Below are positions 1 through 64,000 of a DNA stretch of 64,000 nucleotides, in pieces. Each line of letters opens with the position of its first letter. Position 1 is the stretch's first letter. The notes beneath the pieces were generated by a model. That model did no database searches, had not been told where the DNA came from, and saw nothing but the letters and a program-made list of their open reading frames with translations. The stretch is from Cloacibacillus porcorum. Its GTDB lineage: Bacteria; Synergistota; Synergistia; Synergistales; Synergistaceae. The stretch spans positions 1,729,501 to 1,793,500 of the forward strand of contig NZ_CP016757.1 in the NCBI RefSeq assembly GCF_001701045.1, in the 5' to 3' direction. The translations under genes were made by a program, and so were the position numbers.

Positions 1-24
1 ACGGAAGAGAAATGGTCGGTTTAT

Positions 25-1280
25 TTATTCTACGATCACAGTCCCAGCTTTTAAGCTCTTGAATGGGCGTTTGGTTACCGGGTCGACGCCGCGAATTTCC
101 ACATTGACGTTGTAGGCTCCAGTGTTGCCGGTATCATCCATCGATAACGAACAGTCTCCGTCTACGCCGGAGAAATCTGACGTTAACGTGAGATGCTTTA
201 ACGGGAGGATGTCGATACTCTCATCTTGGAGTTTCCGAGCCCTCAGTTTTTTCAGGAGTGTGTATTGATTGTTTTCCGCATCGTTATCTAATTGAACACT
301 GTTGAGTTCTCCTGCGAAACGGTCCAAGACCTCGTCTATATTATAATCAGGTCGTGAGATGTTCGCCTTAACCGATAACTCATCGATTTGCCTGTCATCG
401 CGCGAGGCGATTTTGATGTCAAAGCGTTCGCCGTTTTTTATATTTGCAGGCAGCAGCAGATCTGTTTTTATGGAGGTATGGAACTCAAAACCGCCCGCGG
501 TGCCACCGATAGCTTCTCGCGTAGAATATTGGATTAGAAGTTTCCAGTCTCCGGGTTGGACATTGTGCAGGTTGTAGATACAGTAGCCGTCTTCAGCAAT
601 GTCGGGCCTGACGGAACTAGGCTTTCCTGAAGGTTCTATAAGGGTGACGTTGATATTTTCGGCGCTGGGGTCCCCAGGCGTGTATTTATATTTTTTGTCT
701 GACCAAACGATGCTGAGCTGAGCATCATTATCATCTTCAGTGATGCCAAAAGGTTCAAGAATGTAGTCGCTTCCGGCATTATATTTTTTAAGGCTGTTCA
801 TGGTCAGATTAATGTCTGATGAATCAGATAAAATTTGGTTAAAAATCAACATCATTTCATAGGCGTTAGGCGAATTATAGAAACGGCTTTTGGGATTTTT
901 CTTTACCATTTCATTAAAATACCGCATATCCAAAATTCCCAGCCCCGCAATGTATATCGGAGGCTCGTTTTCCAGGACTAAATGCGGATCAGGCCCAGTG
1001 TTATATTGTGTGTGTTTAATTTTTCTATCAGCTGCACCGCTGCTTCCGTCTCTTTCAGGCCAGGGGTAACGGTCACGATGTCCGGATCGCTGCCGGAAGG
1101 ATAGACCCACCATGCATTGTCGCTGAAAGCATTGGCACCAAACTGGTCGCCAACTCTCGCGCAGCGCACGAATGCTTTTGAATCGATCTTTACCATTGGC
1201 AGGACCCTGTCCATAGACCCAGATAGGTCCATCATCATGACAAAGCCCAGTTTCTGATCGTCTGTAAGTTCGTTGTTCAT
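25..1280 (-). pseudogene. von Willebrand factor A domain protein, broken by an internal deletion and frameshift
   Basis: The start ATG at 1280 has a good ribosome site (AAGGAGAA). The first ~90 codons give a vWA N-terminus with the MIDAS core DLSGS at residues 18-22, but this frame stops at 978-980. A second frame, open across ~1005 down to 25, continues with a vWA-like tail (YNTGPDP, then PPIYIAGLG) and about 300 further residues with beta-rich repeats. The two halves do not join in frame, and the segment that should carry the MIDAS Thr and Asp is missing, so part of the domain has been lost. The gene sits 14 bp after the C25 peptidase on the same strand, probably one operon. Its base composition is AT-richer than the housekeeping genes, which suggests transfer. 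vWA domains bind metal-dependent protein partners; the partner is unknown. A sequencing error could explain the frame change but not the missing segment. Confidence 0.7.
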
Positions 1281-1294
1281 GATCGTTCTCCTTT

Positions 1295-2983
1295 TTATTT
1301 GTCAGGTTTGCCATCCATATAATCCGCGCTGGGGTCTCCCAACAACAGGTATTCAAGTATATTCGTAATGGTGTGACGGTCTGGCTTGTTGCGGTACAAT
1401 TCCAAAGTCGCCCACACAAATATGTCTCCAATTTTGGTTATCTTTTTTTGATGAATCCCCTCCCACAGATATTTGTCAAAAACATGATTTACTGTAGTAT
1501 ACGACGGAGCTGAGGCTCCCAAAAAACTGATAGCCTTCAGCTGTTTTATCCATTCCACTCCGAAGCTGCCGGATTTGTGGATACTACAGTTATTGCAGGC
1601 GATACTCAACACGTGGGGCGTATTTCTTTTGACATCAAGCGTTGGGATATCTTTGACTGAAAGGCCGTTACCCGACTGCCATCTGTCGTAGTCTCCGTGC
1701 CCGCGGTAATTTATAAAACCTACGGCGTTGTTTATTTCTTTGATCAGAGTTTCTTTTGAACATTGCCCGTCATAGCATTCCGTTACGGAAAAGTCTCCGG
1801 TGAGCGTTGATTTTATGTCGCGCTTGCATTGTTCATATCCGTGTGATGGGTCGTTATATGAAGTGAATACGGCATTTTTTCGTTTATCGTTGTAAAAACG
1901 GTTGTAATACGAAGCGTAATCTGCCACTTTATTCATTTCTTCAACCGATGATACAGGCAATCTGCCCAAGGCAAATAGAGGGATCGGTTTTGCCGGGTCG
2001 TTTGAACAGTAGTAATTATCATTGGGGAAAAGATCATCACCATTCGGATCTCCGTTGTCATCCACCATCTTACTGGGGATTATATCGATTCCCCCACCCA
2101 AAATAACGTAACTAAGAGGTCTTTTTGCGTGCTCGGCCAGCAGGAATTTGTGTATTTTTTCCACTGAATCATTTCCATTATAGGAATCCTTGATTTTTTC
2201 AATATAAACGACCTCCACGTCGTAAAGAAAGTTTTTTACCCCTTCCAATATTCGCAGGGAATATGCGAGCTTTTCACTTGTTACAATGATCATTCTCGGT
2301 TTTGAGTCGCTTGGATTTTTTGCGTCGTCCTGCTGATATCCCAATAATTGGGAGTAGTAGTGAGTATTATCGATCATATTCAGGTTAGCCTTGGCGGAAA
2401 TATCGTATGCAGACTTAACAATGGTGTAATTGACCGTGACGACAATTTTTCGCAGCGCTGTCAATTTTCTGCTGCGTGGGTAATATTGGAAGGGGCATAC
2501 AGCAAGATGTACGCAGCGTACGCCTAAAATGTCGGTTGTTTCTATATATTTAACCGGTGTCTGCGGATATTGTTCATCCACCCCATAAACATCGGAGTTT
2601 TTGTCGAAAATCAACTCTTCCGTCTCAAGTACGTCTCGTGGTACAGGAAGTAAGTCGTATTCTTCCGGCAGTTCTTCTGGACAGAGATTTTCAACCGAAA
2701 GGGAACTGTATTCCGCGTTAGCGGGGATGACGACGAACAATCCTTCTCTGGCAAGCATAGGTGAACCAGGCTCATCCGTAAATCCGGCCTGAGGTATATC
2801 CAACAGCATATAGCCTTCATTTTCAAATGGGTTTTCCTGCTGCCAAAAACCATTTAATCGATAGCAGACACGAATACTCCCCTCTCCTCTTATGTCCATT
2901 TGTTTTGTTTCCAAGACCTTTTTTTCGGCTGGCTGGGGAGAACTATCATGGTGAGTTAAATTTTTCCATATTCTTGTCGGCAT
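1295..2983 (-). CDS. Gingipain-like cysteine peptidase (family C25), no signal peptide
   Basis: 562 aa, ATG at 2983 preceded by AAAGGAGA. Residues ~60-190 resemble a C25 propeptide. From ~230 there is a caspase-fold peptidase domain: MIIVTSEK, then GGGIDIIPS, the catalytic His in NYRGHGD (His429) and the catalytic Cys in SIACNNC (Cys463, or Cys466). Family knowledge: C25 peptidases are clan CD enzymes that cleave after Arg or Lys and are normally secreted. No signal peptide or C-terminal sorting domain is seen, so this copy may act inside the cell or be exported another way. It lies directly upstream of the broken vWA gene, and the pair may form a peptidase/adaptor module. It is AT-richer than its neighbours, consistent with transfer. 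Confidence 0.75.
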   Translation of the reverse strand: MPTRIWKNLTHHDSSPQPAEKKVLETKQMDIRGEGSIRVCYRLNGFWQQENPFENEGYMLLDIPQAGFTDEPGSPMLAREGLFVVIPANAEYSSLSVENLCPEELPEEYDLLPVPRDVLETEELIFDKNSDVYGVDEQYPQTPVKYIETTDILGVRCVHLAVCPFQYYPRSRKLTALRKIVVTVNYTIVKSAYDISAKANLNMIDNTHYYSQLLGYQQDDAKNPSDSKPRMIIVTSEKLAYSLRILEGVKNFLYDVEVVYIEKIKDSYNGNDSVEKIHKFLLAEHAKRPLSYVILGGGIDIIPSKMVDDNGDPNGDDLFPNDNYYCSNDPAKPIPLFALGRLPVSSVEEMNKVADYASYYNRFYNDKRKNAVFTSYNDPSHGYEQCKRDIKSTLTGDFSVTECYDGQCSKETLIKEINNAVGFINYRGHGDYDRWQSGNGLSVKDIPTLDVKRNTPHVLSIACNNCSIHKSGSFGVEWIKQLKAISFLGASAPSYTTVNHVFDKYLWEGIHQKKITKIGDIFVWATLELYRNKPDRHTITNILEYLLLGDPSADYMDGKPDK

Positions 2984-3371
2984 AATTTTTCTCCTTTGTT
3001 TTAGTTAGTATTTACTGCTATTTACGTATTTTTACTAAAAATAACTATTTAACCGTAAGATATATTAATATATAACAAAATAAGGCCATTCTCGTGGATA
3101 TTGCTCTAAACACATAAATATTTTGAATAATATGAAAAATAAAAATCTATCTGTAGTATAACAAAAAAAACGCAGAATTCAATGTTAAATTAAATGGCTG
3201 TTAATATTATTTTATTGTTCGGCAATAAGGTCGCCCATTAATCGTTAAAGGAAAATAAGCACAAAAGGGAGGCGGCGGGATGTATCATGGTGCAGTATGG
3301 CGCCTTCTCTCAAAAGTTCGCTTCAGAACTACTGCTAAGAGATGACGACATTTTCTCAGAACGATTTACCC

Positions 3372-3479
3372 ATGATTAAAGAAAATAACACACATCGCAT
3401 TGCGATGACTGTCGTTGTTTTTCTTATGATCGCAGCCGTATTGACCGTTGGTGCCATTAGAGAAGAGACCAATATTTAG
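3372..3479 (+). pseudogene. Short membrane-protein remnant (35 codons)
   Basis: An ATG at 3372 opens 35 codons with a basic start and one hydrophobic helix (VVVFLMIAAVLTVGAI), ending in TAG at 3477. It resembles the first transmembrane helix of chemotaxis receptors or similar sensors, but it stops right before the 24-bp inverted repeat at 3493. No convincing ribosome site precedes it. It is best read as the 5' scrap of a larger membrane gene cut by rearrangement; a genuine small membrane protein cannot be excluded. Confidence 0.3.
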
Positions 3480-3492
3480 CTGATTGCCACCA

Positions 3493-3543
3493 ATCTTTGC
3501 CTAGATGAGCGTATTGGTTCAATACGCTCATCTAGGCAAAGAT
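3493..3543. repeat. Perfect 24-bp inverted repeat with 3-nt spacer
   Basis: Positions 3493-3516 are exactly the reverse complement of 3520-3543, separated by GTT. Neither strand has a T run after it, so it is not a standard intrinsic terminator. It follows the truncated membrane ORF directly. Possible readings: a cruciform-forming recombination site, an inverted duplication formed during a rearrangement, or an assembly fold-back. Confidence 0.9.
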
Positions 3544-3664
3544 CTAGTGCTTGGTTTTATGAGACCTACGCGGGAACGACCGATTTTGTGATTATCTTCT
3601 GAACGAAGTCGGGCTGCCGCCAACAGATTATATGTGTGTGGCGGTAGCCTCAAAACGCCGGACA

Positions 3665-5326
3665 TCAAAACAATTGTTCCCCGCCGCTGTTTTCCAGCAG
3701 CGCCTTTGCGTGTTCCAAGGCCTCGTAGGAGCTTTCGTCGCCGGAGAGCATTCTTGCGATTTCACGTTCGCGCGCCTCTCCAGCGACCTCCGTTATTTCG
3801 GTGTTTTCTCCCTCTCTTTTGACGACGAAGTGCTGATCGGCCATCGCGGCGATGGTCGCCTGGTGGGTTATCAGTATCGTGCGGCAGCGGCGTGAGAGCT
3901 GGCGCAGTTTGCAGCCGGCGAAGAGCGCGGTTTTGCCGCCGAGCCCCGCCTCGACTTCGTCGAATACCAATGTTCCGGGCAGTTTGTCGTCGCCTACTGA
4001 GAGCTGTAACGCGATAAGTATGCGCGACAATTCGCCGCCGGAGGCGTTTTTGCCTACGGGCAGCGGTTTTTGGTCCGGCAGCGCGAGGGTGAAGATGGCG
4101 TTTTCCGCGCCCGTTGAGCGCACGCGGTCGAGCGGTTCGATCTCGATGTTGAAGGCCGCGTATTCCATGCCAAGTCCGCCCAGGTGTTCGTTTACCTTCG
4201 CGGCAAGCGCTTGGGCCGATGCTTTGCGGAGCGCCCGTACTTCGATGGCAAGGCGCGAGGTCTCGCGGCGCAGGGCGAGGGCCCTTTTTTCAAGATCTTC
4301 GAGCTCTTTGTGGCTCTCTTTGAGCCATTCCAGCTCTTTTTCCGCCTCCGCCGCGTATGCGAGCAGCGCGGCGGCGCTCTGTATGTTGAGGGTGCGCTTC
4401 ATTTTGCGCAGCATGCCGAGTTTTTTTTCAAGGCGCTCTTTGGCCTCTTCGTTGTCTTCCGCGGAGGCTGCGCCGCGGCAGGCCTCGGAGATGAGGTTTG
4501 AGAGCTCCTGTGCGCCGCTGAGGGTCTTTTCTATCGCCTCGTGCCAGCGTTTGTCATCTCCCGAGGCGTATCCGTAGAGGTCTTTGGCGATTTTTTCAAG
4601 CTGGTCCAGCAGGCCGCCCTCGGCGTTGTTCATTTTTTCCGCGATGAGCCGCAGTGAACGCCGGACCGCCTCGCCGCGCTCCATTTCGCGCAGCTCTTTT
4701 TCCCACTCCGCCTCGCTGTCGGCCTTCAGTTCGAGGGCCTTTATCTGCCGGAGGACGGAGGGGGCGTCGTCAAAGCGGTTTTCGCTCTCTTTGCGTCTTT
4801 TTTTGAGTGCGAATATCTCTTTTTCCGTCGCGAGCGCCGAGGTAAAGGCGATCTCAAGCTCCGCCAGCGCCCTTTTAAGCTCTTCCCCGCCGCATGAGTC
4901 GACGAGTTCCAGCTGTTTTAGGGGGTCCAGCAGGCCGAGCTGGGCGAACTGGCTCTGGATGACGACGTTCGTCTCCATCGCGTGAGCCAGGATGGTGAGC
5001 GGCACCGTCTGTTCCTGAAGCGAGGCCCTGCCCTTGCCGCTTCTCGCGAATGTCCGCCGCGCGATGAGCATTTTGTCCTGCGGCTGGCATTTTTCGGATA
5101 TTCCCGGTATCGGTTCGGAGGTCATGACCGCCCGTACCTCGCAGGCCTCTTCGAGGGTGTGGATGTGATTCAGCTGCGCGCGGCGGCCGGCGATGAATTC
5201 CAGCGCGCGCACGAGGCTGCTCTTTCCCGCGCCGCTCTCGCCGGTGATGACGATGAAGTTGCCGCCGAAGCTGAGCGAGGTCTCCCTGATGCCGCCTACT
5301 CCGTGAATCTCAAGCTCTTCTATCAA
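3665..5326 (-). CDS. recN: DNA repair protein RecN
   Basis: 553 aa SMC-like ATPase of double-strand-break repair. Walker A GESGAGKS at 29-36, long coiled-coil arms (roughly 150-380), ABC signature region NASGGELSR from 427, and Walker B TLVFDE near 452 followed by AGLGG. Length fits RecN. The start is TTG at 5326, supported by GGAGG lying in the last codons of nadK, whose stop is only two bases upstream, so translation is probably coupled. It is the last gene of the run xseB-ispA-dxs-tlyA-nadK-recN, an order common in bacteria (nadK next to recN and tlyA). Confidence 0.95.
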   Translation of the reverse strand: MIEELEIHGVGGIRETSLSFGGNFIVITGESGAGKSSLVRALEFIAGRRAQLNHIHTLEEACEVRAVMTSEPIPGISEKCQPQDKMLIARRTFARSGKGRASLQEQTVPLTILAHAMETNVVIQSQFAQLGLLDPLKQLELVDSCGGEELKRALAELEIAFTSALATEKEIFALKKRRKESENRFDDAPSVLRQIKALELKADSEAEWEKELREMERGEAVRRSLRLIAEKMNNAEGGLLDQLEKIAKDLYGYASGDDKRWHEAIEKTLSGAQELSNLISEACRGAASAEDNEEAKERLEKKLGMLRKMKRTLNIQSAAALLAYAAEAEKELEWLKESHKELEDLEKRALALRRETSRLAIEVRALRKASAQALAAKVNEHLGGLGMEYAAFNIEIEPLDRVRSTGAENAIFTLALPDQKPLPVGKNASGGELSRILIALQLSVGDDKLPGTLVFDEVEAGLGGKTALFAGCKLRQLSRRCRTILITHQATIAAMADQHFVVKREGENTEITEVAGEAREREIARMLSGDESSYEALEHAKALLENSGGEQLF

Positions 5327-5328
5327 GC

Positions 5329-6216
5329 TCAGTCGCCTCCGTCTCTGATGCCGTTGAAGCCCCAGCGCAGTTTTTCCCTAAGCAGGTCGTAGTAGCTGCG
5401 TCCGTTGAGCTGGATGGTATGGACGTATATTTCGTTGTCGAGCATCACATGCAGTTCGTCGCCGGGCAGCAGTTCGTAGCCGAGCTGGCCGTCCTGCGTC
5501 AGCATCAGGCTGCGCGTGTCCCCTTTTGGGATGACGATGATGTTGTCGGTATCGCTGAGTATCACGGGCCGGGCGTAGAGGGTATGGGCGCAGATAGGCG
5601 CCATTATCATGCAGGGGACGTGCGGCGGCACTATCGGCCCTCCCGCCGAGAGCGCGTAGGCCGTGGAGCCCGTCGGCGTCGAGAGTATGAGGCCGTCGGC
5701 GAGGAAGAGGCTCAGTATCTCTTTTCCCACCTTCACCTCAAGGTCGATGACGCGCGCGAGGCTGCCCTTGGAGATTACGAGGTCGTTGAGGGCGTGCAGT
5801 TCGTGTACGAGCCGTCCGCCGCGCCAGACCTGCCCCTTGAGGAGCCGCCGGAGTTGGAGGGTATATTGCCCGTCGATGATGGCTTTTATATCTTTCTCCG
5901 CCGAGTCGGGGTTTCCGATCGCGAGGAAGCCGAGGCGTCCGAGGTTTATCCCGTAGAGCGGCACATCGACGCCGAAGGTGTAGCGAGCGGCGCGCAGAAA
6001 GGTCCCGTCCCCGCCGAGGATGACGGCGAAGGATGCCTCCTGCCGCCAGACGTCGTCCGCAACGCCGGGAAGGGCGATCGCGGAGGCCTCGTGCGGCGGG
6101 AGCAGGAAGTTTATGCCGTTTTCTTTGCTCCAGCGCCAAAGCCGCCAGGCCATCTCAATAGCGTCCGGCTTTTGGGTGTTGAAGAGCAGCCCGATTTTTT
6201 TAGTTATTTTTTCCAT
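5329..6216 (-). CDS. nadK: NAD kinase
   Basis: About 295 aa cytoplasmic enzyme making NADP from NAD and ATP. The diagnostic GGDGT motif is at about residues 68-72, followed by the NDLVISKG region and the TPTGSTAYALSAGGP stretch that binds NAD. The ATG at 6216 has GAGG eight bases upstream; a GTG at 6225 in the same frame is an alternative start adding three residues. It begins just after the tlyA stop and ends two bases before recN, so the genes are likely cotranscribed. Confidence 0.95.
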   Translation of the reverse strand: MEKITKKIGLLFNTQKPDAIEMAWRLWRWSKENGINFLLPPHEASAIALPGVADDVWRQEASFAVILGGDGTFLRAARYTFGVDVPLYGINLGRLGFLAIGNPDSAEKDIKAIIDGQYTLQLRRLLKGQVWRGGRLVHELHALNDLVISKGSLARVIDLEVKVGKEILSLFLADGLILSTPTGSTAYALSAGGPIVPPHVPCMIMAPICAHTLYARPVILSDTDNIIVIPKGDTRSLMLTQDGQLGYELLPGDELHVMLDNEIYVHTIQLNGRSYYDLLREKLRWGFNGIRDGGD

Positions 6217-6227
6217 GTGATACACCT

Positions 6228-7052
6228 CTACCTCGGATGAGCGCTGGTATTCTTGTGCGCCTCCTCAACGATTTTATCAAAATCCGGCCTTTTTGCGCCG
6301 TTTCCCGCCCTTTTGTGTTTCAGCAGGAAGAGGAATTCTATGTTGCCTTCGGGGCCGCGTATCGGCGAATAGTCGGCGGCCTCGAGCGAGAGGCCTGTCT
6401 CTTTGTCGATAAAGTCCGCCACTTCTTCAAGTATCTGCCGGTGGAGGGCGGGATCGGTGACGACGCCCTTCCCCACCCGCTCGCGCCCCGCCTCGAACTG
6501 CGGCTTGACGAGGACCGCCATGAGTCCGTCGTCTTTCAGCAGCTCTTCCATTTTGGGAAGCAGCAGGGTGATCGAGATGAAGGAGGCGTCGGAGACGATG
6601 ATGTCGGCCCGCTCGTTCTCTATCATCTCAACGGTGAGGTTTCTCGCGTTCGTCCGTTCGAGCACGAGAACGCGCGGATCGCTGCGGAGCTTCCAGGCGA
6701 GCTGTCCATAGCCGACGTCCACCGCGCAGACCCTTGCCGCGCCGTTTGCCAGCAGCACGTCGGTAAAGCCGCCCGTAGAGGCGCCGATATCGACGCAGCG
6801 CCGGCCCTCCGCCTCGATGGCGAAGCTCTCAATGGCTTTAAGCAGTTTATAGGCGCCGCGGCTCACCCACTCTTTTTCAGGGGCGTCCAGCTTGACGTTG
6901 GCGTCGGGCTGGACCATGGAGGCCGCCTTCGTGACGGTGACGCCGTTCACGCTGACGCGCCCCTCTTCGATGTAGTTCTGCGCCGCGGTGCGCGAGGCGG
7001 CCAGCTTCCTGTCGGTGATGAATTTATCGAGCCGTATCAGTTTTTGTTTCAT
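6228..7052 (-). CDS. tlyA: TlyA family rRNA (cytidine-2'-O)-methyltransferase
   Basis: 274 aa with an N-terminal S4 RNA-binding domain (about 3-60, RLDKFITDRKLAASR) and an FtsJ-like methyltransferase domain with SAM motif VDIGASTGGFTD near residue 85 and a later LVKPQFE stretch. TlyA proteins 2'-O-methylate rRNA; which rRNA site is used cannot be read here. The start is ATG 7052, whose ATGA overlaps the dxs stop codon by four bases; a longer reading to 7106 would run into dxs and lacks support. Confidence 0.92.
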   Translation of the reverse strand: MKQKLIRLDKFITDRKLAASRTAAQNYIEEGRVSVNGVTVTKAASMVQPDANVKLDAPEKEWVSRGAYKLLKAIESFAIEAEGRRCVDIGASTGGFTDVLLANGAARVCAVDVGYGQLAWKLRSDPRVLVLERTNARNLTVEMIENERADIIVSDASFISITLLLPKMEELLKDDGLMAVLVKPQFEAGRERVGKGVVTDPALHRQILEEVADFIDKETGLSLEAADYSPIRGPEGNIEFLFLLKHKRAGNGAKRPDFDKIVEEAHKNTSAHPR

Positions 7053-8917
7053 TTCGTCAGGCAGAGCCGCGCAATGTTTTCCACCGTGAGGCCGCATTCC
7101 TCCCACTGTTGCGCCCTGGTGGCGTGTGATATGAAATGGTCAGGCACGCCCGCCGCGGCGGCTCTCACGGCGTATCCTTTGGCGTTTATGTATGACGCCA
7201 CCGCCTCGCCTGCGCCGCCCGTGAGGGTGTTTTCCTCCGCGGTGACGATTACCTTATGCGTCGTCAGGAGGGCGTCGAGCCCCTCGTAATCAAGCGGCTT
7301 GATAAAGCGGAGGTCGGCCACGGTGGGACGTCTGCCGCTGATCTTTTCGATCTCATCGGCGCTCTTCAGCATCAGCTCCACGGTGCTCCCGATGCCGATA
7401 AGGCAGATCTCTTCGCCGCCGCTTATCACTTCCAGCCTGCCCCACGGCGCGGGCCTGCGCTCCCTTCCGGGCGCGGCAATAGCTTTTACGGCTTTGCCGC
7501 GCGGGTAGCGCACGGCCATCGGCAGCGACCTCTTTTTCCATTCACGGACGAAGAATTCCAAGTCAACGGCGTCGCGCGGCGCGGCGACCGTCATCTCCGG
7601 TATGGCGCGCAGCCAGGCGACGTCGAGTATCCCGTGGTGCGTTTCGCCGTCCTCGCCGACAAGTCCGGCGCGGTCGATCCCCAGCAGTACGGGCAGTTTT
7701 GGCAGGCATATATCGTGCATCACCTGGTCTGCGGCGCGCTGTAGGAAGGTGGAATAGATACATACGACGGGCCGCATTCCCGCCGCCGCGAGACCGGCCG
7801 CATAGATGAGCATATGCTCCTCGGCGATGCCGGTGTCGCAGAAACGCTGCGGGTAGGCTTTGGCGAAGTTTTCCAGTTTGGTTCCGTCCTTCATCGCCGC
7901 CGTGCAGACGGTGACGCGCGGGTCCTCATGGGCCAGCTCGCAGAGCACCTCGGCCATAACGCCGCTCCAGCTCTCGCCGCAGCCCGAAGAGGCATGCGAC
8001 GCGGCGTCGATCTTCGTCTTGGGGCCGATGCCGTGGAAGAAGGAGGGATAGGCCTCCGTCTGCGGGCAGCCCTTACCCTTTTCGGTCATCACGTGGATCA
8101 GCAGCGATTCGTCGTAGTGGCGCGCGAGGCGGAATACCTCCTCCATTTCGGTGAGGTTGTGGCCGTTGAAGGGGCCCCAGTAGCTTATGTTGAGCTCTTC
8201 AAAGACGTTTGTCGGCAGCAGCAGCGACTTGAGTTTCATCTTTATGCGTGAGAGCGAGGAGTTGATGTTTTCCCCGTTCTTCATGTTTGTGCACTGGCTC
8301 TTTATGTAGTCTTTAAGTTTTTTGTAGGTCGGGTTGACGGCGAGCTTCGCGAGGTGCGAGGCCATGCCGCCGACGCGCGGGTTTATCGACATTTTGTTGT
8401 CGTTAAGAATGATGATGACTTTGGATTTAAGGCTTGCGAGGCAGTTCAGCGCCTCGAAGGAGACGCCGTTGAGGAGCGCGCCGTCGCCGATCACCGCTAC
8501 GACCTCGTGCTCCTCGCGGCGAAGGTCGCGGGCTTTGGCGTAGCCCATCGCCGCGGAGATCGAGGTGCTGCTGTGGCCGGTGGTAAAAAAGTCGTAGGGG
8601 CTCTCGTCCATGCGCGGAAAACCGGCGATGCCCCCCTTCCTCCGCAAAGTCTCAAAGCGGCTGCGGCGCTTCGTGAGCAGTTTATAGGCGTAGCTCTGGT
8701 GCCCGACGTCGAAGATTATTTTGTCCACGTCGGGGTTGAATACGCGCAGCAGCGCCACCGTTAGCTCAACCGTGCCGAGCGACGAGCTGAGATGCCCGCC
8801 GTTTTCAAGGGTCACGTCAATTATATTTTTCCTGAGCTCCGCGCACAGTTTTTTAAGTTCAGCTTCGCTCAGCCCGTACAGGCCTCTGAAATCATCAACG
8901 GATTCTAAAAGGCTCAT
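7049..8917 (-). CDS. dxs: 1-deoxy-D-xylulose-5-phosphate synthase
   Basis: 622 aa thiamine-diphosphate enzyme condensing pyruvate and glyceraldehyde 3-phosphate, first step of the non-mevalonate isoprenoid route. Seen: VGHQSYAYK near 71, the ThDP-binding GDGALLNG at 144-151 with LNDN near 171, and the transketolase-type AEEHMLIYAAG around the catalytic Glu. Full length for the family. The site AAGGTGG precedes the ATG. Downstream tlyA overlaps by four bases. dxr, ispG, ispA and uppS of the same pathway are also in this window. Confidence 0.96.
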   Translation of the reverse strand: MSLLESVDDFRGLYGLSEAELKKLCAELRKNIIDVTLENGGHLSSSLGTVELTVALLRVFNPDVDKIIFDVGHQSYAYKLLTKRRSRFETLRRKGGIAGFPRMDESPYDFFTTGHSSTSISAAMGYAKARDLRREEHEVVAVIGDGALLNGVSFEALNCLASLKSKVIIILNDNKMSINPRVGGMASHLAKLAVNPTYKKLKDYIKSQCTNMKNGENINSSLSRIKMKLKSLLLPTNVFEELNISYWGPFNGHNLTEMEEVFRLARHYDESLLIHVMTEKGKGCPQTEAYPSFFHGIGPKTKIDAASHASSGCGESWSGVMAEVLCELAHEDPRVTVCTAAMKDGTKLENFAKAYPQRFCDTGIAEEHMLIYAAGLAAAGMRPVVCIYSTFLQRAADQVMHDICLPKLPVLLGIDRAGLVGEDGETHHGILDVAWLRAIPEMTVAAPRDAVDLEFFVREWKKRSLPMAVRYPRGKAVKAIAAPGRERRPAPWGRLEVISGGEEICLIGIGSTVELMLKSADEIEKISGRRPTVADLRFIKPLDYEGLDALLTTHKVIVTAEENTLTGGAGEAVASYINAKGYAVRAAAAGVPDHFISHATRAQQWEECGLTVENIARLCLTK

Positions 8918-9093
8918 TTTGATTCCACCTTGACGTAATTTTTATTTTAGCCCCGCAAACCGGCGGCCAAGATCGCTGTCGTTCCGCGCAGTTTGGCCGT
9001 TTTGCCCATTCGGCGGCGGCCTTTGACAAAGAGACCGGCATCCGCGGGCAGAGCTTCCGCCTGAGTCCGAGGGCCTATATGACGGACGGCCTT
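8918..9093. other. Gap between ispA and dxs, content unclear
   Basis: This 176-bp GC-rich space breaks an otherwise tightly packed operon. One plus-strand frame stays open through it (with SAAAFDKETG-like content) but has no start signal and runs antisense into ispA. I see no hairpin-T-run terminator or clear promoter. Confidence 0.3.
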
Positions 9094-9999
9094 TTAATAG
9101 CTTCGATGGACGAGGTAATCGGGCAGGAGCATGAGAAAATCGTCCGCCGCAAGCAATCCCGCGAGGGCCTCCTTGGCCGCCGCCGATTCTTTCTCCGCCA
9201 TCTCTCTGGCGGCCTCCATGCCGTAAACCGTGACATGGGTCAGCTTGCCCTGCTCTTCGTCCTTGCCGGGGGTCTTGCCCAGCTCTTCGGCCGTGCTTGT
9301 CACATCTAGTATATCATCGACTATCTGAAATGCCGAACCAAGATGGCGCGCATACTCGCCGTACCTTTCGAGGACGGCCTCGTCGCCGCAGCCAAGCGCC
9401 GCGCCGGCGAGCACCGCCGCCTCGATGAGGGCGCCGGTCTTGAGCGCCGCGATACGGCGGACGTAATGCGGATCGTTTTCCGTCCCCTCGGTGAACATGT
9501 CGAGCACCTGACCGCCGCAGACCCCTGCGGGGCCGATGGCCCGGGAGAATATGCGCATCGCGCGCAGGAGATTCTGCGCGGGTATGCCTTTCAGCTGTGC
9601 CAGAGGAAATTCGAGGGACTGCGCCAGCAGCGCGTCGCCCGCGAGGACGGCGAGAGTCTCTCCAAAAAGGGCGTGATTCGACGGTTTCCCACGGCGCATG
9701 TCGTCGTCGTCCATACATGGCAGGTCGTCGTGGATCAGCGTCGCCGTATGGAGCATTTCAAGGCCAAGGGCCATCGGCAGAGCGTATTTAGCCTCTACGC
9801 CGCATCTTTGAGCCGCCGCAAGGCAGAGTATCGGCCGTAGCCGTTTGCCGCCCGCCTCAAGCGAGTATTCCATCGACTCAAAGAGCTTCGGCGGCACCTT
9901 TTCCGCCCGCAGCCCCGCGGTCTCCCTGATGTAGCTCTCTATAAGCGTGCCGCCCGCCGCGAATTCCGCCTTTACGGCCCGCAGCTGCGCCTCATTCAT
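9094..9999 (-). CDS. ispA: Polyprenyl synthetase, farnesyl/geranylgeranyl diphosphate synthase
   Basis: 301 aa. The first Asp-rich motif DDLPCMDDDD is at 91-100 (DDxxxxD type typical of bacterial FPP synthases) and the second (VDDILD) lies near 228. GGKRLRP near 50-56 binds diphosphate. It elongates isoprenoid diphosphates for quinone and bactoprenol precursors. I chose ATG 9999, which overlaps the 3' end of xseB by eight bases; an upstream extension would run through xseB in another frame. About 175 bases separate it from dxs. Confidence 0.93.
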   Translation of the reverse strand: MNEAQLRAVKAEFAAGGTLIESYIRETAGLRAEKVPPKLFESMEYSLEAGGKRLRPILCLAAAQRCGVEAKYALPMALGLEMLHTATLIHDDLPCMDDDDMRRGKPSNHALFGETLAVLAGDALLAQSLEFPLAQLKGIPAQNLLRAMRIFSRAIGPAGVCGGQVLDMFTEGTENDPHYVRRIAALKTGALIEAAVLAGAALGCGDEAVLERYGEYARHLGSAFQIVDDILDVTSTAEELGKTPGKDEEQGKLTHVTVYGMEAAREMAEKESAAAKEALAGLLAADDFLMLLPDYLVHRSY

Positions 10000-10222
10000 C
10001 GCTCTTCGCCTCTTCCGCCTTGGGGACGGCCAGCGGACGTTCCTCGCCGTCCTGCGAGAGCATGGATATTTTCTGCTGCGCGTCTGCGAGATAGGCGCGG
10101 CACTCGCGCACGAGGGCGATTCCCCGCTCATATTCCGTCAGCGCGAGATCTAGTGAAAGAGAATCTCCCTCGAGATCCTTCAGTATCTTTTCAAGCTCTG
10201 TCATCTTTTCGACGAAATTCAT
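9992..10222 (-). CDS. xseB: Exodeoxyribonuclease VII small subunit
   Basis: 76 aa. It matches the small-subunit pattern: FVEKMTELEKILKDLE at the start, then LDLALTEYERGIALV, an amphipathic helical hairpin with an acidic tail. It forms a complex with XseA to degrade single-stranded DNA; xseA is not in the window. ATG 10222 has GAGAGGAG nine bases upstream. It is the first gene of the leftward run, and its 3' end overlaps ispA by eight bases. Confidence 0.92.
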   Translation of the reverse strand: MNFVEKMTELEKILKDLEGDSLSLDLALTEYERGIALVRECRAYLADAQQKISMLSQDGEERPLAVPKAEEAKSDE

Positions 10223-10255
10223 ATTAAAACTCCTCTCATTTTTAATCCTTACCAG

Positions 10256-10285
10256 TTGCAACTTTCAGTGTTGCTATGATACAAT
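10256..10285 (+). promoter_or_regulatory. Sigma-70-type promoter for rpmB
   Basis: TTGCAA (10256-10261), an 18-bp spacer, then TACAAT (10280-10285), about 40 bp before the rpmB ATG. It also lies in the divergent gap with xseB. Assigned from sequence match only. Confidence 0.55.
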
Positions 10286-10326
10286 GTCTAGGTTGGTTGT
10301 TTCAAGGTAAACAAGGGGGGAAACAA

Positions 10327-10521
10327 ATGTCAAAATTCTGTGATTGCTGCGGCCGCGGGCCGGCAACGGGAAATGCCGTCAGCCACTCGAACCGCCATAC
10401 CAGACGTCGCTGGCTCGTCAATATTCAGAGCGTAAAGGTCGACGTAGGCGGCGGAGAGACTCGTAAACTTCATATCTGCACGAAGTGCCTCCGTTCCGGA
10501 AAAGTACAAAGGGCCGTTTAA
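10327..10521 (+). CDS. rpmB: 50S ribosomal protein L28
   Basis: 64 aa. Starts MSKFCDCCGRGP with the site AAGGGGGG just upstream of ATG 10327. Contains the L28 signature NAVSHSNRHTRRRW and two Cys pairs (CDCC and CTKC) typical of the zinc-binding form. Component of the large ribosomal subunit. It is a single-gene unit with its own promoter (10256) and terminator (10510), between two leftward operons. Confidence 0.97.
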   Translation: MSKFCDCCGRGPATGNAVSHSNRHTRRRWLVNIQSVKVDVGGGETRKLHICTKCLRSGKVQRAV

Positions 10522-10537
10522 TACGGCTCTTTTTTTA
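10510..10537 (+). terminator. Intrinsic terminator after rpmB
   Basis: AGGGCCG pairs with CGGCTCT (one G-T wobble) around a short loop, followed by seven T. The hairpin begins inside the last codons of rpmB. Confidence 0.75.
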
Positions 10538-10549
10538 TTCCCTTTATCC

Positions 10550-12919
10550 CTATTCCACGCCATTTTTAGCATTCTCCAGAAGCTCCTCCGCCCCGTCCTC
10601 ATCGACGAGGATTTCGCGCGGCCTGGCTCCGTCCGCCGGTCCGACGATGCCAAGCTGCTCCATCATGTCTATAAGCCTCGAGGCGCGTGAAAAGCCGACG
10701 CGCAGACGGCGCTGCAGGCCGCTGGCCGAGGCGATGCCGGTCGACATCACTGTCTCTACGGCCTCTTCCAGCAGGTCGTCGTCAAAGGTGCCGCCGCCGT
10801 TTCCGCCCGCGGGGCCGCTGCCCTGGGCCTCTATTTCAATGAAGTCCGGTTCGCCGAAGGTGTTAGTCATATATTTGAGCCACGCCGCGAGAATGCTCTC
10901 GTCTATCCACGGCGACTGTATACGTATCGGCTTCGGATGCTTCGTCGAGGAGAAGAGCATGTCTCCCTTGCCCAGCAGCTTCTCCGCCCCCGCGCAGTCG
11001 ATGATCGTGCGGGAGTCGGCGTTGCTTGGCAGCGTGAAGGCGACGCGCGCCGGGATGTTGGCCTTGATGAGCCCGGTGATGATATTTACCGAGGGGCGCT
11101 GTGTGGCGAGCATCAGGTGGATGCCGGTGGCGCGCGCCATCTGCGCGAGGCGGCAGATATATTCCTCCACCTCTTTCGCCGCCGTCATCATCAGGTCGGC
11201 CAGTTCGTCGACGACGATGACGATATGCGGCAGCCTGTCCTTCGGCAGCACCTTTTCGTTGTAGCCCTCCAAGTTGCGCACGCGGATCTTCGCGAAGGTC
11301 GTGTAGCGGTTCTCCATCTCGCGTATCAGCCAGGCCAGCGCCTGCACCGCCTTTTTGGGGTCCGTAACCGGCGGCGTCAGCAGATGCGGCAGCTGGTCGT
11401 AGACCGCCATCTCGACGCGCTTCGGGTCTACCAGTATCATGCGCAGCTCCTCCGGGGAACGCTTTGAACAGAGCCCGACGATGCAGGAGTTTACGAAGAC
11501 GCTCTTGCCGGAGCCCGTCGTTCCCGCCACCAGCAGGTGCGGCAGCTCCTCAAGGCCGACGACCATCGGGTCGCCGTTGACCGCGACGCCGAAGGGCAGC
11601 GGCAGCGAGAGCTTCGACTTTTTAAAGGCGTCGTCCTCGATCACCGTGCGCAGCGGGATGCCGCGGCGTTTGGGGTTCGGTATCTCGATGCCGACATAGG
11701 GTTTGCCGGGGATCGGGGCCTCGATACGGAGGCTTGGGACGGCCATCGCGAGCGCGATGTCGTTGGAGAGCGCGGCGACCTTGCTCACCTTGATGCCGGG
11801 CGCGAGCTGGATGCGGAACTGGATAACCGTAGGCCCGACGAGGATCTCCGCGAGGTGCGATTCAATGCTGAACTGCTCCAGCGTGTCGACGATCTTTTCG
11901 CCGAGCGGCTCGGCGCGCTCCTCGTCCATCTCCCCGTCGCGTGATTCCACGGGGCCGAATAATTCTATCGGGGGCGGAAATATCCCCTGCTTGATGCGGT
12001 GGCCGGAGGAATCCTCCAGATTAAAGTTGGGGTCCTGGATCACAGCGGGAGCGGTGGAATCAGATTTCAGCGCCGCCCTTTTGATACTCTCCGGGTCGTT
12101 GTAATCTATATCTTCGTCGTTATCCGCGGAGTCGGGAGCGTCACCGGCAAACTCGCCGCGCTCCTCATCGTATTCATATTCGTCATCTTCACCCTCAGCG
12201 GGCTGTTCCTCTTCATCATCATAGGCAAAATAGTCGCCGTCTTCACATTCCATAATGTTCGGAGCGCCGCTCTTTTTGCGCGGACTCTCGTAGCCGTATT
12301 CCTCAAGCTCCTCCTTCAGCGTCTCCTTTTTGCCGGCTTTTTTTGCGCGCCGGAAAGAGGGCAACGCTATTTTGGGCAGTTTGATATACTGGAAAATATG
12401 AATATTATAGAAAAGCAGGGCAAAATAAATCAGCAAAAGGCCGATAATGAAGGTCCCCAGCACGCCGGTCGTCTTATATATAACCAGGCTCAGGAGACGA
12501 CCGAAGGCGCCCGCCGAGATATAGGGGAAACGCAGAAGATTCTCCCCTCCCGTGAGCTGGTTGAGGCCAAGCAGCAGCGAGGCGAGCAGGAAGACGAAGA
12601 ACGTTCCGAAGAACTGCCGGACGAAGTTCCTTATACCGCCCGCGATGAAATAGGAGACGGTGAGGTAAAGGACGAACAAAAGGGGAATGATGACGGAGCC
12701 GCCCACCGCCCTCAGCAGCGAGGCCGCGATGCGCGCGCCGCCGTCGCCCGTCCACGTCGTGTAGAGCGAGGCGATTATATAGAGGGTAAAGAGCATGACG
12801 ATCAGGTTAGCGATCTTTACCGCCGATTTTATATTCGCGAAAGACTCCGCCAGCCTCTCTTTTAGGCTTTTAGAGGGTTCCTTGACGGCCCTTCTTCTTG
12901 TTGGCGCCTTTTCCCTCAT
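10550..12919 (-). CDS. ftsK: DNA translocase FtsK/SpoIIIE
   Basis: 789 aa. Four predicted membrane helices near 35-55, 74-94, 104-120 and 152-172 anchor it at the septum; a very acidic linker runs through 225-275. The motor has Walker A GTTGSGKS at 466-473, the Walker B region VVDELADLMM, and ATQRPSVNIITG. The C-terminal winged-helix gamma domain (about 715-785, LQRRLRVGFSRASRLIDMME) reads oriented DNA motifs. It pumps chromosome ends during division. The ATG overlaps the tldD stop by four bases; it is the last gene of mltG-DUF4911-tldD-ftsK. Confidence 0.96.
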   Translation of the reverse strand: MREKAPTRRRAVKEPSKSLKERLAESFANIKSAVKIANLIVMLFTLYIIASLYTTWTGDGGARIAASLLRAVGGSVIIPLLFVLYLTVSYFIAGGIRNFVRQFFGTFFVFLLASLLLGLNQLTGGENLLRFPYISAGAFGRLLSLVIYKTTGVLGTFIIGLLLIYFALLFYNIHIFQYIKLPKIALPSFRRAKKAGKKETLKEELEEYGYESPRKKSGAPNIMECEDGDYFAYDDEEEQPAEGEDDEYEYDEERGEFAGDAPDSADNDEDIDYNDPESIKRAALKSDSTAPAVIQDPNFNLEDSSGHRIKQGIFPPPIELFGPVESRDGEMDEERAEPLGEKIVDTLEQFSIESHLAEILVGPTVIQFRIQLAPGIKVSKVAALSNDIALAMAVPSLRIEAPIPGKPYVGIEIPNPKRRGIPLRTVIEDDAFKKSKLSLPLPFGVAVNGDPMVVGLEELPHLLVAGTTGSGKSVFVNSCIVGLCSKRSPEELRMILVDPKRVEMAVYDQLPHLLTPPVTDPKKAVQALAWLIREMENRYTTFAKIRVRNLEGYNEKVLPKDRLPHIVIVVDELADLMMTAAKEVEEYICRLAQMARATGIHLMLATQRPSVNIITGLIKANIPARVAFTLPSNADSRTIIDCAGAEKLLGKGDMLFSSTKHPKPIRIQSPWIDESILAAWLKYMTNTFGEPDFIEIEAQGSGPAGGNGGGTFDDDLLEEAVETVMSTGIASASGLQRRLRVGFSRASRLIDMMEQLGIVGPADGARPREILVDEDGAEELLENAKNGVE

Positions 12920-14280
12920 GCTTCGCTGCCTCCCACCGTGAGCCCTTCAATGAGCATAGAGGGCTGGCCGTCCGTTACAGGCACGCCCTGTCCGGATTTT
13001 CCGCAGATTCCGGGGTCCATGATGAGATTTTTGCCGAGCGCCGATATCTTTGACAGCGCCTCCGGGCCGTTTCCCGTCAGGATTGCGCCGCGTACCGGCG
13101 CCGACACCTTTCCCTTTTCGACGAGATATCCCTCGGTGACATAAAATACAAAATCCCCCGACGTCGGGTCCACCTCGCCGCCGCCCATCTTTTTAACGTA
13201 GAGGCCGTTTTCTGTCCGTGCGAGCATCGTCTCGAGGTTGTCGCCGCCCGGTAACAGATAGGTATTGCTCATGCGCGGCACGGGGATGTTGCGGTACGAT
13301 TCGCGGCGGCCGTTGCCCGTCAGGGGCAGGCCGTAGAGCTGGGATGAGAGCACGTCGGTGAGATATCCCTTCAGAACGCCGTTTTCGATGAGAACGGTAC
13401 GCTGCGCGGGAGTCCCCTCGTCGTCGAAGCGGTACGCGCCGTAGAGTCCCGGCATCGCCGCGTCGTCGATCATCGTGACGCTCTCGTGCGCCACCTTCTC
13501 GCCGATACGTCCGCGGTAGACGGAATAATCCTTCTCTACGATATCGGCCTCAAGGCCGTGGCCGCAGGCCTCGTGTATGATCGTGCCGCCGGCCTCGCCG
13601 TCCATGAGGACGTTCATCGTACCGGCGGGACAGGGGCGCGCCTCAAGCATCAGCAGCGCGCGGCGCAGAGCCGTACGCGCCACCTCGAGCGGCGTCGCGC
13701 CGCACCAGAAGTCCGCCTCGCCCAGCGACATGCAGCGGCGTTCGGAGCCGGTCTGCAATACCCCGTCCCGTTCGGCGATCACCTGCGCCGCGAAGGACGA
13801 ATAATAGCGGCGGTCAAAGGCCGCCGTCCCGTCCGGCCTGATTATCAGCACATGACGGTGCGAGACGGAATAACGGTAAGAGCTCTGCCTTATATGCTTG
13901 GATTCCTTTTTGATCGTTTCGTCTATCTCGCGGAAAAAATCCACCGCCGGGGGGGCGATAGGCTCTCCCCGCTCCATAAGCAGAAGCTGTGAAGCGCTCT
14001 CCCTCAGCCCCTCCATACCGGCGGAGGCGGCGCACTCGGCGAAAGAGGCGGCCACAGAGGCCTCGTCGTTCCCCGGGGCGTGCGCGTAGAAGGTCCTGCC
14101 CCCGACGATCACGCGGCTTCCCGCGCCGTCGGAGGTCGACGACGAGATACCGTCTATCTTCCCGTCCTCAAAATGTACGGAGTGCCCCTCGCCGCTCTGA
14201 ATGAAGATATCGGCGTACTGGGCTCCCCTCTTAAGCGTCTCCGCTATATTTTCGTGCAAGAAATTCAATTTGTCCGTCAT
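12916..14280 (-). CDS. tldD: TldD-type metallopeptidase
   Basis: 454 aa. The metal-binding HEACGH at 236-241 followed by GLEAD is the TldD/TldE signature of the active TldD subunit. The protein also shows the conserved TGNGRRESYRN and GGGEVDPTSGDF stretches. TldD pairs with TldE (PmbA) to process small peptides or unfolded proteins; no tldE partner is nearby, so it may act alone or with a distant partner. Four-base ATGA overlaps on both sides (DUF4911 upstream, ftsK downstream) point to strict co-translation. Confidence 0.92.
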   Translation of the reverse strand: MTDKLNFLHENIAETLKRGAQYADIFIQSGEGHSVHFEDGKIDGISSSTSDGAGSRVIVGGRTFYAHAPGNDEASVAASFAECAASAGMEGLRESASQLLLMERGEPIAPPAVDFFREIDETIKKESKHIRQSSYRYSVSHRHVLIIRPDGTAAFDRRYYSSFAAQVIAERDGVLQTGSERRCMSLGEADFWCGATPLEVARTALRRALLMLEARPCPAGTMNVLMDGEAGGTIIHEACGHGLEADIVEKDYSVYRGRIGEKVAHESVTMIDDAAMPGLYGAYRFDDEGTPAQRTVLIENGVLKGYLTDVLSSQLYGLPLTGNGRRESYRNIPVPRMSNTYLLPGGDNLETMLARTENGLYVKKMGGGEVDPTSGDFVFYVTEGYLVEKGKVSAPVRGAILTGNGPEALSKISALGKNLIMDPGICGKSGQGVPVTDGQPSMLIEGLTVGGSEA

Positions 14281-14528
14281 GCAGTAGCCTCTCCCGTGTT
14301 GTTCGTATCATCGTCGATCTTTACCTCTATGCCCTCGCCGCGCAGGGATTCCATCATCTCCATGAGATATGGCAGCTGCTCCTTCGGACTGAAGACGGTG
14401 ACCTTGCCGGCCTTCGCGTCGTCCGTCTGGAGAAAGCCGATGCCCTCCGCGGCGTCTATTATCCAACTGATATAGTATATATCCTTTTGCGGTACTATGA
14501 AGCGCACCGCGGCTATCTCCGGTTTCAC
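14277..14528 (-). CDS. DUF4911 domain protein
   Basis: 83 aa soluble protein of unknown function. Seen: KDIYYISWIIDAAEGIGFLQT and a KVTVFSPKEQLPYLMEMMESL helix, matching the small DUF4911 family often found near tldD or mltG in Synergistota and Clostridia. The family assignment is from memory of that pattern. It overlaps both neighbours by four bases, so its amount should track mltG and tldD. Confidence 0.7.
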   Translation of the reverse strand: MKPEIAAVRFIVPQKDIYYISWIIDAAEGIGFLQTDDAKAGKVTVFSPKEQLPYLMEMMESLRGEGIEVKIDDDTNNTGEATA

Positions 14529-15535
14529 AGCCCCAGCTTCCTCTGCTTCGCGAGGTGTTCCTCGTAGCTCTTGCTGAAAATATGCCGTCCGTCCCCGCCA
14601 GCGAAAAAGAAGAGGTAATCGCTCTCCTTAGGCGACAGCGCGCTCTTCCACGAATCCTCCGAGGGAACGCAGATCGGCCCCGGCGGCAGCCCGCCGGAGA
14701 TATAGGTGTTGTATGGCGAATCTATCTCAAGGTCCCGGTAAGAGAGGCGGCTCTTTTTTATATTGCGCTCGTCCCAGGCGTAGATGACGGTGGCGCATGA
14801 CTGGAGCCGCATATTCTTTTCAAGGCGTTTGAGGAAGATTCCGGCGAGGACCGGCCGCTCATCCGCAGCCTTCGCCTCTCCCTCGACGAGCGAGGCGAGA
14901 ATACCGCTCTTCATCACCTCGCCAGGCGTCGTGCCAGGCGCTATTGACGCGCCGACCCGTTCGTACCAGAGCGCGGAGGCTCTTCTGACAAATTCAGCCG
15001 CCGCCTGTGGTCCCGGAGCGAGGAAATATGTCTCAGGAAGCAGGAAGATCAGGCGTTCCTCCTTTTTTCGCGGCAGCCACTCCCTGACCGCGGGAGGGAA
15101 ATTTTCCGCATCCTCTATCGCCGCGTTGAGATATGACTCCCCCTCCGCGCTGCTGCCGAAAAGGGCGGCGACCCGCTTGTAGCGGAAGCCGGGTATCAGA
15201 GTCACGCGGTTCGCGGTGGGTTTCGCCCGCGCCAGCTGCCGCGCGACGCCGGCGGGAGTGGACTTATAAAGGCTGTAAAGCCCGGGCTTCAAGCGGCGGT
15301 CAATACCAATCTCCGCCATCGCGCGCGCCAGCTCCCCGGCGTCGTTCACCGCGCCGGCCTTCGCGATGATCTCAGCCGCTCCGCGCGCCGAAACGCCGCC
15401 GGGAATGACCGCCTCGACCGAAACGGACAGACTCTTAGGCAGCTCCGGGTATTTGTATGGAAGATAAAAACAGATAAAACAGTATACAGAAGCTGTAAAC
15501 AAAAATAATAGAAGCTCCTCGCCCTTTTTCCTCAT
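14525..15535 (-). CDS. mltG: Endolytic murein transglycosylase MltG (YceG-like)
   Basis: 336 aa with one N-terminal membrane helix (about 7-27). The LysM-like/YceG domain has the catalytic Glu in LASLVEGEA (Glu218), then RPVLAGIFLKRL, SPYNTYISGGLPPGPIC and the terminal FSKSYEEH. MltG cleaves nascent glycan strands and sets their length. First gene of a leftward operon ending in ftsK, tying wall synthesis to division. Confidence 0.95.
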   Translation of the reverse strand: MRKKGEELLLFLFTASVYCFICFYLPYKYPELPKSLSVSVEAVIPGGVSARGAAEIIAKAGAVNDAGELARAMAEIGIDRRLKPGLYSLYKSTPAGVARQLARAKPTANRVTLIPGFRYKRVAALFGSSAEGESYLNAAIEDAENFPPAVREWLPRKKEERLIFLLPETYFLAPGPQAAAEFVRRASALWYERVGASIAPGTTPGEVMKSGILASLVEGEAKAADERPVLAGIFLKRLEKNMRLQSCATVIYAWDERNIKKSRLSYRDLEIDSPYNTYISGGLPPGPICVPSEDSWKSALSPKESDYLFFFAGGDGRHIFSKSYEEHLAKQRKLGL

Positions 15536-15589
15536 AAACGCCTCTCCCTCTGGTATTTGCGCATCTTTGTTATTATATATTAAAAATGG

Positions 15590-15877
15590 CTGACTGTAAG
15601 CAAAGCATAAAATTTTGCCGGTTATGAAGATGAGCGAGGAGCGGCCGCGTTGTGCCGTGGGTTTGAGTTGGAGACTGGCGGCGTTGGTGTGCGACTGTCG
15701 CTCCGTTCTCCGAACCGGAGCCCAGCGACGTTGGGGTTGCGGTTATGTACTGCAAAGACAGGACCTAGAGCCGCTGGATTTTGCTTTTGTCTTGTCGGCG
15801 TCACGCCGCCGTCTTCGGCGTGGAATGCCGTTTTTTGCCGCCGGTAAAAATTCCTTGGCAGATAGGGCCGTTAAGTA
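15590..15877. other. GC-rich noncoding stretch before the serine operon
   Basis: About 290 bp between mltG and the serine promoter. It contains a palindrome (CTCCG ... CGGAG around 15700) and a hairpin rich in GGCG/CGCC near 15798-15830. Frames on both strands are open but of low-complexity Arg/Pro/Ser composition, and one minus-strand frame resembles common spurious ORFs from repeated DNA. I treat it as a noncoding repeat-like segment. Confidence 0.35.
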
Positions 15878-15906
15878 TTGACATTAAGAAAAGTTAGGCG
15901 TATAAA
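15878..15906 (+). promoter_or_regulatory. Strong sigma-70 promoter of the serine operon
   Basis: TTGACA (15878-15883), exactly 17 bp, then TATAAA (15901-15906). It lies 38 bp before the leader-peptide ATG at 15945. The near-consensus boxes suggest high basal initiation, fitting control by attenuation downstream rather than at initiation. Confidence 0.8.
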
Positions 15907-15944
15907 TGTAAGCTAATTAAACTTTGAGTCAAAGGAGAAGGCAA

Positions 15945-16049
15945 ATGAGATATAAAACTTTTTCAGCATCGATATCGTGTTCGTCTCTCTCCTCCGGCCT
16001 TTCGTCGTGCGGTTGGTCGTCGCCGCCGTGCCGTTCTCAAAGCGAATAA
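15945..16049 (+). CDS. Serine-rich leader peptide (putative attenuator peptide)
   Basis: 34 codons, ATG at 15945 with AAAGGAGAAG seven bases upstream, TAA at 16047. Thirteen of 34 residues are Ser (positions 7, 9, 11, 13, 14, 16, 17, 20, 21, 25, 26, 31, 33), with three Cys, two Gly and one Trp, all amino acids made from serine. The Ser codons are mostly TCG, TCT and TCC. It is followed by an intrinsic terminator (16100-16129) and then the serine-biosynthesis genes. This is the classic layout of a ribosome-mediated attenuator, here reporting charged tRNA-Ser. The bases CCTTTCG at 15998-16004 inside the ORF can pair with CGAAGGG in the terminator's 5' arm, offering an antiterminator when a ribosome stalls early. 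The function is inferred; the composition and layout are seen directly. Confidence 0.75.
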   Translation: MRYKTFSASISCSSLSSGLSSCGWSSPPCRSQSE

Positions 16050-16099
16050 CCTTGATGCTGTAAAGTATATCCAAGCAAATAGTCCAGGTAGCGTTTTGA

Positions 16100-16129
16100 G
16101 ATCGAAGGGTGTCCTTTCGGTCTTTTTTT
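16100..16129 (+). terminator. Attenuator terminator before the serine genes
   Basis: Arms 16100-16109 and 16113-16122 form a 10-bp stem (two G-T wobbles) with a TGT loop, followed by seven T. It ends 25 bp before the first structural gene and 50 bp after the leader-peptide stop. Confidence 0.8.
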
Positions 16130-16154
16130 ATTTTATGAACTGGAGGTCTTATCG

Positions 16155-17291
16155 TTGAAGAAAAAATATCTGCTCACCCCCGGGCCGGTGGAGGCTCCTC
16201 GGAGGGTCCTGGAGGCCGCTTCGCGGCCGCTGATCAGCCACCGGTGCGGCGAGTTTTCGGAGCTTTTTAAGGGTATATCGCGCAAGCTGGGCCGCCTGTT
16301 CGAGAGCGGCCAGCCGGTGGTGATACTCCCCTCTTCGGGGACGGGCGCGCTCGAATGCGCCGCCGTGAATTTCCTGCGCCCCGGCGACGTCTTTATCTCG
16401 CTCTCCTGCGGCGTCTTCGGCGACCGTTTCCGGGAGATCGCCGCGCGCACGGGGGCCCGCGGGATATATGTGGACGCGGAGCCCGGCAGTGCGCCGACTC
16501 CGGAAGCGGCGGCTGCCGCTCTGCGTGAGAATCCCGGTGCGCGTGCGCTGCTGGTCACCCACAACGAGACCTCGACCGGCGTCACAGTGCCGGTGAGGGA
16601 GATCATAGCGGCGCTGCCCGCCGAGGGCCGTCCGCTGGTATTGGCCGACGGCGTGAGCTCCGTCGGGGCGATAGAATGTCTGCCCGAGAGCTGGGGCGTG
16701 GACGTACTCTGCACCGCCTCGCAGAAGGGGCTGATAACCCCTCCGGGACTCGGCCTGGTATGGCTGTCGAAGCGGGCGCTTGACGAGCTTAAGGGGCGCG
16801 AATGTCCCAGTTATTATTTTGATTTGAAGCTTCATCTGAAGAATATGAAGCCGGACTCTTACGCCAACCCTTACACGCCGCCGGTATCGCTCTATTACGC
16901 GCTCGACGCGGCGCTTGATATCATCCTTGCCGAGGGCGCCCCCGCGTGGTTCGCGAAGCGCCGCCGGTATGCCGAGGCCTTCGCGGCGGCCCTTGAGGAG
17001 CTAGGCTATGAGCTGCTGGTCAGGGACAGGCGTCTGCGCTCCGCCGGCGTCACCGCCTTTTCCGCACCGGGGGACGCGAGCGAGGTGGTGAGAAAACGCC
17101 TCTCCGCCGCAGGTTATGAGACGGCGGGAGGGCAGGGGACGCTGAAGGGAAAGCTGATCCGCGCCGCGCACTACAGCGACTGGGAGATGCCGGATATGGA
17201 GGATATTCTTCGCGCTTTCGCGGAGGCTATCGACAATAATTCTGACGATGGATATTTAAAAACTGCCCGAAATATTTTTGAAAATAGATAG
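16155..17291 (+). CDS. Class V aminotransferase, likely phosphoserine (or serine-pyruvate) aminotransferase
   Basis: 378 aa PLP enzyme. The PLP lysine is in TASQKGL (Lys191); ADGVSS (Asp165) and the phosphate-binding SSGTGALE are present. It starts TTG at 16155 with GGAGG ten bases upstream. Sequence type is the small-subunit/serine-pyruvate/alanine-glyoxylate branch, not classical SerC. Being first in an operon with serA and a phosphatase, it most likely makes phosphoserine from 3-phosphohydroxypyruvate and glutamate. The alternative is a serine- or alanine-glyoxylate transaminase. Confidence 0.8.
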   Translation: MKKKYLLTPGPVEAPRRVLEAASRPLISHRCGEFSELFKGISRKLGRLFESGQPVVILPSSGTGALECAAVNFLRPGDVFISLSCGVFGDRFREIAARTGARGIYVDAEPGSAPTPEAAAAALRENPGARALLVTHNETSTGVTVPVREIIAALPAEGRPLVLADGVSSVGAIECLPESWGVDVLCTASQKGLITPPGLGLVWLSKRALDELKGRECPSYYFDLKLHLKNMKPDSYANPYTPPVSLYYALDAALDIILAEGAPAWFAKRRRYAEAFAAALEELGYELLVRDRRLRSAGVTAFSAPGDASEVVRKRLSAAGYETAGGQGTLKGKLIRAAHYSDWEMPDMEDILRAFAEAIDNNSDDGYLKTARNIFENR

Positions 17292-17309
17292 AGGATGGGA
17301 GACAGCGTG

Positions 17310-18956
17310 ATGGGTAATAAATGGAAGATATTGGTTACGGAGAAGGTCGGCGAGTCAGGGCTTGATATTTTCAGGAACGCGCCCGATGTGGAGCTGGACG
17401 TGGAAATGGGGCTGACGGAGGACGAGCTGATCGCGAAGCTGCCCGGTTATGACGGGATTTTGACGCGCAGCGGCACGACGATGGACGAGAAGAAGATTGA
17501 GGCCGGAAGGAATCTCAAGGTTATCGGCCGCGCGGGAGTCGGCGTGGACAATATCGACCTGCCCGCCGCGAGCCGCCACGGCATCATCGTCATCAACGCG
17601 CCGAGCGGCAATACTCTCGCGGCGACGGAGCTGACGATGGCCAATATGCTCGCCGTCGTGCGCCACGTGCCGCAGGCCTGCAGCTCGCTGCACCGCGGCA
17701 AATGGGACCGCAACCGTTTTACGGGCTGCCAGCTCAGCGGCAGGAAGCTTTTGATAATCGGCCTCGGGCGCATCGGCAGTGAGGTGGCGAAGCGCGCGCG
17801 GGCCTTTGATATGGAGATCATCGCCTATGACCCCTATATACCGCAGAAGAAGGCCGAGTCTCTCCATGTGGAGCTTGTGAGCGACCTTGAGGGGGCCGTC
17901 TCTCTCGCGGACGTCGTGACTATCCATACGCCGCTGACGGAGGAGACCTCCAATATGATTGACGCCGATATGCTGCGCGCCTTCAAGCACGGCGCCTATC
18001 TTGTCAACTGCGCGCGCGGCGGCATCGTCGACGAGGCTGCGGTGGCCGAGGCGGTGCGCGAGGGGAGGCTCTCCGGTTTCGCGACCGACGTGTTCAGCGC
18101 CGAGCCGCTGGCGAAGGACCACCCCTTCCTCGCGGAGGATATCGCCGAGCGGATTGTCATCACGCCGCATATCGGCGCGAATACTCTGGAGGCGCAGTCC
18201 GAGGTCTCGCGCATCGCGGCGCAGAATATGCTGATGGTGCTTCGCGGCGAGCCCTATGCCCACGCGGTGAATCTTCCCTTTATAGAGCAGACGCTGAACG
18301 GCGACCAGCGGATGTATCTGAGCCTTTCCCGCAAGCTCGGCGTGCTCGCGGCCAAGCTCGCGCAGGTGCGCGGCGCCGCCGCCCACAACTGCCATGTCAC
18401 GCTGCGCGGCGCGCTCTTTGAGGATGAGGAGAAGCGCGTCGCAAACCAGCTGCGCCCCTACACGATCGCCGTCCTCAAGGGGATGCTCGAGGTGAGCATT
18501 GGCTCTTCCGTCACTTACATGATCGCCCCGCTGCTCGCGAAGGACCGCCGCATTTCGATAGACGAGAGCTGCGGCGAGTCAAAGACCTACAAGAATACCA
18601 TCGAGGTGGAGCTGGAGACGGAGAAGGGAGCGGTTTCCCTGCTGGCGACGATCACGGAAGAGGGACGCCAGCGCATCGTGCGCGTTAATGACTATTGGGT
18701 GGATTTCGTGCCGAGCGGCAAGCTGCTCATCTTCCAGAACCACGACCGTCCCGGCGTCATCGGCAAGATCGGCAGCGTCCTCGGCGAGGCGGGGGTCAAT
18801 ATCGCGAACTTCGCCCTTGGCCGCAAGGAGGGCAGCGGCCTCGCGCTCGGCGCTCTGGAGATAGACGGAGAGACTGACGACCGTCTGCGCGGTGAGCTCG
18901 TGAAGAGCGGCGATATGGTCTGGGTGACGACGGTTGATTTTACGAAGGCGGGATAG
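17310..18956 (+). CDS. serA: D-3-phosphoglycerate dehydrogenase
   Basis: 548 aa, long form. NAD-binding GLGRIG at about 151-156, the catalytic Arg region NCARGGIVDE, and the catalytic His in TPHIGANT near 290. After an intervening ASB domain, a C-terminal ACT domain (from about 475, NHDRPGVIGKIGSVLGE) should bind serine for feedback inhibition. First step of serine synthesis from 3-phosphoglycerate. ATG 17310 is preferred over ATG 17295 because GGGAGA sits at proper distance upstream. Confidence 0.95.
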   Translation: MGNKWKILVTEKVGESGLDIFRNAPDVELDVEMGLTEDELIAKLPGYDGILTRSGTTMDEKKIEAGRNLKVIGRAGVGVDNIDLPAASRHGIIVINAPSGNTLAATELTMANMLAVVRHVPQACSSLHRGKWDRNRFTGCQLSGRKLLIIGLGRIGSEVAKRARAFDMEIIAYDPYIPQKKAESLHVELVSDLEGAVSLADVVTIHTPLTEETSNMIDADMLRAFKHGAYLVNCARGGIVDEAAVAEAVREGRLSGFATDVFSAEPLAKDHPFLAEDIAERIVITPHIGANTLEAQSEVSRIAAQNMLMVLRGEPYAHAVNLPFIEQTLNGDQRMYLSLSRKLGVLAAKLAQVRGAAAHNCHVTLRGALFEDEEKRVANQLRPYTIAVLKGMLEVSIGSSVTYMIAPLLAKDRRISIDESCGESKTYKNTIEVELETEKGAVSLLATITEEGRQRIVRVNDYWVDFVPSGKLLIFQNHDRPGVIGKIGSVLGEAGVNIANFALGRKEGSGLALGALEIDGETDDRLRGELVKSGDMVWVTTVDFTKAG

Positions 18957-18959
18957 TTT

Positions 18960-19604
18960 ATGAGATTTTTTGTGATAAGGCACGGAGAGACGGCCTGGAA
19001 CGTCGCGGGACGTTTTCAGGGCCAGCAGGATACGGAGCTAAACGAAAAGGGACTGGCGCAGGCCGATCTGCTCGGCGAACGTCTGGCCGGACATAGGTTC
19101 GAGGCGGTGCTTACAAGCCCTCTCTCGCGCGCGAAGGTGACGGCGGAACGCGCCGCGTCGCGCTGTGAGTACGGCGAGTTTTTAACGGTGGAGGCGCTGA
19201 CGGAGATCAACCACGGCGACTGGGAGGGGCGTCTCGCCGACGAGATCGCGGCGGAGTGGCCCGATGAGCTTCACCGCTGGCATGTGTCACCGGAGACGGT
19301 GACGATGCCCGGCCCCGGCGGAGAGAATCTTGAGGATATCCTGCGCCGCGCCGTCCCCGCGGTGGAGGCGGCGGCGAAAAGGTACGAGGGCGACGTGCTG
19401 CTGGCATCGCACGATGCGGTGATCAAGGTGCTGCTGTGCTATTGGCTCGGCGCGCCGCTCGCGAGTTTTTTCCGCTTTCAGGTCCCTAACTGCAGTATAA
19501 CCGTCATCGAGGTGAAGGAGGGCTCCGCGCCGCGGATGCTTCTGATGGGAGACGCCGCGCATCTGGGGGATAGCTTTGAGCGCCCAGAGCAGAAAGGTCT
19601 GTAA
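18960..19604 (+). CDS. Histidine-phosphatase-superfamily protein, likely phosphoserine phosphatase
   Basis: 214 aa. N-terminal RHGET (residues 7-11, phospho-His8), NEKGLAQA, and the second catalytic His in LLASHDAVIK. This is the cofactor-independent branch of the phosphoglycerate-mutase-like superfamily. It starts three bases after serA, and no HAD-type SerB is seen, so it is the natural candidate for the last step, phosphoserine to serine, as shown for the metal-independent enzyme of Hydrogenobacter. A different small phosphatase role remains possible. Its stop codon TAA is also the first bases of repeat A1. Confidence 0.8.
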   Translation: MRFFVIRHGETAWNVAGRFQGQQDTELNEKGLAQADLLGERLAGHRFEAVLTSPLSRAKVTAERAASRCEYGEFLTVEALTEINHGDWEGRLADEIAAEWPDELHRWHVSPETVTMPGPGGENLEDILRRAVPAVEAAAKRYEGDVLLASHDAVIKVLLCYWLGAPLASFFRFQVPNCSITVIEVKEGSAPRMLLMGDAAHLGDSFERPEQKGL

Positions 19605-19781
19605 ATCGGCGTTTATACGCACTGTCTGGTGGACAAACTAGGTTCGATAACGCAAATCAAAGATTTGCTATCTCACTTATGCGTCATAACTTGCCCCCCG
19701 AGTGTCCTCGCCGTATGAAAATACGGCTCCGGTACTCAGGGGGCAAGTTATTTAGCATCCAGCACGTCTAAACGCCGATTT
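19603..19781. repeat. Family A repeat, copy 1 (13-bp terminal inverted repeats)
   Basis: 179 bp bounded by AAATCGGCGTTTA and its exact complement TAAACGCCGATTT. Inside is a long imperfect palindrome (19686-19751): arms of 13 bp starting ATAACTTGCCCCC, broken inner pairs, and an inner GCCGTAT/ATACGGC hairpin. No ORF inside. MITE-like in form; starts inside the stop codon of the preceding gene. Confidence 0.85.
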
Positions 19782-19826
19782 CCTTCGGGTGGGTAAACGA
19801 TAATAAATTATGATTTGTCTTTTTGT

Positions 19827-19931
19827 TTGTCATGCCGGGTTTGACCCGGCATCCAGGGGCTTGGGATTTTGTTTTATAGGGAGTAGAACAAGACAAGCCA
19901 CTGGACGCCGGCTCGGAGGCCGGCGCGACAA
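19827..19931. repeat. Family C repeat, copy 1
   Basis: TGTCATGCCGGG-TTTGA-CCCGGCATCCAG hairpin, about 45 bp of spacer, then CCACTGGACGCCGGC-TCGGAG-GCCGGCG and GCGACA. The ends are loosely complementary. A related copy is at 54592-54668. The TGTCAtgCCGGg...CATCCAG style is seen dispersed in many bacterial genomes. Confidence 0.7.
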
Positions 19932-20116
19932 ATTAAGGGCAAACGGCAGCCTGGCTCCGATAGGCTGAAAGATAAATAGCTGTCTTTCGTCTTTGTCTAT
20001 CGTTGATTTTTAGTGGGTTTGTCATGTATGATTTGCCGTGGGTGGAATCTAATCCACGCTTACGTAGTATAATATATGTCATTGTGGAATTTTTATGTAA
20101 GTGAGTGATGATATAG
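19932..20116. promoter_or_regulatory. Upstream region of the ADP-ribosylglycohydrolase gene
   Basis: About 185 bp of AT-richer sequence. A perfect -10 TATAAT lies at 20068-20073 with no good -35; a small inverted repeat GTGGA-N6-TCCAC sits just upstream at the place of the -35 and could be an operator. Weak call. Confidence 0.35.
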
Positions 20117-21280
20117 ATGTTAGGCGCGCTGATTGGCGATATTGTGGGCTCCGTCTTTGAGCGGGCCCCGCACAAGTCCAAAGAATTTGATTTTATCTCG
20201 GAGAGAAGCCGTTTCACGGACGATTCCGTGCTCACCGTCGCGACGGCGGACGCGCTTCTCCACGGCTACGGCTATATGCCGGTCTTTAAGTATTGGGGGC
20301 GTTCTTATCCGAACGCCGGATATGGGCAGAAGTTTTATCGCTGGTGCCTCTCCGACAGCGACGAAACGGGAGAGAGCTACGGCAACGGCTCCGCGATGCG
20401 GGTCTCCCCCATCGGCTGGGCCTTCGACAGCCTTGACGAGGTGCTGGAGGAGGCTAAGAGGAGCGCGGCTCCGAGCCACAACCACCCGGAGGGTATCAAG
20501 GGAGCGAGCGCCGTCGCCGCCGCCGTCTTTCTCGCGCGCGGCGGGAAGAGCAAAGATGAGATAAGGGATTATATCGCCGGGGAGTTCGGTTATGACCTGA
20601 ACCGCCCGCTTGAGACGATCCGTCCCGAATATACATTTGATTCGTCCTGTCAGGGCAGCGTGCCGGAGGCGATCATCGCCTTTCTGGAGTCGGAGGACTT
20701 CGAGGATGCGCTCTGCAACGCCGTCTCGCTCGGGGGCGACTCCGATACGCAGGCCTGTATCGCGGGAGCGATCGCCGAGGCCTTTTACGGCCCCGTCTCA
20801 AAGCGCTGGGTGACGATGCTCAACATCCTTTTGCCGCAGGAGGCGCTGCGGGTCATCGACGCGTTTAATAAGAGGTATCTTGATTCCCGCTATAATTTCT
20901 TCTGCTGCGGGCAGGAGAGCGCGGAGGGCCGTCCCTCGGAGAACGGCATGCCTTATGAACTGCTGAATCTGAGCCCCGGAAGCTGCCGCTGGTGGGTGAA
21001 GGAGCTTGGAATGCAGGACGAGGTCTGGGCCTTTGTGACGGAGTCCGAGATCCCACGCGAGGCGAGCGTCTATTTCTCGACCGACACGCCCGTGATATTC
21101 GATCAGCTCTGCTTTAAATCATTTGAGGATGCCTTCATCGCGCTCAACAGGAATGGCTTCGACCTCTATTTTGAGAACTACGCGGAGGGCGGCGGACCGG
21201 GTTACTACACCTCCGCGCCGCGCGGACGCTTCCGTATCGAGCCGCACCCGCTGTTTTCCTCTGGTAAGCACTGGATATAA
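20117..21280 (+). CDS. ADP-ribosylglycohydrolase with an extra C-terminal domain
   Basis: 387 aa. Residues 1-250 form a DraG-type ADP-ribosylglycohydrolase: GALIGDIVGS start, TDDS at 34-37 and the second metal site LGGDSDTQACIAG near 203-216. These enzymes remove ADP-ribose from proteins or small molecules with two metal ions. Residues about 260-387 are an additional globular part (with SPGSCRWWVKELGMQDEVW and GPGYYTSAPRGRF) that I do not recognise. No NAD-utilising transferase partner is nearby. It stands alone between repeat islands. Confidence 0.85.
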   Translation: MLGALIGDIVGSVFERAPHKSKEFDFISERSRFTDDSVLTVATADALLHGYGYMPVFKYWGRSYPNAGYGQKFYRWCLSDSDETGESYGNGSAMRVSPIGWAFDSLDEVLEEAKRSAAPSHNHPEGIKGASAVAAAVFLARGGKSKDEIRDYIAGEFGYDLNRPLETIRPEYTFDSSCQGSVPEAIIAFLESEDFEDALCNAVSLGGDSDTQACIAGAIAEAFYGPVSKRWVTMLNILLPQEALRVIDAFNKRYLDSRYNFFCCGQESAEGRPSENGMPYELLNLSPGSCRWWVKELGMQDEVWAFVTESEIPREASVYFSTDTPVIFDQLCFKSFEDAFIALNRNGFDLYFENYAEGGGPGYYTSAPRGRFRIEPHPLFSSGKHWI

Positions 21281-21297
21281 TAAAAAAACAGAAGAAG

Positions 21298-21344
21298 AAC
21301 CGGCGTTTATAAAAATTGGCGCGAATTAAGCGCCGGTTTTATTA
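21298..21344 (+). terminator. Possible terminator after the ADP-ribosylglycohydrolase gene
   Basis: AACCGGCG (21298-21305) pairs with CGCCGGTT (21331-21338), then TT and an AT-rich tail. The 25-nt loop is long, so efficiency is uncertain. Confidence 0.45.
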
Positions 21345-21391
21345 TTATGTGAAATTCTCAGAGCCTGTTTACGTTCTTTGCGTGAGTATGA

Positions 21392-21463
21392 TAAATAGCG
21401 GTTTAGTACAGGTTTTTGGCGCCCTCTCTGAGGGAGCCGAAATCTTTGATAAATCGCTGTTTA
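21392..21463. repeat. Minimal repeat island: two 14-bp near-palindromes around a family B end
   Basis: TAAATAGCGGTTTA (21392-21405) and TAAATCGCTGTTTA (21450-21463) flank a short GCGCCCTC-TCT-GAGGGAG hairpin that equals the left end of family B elements. No complete element is present. The rest of the 21281-21660 gap shows no gene. Confidence 0.65.
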
Positions 21464-21660
21464 TCTTACTTTTGACCTCTGCTGACGCGTTTGCCCATCT
21501 CTTTCTTACGGTTCTTTGTTTTATAGGAAAAAGCCTCCCTCCCCTCATTTGACAGACGGATATCCGGGTATTAAAATCTTAGTTAATATTATACGATATG
21601 TTTGCTTTGTATTAATAAAACATACAAGTAATTCTATGCTGAAGAGGGGCGGTGCGTCGG

Positions 21661-22533
21661 ATGCACAGCGTGTGGGTGAAGGGAATATTGTCGGCGAAAA
21701 ACGGGATGAATCTATACCGCGGCTGCTCTCACGGCTGTATATACTGCGATTCGCGCAGCCGCTGTTACCGCATGGAGCATGATTTTGAGGATATCGAGAT
21801 CAAGGAGAACGCCATAGAGCTGCTTGAGGCGGCGCTCCGGCGCAGGAGGCAAAAATGTATGATCGGGACCGGCTCCATGACGGATCCCTATATCCCGCTG
21901 GAGATGGAGACAGGAAACGTCAGGCGCGCGCTCTCCCTGATCTGCCGGTACGGCTTTGGTTTTACCGTCATCACCAAGTCTGCCCGTCTGCTGCGTGACC
22001 TGGATCTGCTGAAGAAGATAAACGAGCGGAGCAAGTGCGTGGTGCAGATGACGCTTACCACCGGCGACGAGGAGCTTTGCCGGAAAATTGAGCCGAACGT
22101 GAGCACAACTAATGAACGCTTCGAGGCGCTCAAACAGCTGCGCGAAGCCGGGATACCAACAGTCGTTTGGCTCTCCCCCATCCTGCCGTTTATCAACGAC
22201 ACGGAGGAGAATATCTCCGCCATACTGGATTACTGCGCGGAGGCGCGGGTTCGCGGCGTCATTTGTTTCGGTATGGGGCTGACTTTGCGCGAGGGCAGCA
22301 GGGAGTACTTTTACAGCCAGTTGGAGCGGCATTTCCCCGGTATGAAGGAGCGGTATGCCGATAAATACGGCGACCGCTATGTGGTCACCAGCCCCAACAA
22401 CGGCAGGCTTATGCGGCTGTTTCATGATAGATGCGCCGCACAAGGCATCATGCATGACAACAGCCGCATATTTGAATATTTAAGTACCTTTGAGGAAAAG
22501 ACTTTCGGCAGGCAGTTAACTCTCTTCGATTAA
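21661..22533 (+). CDS. Radical SAM protein of the spore-photoproduct-lyase-like family
   Basis: About 290 aa. The [4Fe-4S]/SAM motif is RGCSHGCIYCD (Cys22, Cys26, Cys29). The following GTGSMTDPYIPLE and ITKSARLLRDLDLL stretches are typical of SplB-related proteins. The organism gives no sign of sporulation, so true spore photoproduct repair is unlikely; members outside spore formers have unknown substrates. Start at ATG 21661 is preferred; GTG 21652 is an alternative. Single gene, no obvious partner. Confidence 0.85.
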   Translation: MHSVWVKGILSAKNGMNLYRGCSHGCIYCDSRSRCYRMEHDFEDIEIKENAIELLEAALRRRRQKCMIGTGSMTDPYIPLEMETGNVRRALSLICRYGFGFTVITKSARLLRDLDLLKKINERSKCVVQMTLTTGDEELCRKIEPNVSTTNERFEALKQLREAGIPTVVWLSPILPFINDTEENISAILDYCAEARVRGVICFGMGLTLREGSREYFYSQLERHFPGMKERYADKYGDRYVVTSPNNGRLMRLFHDRCAAQGIMHDNSRIFEYLSTFEEKTFGRQLTLFD

Positions 22534-22768
22534 TATCCCCGGAAACGCCCCTATCGATAACACTTTGCCTTAAAGGGTGAATATACGGAGTTTTTTGTAT
22601 TTTTCCGTATAAATAATGGGTGTTGCCGCCGTATTATATGCAAACAGCATGGAAAACAAAGTTTTTACGGAGTTACCATTTAGATAAAACTACCTGTATC
22701 TATCAATCCTCCTGCTGTATAAATATAAGCAATGCAATAAACATAAAATAAACGGAGGATTTACACAA

Positions 22769-23188
22769 ATGAAAAAGTTTGCATCACTATTAACGGTTAT
22801 TTTAGCGGCTGTCGTTATGATGGGAGCCACCCAGGCGGCTAAGGCGGAGGCGGCGGCGTACCCGCTGAAGAAGATCTCTCCGCAGGAGGTCGCGGTGCTT
22901 CTTGAGACGCAGCGTCCGATAGCGATCATCGACGTCCGCAGCCTTCCCGACTTTAAGGCCGGTCACATTCCCACGGCGGAGTCGCTTCCCTTTGAATTGA
23001 TGATGGATGCCATGACGCATACAATGATCCCCGACGTGAATAAGGTCATCGTGGTCTACGGCGCGAACGACAAGATGAGCAAAGAGGCCGGACAGAAGCT
23101 CTGCGATTTTGGCTACAAGAACGTTTACTACATGCCCACCTTCACGGAATGGGTTGGCGAGATAGTGGTCATCGGACCGGCGAAGTAA
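22769..23188 (+). CDS. Secreted rhodanese-like protein lacking the catalytic cysteine
   Basis: 139 aa, with a signal peptide (1-28, MKKFASLLTVILAAVVMMG) followed by a single rhodanese domain: IAIIDVRSLPDFKAGHIPTAESLPF is conserved, but the active loop reads VVYGANDKM where Cys is expected at Gly98. Hence no sulfurtransferase activity is expected; such domains often bind rather than catalyse. Site CGGAGGA before ATG. Monocistronic, with a strong terminator behind. Confidence 0.85.
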   Translation: MKKFASLLTVILAAVVMMGATQAAKAEAAAYPLKKISPQEVAVLLETQRPIAIIDVRSLPDFKAGHIPTAESLPFELMMDAMTHTMIPDVNKVIVVYGANDKMSKEAGQKLCDFGYKNVYYMPTFTEWVGEIVVIGPAK

Positions 23189-23206
23189 TATTTTCCATCT
23201 GCAGCG

Positions 23207-23238
23207 GCGGACCTCCCGTGCGGGAGGTCCGCTTTTTT
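23207..23238 (+). terminator. Strong intrinsic terminator after the rhodanese gene
   Basis: A perfect 12-bp stem (23207-23218 with 23221-23232) with a TG loop and six T. Confidence 0.9.
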
Positions 23239-23355
23239 GCCACTGGGCAGCGAAATATGCGCAGCGATTCAGTTTTGTTTATTTCTTATTGTTGATTATT
23301 TTCGGAGTGGTTATAAAATAATATCTGTGTAATTTTATATTTGGGAGGAATCGTT

Positions 23356-23889
23356 TTGGAACTTAAGGGAAGCAAGACAGAGAAAAACCTTTGGGAGGCC
23401 TTTGCCGGAGAATCAATGGCGCGCAACAAGTACACCTATTTTGCCTCCGCCGCGAAAAAGGCAGGATATGAGCAGATAGCGGCGATTTTCCAGGAGACGG
23501 CTGACAACGAGAAGGAGCACGCGAAGCTCCATTTCAAGGCCCTTTCCGGTATCGGCGACACGCTTGCCAACCTCCTTGCCGCCGCGGCAGGTGAAAACGG
23601 CGAGTGGACCGAGATGTATCCGCGCATGGCGAAAGAGGCGCACGAGGAGGGCTTCGAGGAGCTTGCCACGATGTTCGAGAACATTGCCAAGGTCGAGGCC
23701 GTACACGAGAAGCGTTACCGTGAACTCGCGAAAAATGTTGAGGACGGAACCGTATTCGCTAAAGGCGGCAAGCTCTTCTGGAAGTGCCGCAACTGCGGCG
23801 CGGTCTTTGAACTCGACAAGGCCCCCGAGAAGTGCCCTGTGTGCCAGCATCCGCAGGCATATTTCGAGATCGAGGCGAGAAACTGGTAG
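23356..23889 (+). CDS. rbr: Rubrerythrin
   Basis: 177 aa. Four-helix ferritin-like diiron domain (about 1-130) with Glu ligands in GESMARNKY and the ETADNEKEH and [10 protein letters not shown] helices. A C-terminal rubredoxin-like domain has CRNC (144-147) and CPVC (160-163) for one iron. Reduces hydrogen peroxide in anaerobes. Start is TTG 23356 with GGGAGG eight bases upstream. Monocistronic; fits an oxygen-sensitive lifestyle. Confidence 0.96.
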
Positions 23890-24478
23890 ATAAATTTCTG
23901 ACAAACTGAAATTGTCCCAAATGGCGCGCGGAGTTTTATCTTCGCGCGCTGTCTCGTTATCGGCTGCTGCTTCATCTCACGGGCGCTCTTTCTTATTTTT
24001 ATGCTGAGATGCCCGATTTTATCCGTAACGTTATTTTTCCGCAGGACAGCACATAAAGAGCCGTATGGTCCCGGAACCTCCTAAATCATTCGTGTAGCTT
24101 GTGCAGGTTCCATTCTGCAAAGTTTATTATCGGCAGGCCTGAAATATCACAATGTTTATGTTCGTCTATTCCTGTTTTGAAGTGGCCGGCAAGGAGATAT
24201 AAACGCTTAATGTAGACTATTTGACACCTTGATAAAAAGGTGTATAGTTGCTATATTTCACTTACTTAGCCATATTTTGTGTCATGGTGACTATTGTACA
24301 GTGTAAAAATGCTTATTATAAAGAAGTTATATTTACGGCTTTTAGCCCGAAACCTCGTTGACAGACGAGGATATGTGTATGTGTTTAAAGGCTGGAATGA
24401 AAGATTGGCATAAGGGTCGCCGCTGCCATTTTTGCTGTTTATGTAGTCTGGACTATTCAGGCTTAGGAGGAAAATGGG
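23890..24478. other. Long noncoding region and 5' leader of the GGDEF-EAL gene
   Basis: About 590 bp. The first ~330 bp shows no gene. A promoter at 24221-24248 starts a ~225-nt leader for the downstream gene. The leader has a hairpin CCTCGT-TGACAG-ACGAGG (24353-24370) and a Cys-rich micro-ORF (24373-24492). I do not recognise a known riboswitch consensus in it. Confidence 0.45.
24221..24248 (+). promoter_or_regulatory. Promoter with an inverted repeat in its spacer
   Basis: TTGACA (24221-24226), 16 bp, TATAGT (24243-24248). The inverted repeat ACACCTT-N6-AAGGTGT (24224-24243) fills the space between the boxes, a position typical for a repressor or activator operator. Confidence 0.6.
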
Positions 24479-24492
24479 TTGGATTACAATAG
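24373..24492 (+). CDS. Cysteine-rich micro-ORF overlapping the GGDEF-EAL start (tentative)
   Basis: 39 codons from ATG 24373 to TAG 24490, running into the next gene in another frame. Seven Cys cluster as MCMC near the start and RRCHFCCLC in the middle. The ribosome site (GAGG two bases before ATG) is badly spaced. It could be a translated regulator or zinc-binding peptide, or chance. Confidence 0.25.
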   Translation: MCMCLKAGMKDWHKGRRCHFCCLCSLDYSGLGGKWVGLQ

Positions 24493-26641
24493 GTACGCCT
24501 CAATAATCATTGAACAGCAGGATACTATCTGCTATATCTGCGATATAGATACGTATGAGCTGATGTACGTCAGCCCCGCCGGCCGCAGGATCGTTGGTGC
24601 GGTTTCAGATGCCGGCTGGCTGGGGCATAAATGCTATAAGCTCATTCAGGGAAGAGACGCACCCTGCCCATTCTGTACAAATTCAAAGCTGCGGCAGGGG
24701 GAAAAATACTGCTGGGAGTTTTTTAACCCCAATCTCCAACGATATGTGGCCTTAGAGGATACGCTCGTGGATATCGACGGCAAGCTTTGCCGGCTGGAGA
24801 TGGCGACGGATATTACGGACCAAAAGATGGCCATTCATGAGCTTAAAAACCAGCTGACAGCTGAGGAGGCGTTGGTACACTGCATCCAGACGCTGACGCT
24901 CGAAAGCGATATGAAGCTCGCGATAGACAGGCTGTTGGAGAATATCTGTAAATTTTACGCCGGTTCCCGCGCCTATATCTTTGAATATGAATTTGAAAAT
25001 AAGATAATCAAAAATACCTACGAATGGTGCGCCGAGGGCGTCAGTCACGAGATCGAGAACCTTCAGAATATCACCATCGAGTATATCGCAGGCTGGAACA
25101 GGATGTTTGCGGAGAGAGGGGAATTTTTCATCACCTCGTTAAGTGGGGACCTGGACCACAATTCCGAGGAGTACCGTATTCTCGACGCGCAGGGCATCAA
25201 GAGCCTGATCGCGGCGCCTCTGCTGAAAGATGAAAAGATAATCGGCTTTCTGGGTGTGGACGACCCCACCGTAAATACGGAAGATAAAACCCTTCTGCGT
25301 TCCGTCACCTGTTTCGCACTCGCGGATATTGAGAAGCGGCGTCTGCTCAAGCAGCTGGAATATATGAGTTATAACGACGCGCTCACCGGCCTGCAAAACC
25401 GTAATAAGTACATCGACGTCCTGCAAAGCTACAATGAACGGCAGCCAGAGAGACTGGGGATTTTATTTTTAGACCTCAACGGCATGAAAGCGGCGAACGA
25501 CTCCTACGGGCACGCCTACGGTGATTATCTGCTCTCACACGCCGCCGAGATACTTCGCAGGAATATGGGGGATAACTCGTTCCGCATCGGCGGCGACGAG
25601 TTTGTGTCACTCTGTGAGAATATCTCCAAAGAAGAATTTGAGAAGAGGGTCGATTCTCTGAGGTGTGAGGTCCGCGAGGATAAAGACTGCAGCGCCGCCG
25701 TTGGTTTTGTCTGGAAGAGCGGAGATTTCTCCTTCAACGAAGGTATCAGCTACGCGGAAAGGCTGATGTATTCTGAAAAACAGGATTATTACAGACATAT
25801 TCTCGACCACGGCAGGGAGCATCGAATCGGGGTTTCCGGACAAGTCTGGGAAGAGATAGACAACGGCCGCTTTGTCGTCCATCTGCAGCCTGTCGTCGAG
25901 CTGGAGAGCGGAATGATAGTCGGAGCGGAGGCGCTGGTACGTAAGGTGGGTACGGAGGGGCGGCTGATCGCTCCCGATAAGTTCATCTCCCAGTATGAGG
26001 TTGAAGGCGTGATCTGGCACGTGGATTTCTATGTATTTGAGACGGTCTGTTCAATGCTTAACCGCTGGCTTAAAGCTGGGATATCATTAAAGGTGTCCGT
26101 CAATTTTTCCAGATATACCCTTATAAAGCCGAGTCTGGTGCACGATCTCCTGTCTATCTGCGAAAGGCACGGCGTCTCGCCAAAAATGCTGAATATCGAG
26201 GTAACCGAAAGCGTCAGCCAGGTGGACCGGGATCAGTTGGCGAAGATAGTGGACGACCTCAAGAGTGCGGGGTTTTTCATCGTCCTTGATGACTTTGGCA
26301 CGAAATATTCCAACCTCTCCATCCTAAGTGCCGTGGACTTCGACTGGGTCAAACTTGATAAGTCGCTGGTGGCTGATATAGAATACAATATAAGAAGCCG
26401 CATGGTCGTAAAAGAGACGCTCAGAATGTGCGGAGATTTTAATGGTACGAAGCTGCTGGCCGAGGGTATCGAAACGGAGGGACAGCTGAAGCTGCTCAAC
26501 GGCTACCGATGTGATTACGGTCAGGGGTTTTATTTTTCTAAACCGCTCCCGATAGAGGACTTTGAAGAGTTGTATCGCGAGGGATCTTTTCTGCCGCGTA
26601 TGGATTCGGGGGCACAGCCGGCGGGATATCTTAAAAATTAG
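24479..26641 (+). CDS. c-di-GMP signalling protein with PAS, GAF, GGDEF and EAL domains
   Basis: 720 aa, no membrane helices. N-terminal PAS-like domain (about 8-115) with a CPFC pair at 63-66; GAF domain (about 130-285); GGDEF domain with intact RIGGDEF (371-375); EAL domain with EAL at 484-486, the VNFSRYTL stretch and DDFGTKYSNL. Both catalytic signatures are kept, so it could make and break c-di-GMP. The start is TTG 24479 with GGAGG nine bases upstream. Its GAF domain is closely similar to the one in the HD-GYP protein at 28292-31300 (shared NTYEWC). Confidence 0.92.
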   Translation: MDYNRYASIIIEQQDTICYICDIDTYELMYVSPAGRRIVGAVSDAGWLGHKCYKLIQGRDAPCPFCTNSKLRQGEKYCWEFFNPNLQRYVALEDTLVDIDGKLCRLEMATDITDQKMAIHELKNQLTAEEALVHCIQTLTLESDMKLAIDRLLENICKFYAGSRAYIFEYEFENKIIKNTYEWCAEGVSHEIENLQNITIEYIAGWNRMFAERGEFFITSLSGDLDHNSEEYRILDAQGIKSLIAAPLLKDEKIIGFLGVDDPTVNTEDKTLLRSVTCFALADIEKRRLLKQLEYMSYNDALTGLQNRNKYIDVLQSYNERQPERLGILFLDLNGMKAANDSYGHAYGDYLLSHAAEILRRNMGDNSFRIGGDEFVSLCENISKEEFEKRVDSLRCEVREDKDCSAAVGFVWKSGDFSFNEGISYAERLMYSEKQDYYRHILDHGREHRIGVSGQVWEEIDNGRFVVHLQPVVELESGMIVGAEALVRKVGTEGRLIAPDKFISQYEVEGVIWHVDFYVFETVCSMLNRWLKAGISLKVSVNFSRYTLIKPSLVHDLLSICERHGVSPKMLNIEVTESVSQVDRDQLAKIVDDLKSAGFFIVLDDFGTKYSNLSILSAVDFDWVKLDKSLVADIEYNIRSRMVVKETLRMCGDFNGTKLLAEGIETEGQLKLLNGYRCDYGQGFYFSKPLPIEDFEELYREGSFLPRMDSGAQPAGYLKN

Positions 26642-26676
26642 AGTAAACGAAGCTGTGCTGGCTGCCGCCTGTTCTT

Positions 26677-27639
26677 TTATATTTTCGGGACGCCCCTTTT
26701 CCACTCGTGCCAGTTTCCAAGAATCTCTTTAACGAGCGGCGCCGCAGCGCGATAGTTGTTAACTACGCTGATCGCGAAGGCGCCGCTCGAAACGGCCTTT
26801 TTCATGCCGTGAGGCAGCTGGTCGAAGTCCGTTCCCGACCTTATTATCAGCAGTCTTTCCAGGTGGCGGCTCTGCTTCAGGACGTAGGCGATGGCGTTGT
26901 CTTCCTCCTGTAAGATGCCGTACCTCCCGGCCTTATGTTCACGGCAGAGGCGCTCGGCCTGTGCTGAGGCTTCGCCGCCGGTCTTTTTGGGGCTGACCGT
27001 CACCGAGGTGGCGGTAAATATGAAGGGGTCCGACTGGGCCGTCTTTGACGGGTAGCGGTCTCTGTGTTTTGCCGCTTTGGCGTTGTCCGTCAGCTTAGTG
27101 TCTTTGTTCAGCAGGAGCGACCATTTTATAAGATCTTCGTTGAGTCGGAAGAGGCTGCCGCTCTTAGCTACCATAATCTTTTTCTTGCCTTTTTTGACGG
27201 CGGTCGTCTTGTATTCGTGGTCGAGCACCCATTCGGCGATACATACGGAGCCGGTGGAGGCCGCCTGCGGCGGGACGCTGGCGCTGCCGGTGACTACGAA
27301 GTAGGCCTCGCTGAAGTCGAAGCGCGGGTCCTTAAGCAACGCGGAGAGCGAGCCTACGGCGCCCTTTTTGCCTTTGGCGATCGTGATGAAGGCAAGTCCG
27401 TCCTTGATATAGATATAGGAGTCAGTCCCCTTCACCCGGTAGTATTCCGCGTTGGAAAAGTTTTTGTCGTACCAGCGTTTTATCTCCAGCGAGTATTTCA
27501 GCGGAACACGGGCGATATCTTCGACTGTATATGTGGTAAGGATCACAACTTTTAGGGGGATCACCTCGGCCTTGGCCGGGGAGACGGAGAAAAGGCTTAG
27601 GCAAAACAGAAAGGATATTATCAACACTTTTAATTTCAT
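26677..27639 (-). CDS. Secreted purine-nucleoside-permease-like protein (NUP family)
   Basis: About 320 aa with a cleavable signal peptide (MKLKVLIISFLFCLSLF, cut near AKA-E). The body matches the NUP family: LKVVILTTY at the start of the mature part, DPRFDFSEAYFVVTGSA, IAEWVLDHEY and a C-terminal VNNYRAAAPLV. The family is related to nucleoside phosphorylases and has been linked to nucleoside uptake or binding. Convergent with the GGDEF-EAL gene (36 bp between stops). The start is ATG 27639; the site upstream is weak. Confidence 0.75.
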   Translation of the reverse strand: MKLKVLIISFLFCLSLFSVSPAKAEVIPLKVVILTTYTVEDIARVPLKYSLEIKRWYDKNFSNAEYYRVKGTDSYIYIKDGLAFITIAKGKKGAVGSLSALLKDPRFDFSEAYFVVTGSASVPPQAASTGSVCIAEWVLDHEYKTTAVKKGKKKIMVAKSGSLFRLNEDLIKWSLLLNKDTKLTDNAKAAKHRDRYPSKTAQSDPFIFTATSVTVSPKKTGGEASAQAERLCREHKAGRYGILQEEDNAIAYVLKQSRHLERLLIIRSGTDFDQLPHGMKKAVSSGAFAISVVNNYRAAAPLVKEILGNWHEWKRGVPKI

Positions 27640-27794
27640 TAGCATCACCACGTAAAACCATTATCTGATAATTTAGGGCATGATTATACCAGAAAATCGC
27701 TGGTTTATGATAAAGAAATGTGAACTGAGCAAGGCAAACTCCTCAGACTTGGCATACTGCGGCTCGCCATAGGCTGCCCCGACTTTTTTTAGCA

Positions 27795-27832
27795 ACGACG
27801 GTCTGTAAGATGACGCTCTTACAGACCGTCGT
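27795..27832. repeat. Perfect 16-bp inverted repeat over the receiver gene's stop codon
   Basis: Arms 27795-27810 and 27817-27832 with a 6-nt loop. The left part of the stop region of the leftward receiver gene forms one arm. On the minus strand it is followed by an A run, not T, so it is unlikely to be an ordinary terminator; on the plus strand a T run precedes it. Confidence 0.8.
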
Positions 27833-28226
27833 CTGCCCCGTCCCGAAGTATCCCGTCCACAATCGCTCTTACCTCTGCAGGTGAAAACGGTTTATGGATA
27901 AATTTCGCCGCGCCCATCACACAGACACGATTTTGGCATTCCTGCGTTTCGTCCGCGGTGATGACGACCACGGGGATTTTGCCGATGAGTCCCTCCGAGG
28001 CCATCTTTTTCATGACCTCGTATCCGTCAACAGGCGACATGACGATGTCAAGCAGCAGTAGGGCTATCGCCTCACCGTGTACAGCGAGCTGTTCAAGCGC
28101 ATCTGCGCCGTCACCGGCCTCAAGGATTTCAAAACTCTCGCGTACGAGAATATTTTTCAGAATAATACGGTTAATCTCCTGATCGTCGACGATAAGAATT
28201 TTTTTATTCCCGGCCATACCATTCAT
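27819..28226 (-). CDS. Stand-alone response regulator receiver
   Basis: About 135 aa, only a CheY-like receiver domain: acidic pair VDDQE at 14-18, phospho-acceptor Asp60 in LLLLDIVMSPVDG, Thr in VVITADET and Lys in KFIHKPFSP. All key residues are present. No output domain. It lies 65 bp downstream of the HD-GYP gene on the same strand and probably works with it. ATG 28226 has AAGG upstream; nearby in-frame starts differ by a few residues. Confidence 0.9.
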   Translation of the reverse strand: MNGMAGNKKILIVDDQEINRIILKNILVRESFEILEAGDGADALEQLAVHGEAIALLLLDIVMSPVDGYEVMKKMASEGLIGKIPVVVITADETQECQNRVCVMGAAKFIHKPFSPAEVRAIVDGILRDGADDGL

Positions 28227-28291
28227 CAGCAACCTTTATCTTCACGTTTACTCTTATACCCGCTGTACTGCGGCTTGAGGCTAAAAGGATG

Positions 28292-31200
28292 CTATTGGCC
28301 GCTGCCGCGCCTTTCGCATATTATTTCTGAAATCAGTCTTGCGATGAAGACCAGCGCGTTGATCTGATCCTGGGTCCACAGTCTGTGGATGACGCAGTCG
28401 TCGAAGCCGACAAAGCCCTTAAATTTCCCCTCTTCCGTGATCGAGACCTGCAGCGTCGACAATATTCCCTGGGCGCCAAGAAGTTCCTGGAGTTCTTCTG
28501 AACAGTCTTCAAGATTAGGGCAGTAAAAAATTCCTTCTTCATTGAAATTTTTTCTGTAGTCCCCGCCAAAGTCCAGAATAGGTATGTTAACCAGCAGGGT
28601 TATCTGAGGCTCAATTCCATCGTTGCACCATTCGTACGTATTATTGACATAGAGGCCGTCTTCGGTGGACTCAAATATATAGGCGCGGCTGACGTTGAAC
28701 ATTTTGCCGATTATATTGAGGATGAGATTCAGAGCCGAGTCAAAACCGCCGCGCTCGCGCAGCGTGTCGAAGGTCAGACGCAGCATTTCGGAGGGATTGA
28801 CGCCAAGCTGGTTTTCAGATTCTATGCTGCTGCCTGATGTACGAGAGGAGGCGCCGGAGTCCTCCATTTGGGGCACTGCTTCCGTCCTTTCGCCGTATGC
28901 CACATAATTATTCTTTCCACAGCGTTTTGCCTGGTAGAGCGCCTGGTCGGCGTGGCTGAAGAGAGACTGAAAATCATTCTCTTCAGATGTGGCGATGGCG
29001 ACGCCGATGCTGCAGGAGAGGTTGCGGCTGTACATATTCTCGTGGAGTATGCCGCCGAAGGCGTTGAGTATCTGCTCTGCGTGCGAGTAAGCCGTCGCCG
29101 CGTTAGGAATGTGGGGCATAAATACCATAAATTCGTCGCCGCCGATCCTGGATACGACGTCGCTGGAGCGGAATATGGAGCTGATATTCTCCGCCAGTTT
29201 ACTCAGCACCGCGTCCCCGAACATGTGTCCGTAGCTATCGTTTATGTGTTTGAAATTATCAACGTCAATGATGAACATTGCCCCCATGTCGCCAGGCACC
29301 ATCGTCTGAAGGTGGCGTTCTACCTGTTCGCGTCCCGTATTCTTGTTGTATAGCTTTGTCAGGGAATCTCTCTCGGCCTTTATCCTCAGCTCGTAGGTCT
29401 GACGCCTGTCGCTGTCTATGTCCATTATTACGCCGATGACTCTGAAGGGGTTTCCCATCTCATCGAACAACGCCGTCGCCCTTACCCTTCCCCAGTGGTA
29501 ATTGCCTAAATTATCGGCGATGCGAAGCTCCTCCTCCATGTAGGCCGTGCCGGTAGACATAGCGTCGAGTATGCGCCTGACGGCCTGTACGTCGTCTGGA
29601 TGTACGCAAGGGTTCTCTTTTATTTTAACGCCGCTGCCGGCAGGTTGATAATCATATTTTTTGTACCAGTTGGGCGAGATAAAGAATTCGTCGCTCATTA
29701 TGTCCCATTCAAAAATTATGTCGTTGCTCTGGTCGATAATTATTTTGTACCTTTCCAGAGAGCGCAGCAGTATCTCCTCTCTCTCTTTTATCTTCGTGAT
29801 ATCGATGAGGAGGCTGCTGTAGTATCTTACGCCGTCGCCGTCGACAAGGCTGACCGTCTTATCGAGCACCCAGACGAGCGTCCCGCCCTTGGCCATGACC
29901 CTGTATACGAGTTCAAAGGGAGAATCGGCGGCGACGTATTTTTTAAACGACGAAAGCAGCCGCTGCCTGTCCGGCGGGTAGATCATCTCCAAATAGTGGT
30001 TATGGAACCTTGATGCGATCTCCTCTTTAGTATATTTGAACAAATCGAAAAAGCCGCAGCCGGTGTATATCAGCGTCAGATTGGCATCGTCAAGATATCT
30101 GTTGACCCCGATGAAATTTGAAGCGGCGCCGTTATCGCAGCCGCGGTCGTCAAATAGTTTGGCCTCCTGAGCCATTTCACGTTTTACCGCCGGCCGTAGG
30201 CCGTATACTGGCGGTTCCGCCGTCGAAGCGGCTGACGGATTATCGGAGTAAGCTTCGGATAATTCCAAGAATGTGTTTTTCACATTCTTGAAACAGGCCA
30301 GCAGACGCGGTGAGAACGCACCGCATTTTCCATCGATTATCATGGTACAGGCGTCGCCATGAGATATGGCTTTTCGGTAAATCCTGTCGTTTGTCAGCGC
30401 GTCGTAACAATCTACCAGCCCGACCGTCTGGGCGTGTATGGGGATAGTGTCGCCCGTCAGCCCTTTGGGATATCCCCTGCCATCCCAGCGCTCGTGATGA
30501 TAGAGGCAGATATCCATGGCATAGCGCATGAATAGGCGGTCGCAGTTTTCCGCGTTTTTGTTAAGGTTCTCAAGTATTTCATATCCCTGCTGCGCATGGG
30601 TCTTCATGATATCGAATTCCTGTGCCGTCAGCGGGCCCGGCTTGTTTAAGATCGTCTCGGGGACGGCGGACTTGCCGATGTCATGCAGTGAAGCGGCCTC
30701 CGCGATCATGAGAATATGGTTGTCGTCGATACCGTATTCGGGGTAACGCCTCACGACCTCCTCAAGGAGCGTCTGGGTAAAGAGCTGCATGCGCTTTATG
30801 TGCCGTCCAGATTCAAGGTTGTTATATTCCATCATAGATCTCAGACCATCCAAAATAGGCTGTTTGTACCGATGAAATTCCCTTTTTTGCAGCCTGATTA
30901 TGTTGCCTAAAGCCTCCCTGCTCCTGCTGGCGTCGGTAATATTTTTTATCCGCTGCCGGAGAATATCGGCGGCAATCGGTTTTATCATCACATCGCAGAT
31001 GCCGAAATCGAAGGCCATGAGCTTGAGTTCGACAGAATCTTTGTCTGCTATGACCATTGCCGGTATCTTTGCGGAAGCCGCGTATCGGGCGGCGTCTTTT
31101 GCAAAGGTGAAAAAATCTATTTCGTCTGCGGCCACCGCGAAAATTACCGCGGTAACGCCCTCACCCTCCGATTTAACGACAGAGAGCGCCTCGCCGCTGT

Positions 31201-31300
31201 TCGCCGCTTCAAGCGCCGTCCATTTATCCGGGGAGAGTATTTCTTTTATAGCGGCTCTTTCATCTTCGAGAGGGCTGATAATGAGGAGCTTATTTCTCAT
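28292..31300 (-). CDS. Multidomain c-di-GMP protein: pseudo-receiver, HD-GYP, PAS, GGDEF, GAF
   Basis: About 1002 aa. Residues 1-125 fold like a receiver, but the phospho-acceptor position (in AVIFAVAADE) lacks the Asp. HD-GYP phosphodiesterase follows with LHDIGKSA (about 205-212) and HHERWDGRGYPKG (about 268-280). Two PAS domains span roughly 390-650, then GGDEF (intact RIGGDEF near 740), then a C-terminal GAF domain with NTYEWC. Thus it carries an HD-GYP hydrolase and an intact GGDEF synthase. ATG 31300 or ATG 31306 is the start. The receiver gene downstream may supply the missing phosphorylation input. Confidence 0.92.
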   Translation of the reverse strand: MRNKLLIISPLEDERAAIKEILSPDKWTALEAANSGEALSVVKSEGEGVTAVIFAVAADEIDFFTFAKDAARYAASAKIPAMVIADKDSVELKLMAFDFGICDVMIKPIAADILRQRIKNITDASRSREALGNIIRLQKREFHRYKQPILDGLRSMMEYNNLESGRHIKRMQLFTQTLLEEVVRRYPEYGIDDNHILMIAEAASLHDIGKSAVPETILNKPGPLTAQEFDIMKTHAQQGYEILENLNKNAENCDRLFMRYAMDICLYHHERWDGRGYPKGLTGDTIPIHAQTVGLVDCYDALTNDRIYRKAISHGDACTMIIDGKCGAFSPRLLACFKNVKNTFLELSEAYSDNPSAASTAEPPVYGLRPAVKREMAQEAKLFDDRGCDNGAASNFIGVNRYLDDANLTLIYTGCGFFDLFKYTKEEIASRFHNHYLEMIYPPDRQRLLSSFKKYVAADSPFELVYRVMAKGGTLVWVLDKTVSLVDGDGVRYYSSLLIDITKIKEREEILLRSLERYKIIIDQSNDIIFEWDIMSDEFFISPNWYKKYDYQPAGSGVKIKENPCVHPDDVQAVRRILDAMSTGTAYMEEELRIADNLGNYHWGRVRATALFDEMGNPFRVIGVIMDIDSDRRQTYELRIKAERDSLTKLYNKNTGREQVERHLQTMVPGDMGAMFIIDVDNFKHINDSYGHMFGDAVLSKLAENISSIFRSSDVVSRIGGDEFMVFMPHIPNAATAYSHAEQILNAFGGILHENMYSRNLSCSIGVAIATSEENDFQSLFSHADQALYQAKRCGKNNYVAYGERTEAVPQMEDSGASSRTSGSSIESENQLGVNPSEMLRLTFDTLRERGGFDSALNLILNIIGKMFNVSRAYIFESTEDGLYVNNTYEWCNDGIEPQITLLVNIPILDFGGDYRKNFNEEGIFYCPNLEDCSEELQELLGAQGILSTLQVSITEEGKFKGFVGFDDCVIHRLWTQDQINALVFIARLISEIICERRGSGQ

Positions 31301-31551
31301 AGGCATCCTTTCTCCATTGTTTCGCGGCATAACCAGCACCGTGCTCAAACAGCGGCCGTGAAATGCAATGCGTCCCTATATGCCTCAGCATACAGGGACA
31401 TTAAAAATATTTTTATTTATTATACTACTTACATCCGTATATTTGATGAAAATAACCGATGACTAAAGCGGATGAAGTTACCGACGGGGATGTTGTAAGC
31501 GCCGTTCTTCTTCACTGTTGCCGTCTTGGCCGTATTCAAATAAACGGAAAA
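31301..31551. promoter_or_regulatory. Gap between phzF and the HD-GYP gene with a small palindrome
   Basis: GTCCCT-TATGC-CTCA-GCATA-AGGGAC (31374-31401) is an interrupted 11-bp inverted repeat beside an AT-rich run. It lies upstream of the HD-GYP gene and downstream of phzF, both leftward. Operator or weak terminator; not decided. Confidence 0.35.
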
Positions 31552-32457
31552 CTACAGCTCGATCTCTGTTTTAAAGGCAACGACCGCCTCGCCCGTGATC
31601 CTTACCAAGGTGGGACGTCCTTCGGTAATTTTCACATTCACCCTCATGCCTCCGTCACGTTTGATCGCCTCTCCCTGCCGGATGGAAAAGGAGAGTTCGT
31701 CTTCCGACTGCAGAGTCCTGCAGATGCCGAAGTGTACAAGGTAAATTCCCAGAGGGCCATTGGCGTTGCCCGTGACCGGGTCCTCTGAGATACCGATGGC
31801 GGGCGCGAACATACGTCCGTGAACCAGCACGTCGTCCTCTGGATTCAATGTAAAAACATAATAACCGCCGCATCCGACATCGGCGCTGATTACGGCAAGC
31901 TCCCCCATGTCAGGTTTAAGTTCGTGCAGCCTGGATTCAGATTTTATTCCGACCATGATTTTGGGATGGCCCGCCGAGGCGACGGCGACTGGACAGTCCT
32001 CCCTTATCTCGTTTTCCTTTAAACCGAGCGCCGCGGCTATTCTTTTCACAATAGACGGCTCAAAAGGTGTGCCAACCTCCGGCGTTCCCTGGGTCATAAT
32101 GATGGAGTAATCGCTATCCTCCCGTATGATATCCACGGGTAAAATGCCCGCCTTCGTCTTTTGCAGCACTTGGCCGGAGACCGCGACTCCCTCGATCGCT
32201 CGCACATAATGCGCCGCGACCGTCGCATGTCCGCAGAGCGGCACCTCTGTTGTCGGCGTAAAGAAGCGCACCTCCACATCGTAGTCCGGCGAGGCGGAGG
32301 AAAAAATAAACGCCGTTTCGGAATTGTTCATTTCACGCGCGATCCTCTGCATCTGTTCCTCCGTAAGGCCGTCGGCGTTAGGTACGACGCCGGCCGGATT
32401 TCCGTGGAATCTCTCCCTCGTAAATGAATCTATCTGATAAAGTCTGTACGTCTTCAT
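31552..32457 (-). CDS. PhzF family isomerase/epimerase-like protein
   Basis: 301 aa. N-terminal QIDSFTRERFHGNPAGVV with the GNPAGV motif of PhzF, NNSETAF with the catalytic Glu, TTEVPLCGHATVA and, in the second half, DPVTGNANGPLG. The fold is diaminopimelate-epimerase-like and the enzymes are isomerases of varied substrates; the substrate here is unknown. ATG 32457 has GGAGGAGAA upstream. No phenazine genes nearby, so no role in phenazine synthesis is implied. Confidence 0.88.
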   Translation of the reverse strand: MKTYRLYQIDSFTRERFHGNPAGVVPNADGLTEEQMQRIAREMNNSETAFIFSSASPDYDVEVRFFTPTTEVPLCGHATVAAHYVRAIEGVAVSGQVLQKTKAGILPVDIIREDSDYSIIMTQGTPEVGTPFEPSIVKRIAAALGLKENEIREDCPVAVASAGHPKIMVGIKSESRLHELKPDMGELAVISADVGCGGYYVFTLNPEDDVLVHGRMFAPAIGISEDPVTGNANGPLGIYLVHFGICRTLQSEDELSFSIRQGEAIKRDGGMRVNVKITEGRPTLVRITGEAVVAFKTEIEL

Positions 32458-32591
32458 GGTTCTCCTCCTCCGCTTCCACGTTGCCTGGCTGCTTATTATC
32501 GCCAGTATTTTATTATAGCCTGAAATGCAGCAGGTAAAGGGTTTGGCACATCCTGAACGTATAGCAAACACATCAATAATGTTCAGAGGCG

Positions 32592-32680
32592 GTAAACAGC
32601 GGTCTTCTGCGGGTGGGAAGTAGATAAATTACGGTTTAGCTTTTGGTTTTGCCCTTAAAGGCGCCCTCTCATGAACAGCA
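32592..32680. repeat. Remnant of a family B repeat with two 14-bp near-palindromes
   Basis: TAAACAGCGGTCTT near 32593, TAAATTACGGTTTA (32625-32638) and then GCCCTTAAAGGCGCCCTCTC, the same left edge as copy B3 at 51100. The rest of the element is absent. The gap 32458-33045 otherwise holds only the transposase scrap and a terminator. Confidence 0.55.
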
Positions 32681-32753
32681 TCCCGAAAATCGGACAGCCA
32701 AATAAAGCCCCTGGATTATAATAAAACTAAATACATATAAAGGGGGCTCTTCT

Positions 32754-32906
32754 ATGCGTAAACGTAAAACAGAAGAAAGAATAAAATCAATTGAGATGCA
32801 CAAACAGGGAATTCCACGAAGGCGGATTGCTGAAGAACTTGGTGTTAGTCCTGATTCTGTTAAAACATGGATATCTTTATTTATCCCTTTACCCACTCAA
32901 AGCTGA
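32754..32906 (+). pseudogene. Truncated transposase N-terminus (helix-turn-helix)
   Basis: 50 codons, ATG 32754 behind AGGGGG. The sequence MRKRKTEERIKSIEMHKQG is followed by IPRRRIAEELGVSPDSVKTW, a helix-turn-helix like those at the start of IS transposases. It breaks off after ~43 residues into unrelated sequence. Its AT-rich codon use differs strongly from its neighbours. Probably the scrap of an insertion sequence; no terminal repeats or target duplication seen. Confidence 0.5.
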
Positions 32907-32970
32907 ATCGTTATTTATATCCTTGCTGCCCCTGAACGAGGCCGACGCTCAGCGGAGTACTCCTGTAACA

Positions 32971-33011
32971 CAAAAAGGTCCGTGTCTTGGAATATCCAAA
33001 ACACGGACCTT
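32971..33011 (-). terminator. Intrinsic terminator after fchA
   Basis: Read leftward: an 11-bp stem (arms 33011-33001 and 32985-32975, beginning AAGGTCCGTGT), an inner TTGGA/TCCAA pairing, then a T run (A run at 32972-32976 on the plus strand). Confidence 0.85.
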
Positions 33012-33045
33012 ATACAGCCGGAAATGTACCGGACGAAAGTCTGTT

Positions 33046-33675
33046 CTAACCGAGAGCCTCTTCCATCTTTGCCGCCGTCTTTGCTGAATAGCCGGCGATC
33101 TCTTCGAGGGCTTTCGCCATTCTCATGCGGCATTCCGCGGCGAAGACCTCGTCCTTTACTCCGGGAAGGTTGATGCGCACATTGTAGGAGGCCGCCTTGC
33201 CCGCCGCGTCGGCCAGCAGGGCCGCGCTGCCCGCGTCGCTGGCCGCGTTGGGATTACCGAAAGAGGCCGCCTCGCAGGCGAGCCGCGCCGCCACCGCGCA
33301 GGCTTCGAGGGTGCGCAGCGGTACGTCGGTGGCAGTTTTGGAGGCCTCGGCCATCGCCGCCCTGCGCGCCGCCTTCTGCTCGTCCGTATCTTTGGGCATC
33401 TTCATCGCCGCCATAAAGACGTTGAAGGATTCCGTATCGTCGTTCATCAGCTTGACAAACGAGGCGCGCAGGATCTCGCTCTCCTTGAATACATTCTCCA
33501 TCGCCGCCCAGTTGTCCTTATATTTTTCCTTGCCGACTGTGAGGTTACCCACCATCGAGGTGAGGCCGGAGGCCAGCGAGCCGCAGAGCGCGGCGACGCT
33601 GCCGCCGCCGGGGGCCGGTGAGTTTGAGGCTAGTTCGTCTATGAATGCGCCGACTGTCATTTCTTCAAATTTCAT
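33046..33675 (-). CDS. fchA: Formimidoyltetrahydrofolate cyclodeaminase
   Basis: 209 aa helical protein. Recognised by SNSPAPGGGSVAALCGSLA (residues 17-35) and the downstream VPLRTLEACAVAA and FGNPNAASDAGSAA stretches of the cyclodeaminase family. It converts 5-formimino-THF to 5,10-methenyl-THF and ammonia. It follows hutU on the leftward strand, while the formiminotransferase (ftcD) is in the divergent operon, so the two halves of the mammalian FTCD are separate genes here. Confidence 0.95.
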   Translation of the reverse strand: MKFEEMTVGAFIDELASNSPAPGGGSVAALCGSLASGLTSMVGNLTVGKEKYKDNWAAMENVFKESEILRASFVKLMNDDTESFNVFMAAMKMPKDTDEQKAARRAAMAEASKTATDVPLRTLEACAVAARLACEAASFGNPNAASDAGSAALLADAAGKAASYNVRINLPGVKDEVFAAECRMRMAKALEEIAGYSAKTAAKMEEALG

Positions 33676-33753
33676 CTTTTGTCACTCCTGTTATTTTAAA
33701 AGGAGACGGGCGATTTTTTCGCCCGCCTATTATGTCTTATAACCTAAATAATG

Positions 33754-35772
33754 TTATTTGTTGTTTTTGACGAGCTCGGTGAGGTACTCTTCGTCGGCGA
33801 TATATGGCAGCGTGATGTGTCCGTCGCTGCGCTTCGCGTTGAAGGTCTCCACGGTCTCGATAGCGTGGTCGTTGCGGGCCCAGGCGCGGCGCGCTACGCC
33901 GTTGATGACGTCCCAGCTCATCGACTCAAGAATGATGCGGTCGACTCTTTCGCTGCCGTCAAGCACAAGGCCGAAGCCGCCGTTTATCGATTTGCCGGTA
34001 CCAACTCCGCCGCCGTTGTGGAGCGCGACAAGGCTCATGCCGCGCGCGCAGTTGCCCGCGAAGCAGTGGATCGCCATCTCTCCCATAACATTGCTGCCGT
34101 CTTTGATGTTTGAAGTCTCACGGAAGGGCGAGTCTGTCCCCGATACGTCGTGGTGGTCGCGTCCGAGCATCACGGGGCCTATCTCTCCGTTTCTCACCAT
34201 CTCGTTGAATTTGAGGGCGATGCGCATTCTCCCCTCTTCATCCTGGTAGAGGATGCGGCACTGGGTGCCGACGACGAGCTGATTTTTCTCCGCGTCACGA
34301 ATCCAGACCCAGTTGTCGTGGTCCTGGAAGCGGCGGCTCGGGTCGATGCAGTCCATCGCCGCCTTGTCGGTCTTCTTGAGGTCCTCGTGGTCGCGCGAGA
34401 GGCAGCACCAGCGGAAGGGGCCGTAGCCGTAGTCGAAGAGGAGCGGTCCCATGATGTCCTCGACGTACGAGGGGAAGATGAATCCTTCAAAGGTGTTCTC
34501 GCCGTTCTTCGCGATTTCCTTCACGCCCGCGTCAAAGACCGCGCGCATAAAGGCGTTGCCGTAGTCGAAGAAGTAGGTCCCCTTCGCGGTGAGGGCCTTG
34601 ATAAGCTCAAAGTGCTTCTTGAGCGTCTTGTCGACGAGGCGCTTGAATTCCTCTTTGTCTTCGGCGAGCAGGCGCGTCCTCTCTTCGAATGAGATACCCT
34701 GCGGGCAGTATCCGCCGTCGTAGACGGCATGGCAGGAGGTCTGGTCCGAAAGGAGCTCGACCTTCTTGTCGTTGTCAAGAGCGTACTGCAGAAGGTCGAC
34801 GATGTTGCCCTCGTAGGCTATCGAGAGCGCTTTGCCCTCGGCCATCGCTTCTTCGGCCCACTTGAAGGCCTCGGCGAGGTCCGCCGTCCTCTTGCTGACC
34901 CAGCCCTGGCTGTGGCGCGTTTCTATGCGCGAGGGGTCTACCTCGGCAATGATCGCCGCCGCTCCCGCGATCTCCGCCGCCTTCGGCTGAGCGCCGCTCA
35001 TGCCGCCAAGGCCGGAGGAGATGAAGAGGTGTCCCGCGAGCCCCTTGCCTTCGGGAAGGTGGAACATCTTGCGGCCCGCGTTGAGCAGTGTGTTATATGT
35101 GCCGTGAACGATACCCTGCGGCCCGATATACATCCAGCCGCCGGCCGTCATCTGTCCGTAGTTCGCGACGCCGAGGGCCGTCGCGCGGCGGAAGTTCTCC
35201 GGATCGTCGAAGAGTCCGACCATCAGGCCGTTTGTAAGGATCACGCGCGGCGCGGAGGGATGCGAACGGAAGAGGCCGAGCGGGTGTCCCGACTGTACGA
35301 CGAGCGTCTGGTCCTGCGTCACGATCTCAAGATACTTCTTGATAAGCTGATACTGCATCCAGTTCTGGCAGACCTGTCCCGTCTCGCCGTAGGTGACGAG
35401 CTCGTAGGGATAAAGGGCGACGTCGAAATCAAGATTGTTCTCGATCATCACCTGGAAGGCCTTGCCCTCGATGCAATTTCCCTTATATTCGCTGATGGGC
35501 TTTCCGTAGAGCCGTCCCTGCGGACGGAAACGGTAGCCGTAGATACGTCCGTGCTCCTTATACTCCTCGAGGAACTCGGGGGCGATCTCTTTATGATACT
35601 TCTCGGGAATATAACGGAGAGCGTTCTTTAGGGCAAGCACCATCTCTTTTTCGTTGAGTACCTGTCCGCGGTTGGGGGCCCTTCTTATTCCCGGTTCAAA
35701 CTCGGGCTTTGGGGGAAGTCCGTTCGGAAATTCCAGTCTCAGTTCCAGCGCCTTACCTGATGCGTCATGCAT
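33754..35772 (-). CDS. hutU: Urocanate hydratase
   Basis: 672 aa, second step of histidine degradation (urocanate to imidazolonepropionate) using bound NAD. Seen: QSGHPLGLFRSHPSAPRV, TAGGWMYIGPQGIVHGT, the NAD-binding SSGLGGMSGAQPKAA, and near the end HNGGGVGTGKSINGGFG. It is about 110 residues longer than the ~555-aa proteobacterial enzyme, the long form found in several anaerobes. ATG 35772 has GGAG nine bases upstream; ATG 35787 is an alternative with a poorer site. Divergent from hutH across a 230-bp shared control region. Confidence 0.95.
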   Translation of the reverse strand: MHDASGKALELRLEFPNGLPPKPEFEPGIRRAPNRGQVLNEKEMVLALKNALRYIPEKYHKEIAPEFLEEYKEHGRIYGYRFRPQGRLYGKPISEYKGNCIEGKAFQVMIENNLDFDVALYPYELVTYGETGQVCQNWMQYQLIKKYLEIVTQDQTLVVQSGHPLGLFRSHPSAPRVILTNGLMVGLFDDPENFRRATALGVANYGQMTAGGWMYIGPQGIVHGTYNTLLNAGRKMFHLPEGKGLAGHLFISSGLGGMSGAQPKAAEIAGAAAIIAEVDPSRIETRHSQGWVSKRTADLAEAFKWAEEAMAEGKALSIAYEGNIVDLLQYALDNDKKVELLSDQTSCHAVYDGGYCPQGISFEERTRLLAEDKEEFKRLVDKTLKKHFELIKALTAKGTYFFDYGNAFMRAVFDAGVKEIAKNGENTFEGFIFPSYVEDIMGPLLFDYGYGPFRWCCLSRDHEDLKKTDKAAMDCIDPSRRFQDHDNWVWIRDAEKNQLVVGTQCRILYQDEEGRMRIALKFNEMVRNGEIGPVMLGRDHHDVSGTDSPFRETSNIKDGSNVMGEMAIHCFAGNCARGMSLVALHNGGGVGTGKSINGGFGLVLDGSERVDRIILESMSWDVINGVARRAWARNDHAIETVETFNAKRSDGHITLPYIADEEYLTELVKNNK

Positions 35773-35787
35773 ATCTGTCAGCTCCAT

Positions 35788-36001
35788 TCTTTTTATTGAT
35801 ATTTCACAAAATTATTCCTTGACGTAAATGATTTTCAGACTATACTTATTGTAGCGCAAAGATTTAGGATTGAAAAGTATTAAAGTGCGAAAGCGTCATA
35901 TTTTCATCAAATTTTCAAAAGTTTTATTCATTACTGGTAATTATAACACAAAATGGAAGATATTTGAGACAAAAATTAATTTTCTGAGGAGGAGTTTGAC
36001 A
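35788..36001. promoter_or_regulatory. Divergent control region between hutU and hutH
   Basis: AT-rich 214 bp. Rightward promoter TTGACG (35819-35824), 16 bp, TATACT (35841-35846) would give hutH a leader of about 150 nt. A leftward -10-like TATAAT occurs near 35943 (on the minus strand) without a good -35. No regulator gene lies next to the operon, so the controlling protein cannot be named. Confidence 0.5.
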
Positions 36002-37528
36002 ATGACAACAGTACATCTGGACGGAAAATCGCTGACCCTGCAGGACGTTGTGAACGTTGCCCGCAAAGGCTACAAGGTGGAGATCGCGCCTGAGGCCAAG
36101 GAACAGATCAAGGAATGCGCGGCATCCGTAAGCGAATGGGTGAAGGAGGGCCGCGTCGTCTACGGCATCACCACCGGCTTCGGAGACCTCGCATCGGTGG
36201 TCATCCCCCGCGATAAGGGCCGTCAGCTCCAGGAGAACCTTCTTCTGAGCCACGCCTGCGGCTACGGCGAGCCGTACCCCGAAGACGTCGTCCGCGCCAT
36301 CATGCTTCTCCGCATCAATACGCTCACCCGCGGCTTCTCGGGCATCAGCCTTGAGACGCTGCAGCAGATGGTCGACTATCTGAATCTCGGCATCCATCCC
36401 GTCGTCCCCACCCAGGGCTCCGTCGGCGCAAGCGGCGACCTCTGCCCCCTCTCTCATGTGGCGATCTCGCTTATCGGCCATGGCGAAGTGGTCTACAAAG
36501 GACAGAAGATGTCCGCCTCCGAGGCGCTCGCCAAGGTCGGCATGAAGCCCGTCGAGCTTCAGCCGAAAGAGGGGCTTGCCCTTAACAACGGCACGACGGT
36601 CATGAACGCTGTGGCGGCTCTCTGCATCGTAGACGCAATGAATATGATGAAGAACGCCGACGTCGCCGCTTCTATGTCGGCCGAGGCGCTCCACGCCGTC
36701 CCCTATGCCTTTGACAGGCGCACTCACGACCTCCGCCCGCAGGTGGGACAGGGCGTCGTTGCGGAAAATATCCGCCGCCTCATCGAAGGCAGCGAGATAA
36801 TAGAGGCCTTTAAGAAGGACCGCGTACAGGACGCCTATTCGCTGCGCTGCCTGCCGCAGGTACACGGCGCGAGCCGCGACGCTATCGGTTATGTGAAGGA
36901 AAAGGTCGAAATAGAGATCAACTCCGTTACCGACAACCCCATAATCTTCCATAAGGACGGCGACGCGATCAGCGGCGGCAACTTCCACGGACAGCCGATG
37001 GCGATGGCGATGGACTTCTTCGGTATCGCCGCCGCCGAGTTCGCCAGTATCTCCGAGCGCCGCGTCGCGCGCCTCGTGGACCACAAGCTCTCCGACCTGC
37101 CCCCCTTCCTCGTCTCCGACAGCGGCGTCAACAGCGGCTTTATGATCCCACAGTACACGGCGGCGGCGATCGTATCGGAGAACAAGGTCCTCGCCCACCC
37201 CTCCGTCGTCGACTCGATCCCGACCTCCGCGAACCAGGAAGACCATGTCTCGATGGGCGGATACAGCGCTCGCAAGGGCCGCCAGATCCTCGACAACACC
37301 AACCGCGTCATTGCCGTCGAGATGGTGAACGCCGCGCAGGGCATGGATTTCCGCGCTCCTCTGAAGCCCGGCAAGGGCTCCGGGGCGGCCTTCAAGGAAT
37401 TCCGCAAGCACGTTCCCTTCTATGAGAAGGACCAGTTCATGCAGCCTCTGCTTCTGAAGTCGCTGGAGCTGGTGGAAAACGGCACGGTCGTCAAGGCAGT
37501 GGAAGAGGCCATCGGCGAACTTAAGTAA
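36002..37528 (+). CDS. hutH: Histidine ammonia-lyase
   Basis: 508 aa. The MIO prosthetic group forms from Ala143-Ser144-Gly145 in VGASGDLCPL. Also GITTGFGDLA near 55, and the conserved NGTTVMNA and FHGQPMAMAMD stretches. First step of histidine degradation, giving urocanate and ammonia. ATG 36002 has GAGGAGG upstream; the frame is open further upstream but without support. First gene of hutH-ftcD-hutI. Confidence 0.97.
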   Translation: MTTVHLDGKSLTLQDVVNVARKGYKVEIAPEAKEQIKECAASVSEWVKEGRVVYGITTGFGDLASVVIPRDKGRQLQENLLLSHACGYGEPYPEDVVRAIMLLRINTLTRGFSGISLETLQQMVDYLNLGIHPVVPTQGSVGASGDLCPLSHVAISLIGHGEVVYKGQKMSASEALAKVGMKPVELQPKEGLALNNGTTVMNAVAALCIVDAMNMMKNADVAASMSAEALHAVPYAFDRRTHDLRPQVGQGVVAENIRRLIEGSEIIEAFKKDRVQDAYSLRCLPQVHGASRDAIGYVKEKVEIEINSVTDNPIIFHKDGDAISGGNFHGQPMAMAMDFFGIAAAEFASISERRVARLVDHKLSDLPPFLVSDSGVNSGFMIPQYTAAAIVSENKVLAHPSVVDSIPTSANQEDHVSMGGYSARKGRQILDNTNRVIAVEMVNAAQGMDFRAPLKPGKGSGAAFKEFRKHVPFYEKDQFMQPLLLKSLELVENGTVVKAVEEAIGELK

Positions 37529-37724
37529 GCGTTTTTAAATAATCGCGTTATGAATCCGGCGCCCTTCAATCCACGGTATTTTATTGACGTTTTATTGACG
37601 TCCCGCAGATTGTTTGGCGCCGGCTCGTATCTTCGCCGCTTGACACATACGAGCGGCTGGCGGTAAATTAAACTCAGCCGGAAGTCGGCGGCGTCAATAA
37701 AAATCTGAAAGGCAGGAATCAGTT
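37529..37724. promoter_or_regulatory. Gap between hutH and ftcD, possible internal promoter
   Basis: Contains TTGACA near 37640, 18 bp, then TAAATT, which could drive ftcD-hutI separately. Complementary GGCGCC/GGCGCCGG runs near 37559 and 37617 could pair into a long-loop hairpin. Both weak. Confidence 0.3.
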
Positions 37725-38648
37725 ATGGCAATGCAGTTGATCGAATGTGTACCAAACTTCAGCGAAGGCAGAAGACAGGATGTAATAGATGAAATAGTGA
37801 ATTGTTTTAAGGGCAAACGCGGGGTCTATCTCCTCGATCACCGCGCTGACGAAGACCATAACCGTCTCGTCGTTAGCCTTGTCGGCGTTCCCGCGCCGAT
37901 CCAGGAGGCGCTTCTTGAGGCGGCGAAGGTCGCTCTGAAGCACATCGACATGAACGCCCACCAGGGCGGCCATCCGCGCATCGGCGCCGTAGACGTCGTG
38001 CCCTTCACCCCGATCAAGGGTATCACGATGGAAGAATGCATCAAGCTCGCGCACGACTTTGGCGAGCGTTACTATAAAGAGACCGGTATTCCAGTGTACT
38101 TCTACGAGGACGCCGCGAAGCGCCCCGAGAGGAAGCGCCTTGAAGTCATCCGCAAAGGCCAGTACGAGGTGCTTAAGGACGAGGCTAAGACCAACCCCGA
38201 CCGCAAGCCCGACGTCGGCGAAGCCTGCCTCCACCCCACCGCGGGAGCGACCGTTATCGGAGCGCGTAAGTTCCTTGTCGCCTTCAACGTCAACCTCGAC
38301 ACCGCCGACGTAAACGTCGCGAAGAAGATCGCCAACACCGTGCGCGCTTCATCGGGCGGATTCTGCCACGTGAAGGGCATCGGCCTCGCGCTTGAGGAGC
38401 GCGGCATCACCCAGGTCAGCATGAACCTCGTCGACTACGAAAAGAACTCGCTCTACCGTGTGCTTGAGATGATCCGCATGGAGGCGAAACGCTGGGGCGT
38501 ACAGGTCATCGAGACCGAGGTCTACGGTATGATTCCCGTGAACGCGATACTTGAAAGCGCCGCCTACTATCTCCAGATCGCGGACTTCGACCCCGCGCAG
38601 GTGCTTGAGCTTCAGCTTCTCGACCTGATGGGCGAAAAGGCGGAATAA
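37725..38648 (+). CDS. ftcD: Glutamate formiminotransferase
   Basis: 307 aa, equal to the transferase half of FTCD. ECVPNFSEGR at 7-16 binds folate substrate and His83 in HPRIGAVDVVPF is the catalytic His. It moves the formimino group of N-formiminoglutamate to THF, releasing glutamate. The stop TAA shares a base with the hutI ATG. The presence of ftcD and fchA and absence of hutF/hutG show the THF-dependent variant of the pathway. Confidence 0.96.
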   Translation: MAMQLIECVPNFSEGRRQDVIDEIVNCFKGKRGVYLLDHRADEDHNRLVVSLVGVPAPIQEALLEAAKVALKHIDMNAHQGGHPRIGAVDVVPFTPIKGITMEECIKLAHDFGERYYKETGIPVYFYEDAAKRPERKRLEVIRKGQYEVLKDEAKTNPDRKPDVGEACLHPTAGATVIGARKFLVAFNVNLDTADVNVAKKIANTVRASSGGFCHVKGIGLALEERGITQVSMNLVDYEKNSLYRVLEMIRMEAKRWGVQVIETEVYGMIPVNAILESAAYYLQIADFDPAQVLELQLLDLMGEKAE

Positions 38649-39892
38649 TGAAAAAGCTATATCGGAACATGCGCATATTCACTCCCGTTGACGGCGGTAA
38701 GCCTCTTGCGGGAGCTGAACAGGCGAAAATCTCCGAGATAAAGAAGGGCGCGATGCTCGTCGCCGACGGCCTCATCGAAAAGATCGGGGCCGAAGAAGAG
38801 GTGACGAAGGGTCTCGACCGTTCGCAGCTCTGCTTTGAAAAAGACTTCGGCGGCGCCTGCGTCATTCCCGGCTTCGTCGACCCGCACACCCACCTCTGCT
38901 TTGCGAAACGCCGCGAAGACGAGTTTGGAATGCGCCTTGCCGGGCTGCCCTACCTTGAGATACTCAAGCGCGGCGGCGGCATACTCTCCTCCGTCAACGC
39001 CGTAAAGGGCGCAACGGAAGAACAGCTCTTCGAAACGACGAAGAAGCTCGCCCTTTCGGCGCTCGCCAAGGGTACGACGACGATCGAGATCAAGAGCGGC
39101 TATGGGCTGAGCCTCGACCTGGAGCTTAAGATGCTCGAAGTTATCCGCCGCGTCAGCTTTGAGACGCCGCTTGACGTGGTCCCCACCTTCATGGGCGCTC
39201 ACGCCGTGCCGCAGGAGTGGAAGAACGAGGCCGACCGTTTTGTCGACGAGATACTCATCGGCGATATGCTGCCGAAGATAAAGGCCCAGGGCATCGCCGA
39301 GTTCTGTGACGTCTTCTGCGAAGAGGGCGTATTTTCCGTCAATCAGAGCCGCAGGCTGCTGAAGGCGGCGAAGGCGATGGGCTTTGACACGAAGATTCAC
39401 GCCGACGAAGTCCACGACCTCGGCGGCGCGGGGCTCGCGGCGGAGCTGGCGACCCGTTCCGCGGAGCACCTTCTCGCGGCGAGCGAGGATAACCTGCGCG
39501 CGATGGGCAAGGCCGGTTCTATCGCCGTGCTGCTGCCGGCGACGGCCTACAGCCTTAAGAAGCCCTACGCGCAGGGACGGCAGATGATAGACTGGGGCGT
39601 GCCCGTGGCGATGGCCACCGACTGCAACCCCGGCTCCTGCTTCTGTGAGTCTGTTCCCTTCATCTTCGGACTCGGCGTGATGAATATGGACCTTACGGTG
39701 GAAGAGGCCCTCACCGCGACGACGCTCAACGCCGCCTACGCGATAAACCGCGCGAAAAAGCTGGGCAGCCTTGAGGCCGGAAAACAGGCGGACTTCGTCG
39801 TCCTTGACGGCGAGACGCCGACGACCCTCGCCTACCACGCCGGTTCGACCTCCGTCGAAGAGGTCTACAAGCTCGGGGAAAAGGTCGCCTAA
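38648..39892 (+). CDS. hutI: Imidazolonepropionase
   Basis: 414 aa metal-dependent amidohydrolase. Metal ligands in DPHTHL (His80, His82), MGAHAVP, KIHADE and ATDCNPGSC. It opens imidazolonepropionate to N-formiminoglutamate, the substrate of FtcD encoded just upstream. ATG overlaps the ftcD stop by one base. A terminator follows at 39924. Confidence 0.97.
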   Translation: MKKLYRNMRIFTPVDGGKPLAGAEQAKISEIKKGAMLVADGLIEKIGAEEEVTKGLDRSQLCFEKDFGGACVIPGFVDPHTHLCFAKRREDEFGMRLAGLPYLEILKRGGGILSSVNAVKGATEEQLFETTKKLALSALAKGTTTIEIKSGYGLSLDLELKMLEVIRRVSFETPLDVVPTFMGAHAVPQEWKNEADRFVDEILIGDMLPKIKAQGIAEFCDVFCEEGVFSVNQSRRLLKAAKAMGFDTKIHADEVHDLGGAGLAAELATRSAEHLLAASEDNLRAMGKAGSIAVLLPATAYSLKKPYAQGRQMIDWGVPVAMATDCNPGSCFCESVPFIFGLGVMNMDLTVEEALTATTLNAAYAINRAKKLGSLEAGKQADFVVLDGETPTTLAYHAGSTSVEEVYKLGEKVA

Positions 39893-39923
39893 ACATAAGT
39901 AAGAGTTTATAAAGAGATACTTG

Positions 39924-39957
39924 AGAGCGGGGCTCCTTAGGGGTTCCGCTCTTTTTG
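39924..39957 (+). terminator. Intrinsic terminator of the hutH-ftcD-hutI operon
   Basis: AGAGCGG (39924-39930) pairs with CCGCTCT (39946-39952) with extra inner pairs, followed by a T run. Confidence 0.85.
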
Positions 39958-39967
39958 TATGGCGCGT

Positions 39968-40306
39968 ATAAACGCCGATCTCCCTGGCAGAAAAAAGAGA
40001 TAAATAGCGGTTTACCAAAGATTTTGGCGCCCTCTGTGAGGGAGCTGGCTCGGCGATGTTTTTCGCCGAGACTGAGGGAGAGTTGACCTTAGGTTCTCCC
40101 GCGGCTTTTGCCGCGGGTTCTGTTTGGCGCGGGAACCGCGCCAAACAGAGTAACACTCCTTCCGTCAGCCGCCAAAAATAGGCGGCCGACACCTCCCTCA
40201 GAGAGGGAGGCTACAAGGGCAGAAGCTAAATCGCAATTTACAGTTTTCCTCATCGAAGATAAATCGTAATTTATTCCTTGCACCGTCGAAGCTAAACCGC
40301 TGCTTA
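39968..40306. repeat. Repeat island 1: family B copy B1 with flanking 14-bp near-palindromes
   Basis: A family A end (TAAACGCCGAT, 39968) and TAAATAGCGGTTTA (40001-40014) precede family B copy 1 (about 40021-40212). B1 has successive hairpins: CTCGGCGA/TCGCCGAG, CCCGCGGC/GCCGCGGG, CTGTTTGGCGCGG/CCGCGCCAAACAG, GCCGCC/GGCGGC and CCTCCCT/AGGGAGG; its two ends are also complementary. Behind it come TAAATCGCAATTTA (40226), TAAATCGTAATTTA (40260) and TAAACCGCTGCTTA (40293). Frames inside are spurious. Confidence 0.8.
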
Positions 40307-40463
40307 TCTCTTCCCATGCGCTAAGGCGTTCCGCGTTGAATAAAAGTATTGAAAACGGCCCTGCCAATTGCGATAGTTCCGGCAATTTTCCACGGAGCCG
40401 GATTGACAAAGATATCCTACGGGCGCAAACTTAGACGGAGAATAGAAAAACGGAGGCCTATAG

Positions 40464-42503
40464 ATGAGAAAACTTTCCTATCCGCTGATCTTCGCCCTGT
40501 TCCTGCTGGTCGTCTCTGCGCGCGCCGAGGCTGCTTTGAGTATCAACGTTCTTGGCGGCGTCATTCAAAACCTCTCCGCTGACTGCTATAGCTATATACC
40601 GAATCACCAGACAGCGCTGACGGAGGAATTTATCGGCAAAGTGAATCCTGCCGTGCGAGAACGCATTGGCATTGCCGCCGACGGCAATGCCCGTCTGGTG
40701 ATACGCGTGCAGTCGCCGCGGCCGGAGGACATTACGCTCTCTGCGAATCTGCCGCCGGGCGCAGCCCTGGAAAATATAAAGAGAACCGCCTTAGGCAGCA
40801 GGCTGACCGTTAAAACTGAGCTGGTCGGCGCGGCAGGCAAGTATCAGGGCAGCGCCGTGCTCACCGCCCCCGAGGAATGGCCGGGTGACGATACGCAGGA
40901 GTTCTTCCCTATCACCGTCACCGCCTCCCAGGGTGAAGAAAGCATCTCCAAAGAGATAAAGATATACCGCGCCCCCGTGGTGCTCGTCCACGGACTCTGG
41001 TCGGACGGCGAGACATTCGGAGATATCAACGATGAACAAACAGTCGCGGGAGCCCTCTTTGCCAATGGGACGCACCACGGATATTTTGAATATCCGGGCG
41101 ATCAGGGGCCGTCGGAGGTACTGCCGCAAAGCGCCGATATCTTCTGCCGCGCCGTCGAAAATATGATCCGCGACCTACGCATGAAGAAGATCGAGGCGAC
41201 GCGCGTTGATTTGGTCGGCCACAGCATGGGCGGCCTGATGGCGCGGAAATTCTTTCTCAACAGATACTACCGGAATAACCAGAATTACAACCAGGGGGCG
41301 GTGCGCCGCATAGTCATGCTCGCGACGCCGAATACCGGCTCCGGCATCGCCTCCTACGTAACGGAGGACGTTCTCTGGCTGCACGACGATACGATCGCGA
41401 CCTCTCCCGACTACCGGGAAAAGATGGAACAGGTCTTTGAGATAATGGGCAGGGCGGGGATGAACGTCAAAGGGAGCGCCATAAAGGACCTGGCGCTGAA
41501 CAGCTCTGAGCTGCGCCTGCTCAACGACAATCTCCCCGCCGGACTGCCGCTCTACCGGATCGCCGGCGATACCGGCGAGGCGCTTATTATGCCGGGGGCG
41601 GTCAGCAAGATTATAGAGGGAATAATCGCCCCCTACACGCACGAGAAAATATATAACGATATCCCCGCGCTCTTTGACGGATATAACAATAACGGCGGCA
41701 GACCCAGATTCGAGCCGGAGGACTCCGATTGTCTGGTGGGCCTCTCCAGCGCCCTCTGGGATGGCGTTATGAGCCGTGATAAGTCGGAGATCATCAAAGG
41801 CCGCCAGCACATGGGTATGGGCGCGGATGCCACGGTAGCGTCAAGGGTCGCCGCCCTGCTCTGCGGTCCCGTCTCCGCCTTTGAACCGATACCGCTGAGG
41901 TCGCAGCTGCGCTTCCCGGAGCAGTCCTCTCCATCGGCGGTGAAAGGGAACGTCGGAGCCATGCTCTCCAGCCTCTCCGACGCTGAATTTACGCAGAAGC
42001 TCGGCGAGCTTGAGTCGCTTTTGGAAAACCGGAATACGAAGGCCGAGGGGCCGGTATTTGGAAAGCTGACAGGGCTCTCATGTTATCCTGAGTCGCCCGT
42101 TCTCATAAGCGCCGGTACGACGCGCCGTCTGTCAATAAGTGGGAGCTATTCCACGGGAAAGAGGAAGAATGTCTCGCACAAAAAAGACGGGACCAAATAC
42201 GAGGTGGCGGATGCCTCCGTGGCGCTTGTGGATGAGGACGGCATGCTGACGGCTCTGAAGCCCGGCCGCACGACATTGACCGTGAAAAACGGCAGTATCT
42301 CGGCCACGGCGGATATCTTTGTCATCCCCTTCGCGGTGGTTGCCGCCGATGATAAGGTGGACCCCGACAATCCTCCCGTCGACCCGGCGGATGAGATCAA
42401 CCCGGACACGCCGCGCGGCTCATCTTCCAGCGGCTGTAATACGGGCGCGGGTCTGGTACTGCTGCTGCTTCCGGCTCTGGCTTTTATCATTAAAAAGAGC
42501 TAA
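40464..42503 (+). CDS. Secreted lipase-like alpha/beta hydrolase with Ig-like domain and Synergist-CTERM anchor
   Basis: 679 aa. Signal peptide 1-23. Alpha/beta hydrolase of the PGAP1/lipase type at about 168-420: oxyanion PVVLVHGLW (HGLW 176-179) and nucleophile GHSMGG (Ser254). Residues about 545-640 form a bacterial Ig-like (BIG2) domain with ALKPGRTTLTVKNG. An acidic Pro/Asp linker leads to SSSSGCNTGAG, a hydrophobic helix and IIKKS, the Synergist-CTERM sorting pattern, so the protein should be surface-anchored after processing at the Cys/Gly motif. Site GGAGG before ATG 40464. Monocistronic. The substrate is unknown. Confidence 0.88.
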   Translation: MRKLSYPLIFALFLLVVSARAEAALSINVLGGVIQNLSADCYSYIPNHQTALTEEFIGKVNPAVRERIGIAADGNARLVIRVQSPRPEDITLSANLPPGAALENIKRTALGSRLTVKTELVGAAGKYQGSAVLTAPEEWPGDDTQEFFPITVTASQGEESISKEIKIYRAPVVLVHGLWSDGETFGDINDEQTVAGALFANGTHHGYFEYPGDQGPSEVLPQSADIFCRAVENMIRDLRMKKIEATRVDLVGHSMGGLMARKFFLNRYYRNNQNYNQGAVRRIVMLATPNTGSGIASYVTEDVLWLHDDTIATSPDYREKMEQVFEIMGRAGMNVKGSAIKDLALNSSELRLLNDNLPAGLPLYRIAGDTGEALIMPGAVSKIIEGIIAPYTHEKIYNDIPALFDGYNNNGGRPRFEPEDSDCLVGLSSALWDGVMSRDKSEIIKGRQHMGMGADATVASRVAALLCGPVSAFEPIPLRSQLRFPEQSSPSAVKGNVGAMLSSLSDAEFTQKLGELESLLENRNTKAEGPVFGKLTGLSCYPESPVLISAGTTRRLSISGSYSTGKRKNVSHKKDGTKYEVADASVALVDEDGMLTALKPGRTTLTVKNGSISATADIFVIPFAVVAADDKVDPDNPPVDPADEINPDTPRGSSSSGCNTGAGLVLLLLPALAFIIKKS

Positions 42504-42515
42504 AAGAATAATAAT

Positions 42516-42562
42516 AAAAATCCCGCGCCGCCCCATTACCATATGGCGGCGCGGGATTTTTT
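42516..42562 (+). terminator. Strong intrinsic terminator after the lipase-like gene
   Basis: A perfect 15-bp GC-rich stem (42518-42532 with 42545-42559) and a T run. Confidence 0.92.
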
Positions 42563-42677
42563 ATCGGTTAAATTCGCGCTAAATTGGTCATAAATGAGCT
42601 TAAAGGGAGATATTAGATACAGCGGAGCATAGCTGTCCTATACTGATAACATCTAGTATTATAGAAAAGGAAGTGGT

Positions 42678-43517
42678 ATGAGAATGTCGCTCAGCTATAT
42701 CGATGGTAAATACGCGCCGGTTTCCGAATGCCGTCTCCCCGTCACCGACATGGCTATCCAGCGCGGCGTCGCGGTCTTTGAGGCGATACGCATCTATGAC
42801 GGCAAATTATTTGGCATGGATATGCACCTGGAACGCTTCGCGGAGAGCGCGCGGCGGGCGGGTATCTCTGCCGAAAAAATATTTCCCCAGCTGCCGGAGG
42901 TTATAGAGGGTGGGTTAAGGATGGAGGGCTGCCCCGCTGAGGGGCTCGTACGCCCCTACATAACTGGCGGGGATATAAATAACAAGGGCTCCTTTCCCGA
43001 GCCGCGCTTCTTTGTCCTTTTCGGCGGGATAAACAAGACCCCGGACGAGGAACGGAGACGGGGCGCGGTGCTCGAACCAAACCGCATGGAGCGTCCCTAT
43101 CCGCTCTGCAAAAGTATCAATTACCTTTTCGCCCTCATACCGCTCGGCGGCGATAAGGTTAACCACGAGTCGCTCTATATGCCGGATGGTGAGATCACCG
43201 AGGCGATGACTAATAACTTCTTCCTCTGCAAGGATGGAAAGATCGTCACTGCGCCCGTGGGCAGGGTGCTTGACGGAGTAACGCGCAGTGTCGTGCTCAC
43301 GCTCGCGCGGGAGAACGGTTTCTCCATCGAGGAGCGCTGTCCGCGCGAAGAGGAGCTGGCACAGGCCGACGAGGCCTTCATCACCGGCACCGTCAACGAA
43401 GTGCTCTCGGTCGTGCGCGTGGGCGATACCATGATCGGCTCCGGCCGCCCTGGCCCCGTCGCGGCGCATCTATACAGGCTCTTTCTCTCAAATATGGGGC
43501 GCTGGCTCAGCGCATAG
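42678..43517 (+). CDS. Class IV aminotransferase (branched-chain / D-amino-acid type)
   Basis: 279 aa PLP enzyme. PLP lysine in CKSINYL (Lys145), catalytic-loop GEITEAMTNNFF, and FITGTVNEVLSVVRV. Length and motifs fit BCAT, D-alanine transaminase or aminodeoxychorismate lyase; sequence alone does not decide, though the absence of folate genes nearby and the amino-acid-fermenting setting favour a transaminase. AAGGAAG precedes ATG 42678. Single gene with its own terminator. Confidence 0.82.
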   Translation: MRMSLSYIDGKYAPVSECRLPVTDMAIQRGVAVFEAIRIYDGKLFGMDMHLERFAESARRAGISAEKIFPQLPEVIEGGLRMEGCPAEGLVRPYITGGDINNKGSFPEPRFFVLFGGINKTPDEERRRGAVLEPNRMERPYPLCKSINYLFALIPLGGDKVNHESLYMPDGEITEAMTNNFFLCKDGKIVTAPVGRVLDGVTRSVVLTLARENGFSIEERCPREEELAQADEAFITGTVNEVLSVVRVGDTMIGSGRPGPVAAHLYRLFLSNMGRWLSA

Positions 43518-43545
43518 AGGATAAAATAAAAGATAACTGATCTGA

Positions 43546-43583
43546 AAAAACGGGAGGCGGATATTTTCGCTCTCCCGTTTTTA
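43546..43583 (+). terminator. Intrinsic terminator after the class IV aminotransferase
   Basis: An 11-bp stem (43546-43556 with 43572-43582) whose A run and T run also pair, so it could work in both directions. Confidence 0.85.
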
Positions 43584-43681
43584 ATATTTTCGCCTGCCGC
43601 ACTGCGAAATTCGTAAGATATACCTTATGCGGACAAACGCATCAATAGCAGGCGAAGCCGATAAATCGGGTGGCGAATAGA

Positions 43682-43935
43682 TAAACAGCGATTTACCAAA
43701 GATTTTGGCGCCCTCTCAGAGGGAGCTCCCCGCGAAGCGGGGTGAGGGAGAGTTGACCTTATGTCCTCCCGCGGCTTTTGCCGCGGCTCTGTATGTCGCG
43801 GAAACCGCGCCATACAGAGCAACACTCCTTCCGTCAGCCGCCAAAAACAGGCGGCCGACACCTCCCTCAGAGAGGGAGGCTGTAAGAAAAAATCGCCGTT
43901 TATTATCGATAGGGCCGAAGCTAAATCGTTATTTA
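43682..43935. repeat. Repeat island 2: family B copy B2 with flanking 14-bp near-palindromes
   Basis: TAAACAGCGATTTA (43682-43695), then B2 (about 43701-43881), then TAAATCGTTATTTA (43922-43935). B2 matches B1 through most of its length, but its first hairpin is CCCCGC-GAA-GCGGGG instead of the CTCGGCGA/TCGCCGAG form, and the fourth is the CATACAG/CTGTATG variant, so stems are conserved while sequences differ. Confidence 0.8.
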
Positions 43936-43955
43936 TGTTTTAGCATATTGAAGAT

Positions 43956-44201
43956 AAATCGGCGTTTATAAGCAGAGAACCAAAACGCTGATTTTGCGTT
44001 TTGTGTGATTCGCCTAGTTTGTTCATCAGACGTGCGAATAACGAAATAACTGAGGGCTTGGCAAGCGGAGGCACACTAAAGTGCGGTGATTGCAAGGCAA
44101 TGTTCCCGCTACAGGGCGGGAACACTTTCAAATTATCCATATTGCCGCAGCATTGCAAAGCCCTCAGTTATGAAGTTAGTCGTGCGTATAAACGCCGATT
44201 T
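43956..44201. repeat. Family A repeat, copy 3 (246 bp, different interior)
   Basis: Ends AAATCGGCGTTTATA and TATAAACGCCGATTT match copies 1 and 2. The interior is different: outer arms ATAACTGAGGGCTT (44046-44059) and AAGCCCTCAGTTAT (44158-44171), and an inner TGTTCCCGC/GCGGGAACA hairpin. It lies eight bases beyond the stop of the glutaredoxin-like gene. No credible ORF inside. Confidence 0.82.
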
Positions 44202-44209
44202 ACGCTGAT

Positions 44210-44458
44210 TTAAAGTATATCCTTCAATTCAAAGAAGATCTTTCCATCTTCCGTTACGAAGCAGGGAATGCCCAGATAGCCGTTTTCCTTCTTATCCGCG
44301 AACTCGGCGCGCTTATCGCGCATCAGGACGAATTCTTTGAGATAGGCCACGCTGTCGTCGAAATTTCTGAATTCGATATCGAGCCCCTTATCCGCTATCT
44401 CCACGAGCGCCGCGCGCACGTCGGGGCAGTGTTTGGTACCGTACATGATCGTCGTCAT
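44210..44458 (-). CDS. Glutaredoxin-like protein
   Basis: 82 aa thioredoxin-fold protein. The redox site is KHCPDV at residues 9-14, with a single Cys in place of the CxxC pair; GIPCFV carries the cis-Pro loop and another Cys. Resembles small glutaredoxin-related proteins of anaerobes. AGGAAGG precedes the ATG. It begins 19 bp downstream of queA on the same strand and is probably cotranscribed. Confidence 0.75.
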   Translation of the reverse strand: MTTIMYGTKHCPDVRAALVEIADKGLDIEFRNFDDSVAYLKEFVLMRDKRAEFADKKENGYLGIPCFVTEDGKIFFELKDIL

Positions 44459-44477
44459 TGTCTTTGCCTTCCTATTA

Positions 44478-45533
44478 TCATTCTATAAACATCGAGTCGC
44501 CGAAGGAGAAAAAGCGGTAACGCTTCTCCACCGCCTCGTTATAGACGCGCATCATCGTCTCATATCCGCCGAAGGCGGAGACGAGCATCAGCAGAGTGCT
44601 CATCGGCAGGTGAAAGTTGGTTATCAGGGCATCTATCACCCGGAAACGGTACCCGGGGCTGATGAACAGCTTGGTGTCGAGTACGCCGGGGACTATTTCG
44701 CCGTAACGCTGGGCGAATGATTCAAGGGTGCGCACCACCGTCGTGCCGACGGCGACGACGCGTCCGCCTCTCTCTTTGGCCGCCTTTATCGCCGCCGCCG
44801 CCTCCGGCGGTATTTCGCAGAATTCCGTGTGCATGACATGTTCCGCGATATTCTCGGCCTTTACGGGGCGGAAGGTGCCAAGCCCCACCTGTAAGGTGAT
44901 GAAGATATGCGGCACGCCCATATCCGCGAGTTTTTTGAGCAATTCCGGCGTGAAGTGCAGCCCGGCGGTCGGCGCGGCGACGGAATTTTCCTTTTCGCGC
45001 TTCGCATAGACCGTCTGATAACGTTCGGGGTCGGCGTGGCTATCCGTTATGTAGTGCGGCAGCGGCGTGCTGCCGAAGCGGTGGATCAGCGCCAGCGGGT
45101 CGTCCTCGGGCGCGAAGATGATAGTCCGCAGACCGTCCTCAAGCCTCGCTCCCACGATGACCTCCGTTTCGCCGCCGAGCGTCACCCTCGTCCCCTCCGG
45201 CAGCTTGCGTCCGGGGCGGACGAGCGCCGTCCATTCGTTGCCCGACGCGCCTGGGTTGAGGAAGAATATCTCCACCTTCGCGCCGCCGCCGCCCTCGTTA
45301 TTCTTTACGCCCTCCACGCGCGCCGGAAGGACGCGCGTATCGTTCATCACCAGCAGGTCGCCGGGGTGAAGGTATTCCGTGATGTCGCGGAAGATCCTAT
45401 CCTCGGTGCCGCCGTTTTCCCTGTGTACAACAAGGAGCCGCGACGAATCTCTCGGCTCCGCGGGGTCCTGCGCTATCAGCTCTTTGGGAAGCTGATAATC
45501 GTAGGCCGCCGTCTTTGTCAGGTCTCTCTCCAT
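44478..45533 (-). CDS. queA: S-adenosylmethionine:tRNA ribosyltransferase-isomerase
   Basis: 351 aa. YDYQLPKELIAQDPAEPRD at the N-terminus, VMNDTRVLPAR, PTAGLHFTPELL, and TNFHLPMSTLLMLVSAFGG near the end are all QueA signatures. It transfers the ribosyl part of SAM to 7-aminomethyl-7-deazaguanine in tRNA to give epoxyqueuosine. The ATG lies five bases past the spoIID-like stop. A QueG-like protein is encoded at 53579. Confidence 0.97.
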   Translation of the reverse strand: MERDLTKTAAYDYQLPKELIAQDPAEPRDSSRLLVVHRENGGTEDRIFRDITEYLHPGDLLVMNDTRVLPARVEGVKNNEGGGGAKVEIFFLNPGASGNEWTALVRPGRKLPEGTRVTLGGETEVIVGARLEDGLRTIIFAPEDDPLALIHRFGSTPLPHYITDSHADPERYQTVYAKREKENSVAAPTAGLHFTPELLKKLADMGVPHIFITLQVGLGTFRPVKAENIAEHVMHTEFCEIPPEAAAAIKAAKERGGRVVAVGTTVVRTLESFAQRYGEIVPGVLDTKLFISPGYRFRVIDALITNFHLPMSTLLMLVSAFGGYETMMRVYNEAVEKRYRFFSFGDSMFIE

Positions 45534-45538
45534 ATCTT

Positions 45539-46948
45539 TTAATAGCCTCTTTCCAGCGCCGTGCCGGGGAAATAGTATTCAAGTATCTGTCTGTAGCTCC
45601 AGCCCGCCTCGGCCAGCGCCTTGGCCGTCCATTGTGGCATACCGACGCCGTGTCCCGAGCCGCGCCCGGAGATCGTCACCGAGGAGCCGGAGGCGCCGTT
45701 CATCGAGAGCTGCGGGGCTCCCGCAGCCGTGTTATATACCGGCTGTGCCGCTGGCTGACGCACGGGCGCTGCGGGCAGTTTTTTACCGCTCATTCTAGCC
45801 TCGCCCTCGGCGATAAACTTCGGATAATCCTTTTCTTTGCCAATCATCGAAACGAGCTCCTGAACGGTAAATATCTTATTCTGCGTCATCCAGTAAAGTT
45901 TATCTACATCCTTTTCAGGCATCGTCGAACGGTCGGTAATTACAGGATAGCTCCGCTGCGCGATACTCTGGAGCGCGGAGGGAAGCGCAGCCTGCGGCGT
46001 GTAGACGGTTCCCGCGCCGAACTCGAAGAGTGTGCTCTTCACCACCCCCGCGCCGACCGCGAGACGGAACTGGCTTCCCGTGACGAGCTTCCTGCCGCCG
46101 CTGCCGTTTATCTCCAGCTGCTGTACGCGGCCGCTCTCGTCGCGCGAATAGGGACGGATCGACGATATTGAGCCAACCTGTATCCCCGCGGCGGCGAGGC
46201 TGCTTGATATCTGCTGCATGGAGAGCGTCGTCTGCCATCTTGCGTTGGGGCTGCTGTAAGAGACGGGGTCCGGGCGCGCCTGAAGGTAGGGGATGTCCTT
46301 GCCCCATACCGCCCTTGACGAGGCGCTGAAGCCGCCGCTGTCTCCATAATAGAATACCTGCGCCACCGAGCCGCCGTACTTTAGAAGCTCGCCGCCTGTC
46401 GCGCTGACCGCCTCGTCGATGGCAGGCGACTCTCCGGCGACGCCGCTGTAGCTCTGGCAGTGCACCTGGGCGCAGAGGTCATATTTACCGTGCTTCTTTG
46501 ACGACAGCGTGTAGGTGCGCGCCAGCACCGCCTGTGCCTTGAGGGCCTCCACTGGCCAGGCCGGGCTCATTTCGTCCTTCAGCACTCCCTTGAGGTACTG
46601 CTCGACGTCCACCTGATTTACAATATTGAATCCTGAGCCGGAGGCCTCGAATAAAATCGAGCCGTGATAGCTCACTCCGTCGATGATGATCGGAGAGGAA
46701 GAGGTCACTGTGACCGGCATGGCGTAGCTCACCGCGCCGGCGCTCAGAGAGCCGCCGCCAGCGTATGAGAGCGAAAAGGAGCCGGTGATCGCCGGCGTCA
46801 CTCCGCCGGAGGCGACCCTTATCACGTACGAGGTGCCGCCGATCTTGCACTGGCGCGCGCCGCTCTTGAGCAGGACCAGGACGTCGCGCGCCTCGGCGGC
46901 CTGCGAGAAGATGAGTATGAACAGCAGCGTGACGATATATCTTTTCAC
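45539..46948 (-). CDS. SpoIID/LytB-domain secreted protein
   Basis: 469 aa, start GTG 46948 (site AAGGTGG), sharing one base with the stop of the DUF2905 gene. Signal peptide MKRYIVTLLFILIFSQAAEA. The SpoIID domain (about 110-330) has DVEQYLKGVLKDEMSPAWPVEALKAQAVLARTY type content, the typical EMS-W-EALKAQA pattern, and GRGSGHGVGMPQW near the C-terminus. SpoIID proteins cut denuded glycan strands of peptidoglycan. The organism is not a known spore former, so a role in vegetative wall turnover is inferred. Confidence 0.9.
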   Translation of the reverse strand: MKRYIVTLLFILIFSQAAEARDVLVLLKSGARQCKIGGTSYVIRVASGGVTPAITGSFSLSYAGGGSLSAGAVSYAMPVTVTSSSPIIIDGVSYHGSILFEASGSGFNIVNQVDVEQYLKGVLKDEMSPAWPVEALKAQAVLARTYTLSSKKHGKYDLCAQVHCQSYSGVAGESPAIDEAVSATGGELLKYGGSVAQVFYYGDSGGFSASSRAVWGKDIPYLQARPDPVSYSSPNARWQTTLSMQQISSSLAAAGIQVGSISSIRPYSRDESGRVQQLEINGSGGRKLVTGSQFRLAVGAGVVKSTLFEFGAGTVYTPQAALPSALQSIAQRSYPVITDRSTMPEKDVDKLYWMTQNKIFTVQELVSMIGKEKDYPKFIAEGEARMSGKKLPAAPVRQPAAQPVYNTAAGAPQLSMNGASGSSVTISGRGSGHGVGMPQWTAKALAEAGWSYRQILEYYFPGTALERGY

Positions 46949-47169
46949 TATTTCCACCTTGAGAATATATTCAAAATCAGCGTGAGTATGAGGCTCACGA
47001 CAAGCATCGTCCCGAACGGCGCGAATACGGTGAGATTTTTCTTCTGGTATGTAATATCTCCGGGCAGTTTGCCAAGAGGAATGTTCAGCTTTCCTGCGAT
47101 AATTAGCACTACCCCAACCGCTGCAAGCAGTAGCCCCGCCGCGACCAGCATCTTTCCAAGCTGGCTCAT
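46948..47169 (-). CDS. DUF2905 small membrane protein
   Basis: 73 aa with two membrane helices (about 5-25 and 48-68) around the conserved KLPGDITYQKKNLTVFAP loop that defines DUF2905. Function unknown. It overlaps the ruvB stop by four bases and the spoIID-like start by one, a coupled ruvB-DUF2905-spoIID arrangement. Confidence 0.88.
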   Translation of the reverse strand: MSQLGKMLVAAGLLLAAVGVVLIIAGKLNIPLGKLPGDITYQKKNLTVFAPFGTMLVVSLILTLILNIFSRWK

Positions 47170-48239
47170 GGCAGCTCATCCTCCGTTGTGAAGAGGCTGA
47201 GCTGGCTCTGCTGTATCTGTATAAAATGCGGCGATACGGGGATGCCGAGATAGTCCCAGGTGTTGCGCGTCGCCCTGCGGCCTCGCGGGGTGCGCTCAAG
47301 CAGCCCCTTCTGGATAAGGTACGGTTCGTAGATGTCCTCTATCGTCTGCGCGTCCTCGTTGAGGGCCGCGGCGAGGGTAGACAGCCCCACTGGGCCGCCG
47401 TCAAAGAGCTCTATCAGCGCGCGGAGGAACTTCCGGTCCCCTTCGTCAAGCCCCTCGGGGTCGACGCCAAGCATGTCCAGCGCGTAGCGCGAGAGGTCGC
47501 GTTCGATGAGCGTAACCTTCTTCACCTCGGCGACGTCGCGCACGCGGCGCAAAAGACGCAGCGCCACGCGCGGCGTTCCGCGCGAGCGGAGGCCGATCTC
47601 CTCCGCCGCTTCGTCGGCGATACTTACTCCAAGCACGCCGCTGCCGCGTTTGACGATCGCCGTCAGCTCCTCTGGCGAATAGAGATGCAGCTGCTCCACG
47701 ATGCCGAAGCGCGCGCGCAGCGGCGAGGTGAGCAGGCCGAGGCGCGTTGTCGCGCCGATCAGCGTGAACTTCGGCAGCGCGAGGCGGATGCTGCGCGCGA
47801 GGGGGCCCTTGCCCACGACGATAGAGAGGGAAAAGTCCTCCATCGCGGGATAGAGTATCTCCTCGATATTCGCCGACATGCGGTGTATCTCGTCGATAAA
47901 GAGAACGTCGTTCGGCTGGATGTTTGAAAGTATCGCCGCGAGGTCCCCTGCGCGTTCGAGCGCCGGACCGGTGGTGACGCGGAGCGTGCCCTTCATCTCC
48001 TTCGCGATGATTCCCGCGAGTGTCGTCTTGCCAAGGCCGGGAGGGCCGTAAAAGAGAGTATGATCGAGCGGTTCGCCGCGCTGGATCGAAGCAGTCATGA
48101 AGATCGTCAGCTTGTCCTTGAGGCCGCTTTGGCCGATGAAATCATTCAACGCCTGCGGGCGGAGGGTCGATATCTCCTCCTCCTTTCCGCAGCGCATCGT
48201 CTCTATCAGTTTATTGGGGATGCTGTTATTTTCGTCCAT
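47166..48239 (-). CDS. ruvB: Holliday junction branch migration ATPase RuvB
   Basis: 357 aa. Walker A GPPGLGKT at 65-72, Walker B LFIDEIHR, sensor GATTRLGLLTSPLRARFG, and the C-terminal winged helix with RTPRGR. Works as a hexameric motor with RuvA. Part of ruvC-ruvA-ruvB in order on the minus strand. Confidence 0.97.
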   Translation of the reverse strand: MDENNSIPNKLIETMRCGKEEEISTLRPQALNDFIGQSGLKDKLTIFMTASIQRGEPLDHTLFYGPPGLGKTTLAGIIAKEMKGTLRVTTGPALERAGDLAAILSNIQPNDVLFIDEIHRMSANIEEILYPAMEDFSLSIVVGKGPLARSIRLALPKFTLIGATTRLGLLTSPLRARFGIVEQLHLYSPEELTAIVKRGSGVLGVSIADEAAEEIGLRSRGTPRVALRLLRRVRDVAEVKKVTLIERDLSRYALDMLGVDPEGLDEGDRKFLRALIELFDGGPVGLSTLAAALNEDAQTIEDIYEPYLIQKGLLERTPRGRRATRNTWDYLGIPVSPHFIQIQQSQLSLFTTEDELP

Positions 48240-48248
48240 TTCCCTACC

Positions 48249-48851
48249 CTATCTGCGCTGCAATATGCTCAGAGAGGCCATCAGCAGGCTCTCCTCGCTC
48301 CACTGTACGTCGTCGTCGGCCTGCGCCTTCGCCGTCGCTATGGCGCGCGCGCATTCGCCGTGTGAGAAGCCAAGCCCCGTCAGCGCGTCCGTAACGAACG
48401 AATCGAAAGAGGTCGCACCCGGAGATGCGGCTTCGGCGGCGATACCGGCGAACTTCTTTTCTATCTTAGGCTTAAGCTCAAAGCAGATACGTTCCGCCCT
48501 CTTGGCCCCTAGGCCTGGTACGGATAACATCGAGATGTTGCCGTTTTTAACCGCTTCGATGATATGACCGATGTCAAGATAACGCATGAGCGTGATTGCG
48601 AGCTTTCCCCCGACCGTCTTGACCTGCAGCAGCTCAAGAAAAAAGTCCCTCTCAGTCTCAGAGGCGAAGCCGAACATCGCAAGCCCCGCGTCGCTTATCT
48701 GGAGATAGGTGTGGCACTTCATCTCCTCGCCGAGCACGGCGGAGGCCAGCAACGCCTTTGTCGGGTAGACCTCTATCCCGAAGCCGGAAACGTCGAGAAC
48801 GATGCTTTCCTTTGAAAATGACGAAAGAGTGCCGCGCAGGTAATTTATCAT
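48249..48851 (-). CDS. ruvA: Holliday junction DNA-binding protein RuvA
   Basis: 200 aa. N-terminal OB fold (1-62), helix-hairpin-helix domain (about 70-130, with GGKLAI and VPGLGAKRAERI) and a C-terminal domain that contacts RuvB (about 155-200). AAGGA precedes the ATG. Lies two bases after ruvC. Confidence 0.95.
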   Translation of the reverse strand: MINYLRGTLSSFSKESIVLDVSGFGIEVYPTKALLASAVLGEEMKCHTYLQISDAGLAMFGFASETERDFFLELLQVKTVGGKLAITLMRYLDIGHIIEAVKNGNISMLSVPGLGAKRAERICFELKPKIEKKFAGIAAEAASPGATSFDSFVTDALTGLGFSHGECARAIATAKAQADDDVQWSEESLLMASLSILQRR

Positions 48852-48852
48852 C

Positions 48853-49377
48853 TCAATATCCTTTCAGAATGTTCTGGTCGTAATTACGCATCGCGAGTCC
48901 CGCGATCGCTATCGCGAGCGCGTCGGCCGCGTCGTCGGGGCTGGGGTTCTTCTCCAGGCCGAGCAGATGGGCCACCATCCCCTGCACCTGCCCCTTTTCG
49001 GCGTTGCCGTAACCGCAGACGGCTAGCTTCACCTCGCTGGGCTTTATCTCATAGGGCTCGAAGCCGAGCTGTGCCGCGAAGAGCAGCACGACGCCGCGCG
49101 CCTGCCAGACCATCTCCGCGGTGGTGACGTTTCTGCCGAAGAAGAGCTTCTCCACCGCGACCATATCCGGCGGGAACTCCCTCGCCTTTGTCCCAAGCTC
49201 GCTGTAAAGGCATGAGAGGCGCTGAGAGAGCGAAAGCTTAGGCGGCGTCTTGATGACGCCGTAGCTCTCGCAGATCAGCGAATTTCCCAACTGTGAAACG
49301 ACCCCGTAGCCCAAAGTCCCGAGCCCGGGGTCAATGCCAAGCGCTCTTATGGCGCCGTTATTACTTTGATTAGTCAA
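48853..49377 (-). CDS. ruvC: Holliday junction resolvase RuvC
   Basis: 174 aa. LGIDPGLGTLGYGVV holds the first catalytic Asp, VAVEKLFFGRN the Glu, and DDAADALAIAI the C-terminal Asp pair. The start is TTG 49377 inside the yebC stop region (eight-base overlap), since no ATG or GTG in frame lies closer; the site upstream is weak, suggesting dependence on yebC translation. Confidence 0.94.
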   Translation of the reverse strand: MTNQSNNGAIRALGIDPGLGTLGYGVVSQLGNSLICESYGVIKTPPKLSLSQRLSCLYSELGTKAREFPPDMVAVEKLFFGRNVTTAEMVWQARGVVLLFAAQLGFEPYEIKPSEVKLAVCGYGNAEKGQVQGMVAHLLGLEKNPSPDDAADALAIAIAGLAMRNYDQNILKGY

Positions 49378-50116
49378 GTTCCGCCAGGATCTCGTCCGGG
49401 ATGTCGAAGTTCGCGTAGACCGCCTGCACGTCGTCGTGATCCTCAAAGCGCTCGATCATCGCGAGCATCTTCGCGGCGTCCGACTTATTGCCGATAGCCA
49501 CCGTATTCTTCGGCACCATCTGAACCTCGATCGTTCCCACGTTATAACCGGCCTCGCGCAGTGCCTGGGCCACCTGGGAGAGAACGTTCGGGTCGCAGGA
49601 GACCTCAAAGCCCTCTTCCTCCGCCTCAAGGTCGTCCGCGCCGGCCTCAAGGGCGGCCATCATCAGCTCGTCCTCGTCGATACCCTCGCCGAGAATCTCC
49701 ACGACGCCCTTACGGTCGAAGTTCCAGGCCACGCAGCCCATTTCGCCGATCGAACCGCCGCTCTTTGAGAAAAGCGAACGCATATCGGGAGCGGTGCGGT
49801 TCCTGTTGTCCGTCATCGCCTGCACCATCACGGCCACGCCGTTAGGGCCGTAACCCTCGTAGTATATCTCCTCCATCGGGCCGCCGAGTTCGCCCGTGCC
49901 GCGCTTGATACCGCGCTCAATATTGTCGACGGGGACGTTGCCTGCCTTCGCGCGCTCTATGGCGACCTTAAGACGGAAGTTGCTGTTGGGGTCGCCGCCG
50001 CCCTCTTTCGCCGCCGCGATAATGTCCTTTACCAGCTTCTGAAAGGCCACGCCCTTCTTGGCGTCCTGTGCCGCCTTCCTGTGTTTGATACCAGACCAAT
50101 GTGAATGTCCTGACAA
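49370..50116 (-). CDS. yebC: YebC/PmpR family transcriptional regulator or translation factor
   Basis: 248 aa. Starts MSGHSHWSGIKHRKAAQD from TTG 50116 (site GAGGTGA), a pattern conserved across the family. NIERGIKRGTGE, YEGYGPNGVA, and FSKSGGSIGEMGCVAWNF follow. YebC proteins are seen as DNA-binding regulators, and recent work links them to relief of ribosome stalling. Located just before ruvC as in many bacteria. Confidence 0.96.
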   Translation of the reverse strand: MSGHSHWSGIKHRKAAQDAKKGVAFQKLVKDIIAAAKEGGGDPNSNFRLKVAIERAKAGNVPVDNIERGIKRGTGELGGPMEEIYYEGYGPNGVAVMVQAMTDNRNRTAPDMRSLFSKSGGSIGEMGCVAWNFDRKGVVEILGEGIDEDELMMAALEAGADDLEAEEEGFEVSCDPNVLSQVAQALREAGYNVGTIEVQMVPKNTVAIGNKSDAAKMLAMIERFEDHDDVQAVYANFDIPDEILAELD

Positions 50117-50151
50117 AAAAATCACCTCATAGTTTAATTTGAAATTTTAAA

Positions 50152-50901
50152 TTAAAGATTTTCGGGCAGTTTTGCCATTGCCGCAAAGGCTCTTTTGTGC
50201 GCCGATCTCTTAACTGCCGCTTCAATTTTTTGCTTTGCCTCTTCCGTGGCCCCGCCGGTGGCGATATAACGGTCAAGCTCTTCGTAGGTGAGCCCCATCT
50301 CCGCCTCGTCCGTCTGCCCCTCCCAGAGCGCCGCCGTCGGAGGACGGTCGATGATTTCACGCGGCACGCCGAGATGTTTCGCGACGGCCCAAACCTCGCC
50401 CTTCAGGAGATCCGCGATCGGCATCAGGTCGACGCCGGAATCGCCGTATTTGGTAAAATATCCGAAAGTTATCTCGTCCCTGTTGCTGCCGCCGCAGACA
50501 AGGTACCCATGTTGTTGGGCTATTGCGTAAAGCGTAGTCATTCGTAATCTGGGTTTAATATTGGCGGCGGAAAGTCCGCCGAGTTCTGGAAGTGAGTTTT
50601 CGATCTCTCTCTTGAGCGTGTCGTAGGATGATGAGAGATCGACCTTCATCGTCCTTATTCCTATCGCCTCTGCCAGCAGCCTCGCGTAATCCTCGTCTAC
50701 CTGCATACTGTAACAGGGCATAATCACGCCGATAACCCTATTAGGCCCCAGCGACTTGGCGAGAAGCGCCGCGAGCACCGCGGAATCGATCCCGCCGCTG
50801 ATGCCGAGGACCGCGCCCTTAGCTCCGGCGACGCCGAACTTTTCCTTTATCCAGCTTACCAGAAAGCGCGTTATCTTTTCCGGGTTCCGATAGATCTCCA
50901 T
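50152..50901 (-). CDS. nadE: NAD+ synthetase (ammonia-dependent)
   Basis: 249 aa. PP-loop SGGIDS at 35-40, GLSAANIKPRLRM, CGGSNRDEITFGYFTKYGD and GLTYEELD near the C-terminus. No glutaminase domain, so it uses free ammonia, plentiful in a cell that ferments amino acids. Start ATG 50901 with GAGG eight bases upstream (TTG 50931 is an alternative). First gene of the leftward repair run. Confidence 0.95.
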   Translation of the reverse strand: MEIYRNPEKITRFLVSWIKEKFGVAGAKGAVLGISGGIDSAVLAALLAKSLGPNRVIGVIMPCYSMQVDEDYARLLAEAIGIRTMKVDLSSSYDTLKREIENSLPELGGLSAANIKPRLRMTTLYAIAQQHGYLVCGGSNRDEITFGYFTKYGDSGVDLMPIADLLKGEVWAVAKHLGVPREIIDRPPTAALWEGQTDEAEMGLTYEELDRYIATGGATEEAKQKIEAAVKRSAHKRAFAAMAKLPENL

Positions 50902-51006
50902 TCCGCGTGCCTCACTTTCAAACGCCAGCAAATTTTGTGCAAAGCATATTTTATCACAAAAGCCACAGCGCCGTCATTATTTTAGATGCGAGTGACAGAA
51001 TAAAGG

Positions 51007-51369
51007 TATAAACGCCGATTTCCTTTGGGTTGGGAAAGCGGTAAATAGCGGATTAGCTTCGACGGTGCAAGGAATAAATAACGCTTTATCTTTTGACTTT
51101 GCCCTTAAAGGCGCCCTCTGTTCATGTGAGGGAGCTGGCTCGACGATGTTTTTTCGCCGAGACTGAGGGAGAGTTGACCTTTGGTTCTCCCGCGGCTTTT
51201 GCCGCGGGCTCTGTTTGGCGCGGTTTCCGCACCAAACAGAGCAACACTCCTTCCGTCAGCCGCCAAAAGCAGGCGGCCGACACCTCCCTCAGAGAGGGAG
51301 GCTAAAAGGGCAAGTCAAAAGCTAAACCGTTACTTACCTTCGATAAGGGAAATGATAAATCGTTATTTA
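51007..51369. repeat. Repeat island 3: family B copy B3 with flanking short repeats
   Basis: A family A end (TATAAACGCCGATTT, 51007-51021) and TAAATAACGCTTTA (51075-51088) lie before B3 (about 51109-51302), which keeps all five hairpins of B1. TAAACCGTTACTTA (51323-51336) and TAAATCGTTATTTA (51356-51369) follow. Fills most of the 690-bp gap between nadE and the broken surface gene. Confidence 0.8.
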
Positions 51370-51593
51370 TCTCTTTTCCCGTCTGATTTATCTTTAACGG
51401 TGGTTTATCTATACTTCGTATCCACGGGGCTGGTGTTTTCGCGGCTTGCTTTTAGAGGTTTGAAAAAGCGGGCGAACCTCCGTGATTGGTCGGAGCGCGG
51501 CGGGCCGTGCGCACGATAAGGGGCGCGGACCTTTCGCCCGCGCCCCTTGTTTCCTCTTTTGCCTCTTATTTTCCTCTCTTTATCTCTCTTATC

Positions 51594-53092
51594 CTACCTC
51601 TTTCTTCTCAGCCAGAGCGGTATCAGCGTCAGCATGGAGAGCGCGCCCAGTCCAGCGGCGCAGCCGTGGCTGGAGCCGCCTGACTTTTGTTTGACGACGG
51701 TCACCGTGCATGTGGCGCTCTTTTCTCCGGCCTTCGCGGTGATAACAGTTGTGCCGGCCGACAGCGCCGTCACTTTGCCCGTATCGTCCACCGCGGCGAC
51801 CGCCGGATTGGAGCTTATCCAGGCGACCGCTTTATATGTCGCGTCGTCCGGTTTTACCGTCGCGGTGAGCGTTTTGCTCTCCCCGATATTCAGCGTCAGC
51901 TCTGTGAGGTCGAGGCTGACTTCGGTAACGGGAACGCCGCTGACGGCGACGGTGAATGAGAGCGGGTCTGTAACACAGCTCCTGGCGAGCGGCTTGAGGT
52001 TATTTTTGTCGCTGAAATCGGTGGCCCGCAGGTCCATGTCAAAGCTCACCGCCGTCACGCCCGGTTTTATGCCGGAGACGGCGCAGGGCCAGCGGTCAGA
52101 GATACCGGCGATATCAGGCGAGGCGACGGAGATATCGCCGCTGATGGAAAGATAGCCCGTCATATCATCCGCTGTACCCGGGTAGGAGACGAGGGCTGGA
52201 ACGGAGCCGCCAATCTCCACGGAGAGCGTCCGCTCCACGGGCAGGACGGTGGTGACAACCTTTTCCATCGCCGCCGCCGACCGCCTCAAGATCGCCGGCT
52301 AACCAGCAGCTGTTGGATATGTTCCCCAAGTCATTGTATCCAGCAATGCCGCCTGCGTAGTTGTCGGAGCCGCCCGAGGCTGTGACCGTACCTCCGCTGT
52401 GGGCGTTGTTGGTTATCGTGCCGTAGCTGGTTCCCGCGATACCGCCCGCGTTGTTTTCGTTGGAGTCGCCGGAGGCCGAGACCTCGCCGCTGTTGGCGTT
52501 GTCCGTTATCGTGCCGTAGCTGGTTCCCGCGATACCGCCCGCGTGGATATAGATTTTATCTGTATTGTTGCCAATGTCAACGCTGACGACGCCGCCGACG
52601 GTGAGACCGCGGATCTCGGCGCTTTGGCCGACGAGGCCGAAGAAACCCGCGGCGAGGCCGCCGACGTCATCCGCGCTCACCACGTCGGCGGAGGCGACGA
52701 TATAGCCGCTCACGGTGAAGCCGCCGCCGTCGAATTTGCCGGCGTAGCCGTTGGGGGTCTCATCCCTGTATTAACCGATCGGGGGCCAGTGCGAGGGGCT
52801 GCCGCCCTCCGAGAGGTCGATGTCATTCATGAGTTTCGCTTTGATGTCCGCGCTGACGTCGTTGACCGTCTCACGGAACCAGAGGAGATGGCCCAGTTCG
52901 GAGAGCAGATATACGCCATGGTCGTCCGAGGCCGGTTCCACGGGGGCTATCGCCGCCCGCGCGGCGGAGGGCGCGGCGAGCGCCGAGAGGAGCAGTAAGA
53001 GTAAAAATGCCGTCAGTTGTAACTTGCGGTTAGTCCTATGGGGGGGCAACCTCAGTTACTTTTGTTCCCGCGCCGACTGCGGTTTCGTACAT
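51594..53092 (-). pseudogene. Broken secreted GLUG-repeat protein with Ig-like domain and Synergist-CTERM
   Basis: Read leftward, ATG 53092 has a perfect GGAGG eight bases upstream, but after 17 codons a run of seven C (53046-53040) shifts the frame; with six C it would enter a signal peptide (LQLTAFLLLLLLSALAA). That frame stops at an in-frame TAA (52773-52771) after PSHWPPIG, then continues in the same frame with GLUG-type repeats (GGIAGTSYGTITDN twice). Near 52270-52290 in a GGC run it shifts again into a part with a BIG2 Ig-like domain (LTLNIGESKTLTATVKPDD) and a Synergist-CTERM tail (GGSSHGCAAGLG, helix, RRKR). Three lesions in one surface-protein gene. An adhesin-like role is inferred. 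Either a decayed gene or, for the C run, a phase-variable switch. Confidence 0.85.
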
Positions 53093-53578
53093 GGTCTTGA
53101 CCTCCTTGACAGTTTTATTCACTTTATCATACAGTAAATATGTTGAAAAATATAGCGGGTCATTGTAAAAATATTCCGGTTATTTTTATTTATAAAAAAA
53201 TGGTTGAAACGGGGTGTGTACGGGGCAGGCGGGGGAAGAAAAGAGCGAAGCCGCGGTATGGCGCGCGGAGGTATCGCGGCCTGACGATGCGAACCATCGG
53301 CGAACAGAGGCGGCGGGGCGCACGAAACCGCCGCGGCGTACAGATGTGCCTGCCGCCAAAAGAGAGGCCCCGCCGTTTGCCCCTGTTTTGCTGCTCCGGC
53401 CTCCGAACCGGCCTTTGGCGATATTTAATGTACATGATAATGGCGGACGGTATATCTCCGGTCCGTTTTTCGCCGCCGAGCGGGGCCGTCCGGCGCGGAA
53501 AATTTTCACGCTAAGCGTCCCCAAAAATGTCGATGGGATATAATGGCGTCACAACGCTAATTTTATGGAGGGATGGCC
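53093..53578. other. Gap between the broken surface gene and the QueG-like gene
   Basis: About 485 bp. Open frames exist on both strands but are Arg/Pro-rich with no ribosome site or recognisable domain, as expected from GC-rich noncoding DNA. No repeats of families A-C found. Probably the upstream regions of the two divergent genes. Confidence 0.4.
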
Positions 53579-54457
53579 GTGTATTCAGAGCTGAAAGCGG
53601 AAATACTGGATTTTTTTTCACGCGAACTGGATTCCCCGGAGAACAATATCGGGGGCTGTGAACGGCTGCCGGCATGGGATAATTTCATTCTCGGCTGCGC
53701 CTCGGGAGACGACCCCATATTTGAAGAATTCCGCCACGACGCCGACGTTCCCTGTTATACGCCGCGGGAACTTTTCCGTACCATTTATCCTTCGTCCGGG
53801 GCTTGCGCGGGAGAGCTTACCGTTCTCTGCTGGGTGCTGCCGCAGACCGCCGCCACACGCGGAAAAAACTCGGCGTGCCGCAGCCTTCCATCCGAGAGGT
53901 GGGGGCGCGCCAAGCTGGAGGGAGAAAGGTTTTATATTTCGCTGGGACGGCGTCTGGAGAATTTCTTCGCGGAGAGAGGGATAGAGGCCGTCTTTCCGAT
54001 GGGTCATCCGGCCGAGGTGAGGCGTTTCCGTTCGGAAAAGTATTATATCGCCTCGAACTGGTCGGAGCGGCATGCCTGTTATGCGGCGGGGCTCGGCACC
54101 TTCGGTCTCTGCGACGGGCTTATCACGCCCCTCGGCAAAGCCCACCGGTGCGGCTCTATCGTCATCGGGGCGCAGCTGCCGCCTACGCCGCGCGAATACG
54201 CCGATATCCACGAATATTGCCCCTGGTTCGCCAAGGGCCTCTGCGGCCTCTGCATCAGCAGATGCCCCGCCGGCGCGCTTTCCAGGGAGGGACACGACAA
54301 GAAAAAATGCGAAAGTTTTCTGCACGGAGAATGCGTCGAGTTCTTCAAAGACCGCGGATTTCAGGTCTACGCCTGCGGCCTCTGCCAGACAAAGGTCCCC
54401 TGCGAGGATCGGATACCGGGAAGGGGAAGGCCGGAGCTGTACAGATGTTTTCTATAG
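53579..54457 (+). CDS. QueG-like [4Fe-4S] protein, function uncertain
   Basis: 292 aa. The middle carries WSERHACYAAGLGTFGLCDGLITPLGKAHRCGS, similar to the epoxyqueuosine-reductase core (YAAGLGTFGL), and the C-terminus has a ferredoxin-like CGLCISRCP plus CGLCQTKVPC. It lacks a clear cobalamin-binding and HEAT-repeat C-terminus, so it may not be a true QueG even though queA is present in the window. Start GTG 53579 is preferred because GGAGGG sits seven bases upstream; ATG 53573 has none. Confidence 0.7.
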   Translation: MYSELKAEILDFFSRELDSPENNIGGCERLPAWDNFILGCASGDDPIFEEFRHDADVPCYTPRELFRTIYPSSGACAGELTVLCWVLPQTAATRGKNSACRSLPSERWGRAKLEGERFYISLGRRLENFFAERGIEAVFPMGHPAEVRRFRSEKYYIASNWSERHACYAAGLGTFGLCDGLITPLGKAHRCGSIVIGAQLPPTPREYADIHEYCPWFAKGLCGLCISRCPAGALSREGHDKKKCESFLHGECVEFFKDRGFQVYACGLCQTKVPCEDRIPGRGRPELYRCFL

Positions 54458-54586
54458 TTGACCTTAGTATCTGCCGCGGCTTTCCGCGCCAAACAGAGCA
54501 GCACTCCTTCCGTCTCGCCGCAAAAGCGGCGGCGATCCACCTTCCTAAAAAGGAAGGCTCTAAGAACGTAAACCGTCATTCAGCTT
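54457..54586. repeat. Truncated family B repeat, copy B4
   Basis: Begins at the stop codon of the QueG-like gene with GTTGACCTTAG, the internal start of other copies, and keeps the right half (CAAACAGAGCAGCACTCC, GCCGCAAAAGCGGC, and CTTCCT/AGGAAG hairpin). The left hairpins are missing. TAAACCGTCATTCA (54570) follows. Confidence 0.7.
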
Positions 54587-54591
54587 TTGTT

Positions 54592-54668
54592 TTGTCACAC
54601 CGGCCACCGAGCCGGTGTCCAGAGACTTTTGGACCACTGGATGCCGGCTCAGGCCCAGCATTACAAAC
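54592..54668. repeat. Family C repeat, copy 2
   Basis: TGTCACACCGGC-N4-GCCGGTGTCCAG hairpin, spacer, then CCACTGGATGCCGGC. Similar layout to copy 1 at 19827 with shorter spacer. Confidence 0.6.
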
Positions 54669-54713
54669 CAAAACAAAACCACTTTTTTATTACTTTTTCC
54701 ACCTACAGAAAAT

Positions 54714-54839
54714 AAATCGGCGTTTAGACGTACTGGATGCTAAATAATTTGCCCCCTGAGTACCGGAGCCGTATTTTCATACGGCGAGGACACTCAGGGG
54801 GCAGGTTATGACGCAGACGGCGCGTATAAACGCCGATTT
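54714..54839. repeat. Family A repeat, copy 2
   Basis: 126 bp with ends AAATCGGCGTTTA and TAAACGCCGATTT. The interior is the same GCCCCCTGAGT ... ACTCAGGGGGC palindrome as copy 1, inverted relative to it, with a shorter left flank. Directly touches the argF stop codon (54840). Confidence 0.85.
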
Positions 54840-55793
54840 CTAGAAGTTGCCGATGCTGGCGACCATCACCGCTTTGATGGTGTGCATGCGGTTCTCGGCC
54901 TCGTCGAACTGCCTTGCGTGGCGCGACTCAAATACCTCTTCCGTCACTTCGTTTCCCTTTACCGCTGGGAGGCAGTGCAGGAAGATGACGTCGTCGTTGC
55001 CGGTGGCCTCGATGAGCTCTTTGTTGACCTGGTAGGGTTTGAGCAGAGCCTTGCGCTCGGCGGCCTTCGCCTCTTCGCCCATGGAGGCCCAGACGTCGGT
55101 GTAGATGGCGTCCGCGCCTTTGACGGCGGCCTTGGGGTCATCGGTGACGGTTATCGTCGCGCCGGATTCGCAGTCTTTCGCGATCTGCTCGCATTCGGCG
55201 ACGAGGGCGGGATCGGGGAAGAGCTCCTTCGGCGAGCCGATAACGAAGTGCATACCCATCTTCGCGGCGCCGATCATCAGCGAGTTGGCGACGTTGTTGC
55301 GTCCGTCTCCGACGTAGACGAGCTTGATGCCCTTGAGGCGGCCGAAATTCTCACGGATGGTGAGGAAGTCGGCGAGCACCTGTGTCGGGTGGTAGTCGTC
55401 GGTGAGGCCGTTCCACACAGGGACGCCGGCGTATTTCGCGAGGTCCTCGACGACCTGCTGGCTGAAGCCGCGGAATTCGATGCCGTCGAACATGCGTCCG
55501 AGGACGCGGGCGGTGTCCGCGACGTCTTCTTTGTGGCCAAGCTGGATGTCGTTCTTGCCGAGGTATTCGGGATGTCCGCCCTCATCTATGGCGGCGACGG
55601 TAAAGGCGCAGCGTGTACGGGTCGAGGGCTTCTCGAAGATGAGCGCGACGTTTTTGCGCTCGAGGAGGTTGCCCTTTATCCCGGCGCGTTTTTTGTTCTT
55701 GAGGTCCGTTGAGAGGTCAAGCAGATAGTTGATCTCTTCAGGGGTATGATGCTTGAGCGAAATAAGATGGCGGTTGCGAAGATTCACAGGCAT
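54840..55793 (-). CDS. arcB: Ornithine carbamoyltransferase (catabolic role likely)
   Basis: 317 aa. Carbamoyl-phosphate site STRTR at 57-61, HPTQ near 136, and HCLP near 274. Next to arcA on the same strand, so it probably works in the arginine deiminase pathway, turning citrulline and phosphate into ornithine and carbamoyl phosphate; sequence alone does not separate it from anabolic ArgF. About 120 bp of AT-rich sequence separates the two genes. No carbamate kinase (arcC) or antiporter (arcD) in the window. Confidence 0.93.
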
Positions 55794-55914
55794 AGATGAT
55801 TGCTCCCTTCAAGTTTGATATTTCTTTTATTTTAGGCTGTATATTTTACCGTCTTTTAGAGAATTGTAAATAGCTTTTTATTGAATAATTTAATATCAAC
55901 TATATTTTACAATC

Positions 55915-57150
55915 CTATATTGGCAGCCTGTTAAGCGGCATGGACATGCAGCGCGGGCCGCCGCGTCCCCTGCCGAGCTCCGGCCCTTCCAGCTCAAGAA
56001 CCTCTATCCCGTTGTCCCTGAGTATCTTTGTGGCGTTGATGTTGCGGTTGTAGGTGACGACTTTTCCGGGGGCGACGGCGAAGGTGTTGCAGCCGTCATG
56101 CCACTGTTCGCGCGCCATCTCGGCCTTGTCGCGCGCCGTCATTTTGATGAGGCGCAGATCGTCGTAGCCCAGCGCGTTGGCGACCGACCGCTGCCAGTTT
56201 TCTTTTTGTTCCAGGCTGACGAGCCGGCCCTCGTCGCTGTAGTCGAGCTGCCAGACTTTGAGCGACTCGAGGATCGGCGGGTAGATACAGAAGGCGTCGC
56301 GGTCGACCATCGTAAAGACAGTGTCGAGGTGCATGCAGTAACGCTCTTTGGGGATCTCAAAGGCGAAGATGCGCTTAATCGGGGTACGCGAGGCCAGGTT
56401 GCGGCCGATACGCTGAACGGTGGTCGGCGCGGTGCGCTGCGATACGCCGATAGCCATGGTGTCGCCGGAGATCACAAGCAGGTCTCCGCCCTCGACTTTC
56501 TGCGGCCATACTTCGTCGGGCGCGTCTCCGAACAGTATCTGCATTCCTTTGAATCTGTGGTGGTGGCCGACGATGTATTTCCAGTAGAGCGGCTCAATAC
56601 GGCGGGCCTCAAAGGTCATCTGTCCGATTATGATGCCGTTTGCCACGGTCATTGCTGGGTCGCGTTGGAAGTAAAGGTTTGGGATTGGGTGGATAATGAA
56701 ATCACTGCCGTTGTCAACGGATGAAACTAAGCTCAAACTGCATTTGCAGATCTCTCTGACCTCTTTTTTGGTGTAGCCTTCAATGAGATGATCCGCCAGC
56801 TCTTTTGACGGTATGTTCATCAGCTCCGTTATGAAGGCCTCCGAAAGTCGTCGGTCAAGGCACTCGAACCTGAATACATCCTTGATGAGCTGTTCACGGA
56901 CCTCTACGGAGTCCATAACCTGCGCGAGGCAGTCGCTGAAGTAGAGGACCTCGGTCCCCTCTTTTCGCAGTATTTCGGCAAAGTTGTCATGCTCTTTCTG
57001 TGCCTGCGCGAGCCAGAGAAGGTCGTCGAAAAGAAGCTCGTCCATGTTTTCAATGGTAAGCCGGTCGATCTCCTTGCCGGGCCTGTGAAGCATTACCTGT
57101 CGGAGCGGCCCTGTCTCGGAGAATACACTAAATTGGCTTTCCTGGTTCAT
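55915..57150 (-). CDS. arcA: Arginine deiminase
   Basis: 411 aa. Catalytic Cys401 in GGPRCMSMPL, the Asp/Glu residues in FQRDPAM and VEGGDLLVI, and His in MHLDTVF, all of the guanidine-modifying fold. It hydrolyses arginine to citrulline and ammonia. ATG 57150 has AGGAGGTG upstream. A promoter is seen at 57245-57273. Confidence 0.97.
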   Translation of the reverse strand: MNQESQFSVFSETGPLRQVMLHRPGKEIDRLTIENMDELLFDDLLWLAQAQKEHDNFAEILRKEGTEVLYFSDCLAQVMDSVEVREQLIKDVFRFECLDRRLSEAFITELMNIPSKELADHLIEGYTKKEVREICKCSLSLVSSVDNGSDFIIHPIPNLYFQRDPAMTVANGIIIGQMTFEARRIEPLYWKYIVGHHHRFKGMQILFGDAPDEVWPQKVEGGDLLVISGDTMAIGVSQRTAPTTVQRIGRNLASRTPIKRIFAFEIPKERYCMHLDTVFTMVDRDAFCIYPPILESLKVWQLDYSDEGRLVSLEQKENWQRSVANALGYDDLRLIKMTARDKAEMAREQWHDGCNTFAVAPGKVVTYNRNINATKILRDNGIEVLELEGPELGRGRGGPRCMSMPLNRLPI

Positions 57151-57244
57151 TTTTACACCTCCTAAGTTTTTATTAAAACTTATGTTGCAATAATTTTTTT
57201 GCGCTGAGAAGGTAAAAAGTTTGAAATACCAACACTACATGACT

Positions 57245-57273
57245 ATCTTATATTTTTATCCCCATTTCGTCAA
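57245..57273 (-). promoter_or_regulatory. Promoter of the arcA-arcB unit
   Basis: On the minus strand TTGACG (57273-57268), 17 bp, TAAGAT (57250-57245), giving a leader of about 90 nt before arcA. Confidence 0.6.
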
Positions 57274-57318
57274 CATGTTTTTTCACAAAGGATAGTTAAA
57301 CTTTATATTTGGCTAAGT

Positions 57319-58365
57319 TTAGTAAATCACAATCTGTTCGCGGATGATTTTTTCAAAATCTTCCATTTCGCCGCGGCAGAGGAAGGCGCCCTTTTTGAAG
57401 ACGATGAAGCCGTTGGGGCTTCCGGCGACGCCGAAGTCGGCCCCGGAGGCCTCTTTCGGTCCGTTCACTTCGCAGCCCATTACGGCGATGGTCATGCCTT
57501 TGTTCGCCGTCGGCGGTATGATCGCGCGGAGTTTTTCTACAAGCGCGGCGACTTCGATGCGGCGGCGGCCGCAGGTGGGACAGCTGACGAGCTGCCATCC
57601 CCTGCTGCGCAGTCCGAGGGCCTGAAGTATGTTGTAGCCCGTCTCGACCTCTTCCGCGCCAGGCGAGGTGAGGCTGACGCGGATAGTGTCGCCGATTCCC
57701 TGCGCGAGCATCAGGCCGATGCCGACCGCGCCCTTGACGATCCCGGAATTGCCGCACCCCGCCTCGGTGATGCCGATGTGGAGCGGGAAGGGCCAGCGGT
57801 TGGCAAGGATGGCGTTCGCGCGCGCCGTCTCCTCCACCGAGGAGGATTTCGCGGAGATTATGATGTCTTCAAATTTGTTTTCCAGAAGCATTTTGAGCTG
57901 TTCTTCGACGGCCAGCACGAGCGCCGCTCCCCTGTCGCCGTCTGTTTTTTCGAGCTGTGCGTTGTTTAGGGAACCGCCGTTGGCTCCGATGCGGATGACG
58001 GCCCCCAGGTCTTTCGCGGCGGCGGTCACCTCGGCAAGTCCGGCGGAGCCGCTCATGTTGCCGGGGTTTATCCTGATAGCCCGGCAGCCCGCCCCGAGGG
58101 CCGCGAGGGCGAGTCTGTGGTCAAAGTGGATGTCCGCCATAAGCGGCAGAGGGCTTTTTTTGATGAGCTCCGCAAAGGGCGCGGCGAGAGATTGTTCCGG
58201 CAGCGCCACTCTTGCGAGCTCACAGCCCGCGGCGGCGAGTTTCGCCGTCTCTTCAGCGCCGCCTGCGATATCCGTGAGGCGCGTTTTCAGCATGCTTTCG
58301 ACGCGTACCGGCGCGCCGCCTCCGATTTTCAGCCCTTCGATAGAGACGCTTTTTCTGCTGCCCAT
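57319..58365 (-). CDS. ispG: 4-hydroxy-3-methylbut-2-enyl diphosphate synthase
   Basis: 348 aa. Iron-sulfur ligands SCPTCGR (Cys262, Cys265) and MGCEVNGPKEA (Cys298, Glu305); N-terminal TIM barrel with MADIHFDH and IRINPGN. Penultimate step of the non-mevalonate pathway. It follows rseP and dxr in one leftward cluster, a common order (dxr-rseP-ispG). Confidence 0.96.
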   Translation of the reverse strand: MGSRKSVSIEGLKIGGGAPVRVESMLKTRLTDIAGGAEETAKLAAAGCELARVALPEQSLAAPFAELIKKSPLPLMADIHFDHRLALAALGAGCRAIRINPGNMSGSAGLAEVTAAAKDLGAVIRIGANGGSLNNAQLEKTDGDRGAALVLAVEEQLKMLLENKFEDIIISAKSSSVEETARANAILANRWPFPLHIGITEAGCGNSGIVKGAVGIGLMLAQGIGDTIRVSLTSPGAEEVETGYNILQALGLRSRGWQLVSCPTCGRRRIEVAALVEKLRAIIPPTANKGMTIAVMGCEVNGPKEASGADFGVAGSPNGFIVFKKGAFLCRGEMEDFEKIIREQIVIY

Positions 58366-58378
58366 GACGAATCAGCTC

Positions 58379-59425
58379 CTAGTGTATAAGTCTGTAGATG
58401 TCTTTGCCGGTGACGAGGAAGATCAGCGCGAGCAGGATGATGAAGCCCGCGTAGTGTATCATAGTCTCCACTCTTTCCGGTACTTTGCGGCGCGTCACCA
58501 GTTCCACAAGGATGAAGATTATCCGCCCGCCGTCGAGTGCCGGGAATGGCAGCAGGTTGAGCAGGCCGAGGTTGAGGTTTATCACGCCGAGGAAGGCGAT
58601 GAAGGTCCAGAATCCTTCGCGGAAGGCGTCCCCCGCCATCGTCGCGATGCCCACGGGGCCGGTGACGTCGGCCTTTATCTGTCCGGTGAGCGCCATCCAT
58701 AGGCCGCTCAGTATTTCCACGCTCATCTTCCACGAGTAGGTGAAAGCCGTGCCGAGCGCCTTTACGACGGGGTATTTTTCGTGAGAGGGCTGTACGCCGA
58801 GCAGGCGGCCGCCGGCCTCTTTGTCTACCGGCACGTCGACCGTGAAGTTTTTCTCCTCACCGCCGCGGTCGACGGTGATTTCAAAACGGTCTCCCTTTTT
58901 GTCTTTATCCTGGATGTTTTTTCTGATATCCGACCAGTTTTTAAGCTCTTTGCCGTCGATGCTCCTGATGACGTCGCCGCTTTTGAGCCCCGCGCTGTAG
59001 GCCGGGGTGTCTTCCATGATGTTTCCCAGCTTAGGCGTCTCCATGTTGTAGACGCCGTAACCGCTGAGGTAGGCCGCCGTCAGCAGCCAGGCGAGGGCGA
59101 TGTTTACGGACGCTCCCGCGCCGATTATCAGGATGCGCTCCCAGGGTTTTTTATTGGCCAGCGAACGTTTGGGGTCGTAGTCAGCCGGCTTTTCTTCTCC
59201 ATCTTCTCCGGCGTCCTCACCCTCAAGCTTCACAAATCCGCCGATGGGAAAGGCGCGGAAGGAGTACTGCGTCTCGCCCTTGCGCCGTCTCCAGAGCACC
59301 GGCCCCATACCGAACGAGTATTCGTGTATCATGACGTCGCGGAAGCGGGCCGCCCAGTAGTGGCCGCCCTCGTGCGACATCACGCATATTCCTATTACTA
59401 TCAAAAACGAAATGATACTTATCAA
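58379..59425 (-). CDS. rseP: Site-2 protease RseP
   Basis: 348 aa membrane metalloprotease. HEGGH at 18-22 inside the first helix, one PDZ domain (about 115-200, AGLKSGDVIRSIDG), and NLLPFPALDGGRI with the third zinc ligand near the C-terminus. It cuts membrane-bound anti-sigma factors or signal-peptide remnants. Start TTG 59425 is two bases after the dxr stop and has GGAGG upstream. Confidence 0.94.
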   Translation of the reverse strand: MISIISFLIVIGICVMSHEGGHYWAARFRDVMIHEYSFGMGPVLWRRRKGETQYSFRAFPIGGFVKLEGEDAGEDGEEKPADYDPKRSLANKKPWERILIIGAGASVNIALAWLLTAAYLSGYGVYNMETPKLGNIMEDTPAYSAGLKSGDVIRSIDGKELKNWSDIRKNIQDKDKKGDRFEITVDRGGEEKNFTVDVPVDKEAGGRLLGVQPSHEKYPVVKALGTAFTYSWKMSVEILSGLWMALTGQIKADVTGPVGIATMAGDAFREGFWTFIAFLGVINLNLGLLNLLPFPALDGGRIIFILVELVTRRKVPERVETMIHYAGFIILLALIFLVTGKDIYRLIH

Positions 59426-60583
59426 TTATCTGTTCCTCCGGTCTCTACATATCTTGTCCGCCATCTTTTCGCCCGTTTCGACGAGGGCGACAGCCTCTTC
59501 AAGCGTTTGCGGCGTTTTTTCGCCGCAGGCCTCAAGCACCTCCGAGATGATCTCCGCGATGGCACGGTACGATATCTCGTGATTGAGGAAATGTCTGACG
59601 GCGCTCTCGTCGGCTCCCACAAGCAGCGCCGGGTAGGCTCCTCCGAGCCGTCCCGCCTCGCGCGCGAGCGCGAAGCAGGGAAAAAGTTTCTCGTCTATCT
59701 CCCGGAAGCAAAGGTCCCAGTCTTTCGGCTCGATGGGCGGCAGGGCGTTCTCGGCGAGCGGCAAACGCCTGGGCCAGGCGATGGCCGCCGCCGCGGGCAG
59801 CCTCATGTCCGCCTGCGAGAGCAGCAGCCTGACGGTGCCGTCAATGAACTCCGCCATCCCATGTACCTGAGAGCGTGGATGTATGAGAGCGCCGACCCTC
59901 TCAGCGGGCAGGCCGAACAGCTGCATCGCCTCGATGCATTCGATGCCCTTGTTCATCAGCGTGGCGCTGTCGACGGTAATCTTCGGCCCCATCTTCCAGA
60001 CGGGGTGGTTGAGCGCCGCCTCCGGCGTCACCCCTTCCATCTGTGCGGCGCTGTAGTCACGGAAAGGGCCGCCCGAGGCCGTGAGCCAGATACGCGAGAC
60101 CTCCTCTTTCGGAGCGTCGCGCAGGCACTGCCAGACGGCGCTGTGTTCGCTGTCCACGGGGCGCAGCTGATCTGCCCGCTTTATTAATGGCATCACCCAG
60201 GGCCCCGCGACGACGATGCTTTCTTTATTCGCTAGGGAGACGTCGATACCGCGCATAAGGGCTTTTTGCAGCGCCTTGATCGCGGCAACGCCCGACGAGG
60301 CGAAAACCGCATGGTCGACGGAGGGCTCCTCCACCATCTCCGTGAGCCCATTGACGCCGGAGAGGCAGGTAAAGCCCTCTTCGCGCCAGTTTTTATCTTC
60401 CGGCTCCGTGAGGCATAGCAGCTTCGCGCCGTGCCTTCGGCCAAGCTCCGTCAGTTTTTTCGCGTTGCTTTTGGCCGCCAGCGCCCTTATCTCAAAGAAC
60501 TGCGGGAAGCGGGCGCAGATATCAAGTACCGCGCCGCCGACGCTGCCGGTGGCTCCCGTTACCGCAAGGCGGATCTTTTTCAT
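59426..60583 (-). CDS. dxr: 1-deoxy-D-xylulose-5-phosphate reductoisomerase
   Basis: 385 aa. NADPH site GATGSVG (10-16), LANKESIV, DSEHSAVWQCL, TASGGPF and HPVWKMGPKITVDSATLMNK are the Dxr signatures. Second step of the non-mevalonate pathway. It lies between cdsA and rseP on the minus strand with very short gaps. Confidence 0.97.
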   Translation of the reverse strand: MKKIRLAVTGATGSVGGAVLDICARFPQFFEIRALAAKSNAKKLTELGRRHGAKLLCLTEPEDKNWREEGFTCLSGVNGLTEMVEEPSVDHAVFASSGVAAIKALQKALMRGIDVSLANKESIVVAGPWVMPLIKRADQLRPVDSEHSAVWQCLRDAPKEEVSRIWLTASGGPFRDYSAAQMEGVTPEAALNHPVWKMGPKITVDSATLMNKGIECIEAMQLFGLPAERVGALIHPRSQVHGMAEFIDGTVRLLLSQADMRLPAAAAIAWPRRLPLAENALPPIEPKDWDLCFREIDEKLFPCFALAREAGRLGGAYPALLVGADESAVRHFLNHEISYRAIAEIISEVLEACGEKTPQTLEEAVALVETGEKMADKICRDRRNR

Positions 60584-60586
60584 TTG

Positions 60587-61420
60587 TTATCCTACCAGCT
60601 CAAATATGACGAACGCAAGCGTACCATTGACGAGAATGCTGTCAAATCGGTCGAGCAGTCCGCCGTGTCCGGGGATTATCGAGCCGGTGTCTTTGACGCC
60701 GGCCTCGCGTTTGAGCACCGATTCGCCAAGATCGCCGAGCTGTCCCGCTATCCCGCAGAGCAGCCCCATCAGCAGCAGCGGCATCGGCGGGAAGGAAAAG
60801 AGGAGCGCCAAAAGGCCGCCGCACATGAAGCTAGCCGCCGCCCCGCCGAGGAAGCCCTCCCAGGTCTTGTGGGGACTGACCTGGCTGCAGAGAAGGTTCC
60901 TGCCCAGATGGCTGCCGACGAAATAGGCTGCGACGTCGCAGCTCCAGGTGCAGAAGAAGAGCGTGATGAGGAACATCGCGCCGAGCTCGCGCGAGCGTAT
61001 GAGGATCATGAAGGACCACGGCAGCACGACGTAGGCGATACCGGCCACGGTGGCTCCCATGGTCACGAGCGCGTTGCTTTCTCCCGAGACCTGGCGCTTC
61101 AGCACCTCAAGAAAGAGCGCGATGAAGGCTATCGCCGAAATTGAGCAGAGGATGGTCGCGATGCTCATGAGGCCGAAGGCTGTGCCGAGCAGGATAAAGA
61201 GCCCGGAAACCATGATCAGCGCCGGCGAGGTGCTGAGCTTTGCCGACTGCAGTTTGTAGAACTCCCAGAGCGAGAGCATCGCGATGAGGATGACGATCGC
61301 GCTCCAGATGTGTCCTCCGAGGACAATTCCTCCAATTACCGCCAGTACGATAAATATGCTGCTGAATGCCCGCAGCTGCAGGTCGGGGCTGGAGCGGAAA
61401 AATTCTTTAAGCTTTTCCAT
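60587..61420 (-). CDS. cdsA: Phosphatidate cytidylyltransferase
   Basis: About 277 aa with roughly eight membrane helices. SQVSPHKTWEGFLGG and the C-terminal GHGGLLDRFDSI are the family signature. It makes CDP-diacylglycerol for phospholipids. I use ATG 61420, overlapping uppS by 14 bases; ATG 61438 in the same frame is possible. Confidence 0.94.
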   Translation of the reverse strand: MEKLKEFFRSSPDLQLRAFSSIFIVLAVIGGIVLGGHIWSAIVILIAMLSLWEFYKLQSAKLSTSPALIMVSGLFILLGTAFGLMSIATILCSISAIAFIALFLEVLKRQVSGESNALVTMGATVAGIAYVVLPWSFMILIRSRELGAMFLITLFFCTWSCDVAAYFVGSHLGRNLLCSQVSPHKTWEGFLGGAAASFMCGGLLALLFSFPPMPLLLMGLLCGIAGQLGDLGESVLKREAGVKDTGSIIPGHGGLLDRFDSILVNGTLAFVIFELVG

Positions 61421-62096
61421 AACGGCGTTCTCTTTCATAGTAATCTTTGACAGCCTCCTCAAGGTCTTCTTTATTGAAATCGGGCCAATATTTGTCCGTA
61501 AAATAGTATTCACTGTAAGAGCTCTGCCAAAGCCAGAAGTTACTGAGGCGCAGCTCACCGCTGGTGCGGATGATGAGGTCGGGGTCAGGGATGTCCGGCA
61601 GGTAAAGGTTCTCCCGCAGCATCTCCTCGGTTACCGTCGCCTGTGGATTTTGGGCAGTTATTTTATTTATAGCGTCTATAATTTCTTTACGTCCGCCGTA
61701 GTTCAGGCAGACTATAAGCTGGCGTTCCGTGTACTTTTCCGTCTTTTCTTCGGCGTTTCGCAGTATCTGCCGGATGTCCTCCGGCAGCGCCGCGAGGTCT
61801 CCCGCGAAGCGCATACGGGTCTCCTCTTTGCATAGTTCGTTGAGCTTTGAGCTCATATAGTAGCGGAAGAGCCCCATGAGGCCGAGCACCTCGCCCTTGG
61901 GGCGCTTCCAGTTCTCCGTAGAGAAGGCGTAGAGTGAGATATAGGGTATTCCGAGATCCTTTGCGGCGCGCACGGTGCGCTCCACGGCCCGCACTCCGGC
62001 ATGGTGGCCCATGACACGCGGCAGATGCCGGGATTTTGCCCAGCGCCCGTTGCCGTCCATGATGATTGCCACGTGTTCGAGTTTTTTCTTTTCCAT
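61407..62096 (-). CDS. uppS: Undecaprenyl diphosphate synthase
   Basis: 229 aa cis-prenyltransferase. MDGNGRWA with catalytic Asp14, HHAGVRAVERTVRAA, LYAFSTENWKRP, and the terminal RTSGELRLSNFWLWQ. It makes the C55 carrier for cell-wall precursors. First of uppS-cdsA-dxr-rseP-ispG. Confidence 0.96.
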   Translation of the reverse strand: MEKKKLEHVAIIMDGNGRWAKSRHLPRVMGHHAGVRAVERTVRAAKDLGIPYISLYAFSTENWKRPKGEVLGLMGLFRYYMSSKLNELCKEETRMRFAGDLAALPEDIRQILRNAEEKTEKYTERQLIVCLNYGGRKEIIDAINKITAQNPQATVTEEMLRENLYLPDIPDPDLIIRTSGELRLSNFWLWQSSYSEYYFTDKYWPDFNKEDLEEAVKDYYERERRYGKA

Positions 62097-62112
62097 GTCG
62101 TTGTCGTCTGTC

Positions 62113-62775
62113 CTAGCCGAATTTGATGCCGCTTATCGAACCGGTCGCTTTGACGGCGTCCCACTGGCGCTTGACCTCCTGGATGTCCAGCCAGGTCAGG
62201 TGTTTGGGGCTGCCCTCTTTAGAGCTGGCGTTGCGCAGCAGGTAGCTCGGATGGAACATCGGCATGACGGCGATTCCGCGCCATTCAAACCAGCGTCCGC
62301 GGAGCTTCGTAATACCTTCGCTCGTCTGCAGTATCCAGCGCGCAGGCGTGTTTCCGAGCAGTACCATCAGCGCGGGGTTTATCAGCATTATTTGGGTCTG
62401 CAGGTGTTTGTCGCAGATCACCGTCTCCGCGGGCGTCGGCACGCGGTTTTCCGGCGGCCGGCATTTCACGATGTTTGTTATATAGACGTCTTTGCGGCTG
62501 ATATCCGCCGCGGTGAGTATCTGGGTAAGAAGCTGTCCGGCCCTGCCGACGAAGGGCAGCCCCTGCGTGTCTTCGTCGGCTCCGGGTCCCTCGCCGATAA
62601 ACATCAGCTTTGTATCGGGGTCGCCGTCGCCGAAGACGACTTTTGTCCGCGTCGCCGCGAGCGGACAGGCACGGCAGGCGAGGGTGTTGGCCTTCGTCTC
62701 CTCCCAGAGTGTCTTTTTCATCGCCGCCCTCTCTTCTGGGGTCAGCCTGAGCAGTATGTCTTCATTTGCCGTCAT
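62113..62775 (-). CDS. Family 4 uracil-DNA glycosylase ([4Fe-4S])
   Basis: 220 aa. CRAC (Cys34, Cys37) with later Cys residues forms the iron-sulfur site; [20 protein letters not shown] holds the catalytic motif and [13 protein letters not shown] follows. HPSYLLRN is the C-terminal DNA-binding motif. Removes uracil from DNA. It overlaps the stop of the P-loop/Asp23 gene by four bases. Confidence 0.92.
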
Positions 62776-63614
62776 ATTTGAACCTCCGCGATAACTACGT
62801 CTACAGTTTTTACGTCGAGCCCCGTGAAGTAGCGCAGGCTCACCGCTATGCGTTCTTTTACCAGATTTGCAATGCTGAGGAATTTTTTATCGCCGAGCGT
62901 CACCGTAAGTTTCATCTCGATGCGAAGCGACTCCTCCTCTTCGGGGCTTACTTTGACCTCGTTGACCTTCGCTACCTGCGCCGTGCGGCTGGCGATAAAC
63001 GAGGCGAGCTCCTCGATGGCCTCCGTCTCGATGTGGACGTTGCCGTAGAAGCTGAACGGCGGCCGCACGATAGTCTTTTCTCCCTCGTGCTTGTCCTTTG
63101 ATTTCCAGAATACCCGCAGCTGGCCTACGAGCTTGCCAGCGAAATTCTTGCGCACGAGCACATGGGATACCGGTATGACGTGCTGCCCTTTGCTGAAACG
63201 TTCACGGCGCGCCTTCAGTATCTCCTCCGGCGTCGCGACGTCCTCTATGTGGACTATCTGCTCCGGTGCGGGCAGTTTCAGCTTGCGCAGTATCCGCATC
63301 GCCATGTTGTCAGAGGTGGCGATGACCATCACGGAACAGGGGGCGGCCGAACGGAAGTAGTCGATAACCTCTTTGCGGTGGTCGTCGAACTCGAAGATGG
63401 CGCGCCTGATGGCGCTCACCTGGTTCCTCTCCGATTTGGCGCTTTTGCCGCAGACGATGCTGCCCTTATGGATCACGAGCCCGTCGTCTATTATGTAATC
63501 GGCGTCAACCAACGAAGCGACGAGCTGGGCCCTCTGGCTTTTGCCGGTGCCCGCCGCGCCAACGAAGGCGGATGTTTTTACATTTGGTATCAGAGGCTGT
63601 CTGTCTTCAGCCAT
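62772..63614 (-). CDS. P-loop NTPase fused to an Asp23-like C-terminal domain
   Basis: About 280 aa. N-terminal [15 protein letters not shown] has Walker A GAAGTGKS at 19-26 and a GYIIDDG-like strand that could be an Asp-containing Walker B substitute; the first ~175 residues look like a small kinase-like or AAA domain. Residues about 175-280 (with [22 protein letters not shown] and [22 protein letters not shown]) resemble the Asp23/Gls24 domain of envelope-associated proteins. I do not know a function for the fusion. ATG 63614 has GAGGAG upstream. Lies between murA and the glycosylase gene. Confidence 0.65.
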
Positions 63615-63638
63615 TCCGCACACTCCTCTATTATTCCG

Positions 63639-64000
63639 TTATTCGGCAAAGCTTATATCCGCTCCAAGGGCGCGCAGCTTGTCCACCAGCCCCTCGTAAC
63701 CGCGCCAGACGTGCTGGAGGTCGCAGATCATCGTCTCCTCCTCGGTGGCGAGGCCGAGCAGGATCAGCGCCGCTCCAGCACGGAGATTTGAAGAATGGAC
63801 CTCCGCACCGTTGAGTTTGCCGACGCCGGTGACGATCGCGATGTTGTCCTGAACTTCGATTTTGGCCCCCATCTTCTTAAATTCGTTGATGTGGAGCAGG
63901 CGTGAGTCAAAGACGCTCTCATGGACGACGCTGGTGCCGCCCGCGAGGGTCAGCACCGCCATCAGCTGCGGCTGCGTATCCGTTGGGAAGCCTGGATAGG
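63639..64000 (-). CDS. murA: UDP-N-acetylglucosamine 1-carboxyvinyltransferase, C-terminal part
   Basis: Only the last ~120 codons lie in the window; the gene continues past 64000. YPGFPTDTQPQ at the window edge, then VHESVFDSRLLHINEFKKMGA and NLRAGAALILLGLA are MurA signatures. First committed step of peptidoglycan synthesis. The catalytic Cys part is outside the window. Confidence 0.95.
   Translation of the reverse strand, partial: YPGFPTDTQPQLMAVLTLAGGTSVVHESVFDSRLLHINEFKKMGAKIEVQDNIAIVTGVGKLNGAEVHSSNLRAGAALILLGLATEEETMICDLQHVWRGYEGLVDKLRALGADISFAE

Follow-up and report, generated by a model that had tools for sequence, protein, structure and literature searches.

Does the short Ser-rich reading frame that lies upstream of serA in Cloacibacillus porcorum serve as the leader peptide of a serine-responsive switch? 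We addressed this question in a 64,000-nucleotide stretch of the genome (the window) and in the upstream regions of the corresponding operons in related bacteria. The results favor a serine-specific, ribosome-mediated transcription attenuator placed before an aminotransferase-serA-phosphatase operon, and from the sequence evidence we put the probability of this reading at roughly 0.87.

The leader region and the operon downstream

A divergently oriented gene on the minus strand (14525-15535) flanks the leader region on one side, and a plus-strand operon flanks it on the other. The following features were identified:

15878..15906, plus strand: leader promoter, with -35 box TTGACA (15878-15883), a 17-nt spacer and -10 box TATAAA (15901-15906)
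15931..15941, plus strand: Shine-Dalgarno stretch AAAGGAGAAGG of the leader ORF
15945..16049, plus strand: Ser-rich leader ORF, with ATG at 15945, 34 codons and TAA at 16047-16049
16098..16129, plus strand: intrinsic terminator, with the hairpin at 16098-16124 and the T tract at 16123-16129; its 3' arm is strand C
16155..17291, plus strand: class-V aminotransferase with a TTG start at 16155 (PF00266; no NCBIfam equivalog cut-off reached)
17295..18956, plus strand: serA, phosphoglycerate dehydrogenase with an ACT domain (Pfam; TIGR01327, 576.7 bits, cut-off 454)
18960..19604, plus strand: histidine-phosphatase-superfamily protein (PF00300; NF045917 PspA below cut-off)

A first-pass annotation had described a near-consensus promoter before the leader ORF, a 34-codon ORF with a strong Shine-Dalgarno stretch that encodes 13 Ser, three Cys, two Gly and one Trp, and a hairpin with seven T directly before a serA operon. 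The promoter is read directly in the sequence, recounting of the translation (MRYKTFSASISCSSLSSGLSSCGWSSPPCRSQSE) returned the same composition, with 12 TCN codons and one AGC codon for Ser, and the hairpin with its T tract was found at 16098-16129. A generic promoter scan skips the -10 box at 15901-15906, since it requires T at position 6; TTGACA and a TATA-like -10 box occur at the equivalent position in almost all relatives inspected. The terminator hairpin GAGATCGAAGGGTGTCCTTTCGGTCTT (16098-16124) has a folding energy of -14.5 kcal/mol and 12 pairs according to the terminator scan, and is followed by seven T at 16123-16129.

Taken together, the three downstream genes can be read as covering all three reactions of the phosphorylated serine pathway. 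Judged by context, the aminotransferase is probably phosphoserine aminotransferase and the product of 18960-19604 is probably phosphoserine phosphatase; both substrate assignments rest on gene context. As a separate observation, serine hydroxymethyltransferase (PF00464) had no match at E 0.001 in the C. porcorum genome (99.98% complete), whereas 14 of 14 control genomes had one; serine could then not come from glycine by that route.

Chance and conservation across Synergistota

A Ser-rich ORF alone means nothing in this window, where such ORFs are common: 11 of the 557 ORFs of 20-70 aa contain at least nine Ser in 18 codons. A terminator follows just one of these 11, the leader ORF at 15945-16049. 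The automated criterion required an ORF with at least six Ser in 18 codons and a terminator. Of 78 regions upstream of the operon in relatives, 56 had this layout, as did 16 of 3120 first-order Markov surrogates. Among the 22 regions that the script did not accept, eight (L025, L026, L033, L034, L037, L125, L154 and L157) have a Ser-rich leader by eye and miss a threshold. Outside Synergistota, only one of 74 aminotransferase relatives scored, and this sole match (L102) is apparently due to chance. Judged from these comparisons of sequence, the layout of a Ser-rich ORF and a terminator is not a product of chance.

The aminotransferase and SerA were searched in 61 and then in 183 genomes of the order, and the DNA upstream was read. 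Families f1, f2, f3, f5, f6, f7, f8, f9 and f10 have a Ser-rich ORF and, after it, a terminator before the serine operon or before serA alone. Where the aminotransferase does not adjoin serA (for example in L119, L124-L127, L158 and L159), the leader sits directly before serA. The upstream comparison that had been suggested for the relatives thus returned a Ser-rich ORF and a terminator kept in nine families and, within clades Ia and Ib, pair changes on both sides of the helices.

The Ser ORF is missing from the leaders of L007, L012, L013 and L120-L123, all from small genomes of the family (1.3 to 1.8 Mb). L012 retains the terminator and the A:B complementarity described below (E 1.2e-8 with R1, a covariance model that spans strands A to C) but has no Ser-rich ORF, as if the attenuator were decaying. 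In three other serine operons of the order (L133, L136 and L145), no leader was seen by script or at a glance.

R1 picks up the serine operon of 12 family members at E 1e-8 or better. The weak extra matches that were read, including one in C. porcorum, are located at the ends of genes, lack a Ser-rich ORF and resemble ordinary terminators. The R1 search found no second copy in the C. porcorum genome, and one such element is present per genome, at the serine operon.

Mutually exclusive helices in the leader RNA

An attenuator is expected to have a product-rich ORF in its leader and a terminator between this ORF and the first structural gene, both of which are present here, together with an alternative helix that excludes the terminator. 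Candidate strands for this helix are as follows:

16035..16044, plus strand: strand A (TCTCAAAGCG), antiterminator 5' strand at the end of the ORF
16092..16101, plus strand: strand B (CGTTTTGAGA), antiterminator 3' strand, overlapping the 5' arm of the terminator
15998..16004, plus strand: CCTTTCG, an earlier-proposed antiterminator strand, which pairs with CGAAGGG at 16103-16109 and is a possible extension of the antiterminator

A and B form ten consecutive paired positions (16035-16044 with 16092-16101), and the segment 16007-16111 folds into the A:B structure with a z score of -2.9 relative to shuffles. In 13 relatives from clades Ia and Ib, pairing in the terminator helix is complete (100%), and three of its pairs have changed on both sides; for the A:B helix the corresponding figures are 90% and two pairs. 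The MAFFT alignment, which aligns clade Ic poorly, was left out of these pair counts. At one position, strands A, B and C all change together, from U7-A74-U98 to C7-G74-C98 (clades Ia and Ib).

Strand swaps between clades were evaluated by duplex energy. For this purpose the A window was restricted to the ORF end, because RNAduplex on the entire ORF sometimes chooses UCC runs against the GGAGGG of the terminator. Over 61 loci, the mean energy was -22.6 kcal/mol for the cognate A:B duplex and -18.2 kcal/mol for A paired with B of other clades. All 11 clades show a negative A:B interaction term, which is large in Ia, Ib, f7 and f9, and small in f3, f5, f6, f8 and f10, where coadaptation is weak. 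The observed A:B value was reached once in 20000 clade permutations, and the mean p was 0.0013 with one leader per clade. By covariation and by these swaps, A:B is the alternative helix that excludes the terminator.

The first-pass annotation had instead placed the antiterminator at CCTTTCG:CGAAGGG. This helix can form: the lowest-energy fold for a ribosome at codons 7-14 contains it next to A:B. The main antiterminator strand is A at 16035-16044. The CCTTTCG 7-mer also occurs in the congener L002, and the helix between 15998-16004 and 16103-16109 was seen just in the window species and this congener. A:B is the best-supported antiterminator on the available sequences.

Ribosome position and the proposed mechanism

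How the ribosome could select between these helices depends on where it stops. We assumed that a stalled ribosome covers about 12 nt past its A site, which together with masked folding defines the control codons:

15963..16022, plus strand: the first eleven of the 13 Ser codons (codons 7 to 26), all TCN

A ribosome stalled at any of these codons ends short of strand A, whereas one that has reached the stop codon lies over A. Equilibrium folding of the whole leader lacks switching in most species, so for masked folding the transcript was cut off at the terminator loop. Under these settings, B in the window leader is sequestered at 0.78 with the ribosome on upstream Ser codons versus 0.56 with the ribosome at the stop. 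Across all loci the values are 0.65 and 0.59, a modest difference in the expected direction (Wilcoxon p 0.049). The truncated window leader free of ribosomes favors A:B (0.82), and a protector hairpin shared across species was not established. The full leader at equilibrium prefers the terminator in most species, so the attenuation decision must be kinetic. A kinetic decision is the accepted view for known attenuators.

The placement of the control codons is as expected of an attenuator in the window, modest in its effect across species, and unclean in L008, L010 and L130. In these three loci, which form part of clade Ib, the ORF extends about ten codons (about 30 nt) beyond strand A, and a ribosome at the stop codon would consequently leave A uncovered. 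In L009 and L129, the ORF ends right after strand A. Inspection by eye also showed a hairpin of the CUCC...GGAG type within the Ser run in the middle of the ORF in many species of L015-L026 (clade Ic, f2), which is a candidate pause or protector hairpin.

Nine-family conservation, covarying exclusive helices and Ser codons upstream of A strongly support the idea of a serine attenuator with which the first-pass annotation began. From the component parts and how they are conserved, from the joint changes in strands A, B and C, and from the geometry, we infer translation, stalling, readthrough and the direction of the response as follows. Transcription would start a few bases past the -10 box, and a ribosome would translate the leader close behind the polymerase. 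When charged tRNA-Ser is ample, the ribosome would reach the stop codon and cover strand A (16035-16044), leaving B free to enter the terminator, and transcription would stop to give an RNA of about 215 nt. When charged tRNA-Ser is scarce, the ribosome would stall at one of the eleven Ser control codons and leave A exposed. The exposed A would pair with B once B has been transcribed, before the 3' arm of the terminator exists, and the polymerase would then continue into the aminotransferase-serA-phosphatase operon.

Codon use and the amino acid probably sensed

Across 61 leaders (2429 codons), Ser accounts for 23.5% and Cys for 5.7% of codons; in ten window genes the shares are 6.2% and 1.4%. 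Between the congeners L001 and L002, the leader ORF has no indel and all 13 Ser are conserved, with three synonymous changes among the Ser codons, whereas eight other positions differ in residue, including one change from Cys to Ser.

This Cys enrichment, with three Cys in the C. porcorum leader, raises the alternative that the same attenuator responds to cysteine, or to Ser and Cys jointly. Cysteine is made from serine, and Cys codons are slowed along with UCN codons during serine starvation of Bacillus subtilis, where AGC and AGU codons are unaffected (PMC3862929). However, Ser is four times commoner than Cys in the leaders, six of the 61 leaders lack Cys altogether, and the operon makes serine. 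Neither serS nor the best cysK homologue of the C. porcorum genome has such a leader. A cysteine-responsive or joint switch is therefore improbable, and a switch specific for serine is preferred.

Ser codons of the leaders are biased toward UCN. UCN makes up 497 of 572 Ser codons (87%) in the leaders, whereas in aminotransferase genes from 16 loci it makes up 321 of 425 (76%), and the excess is significant both for all leaders (Fisher p 5.8e-6) and for the matched 16 (p 0.0013). It is possible, and we suggest only tentatively, that charging of the UCN-decoding tRNA-Ser is read phylum-wide with Cys supply as a second input, such that the serine family is sensed, and that this arrangement is probably ancestral in Synergistota. 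Since the leaders prefer UCN over AGY, they offer a direct test of whether a dedicated switch uses isoacceptor-specific tRNA charging, which is known from B. subtilis.

Relation to known regulatory systems

The amino acid operon attenuators (trp, his, thr, leu, ilv and phe; the Henkin and Yanofsky scheme) combine a product-rich leader ORF with a terminator, carry the antiterminator strand within the ORF and are placed directly before a biosynthetic operon, as here. The present leaders differ from the trp and his type in that the amino acid is serine, in their long UCN-biased Ser runs (often 8-14 Ser) with Cys, in their occurrence in Synergistota, and in having no clear protector hairpin common to all species. 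The predicted Cys attenuator uORFC-8-2 of Rhodobacterales cysS likewise joins codons for a serine-derived amino acid to a terminator, but with two tandem Cys codons, before a tRNA synthetase gene and in other bacteria (PMC8632094). The UCN-codon serine sensor of B. subtilis sinR also detects serine starvation through slow UCN codons; it differs in acting on translation of a repressor gene without a leader peptide or terminator (PMC3862929).

Serine genes elsewhere are controlled by RNA elements, and the terminator could in principle be governed by a riboswitch, a T-box or a protein-bound RNA, with the Ser-rich ORF being incidental. The Ser T-box before serA of Paenibacillus polymyxa senses tRNA-Ser charging and controls a terminator, but it reads uncharged tRNA directly through one specifier codon, free of translation (PMC8002221), and the conserved T-box sequence is absent here. 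The serC RNA (RF00517) of alphaproteobacteria is a regulatory leader before serC-serA; it sequesters the ribosome site by means of two conserved stems and has neither a leader peptide nor a terminator (PMC1273637). The Rfam covariance models of the T-box and the serC RNA gave no match at gathering score in the window, leader included; nor did any other Rfam family, the region 15800-16200 giving only a chance match. What is conserved is the Ser-coding frame and the complementary strands rather than aptamer-like sequence, which makes control by such an RNA element very unlikely. It is just as unlikely that the ORF encodes a functional small Ser/Cys-rich peptide, or that the leader is unregulated and its terminator only reduces expression: the ribosome site is strong and the ORF is conserved as a frame, but the peptide has no Pfam or NCBIfam match, and its length (about 23-64 aa) and residues drift while Ser richness, the link to serA and A:B complementarity persist.

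For the serine attenuator, the first-pass annotation had remarked that no well-described example with a leader peptide was known. Our searches for a serine leader-peptide attenuator, a Ser-rich leader peptide or a Synergistetes leader peptide in the open-access literature (subscription journals being outside the scope) agree, as none was found. The main text of an intergenic survey of Thermovirga lienii (Synergistetes) reports the riboswitch candidate SLH and leaves serine unmentioned; its supplementary table could list the region as a uORF. The mechanism is classical, while its use for serine and in Synergistota is new relative to the open-access literature searched, which does not prove priority.

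If the proposal is correct, serine would join the amino acids that are read by leader-peptide attenuation. No such attenuator was found described in Synergistota, and the 61 natural variants analysed here could serve for working out its rules. A short terminated RNA is a further prediction of the attenuator reading, as is an ORF that annotation of these genomes has likely overlooked.

Upstream of the leader promoter, about 240 bases of the segment 15610-15868, which separates the divergent gene from the promoter, are missing in the congener L002; in the C. porcorum genome, these bases are single-copy except for a 32-base match elsewhere.
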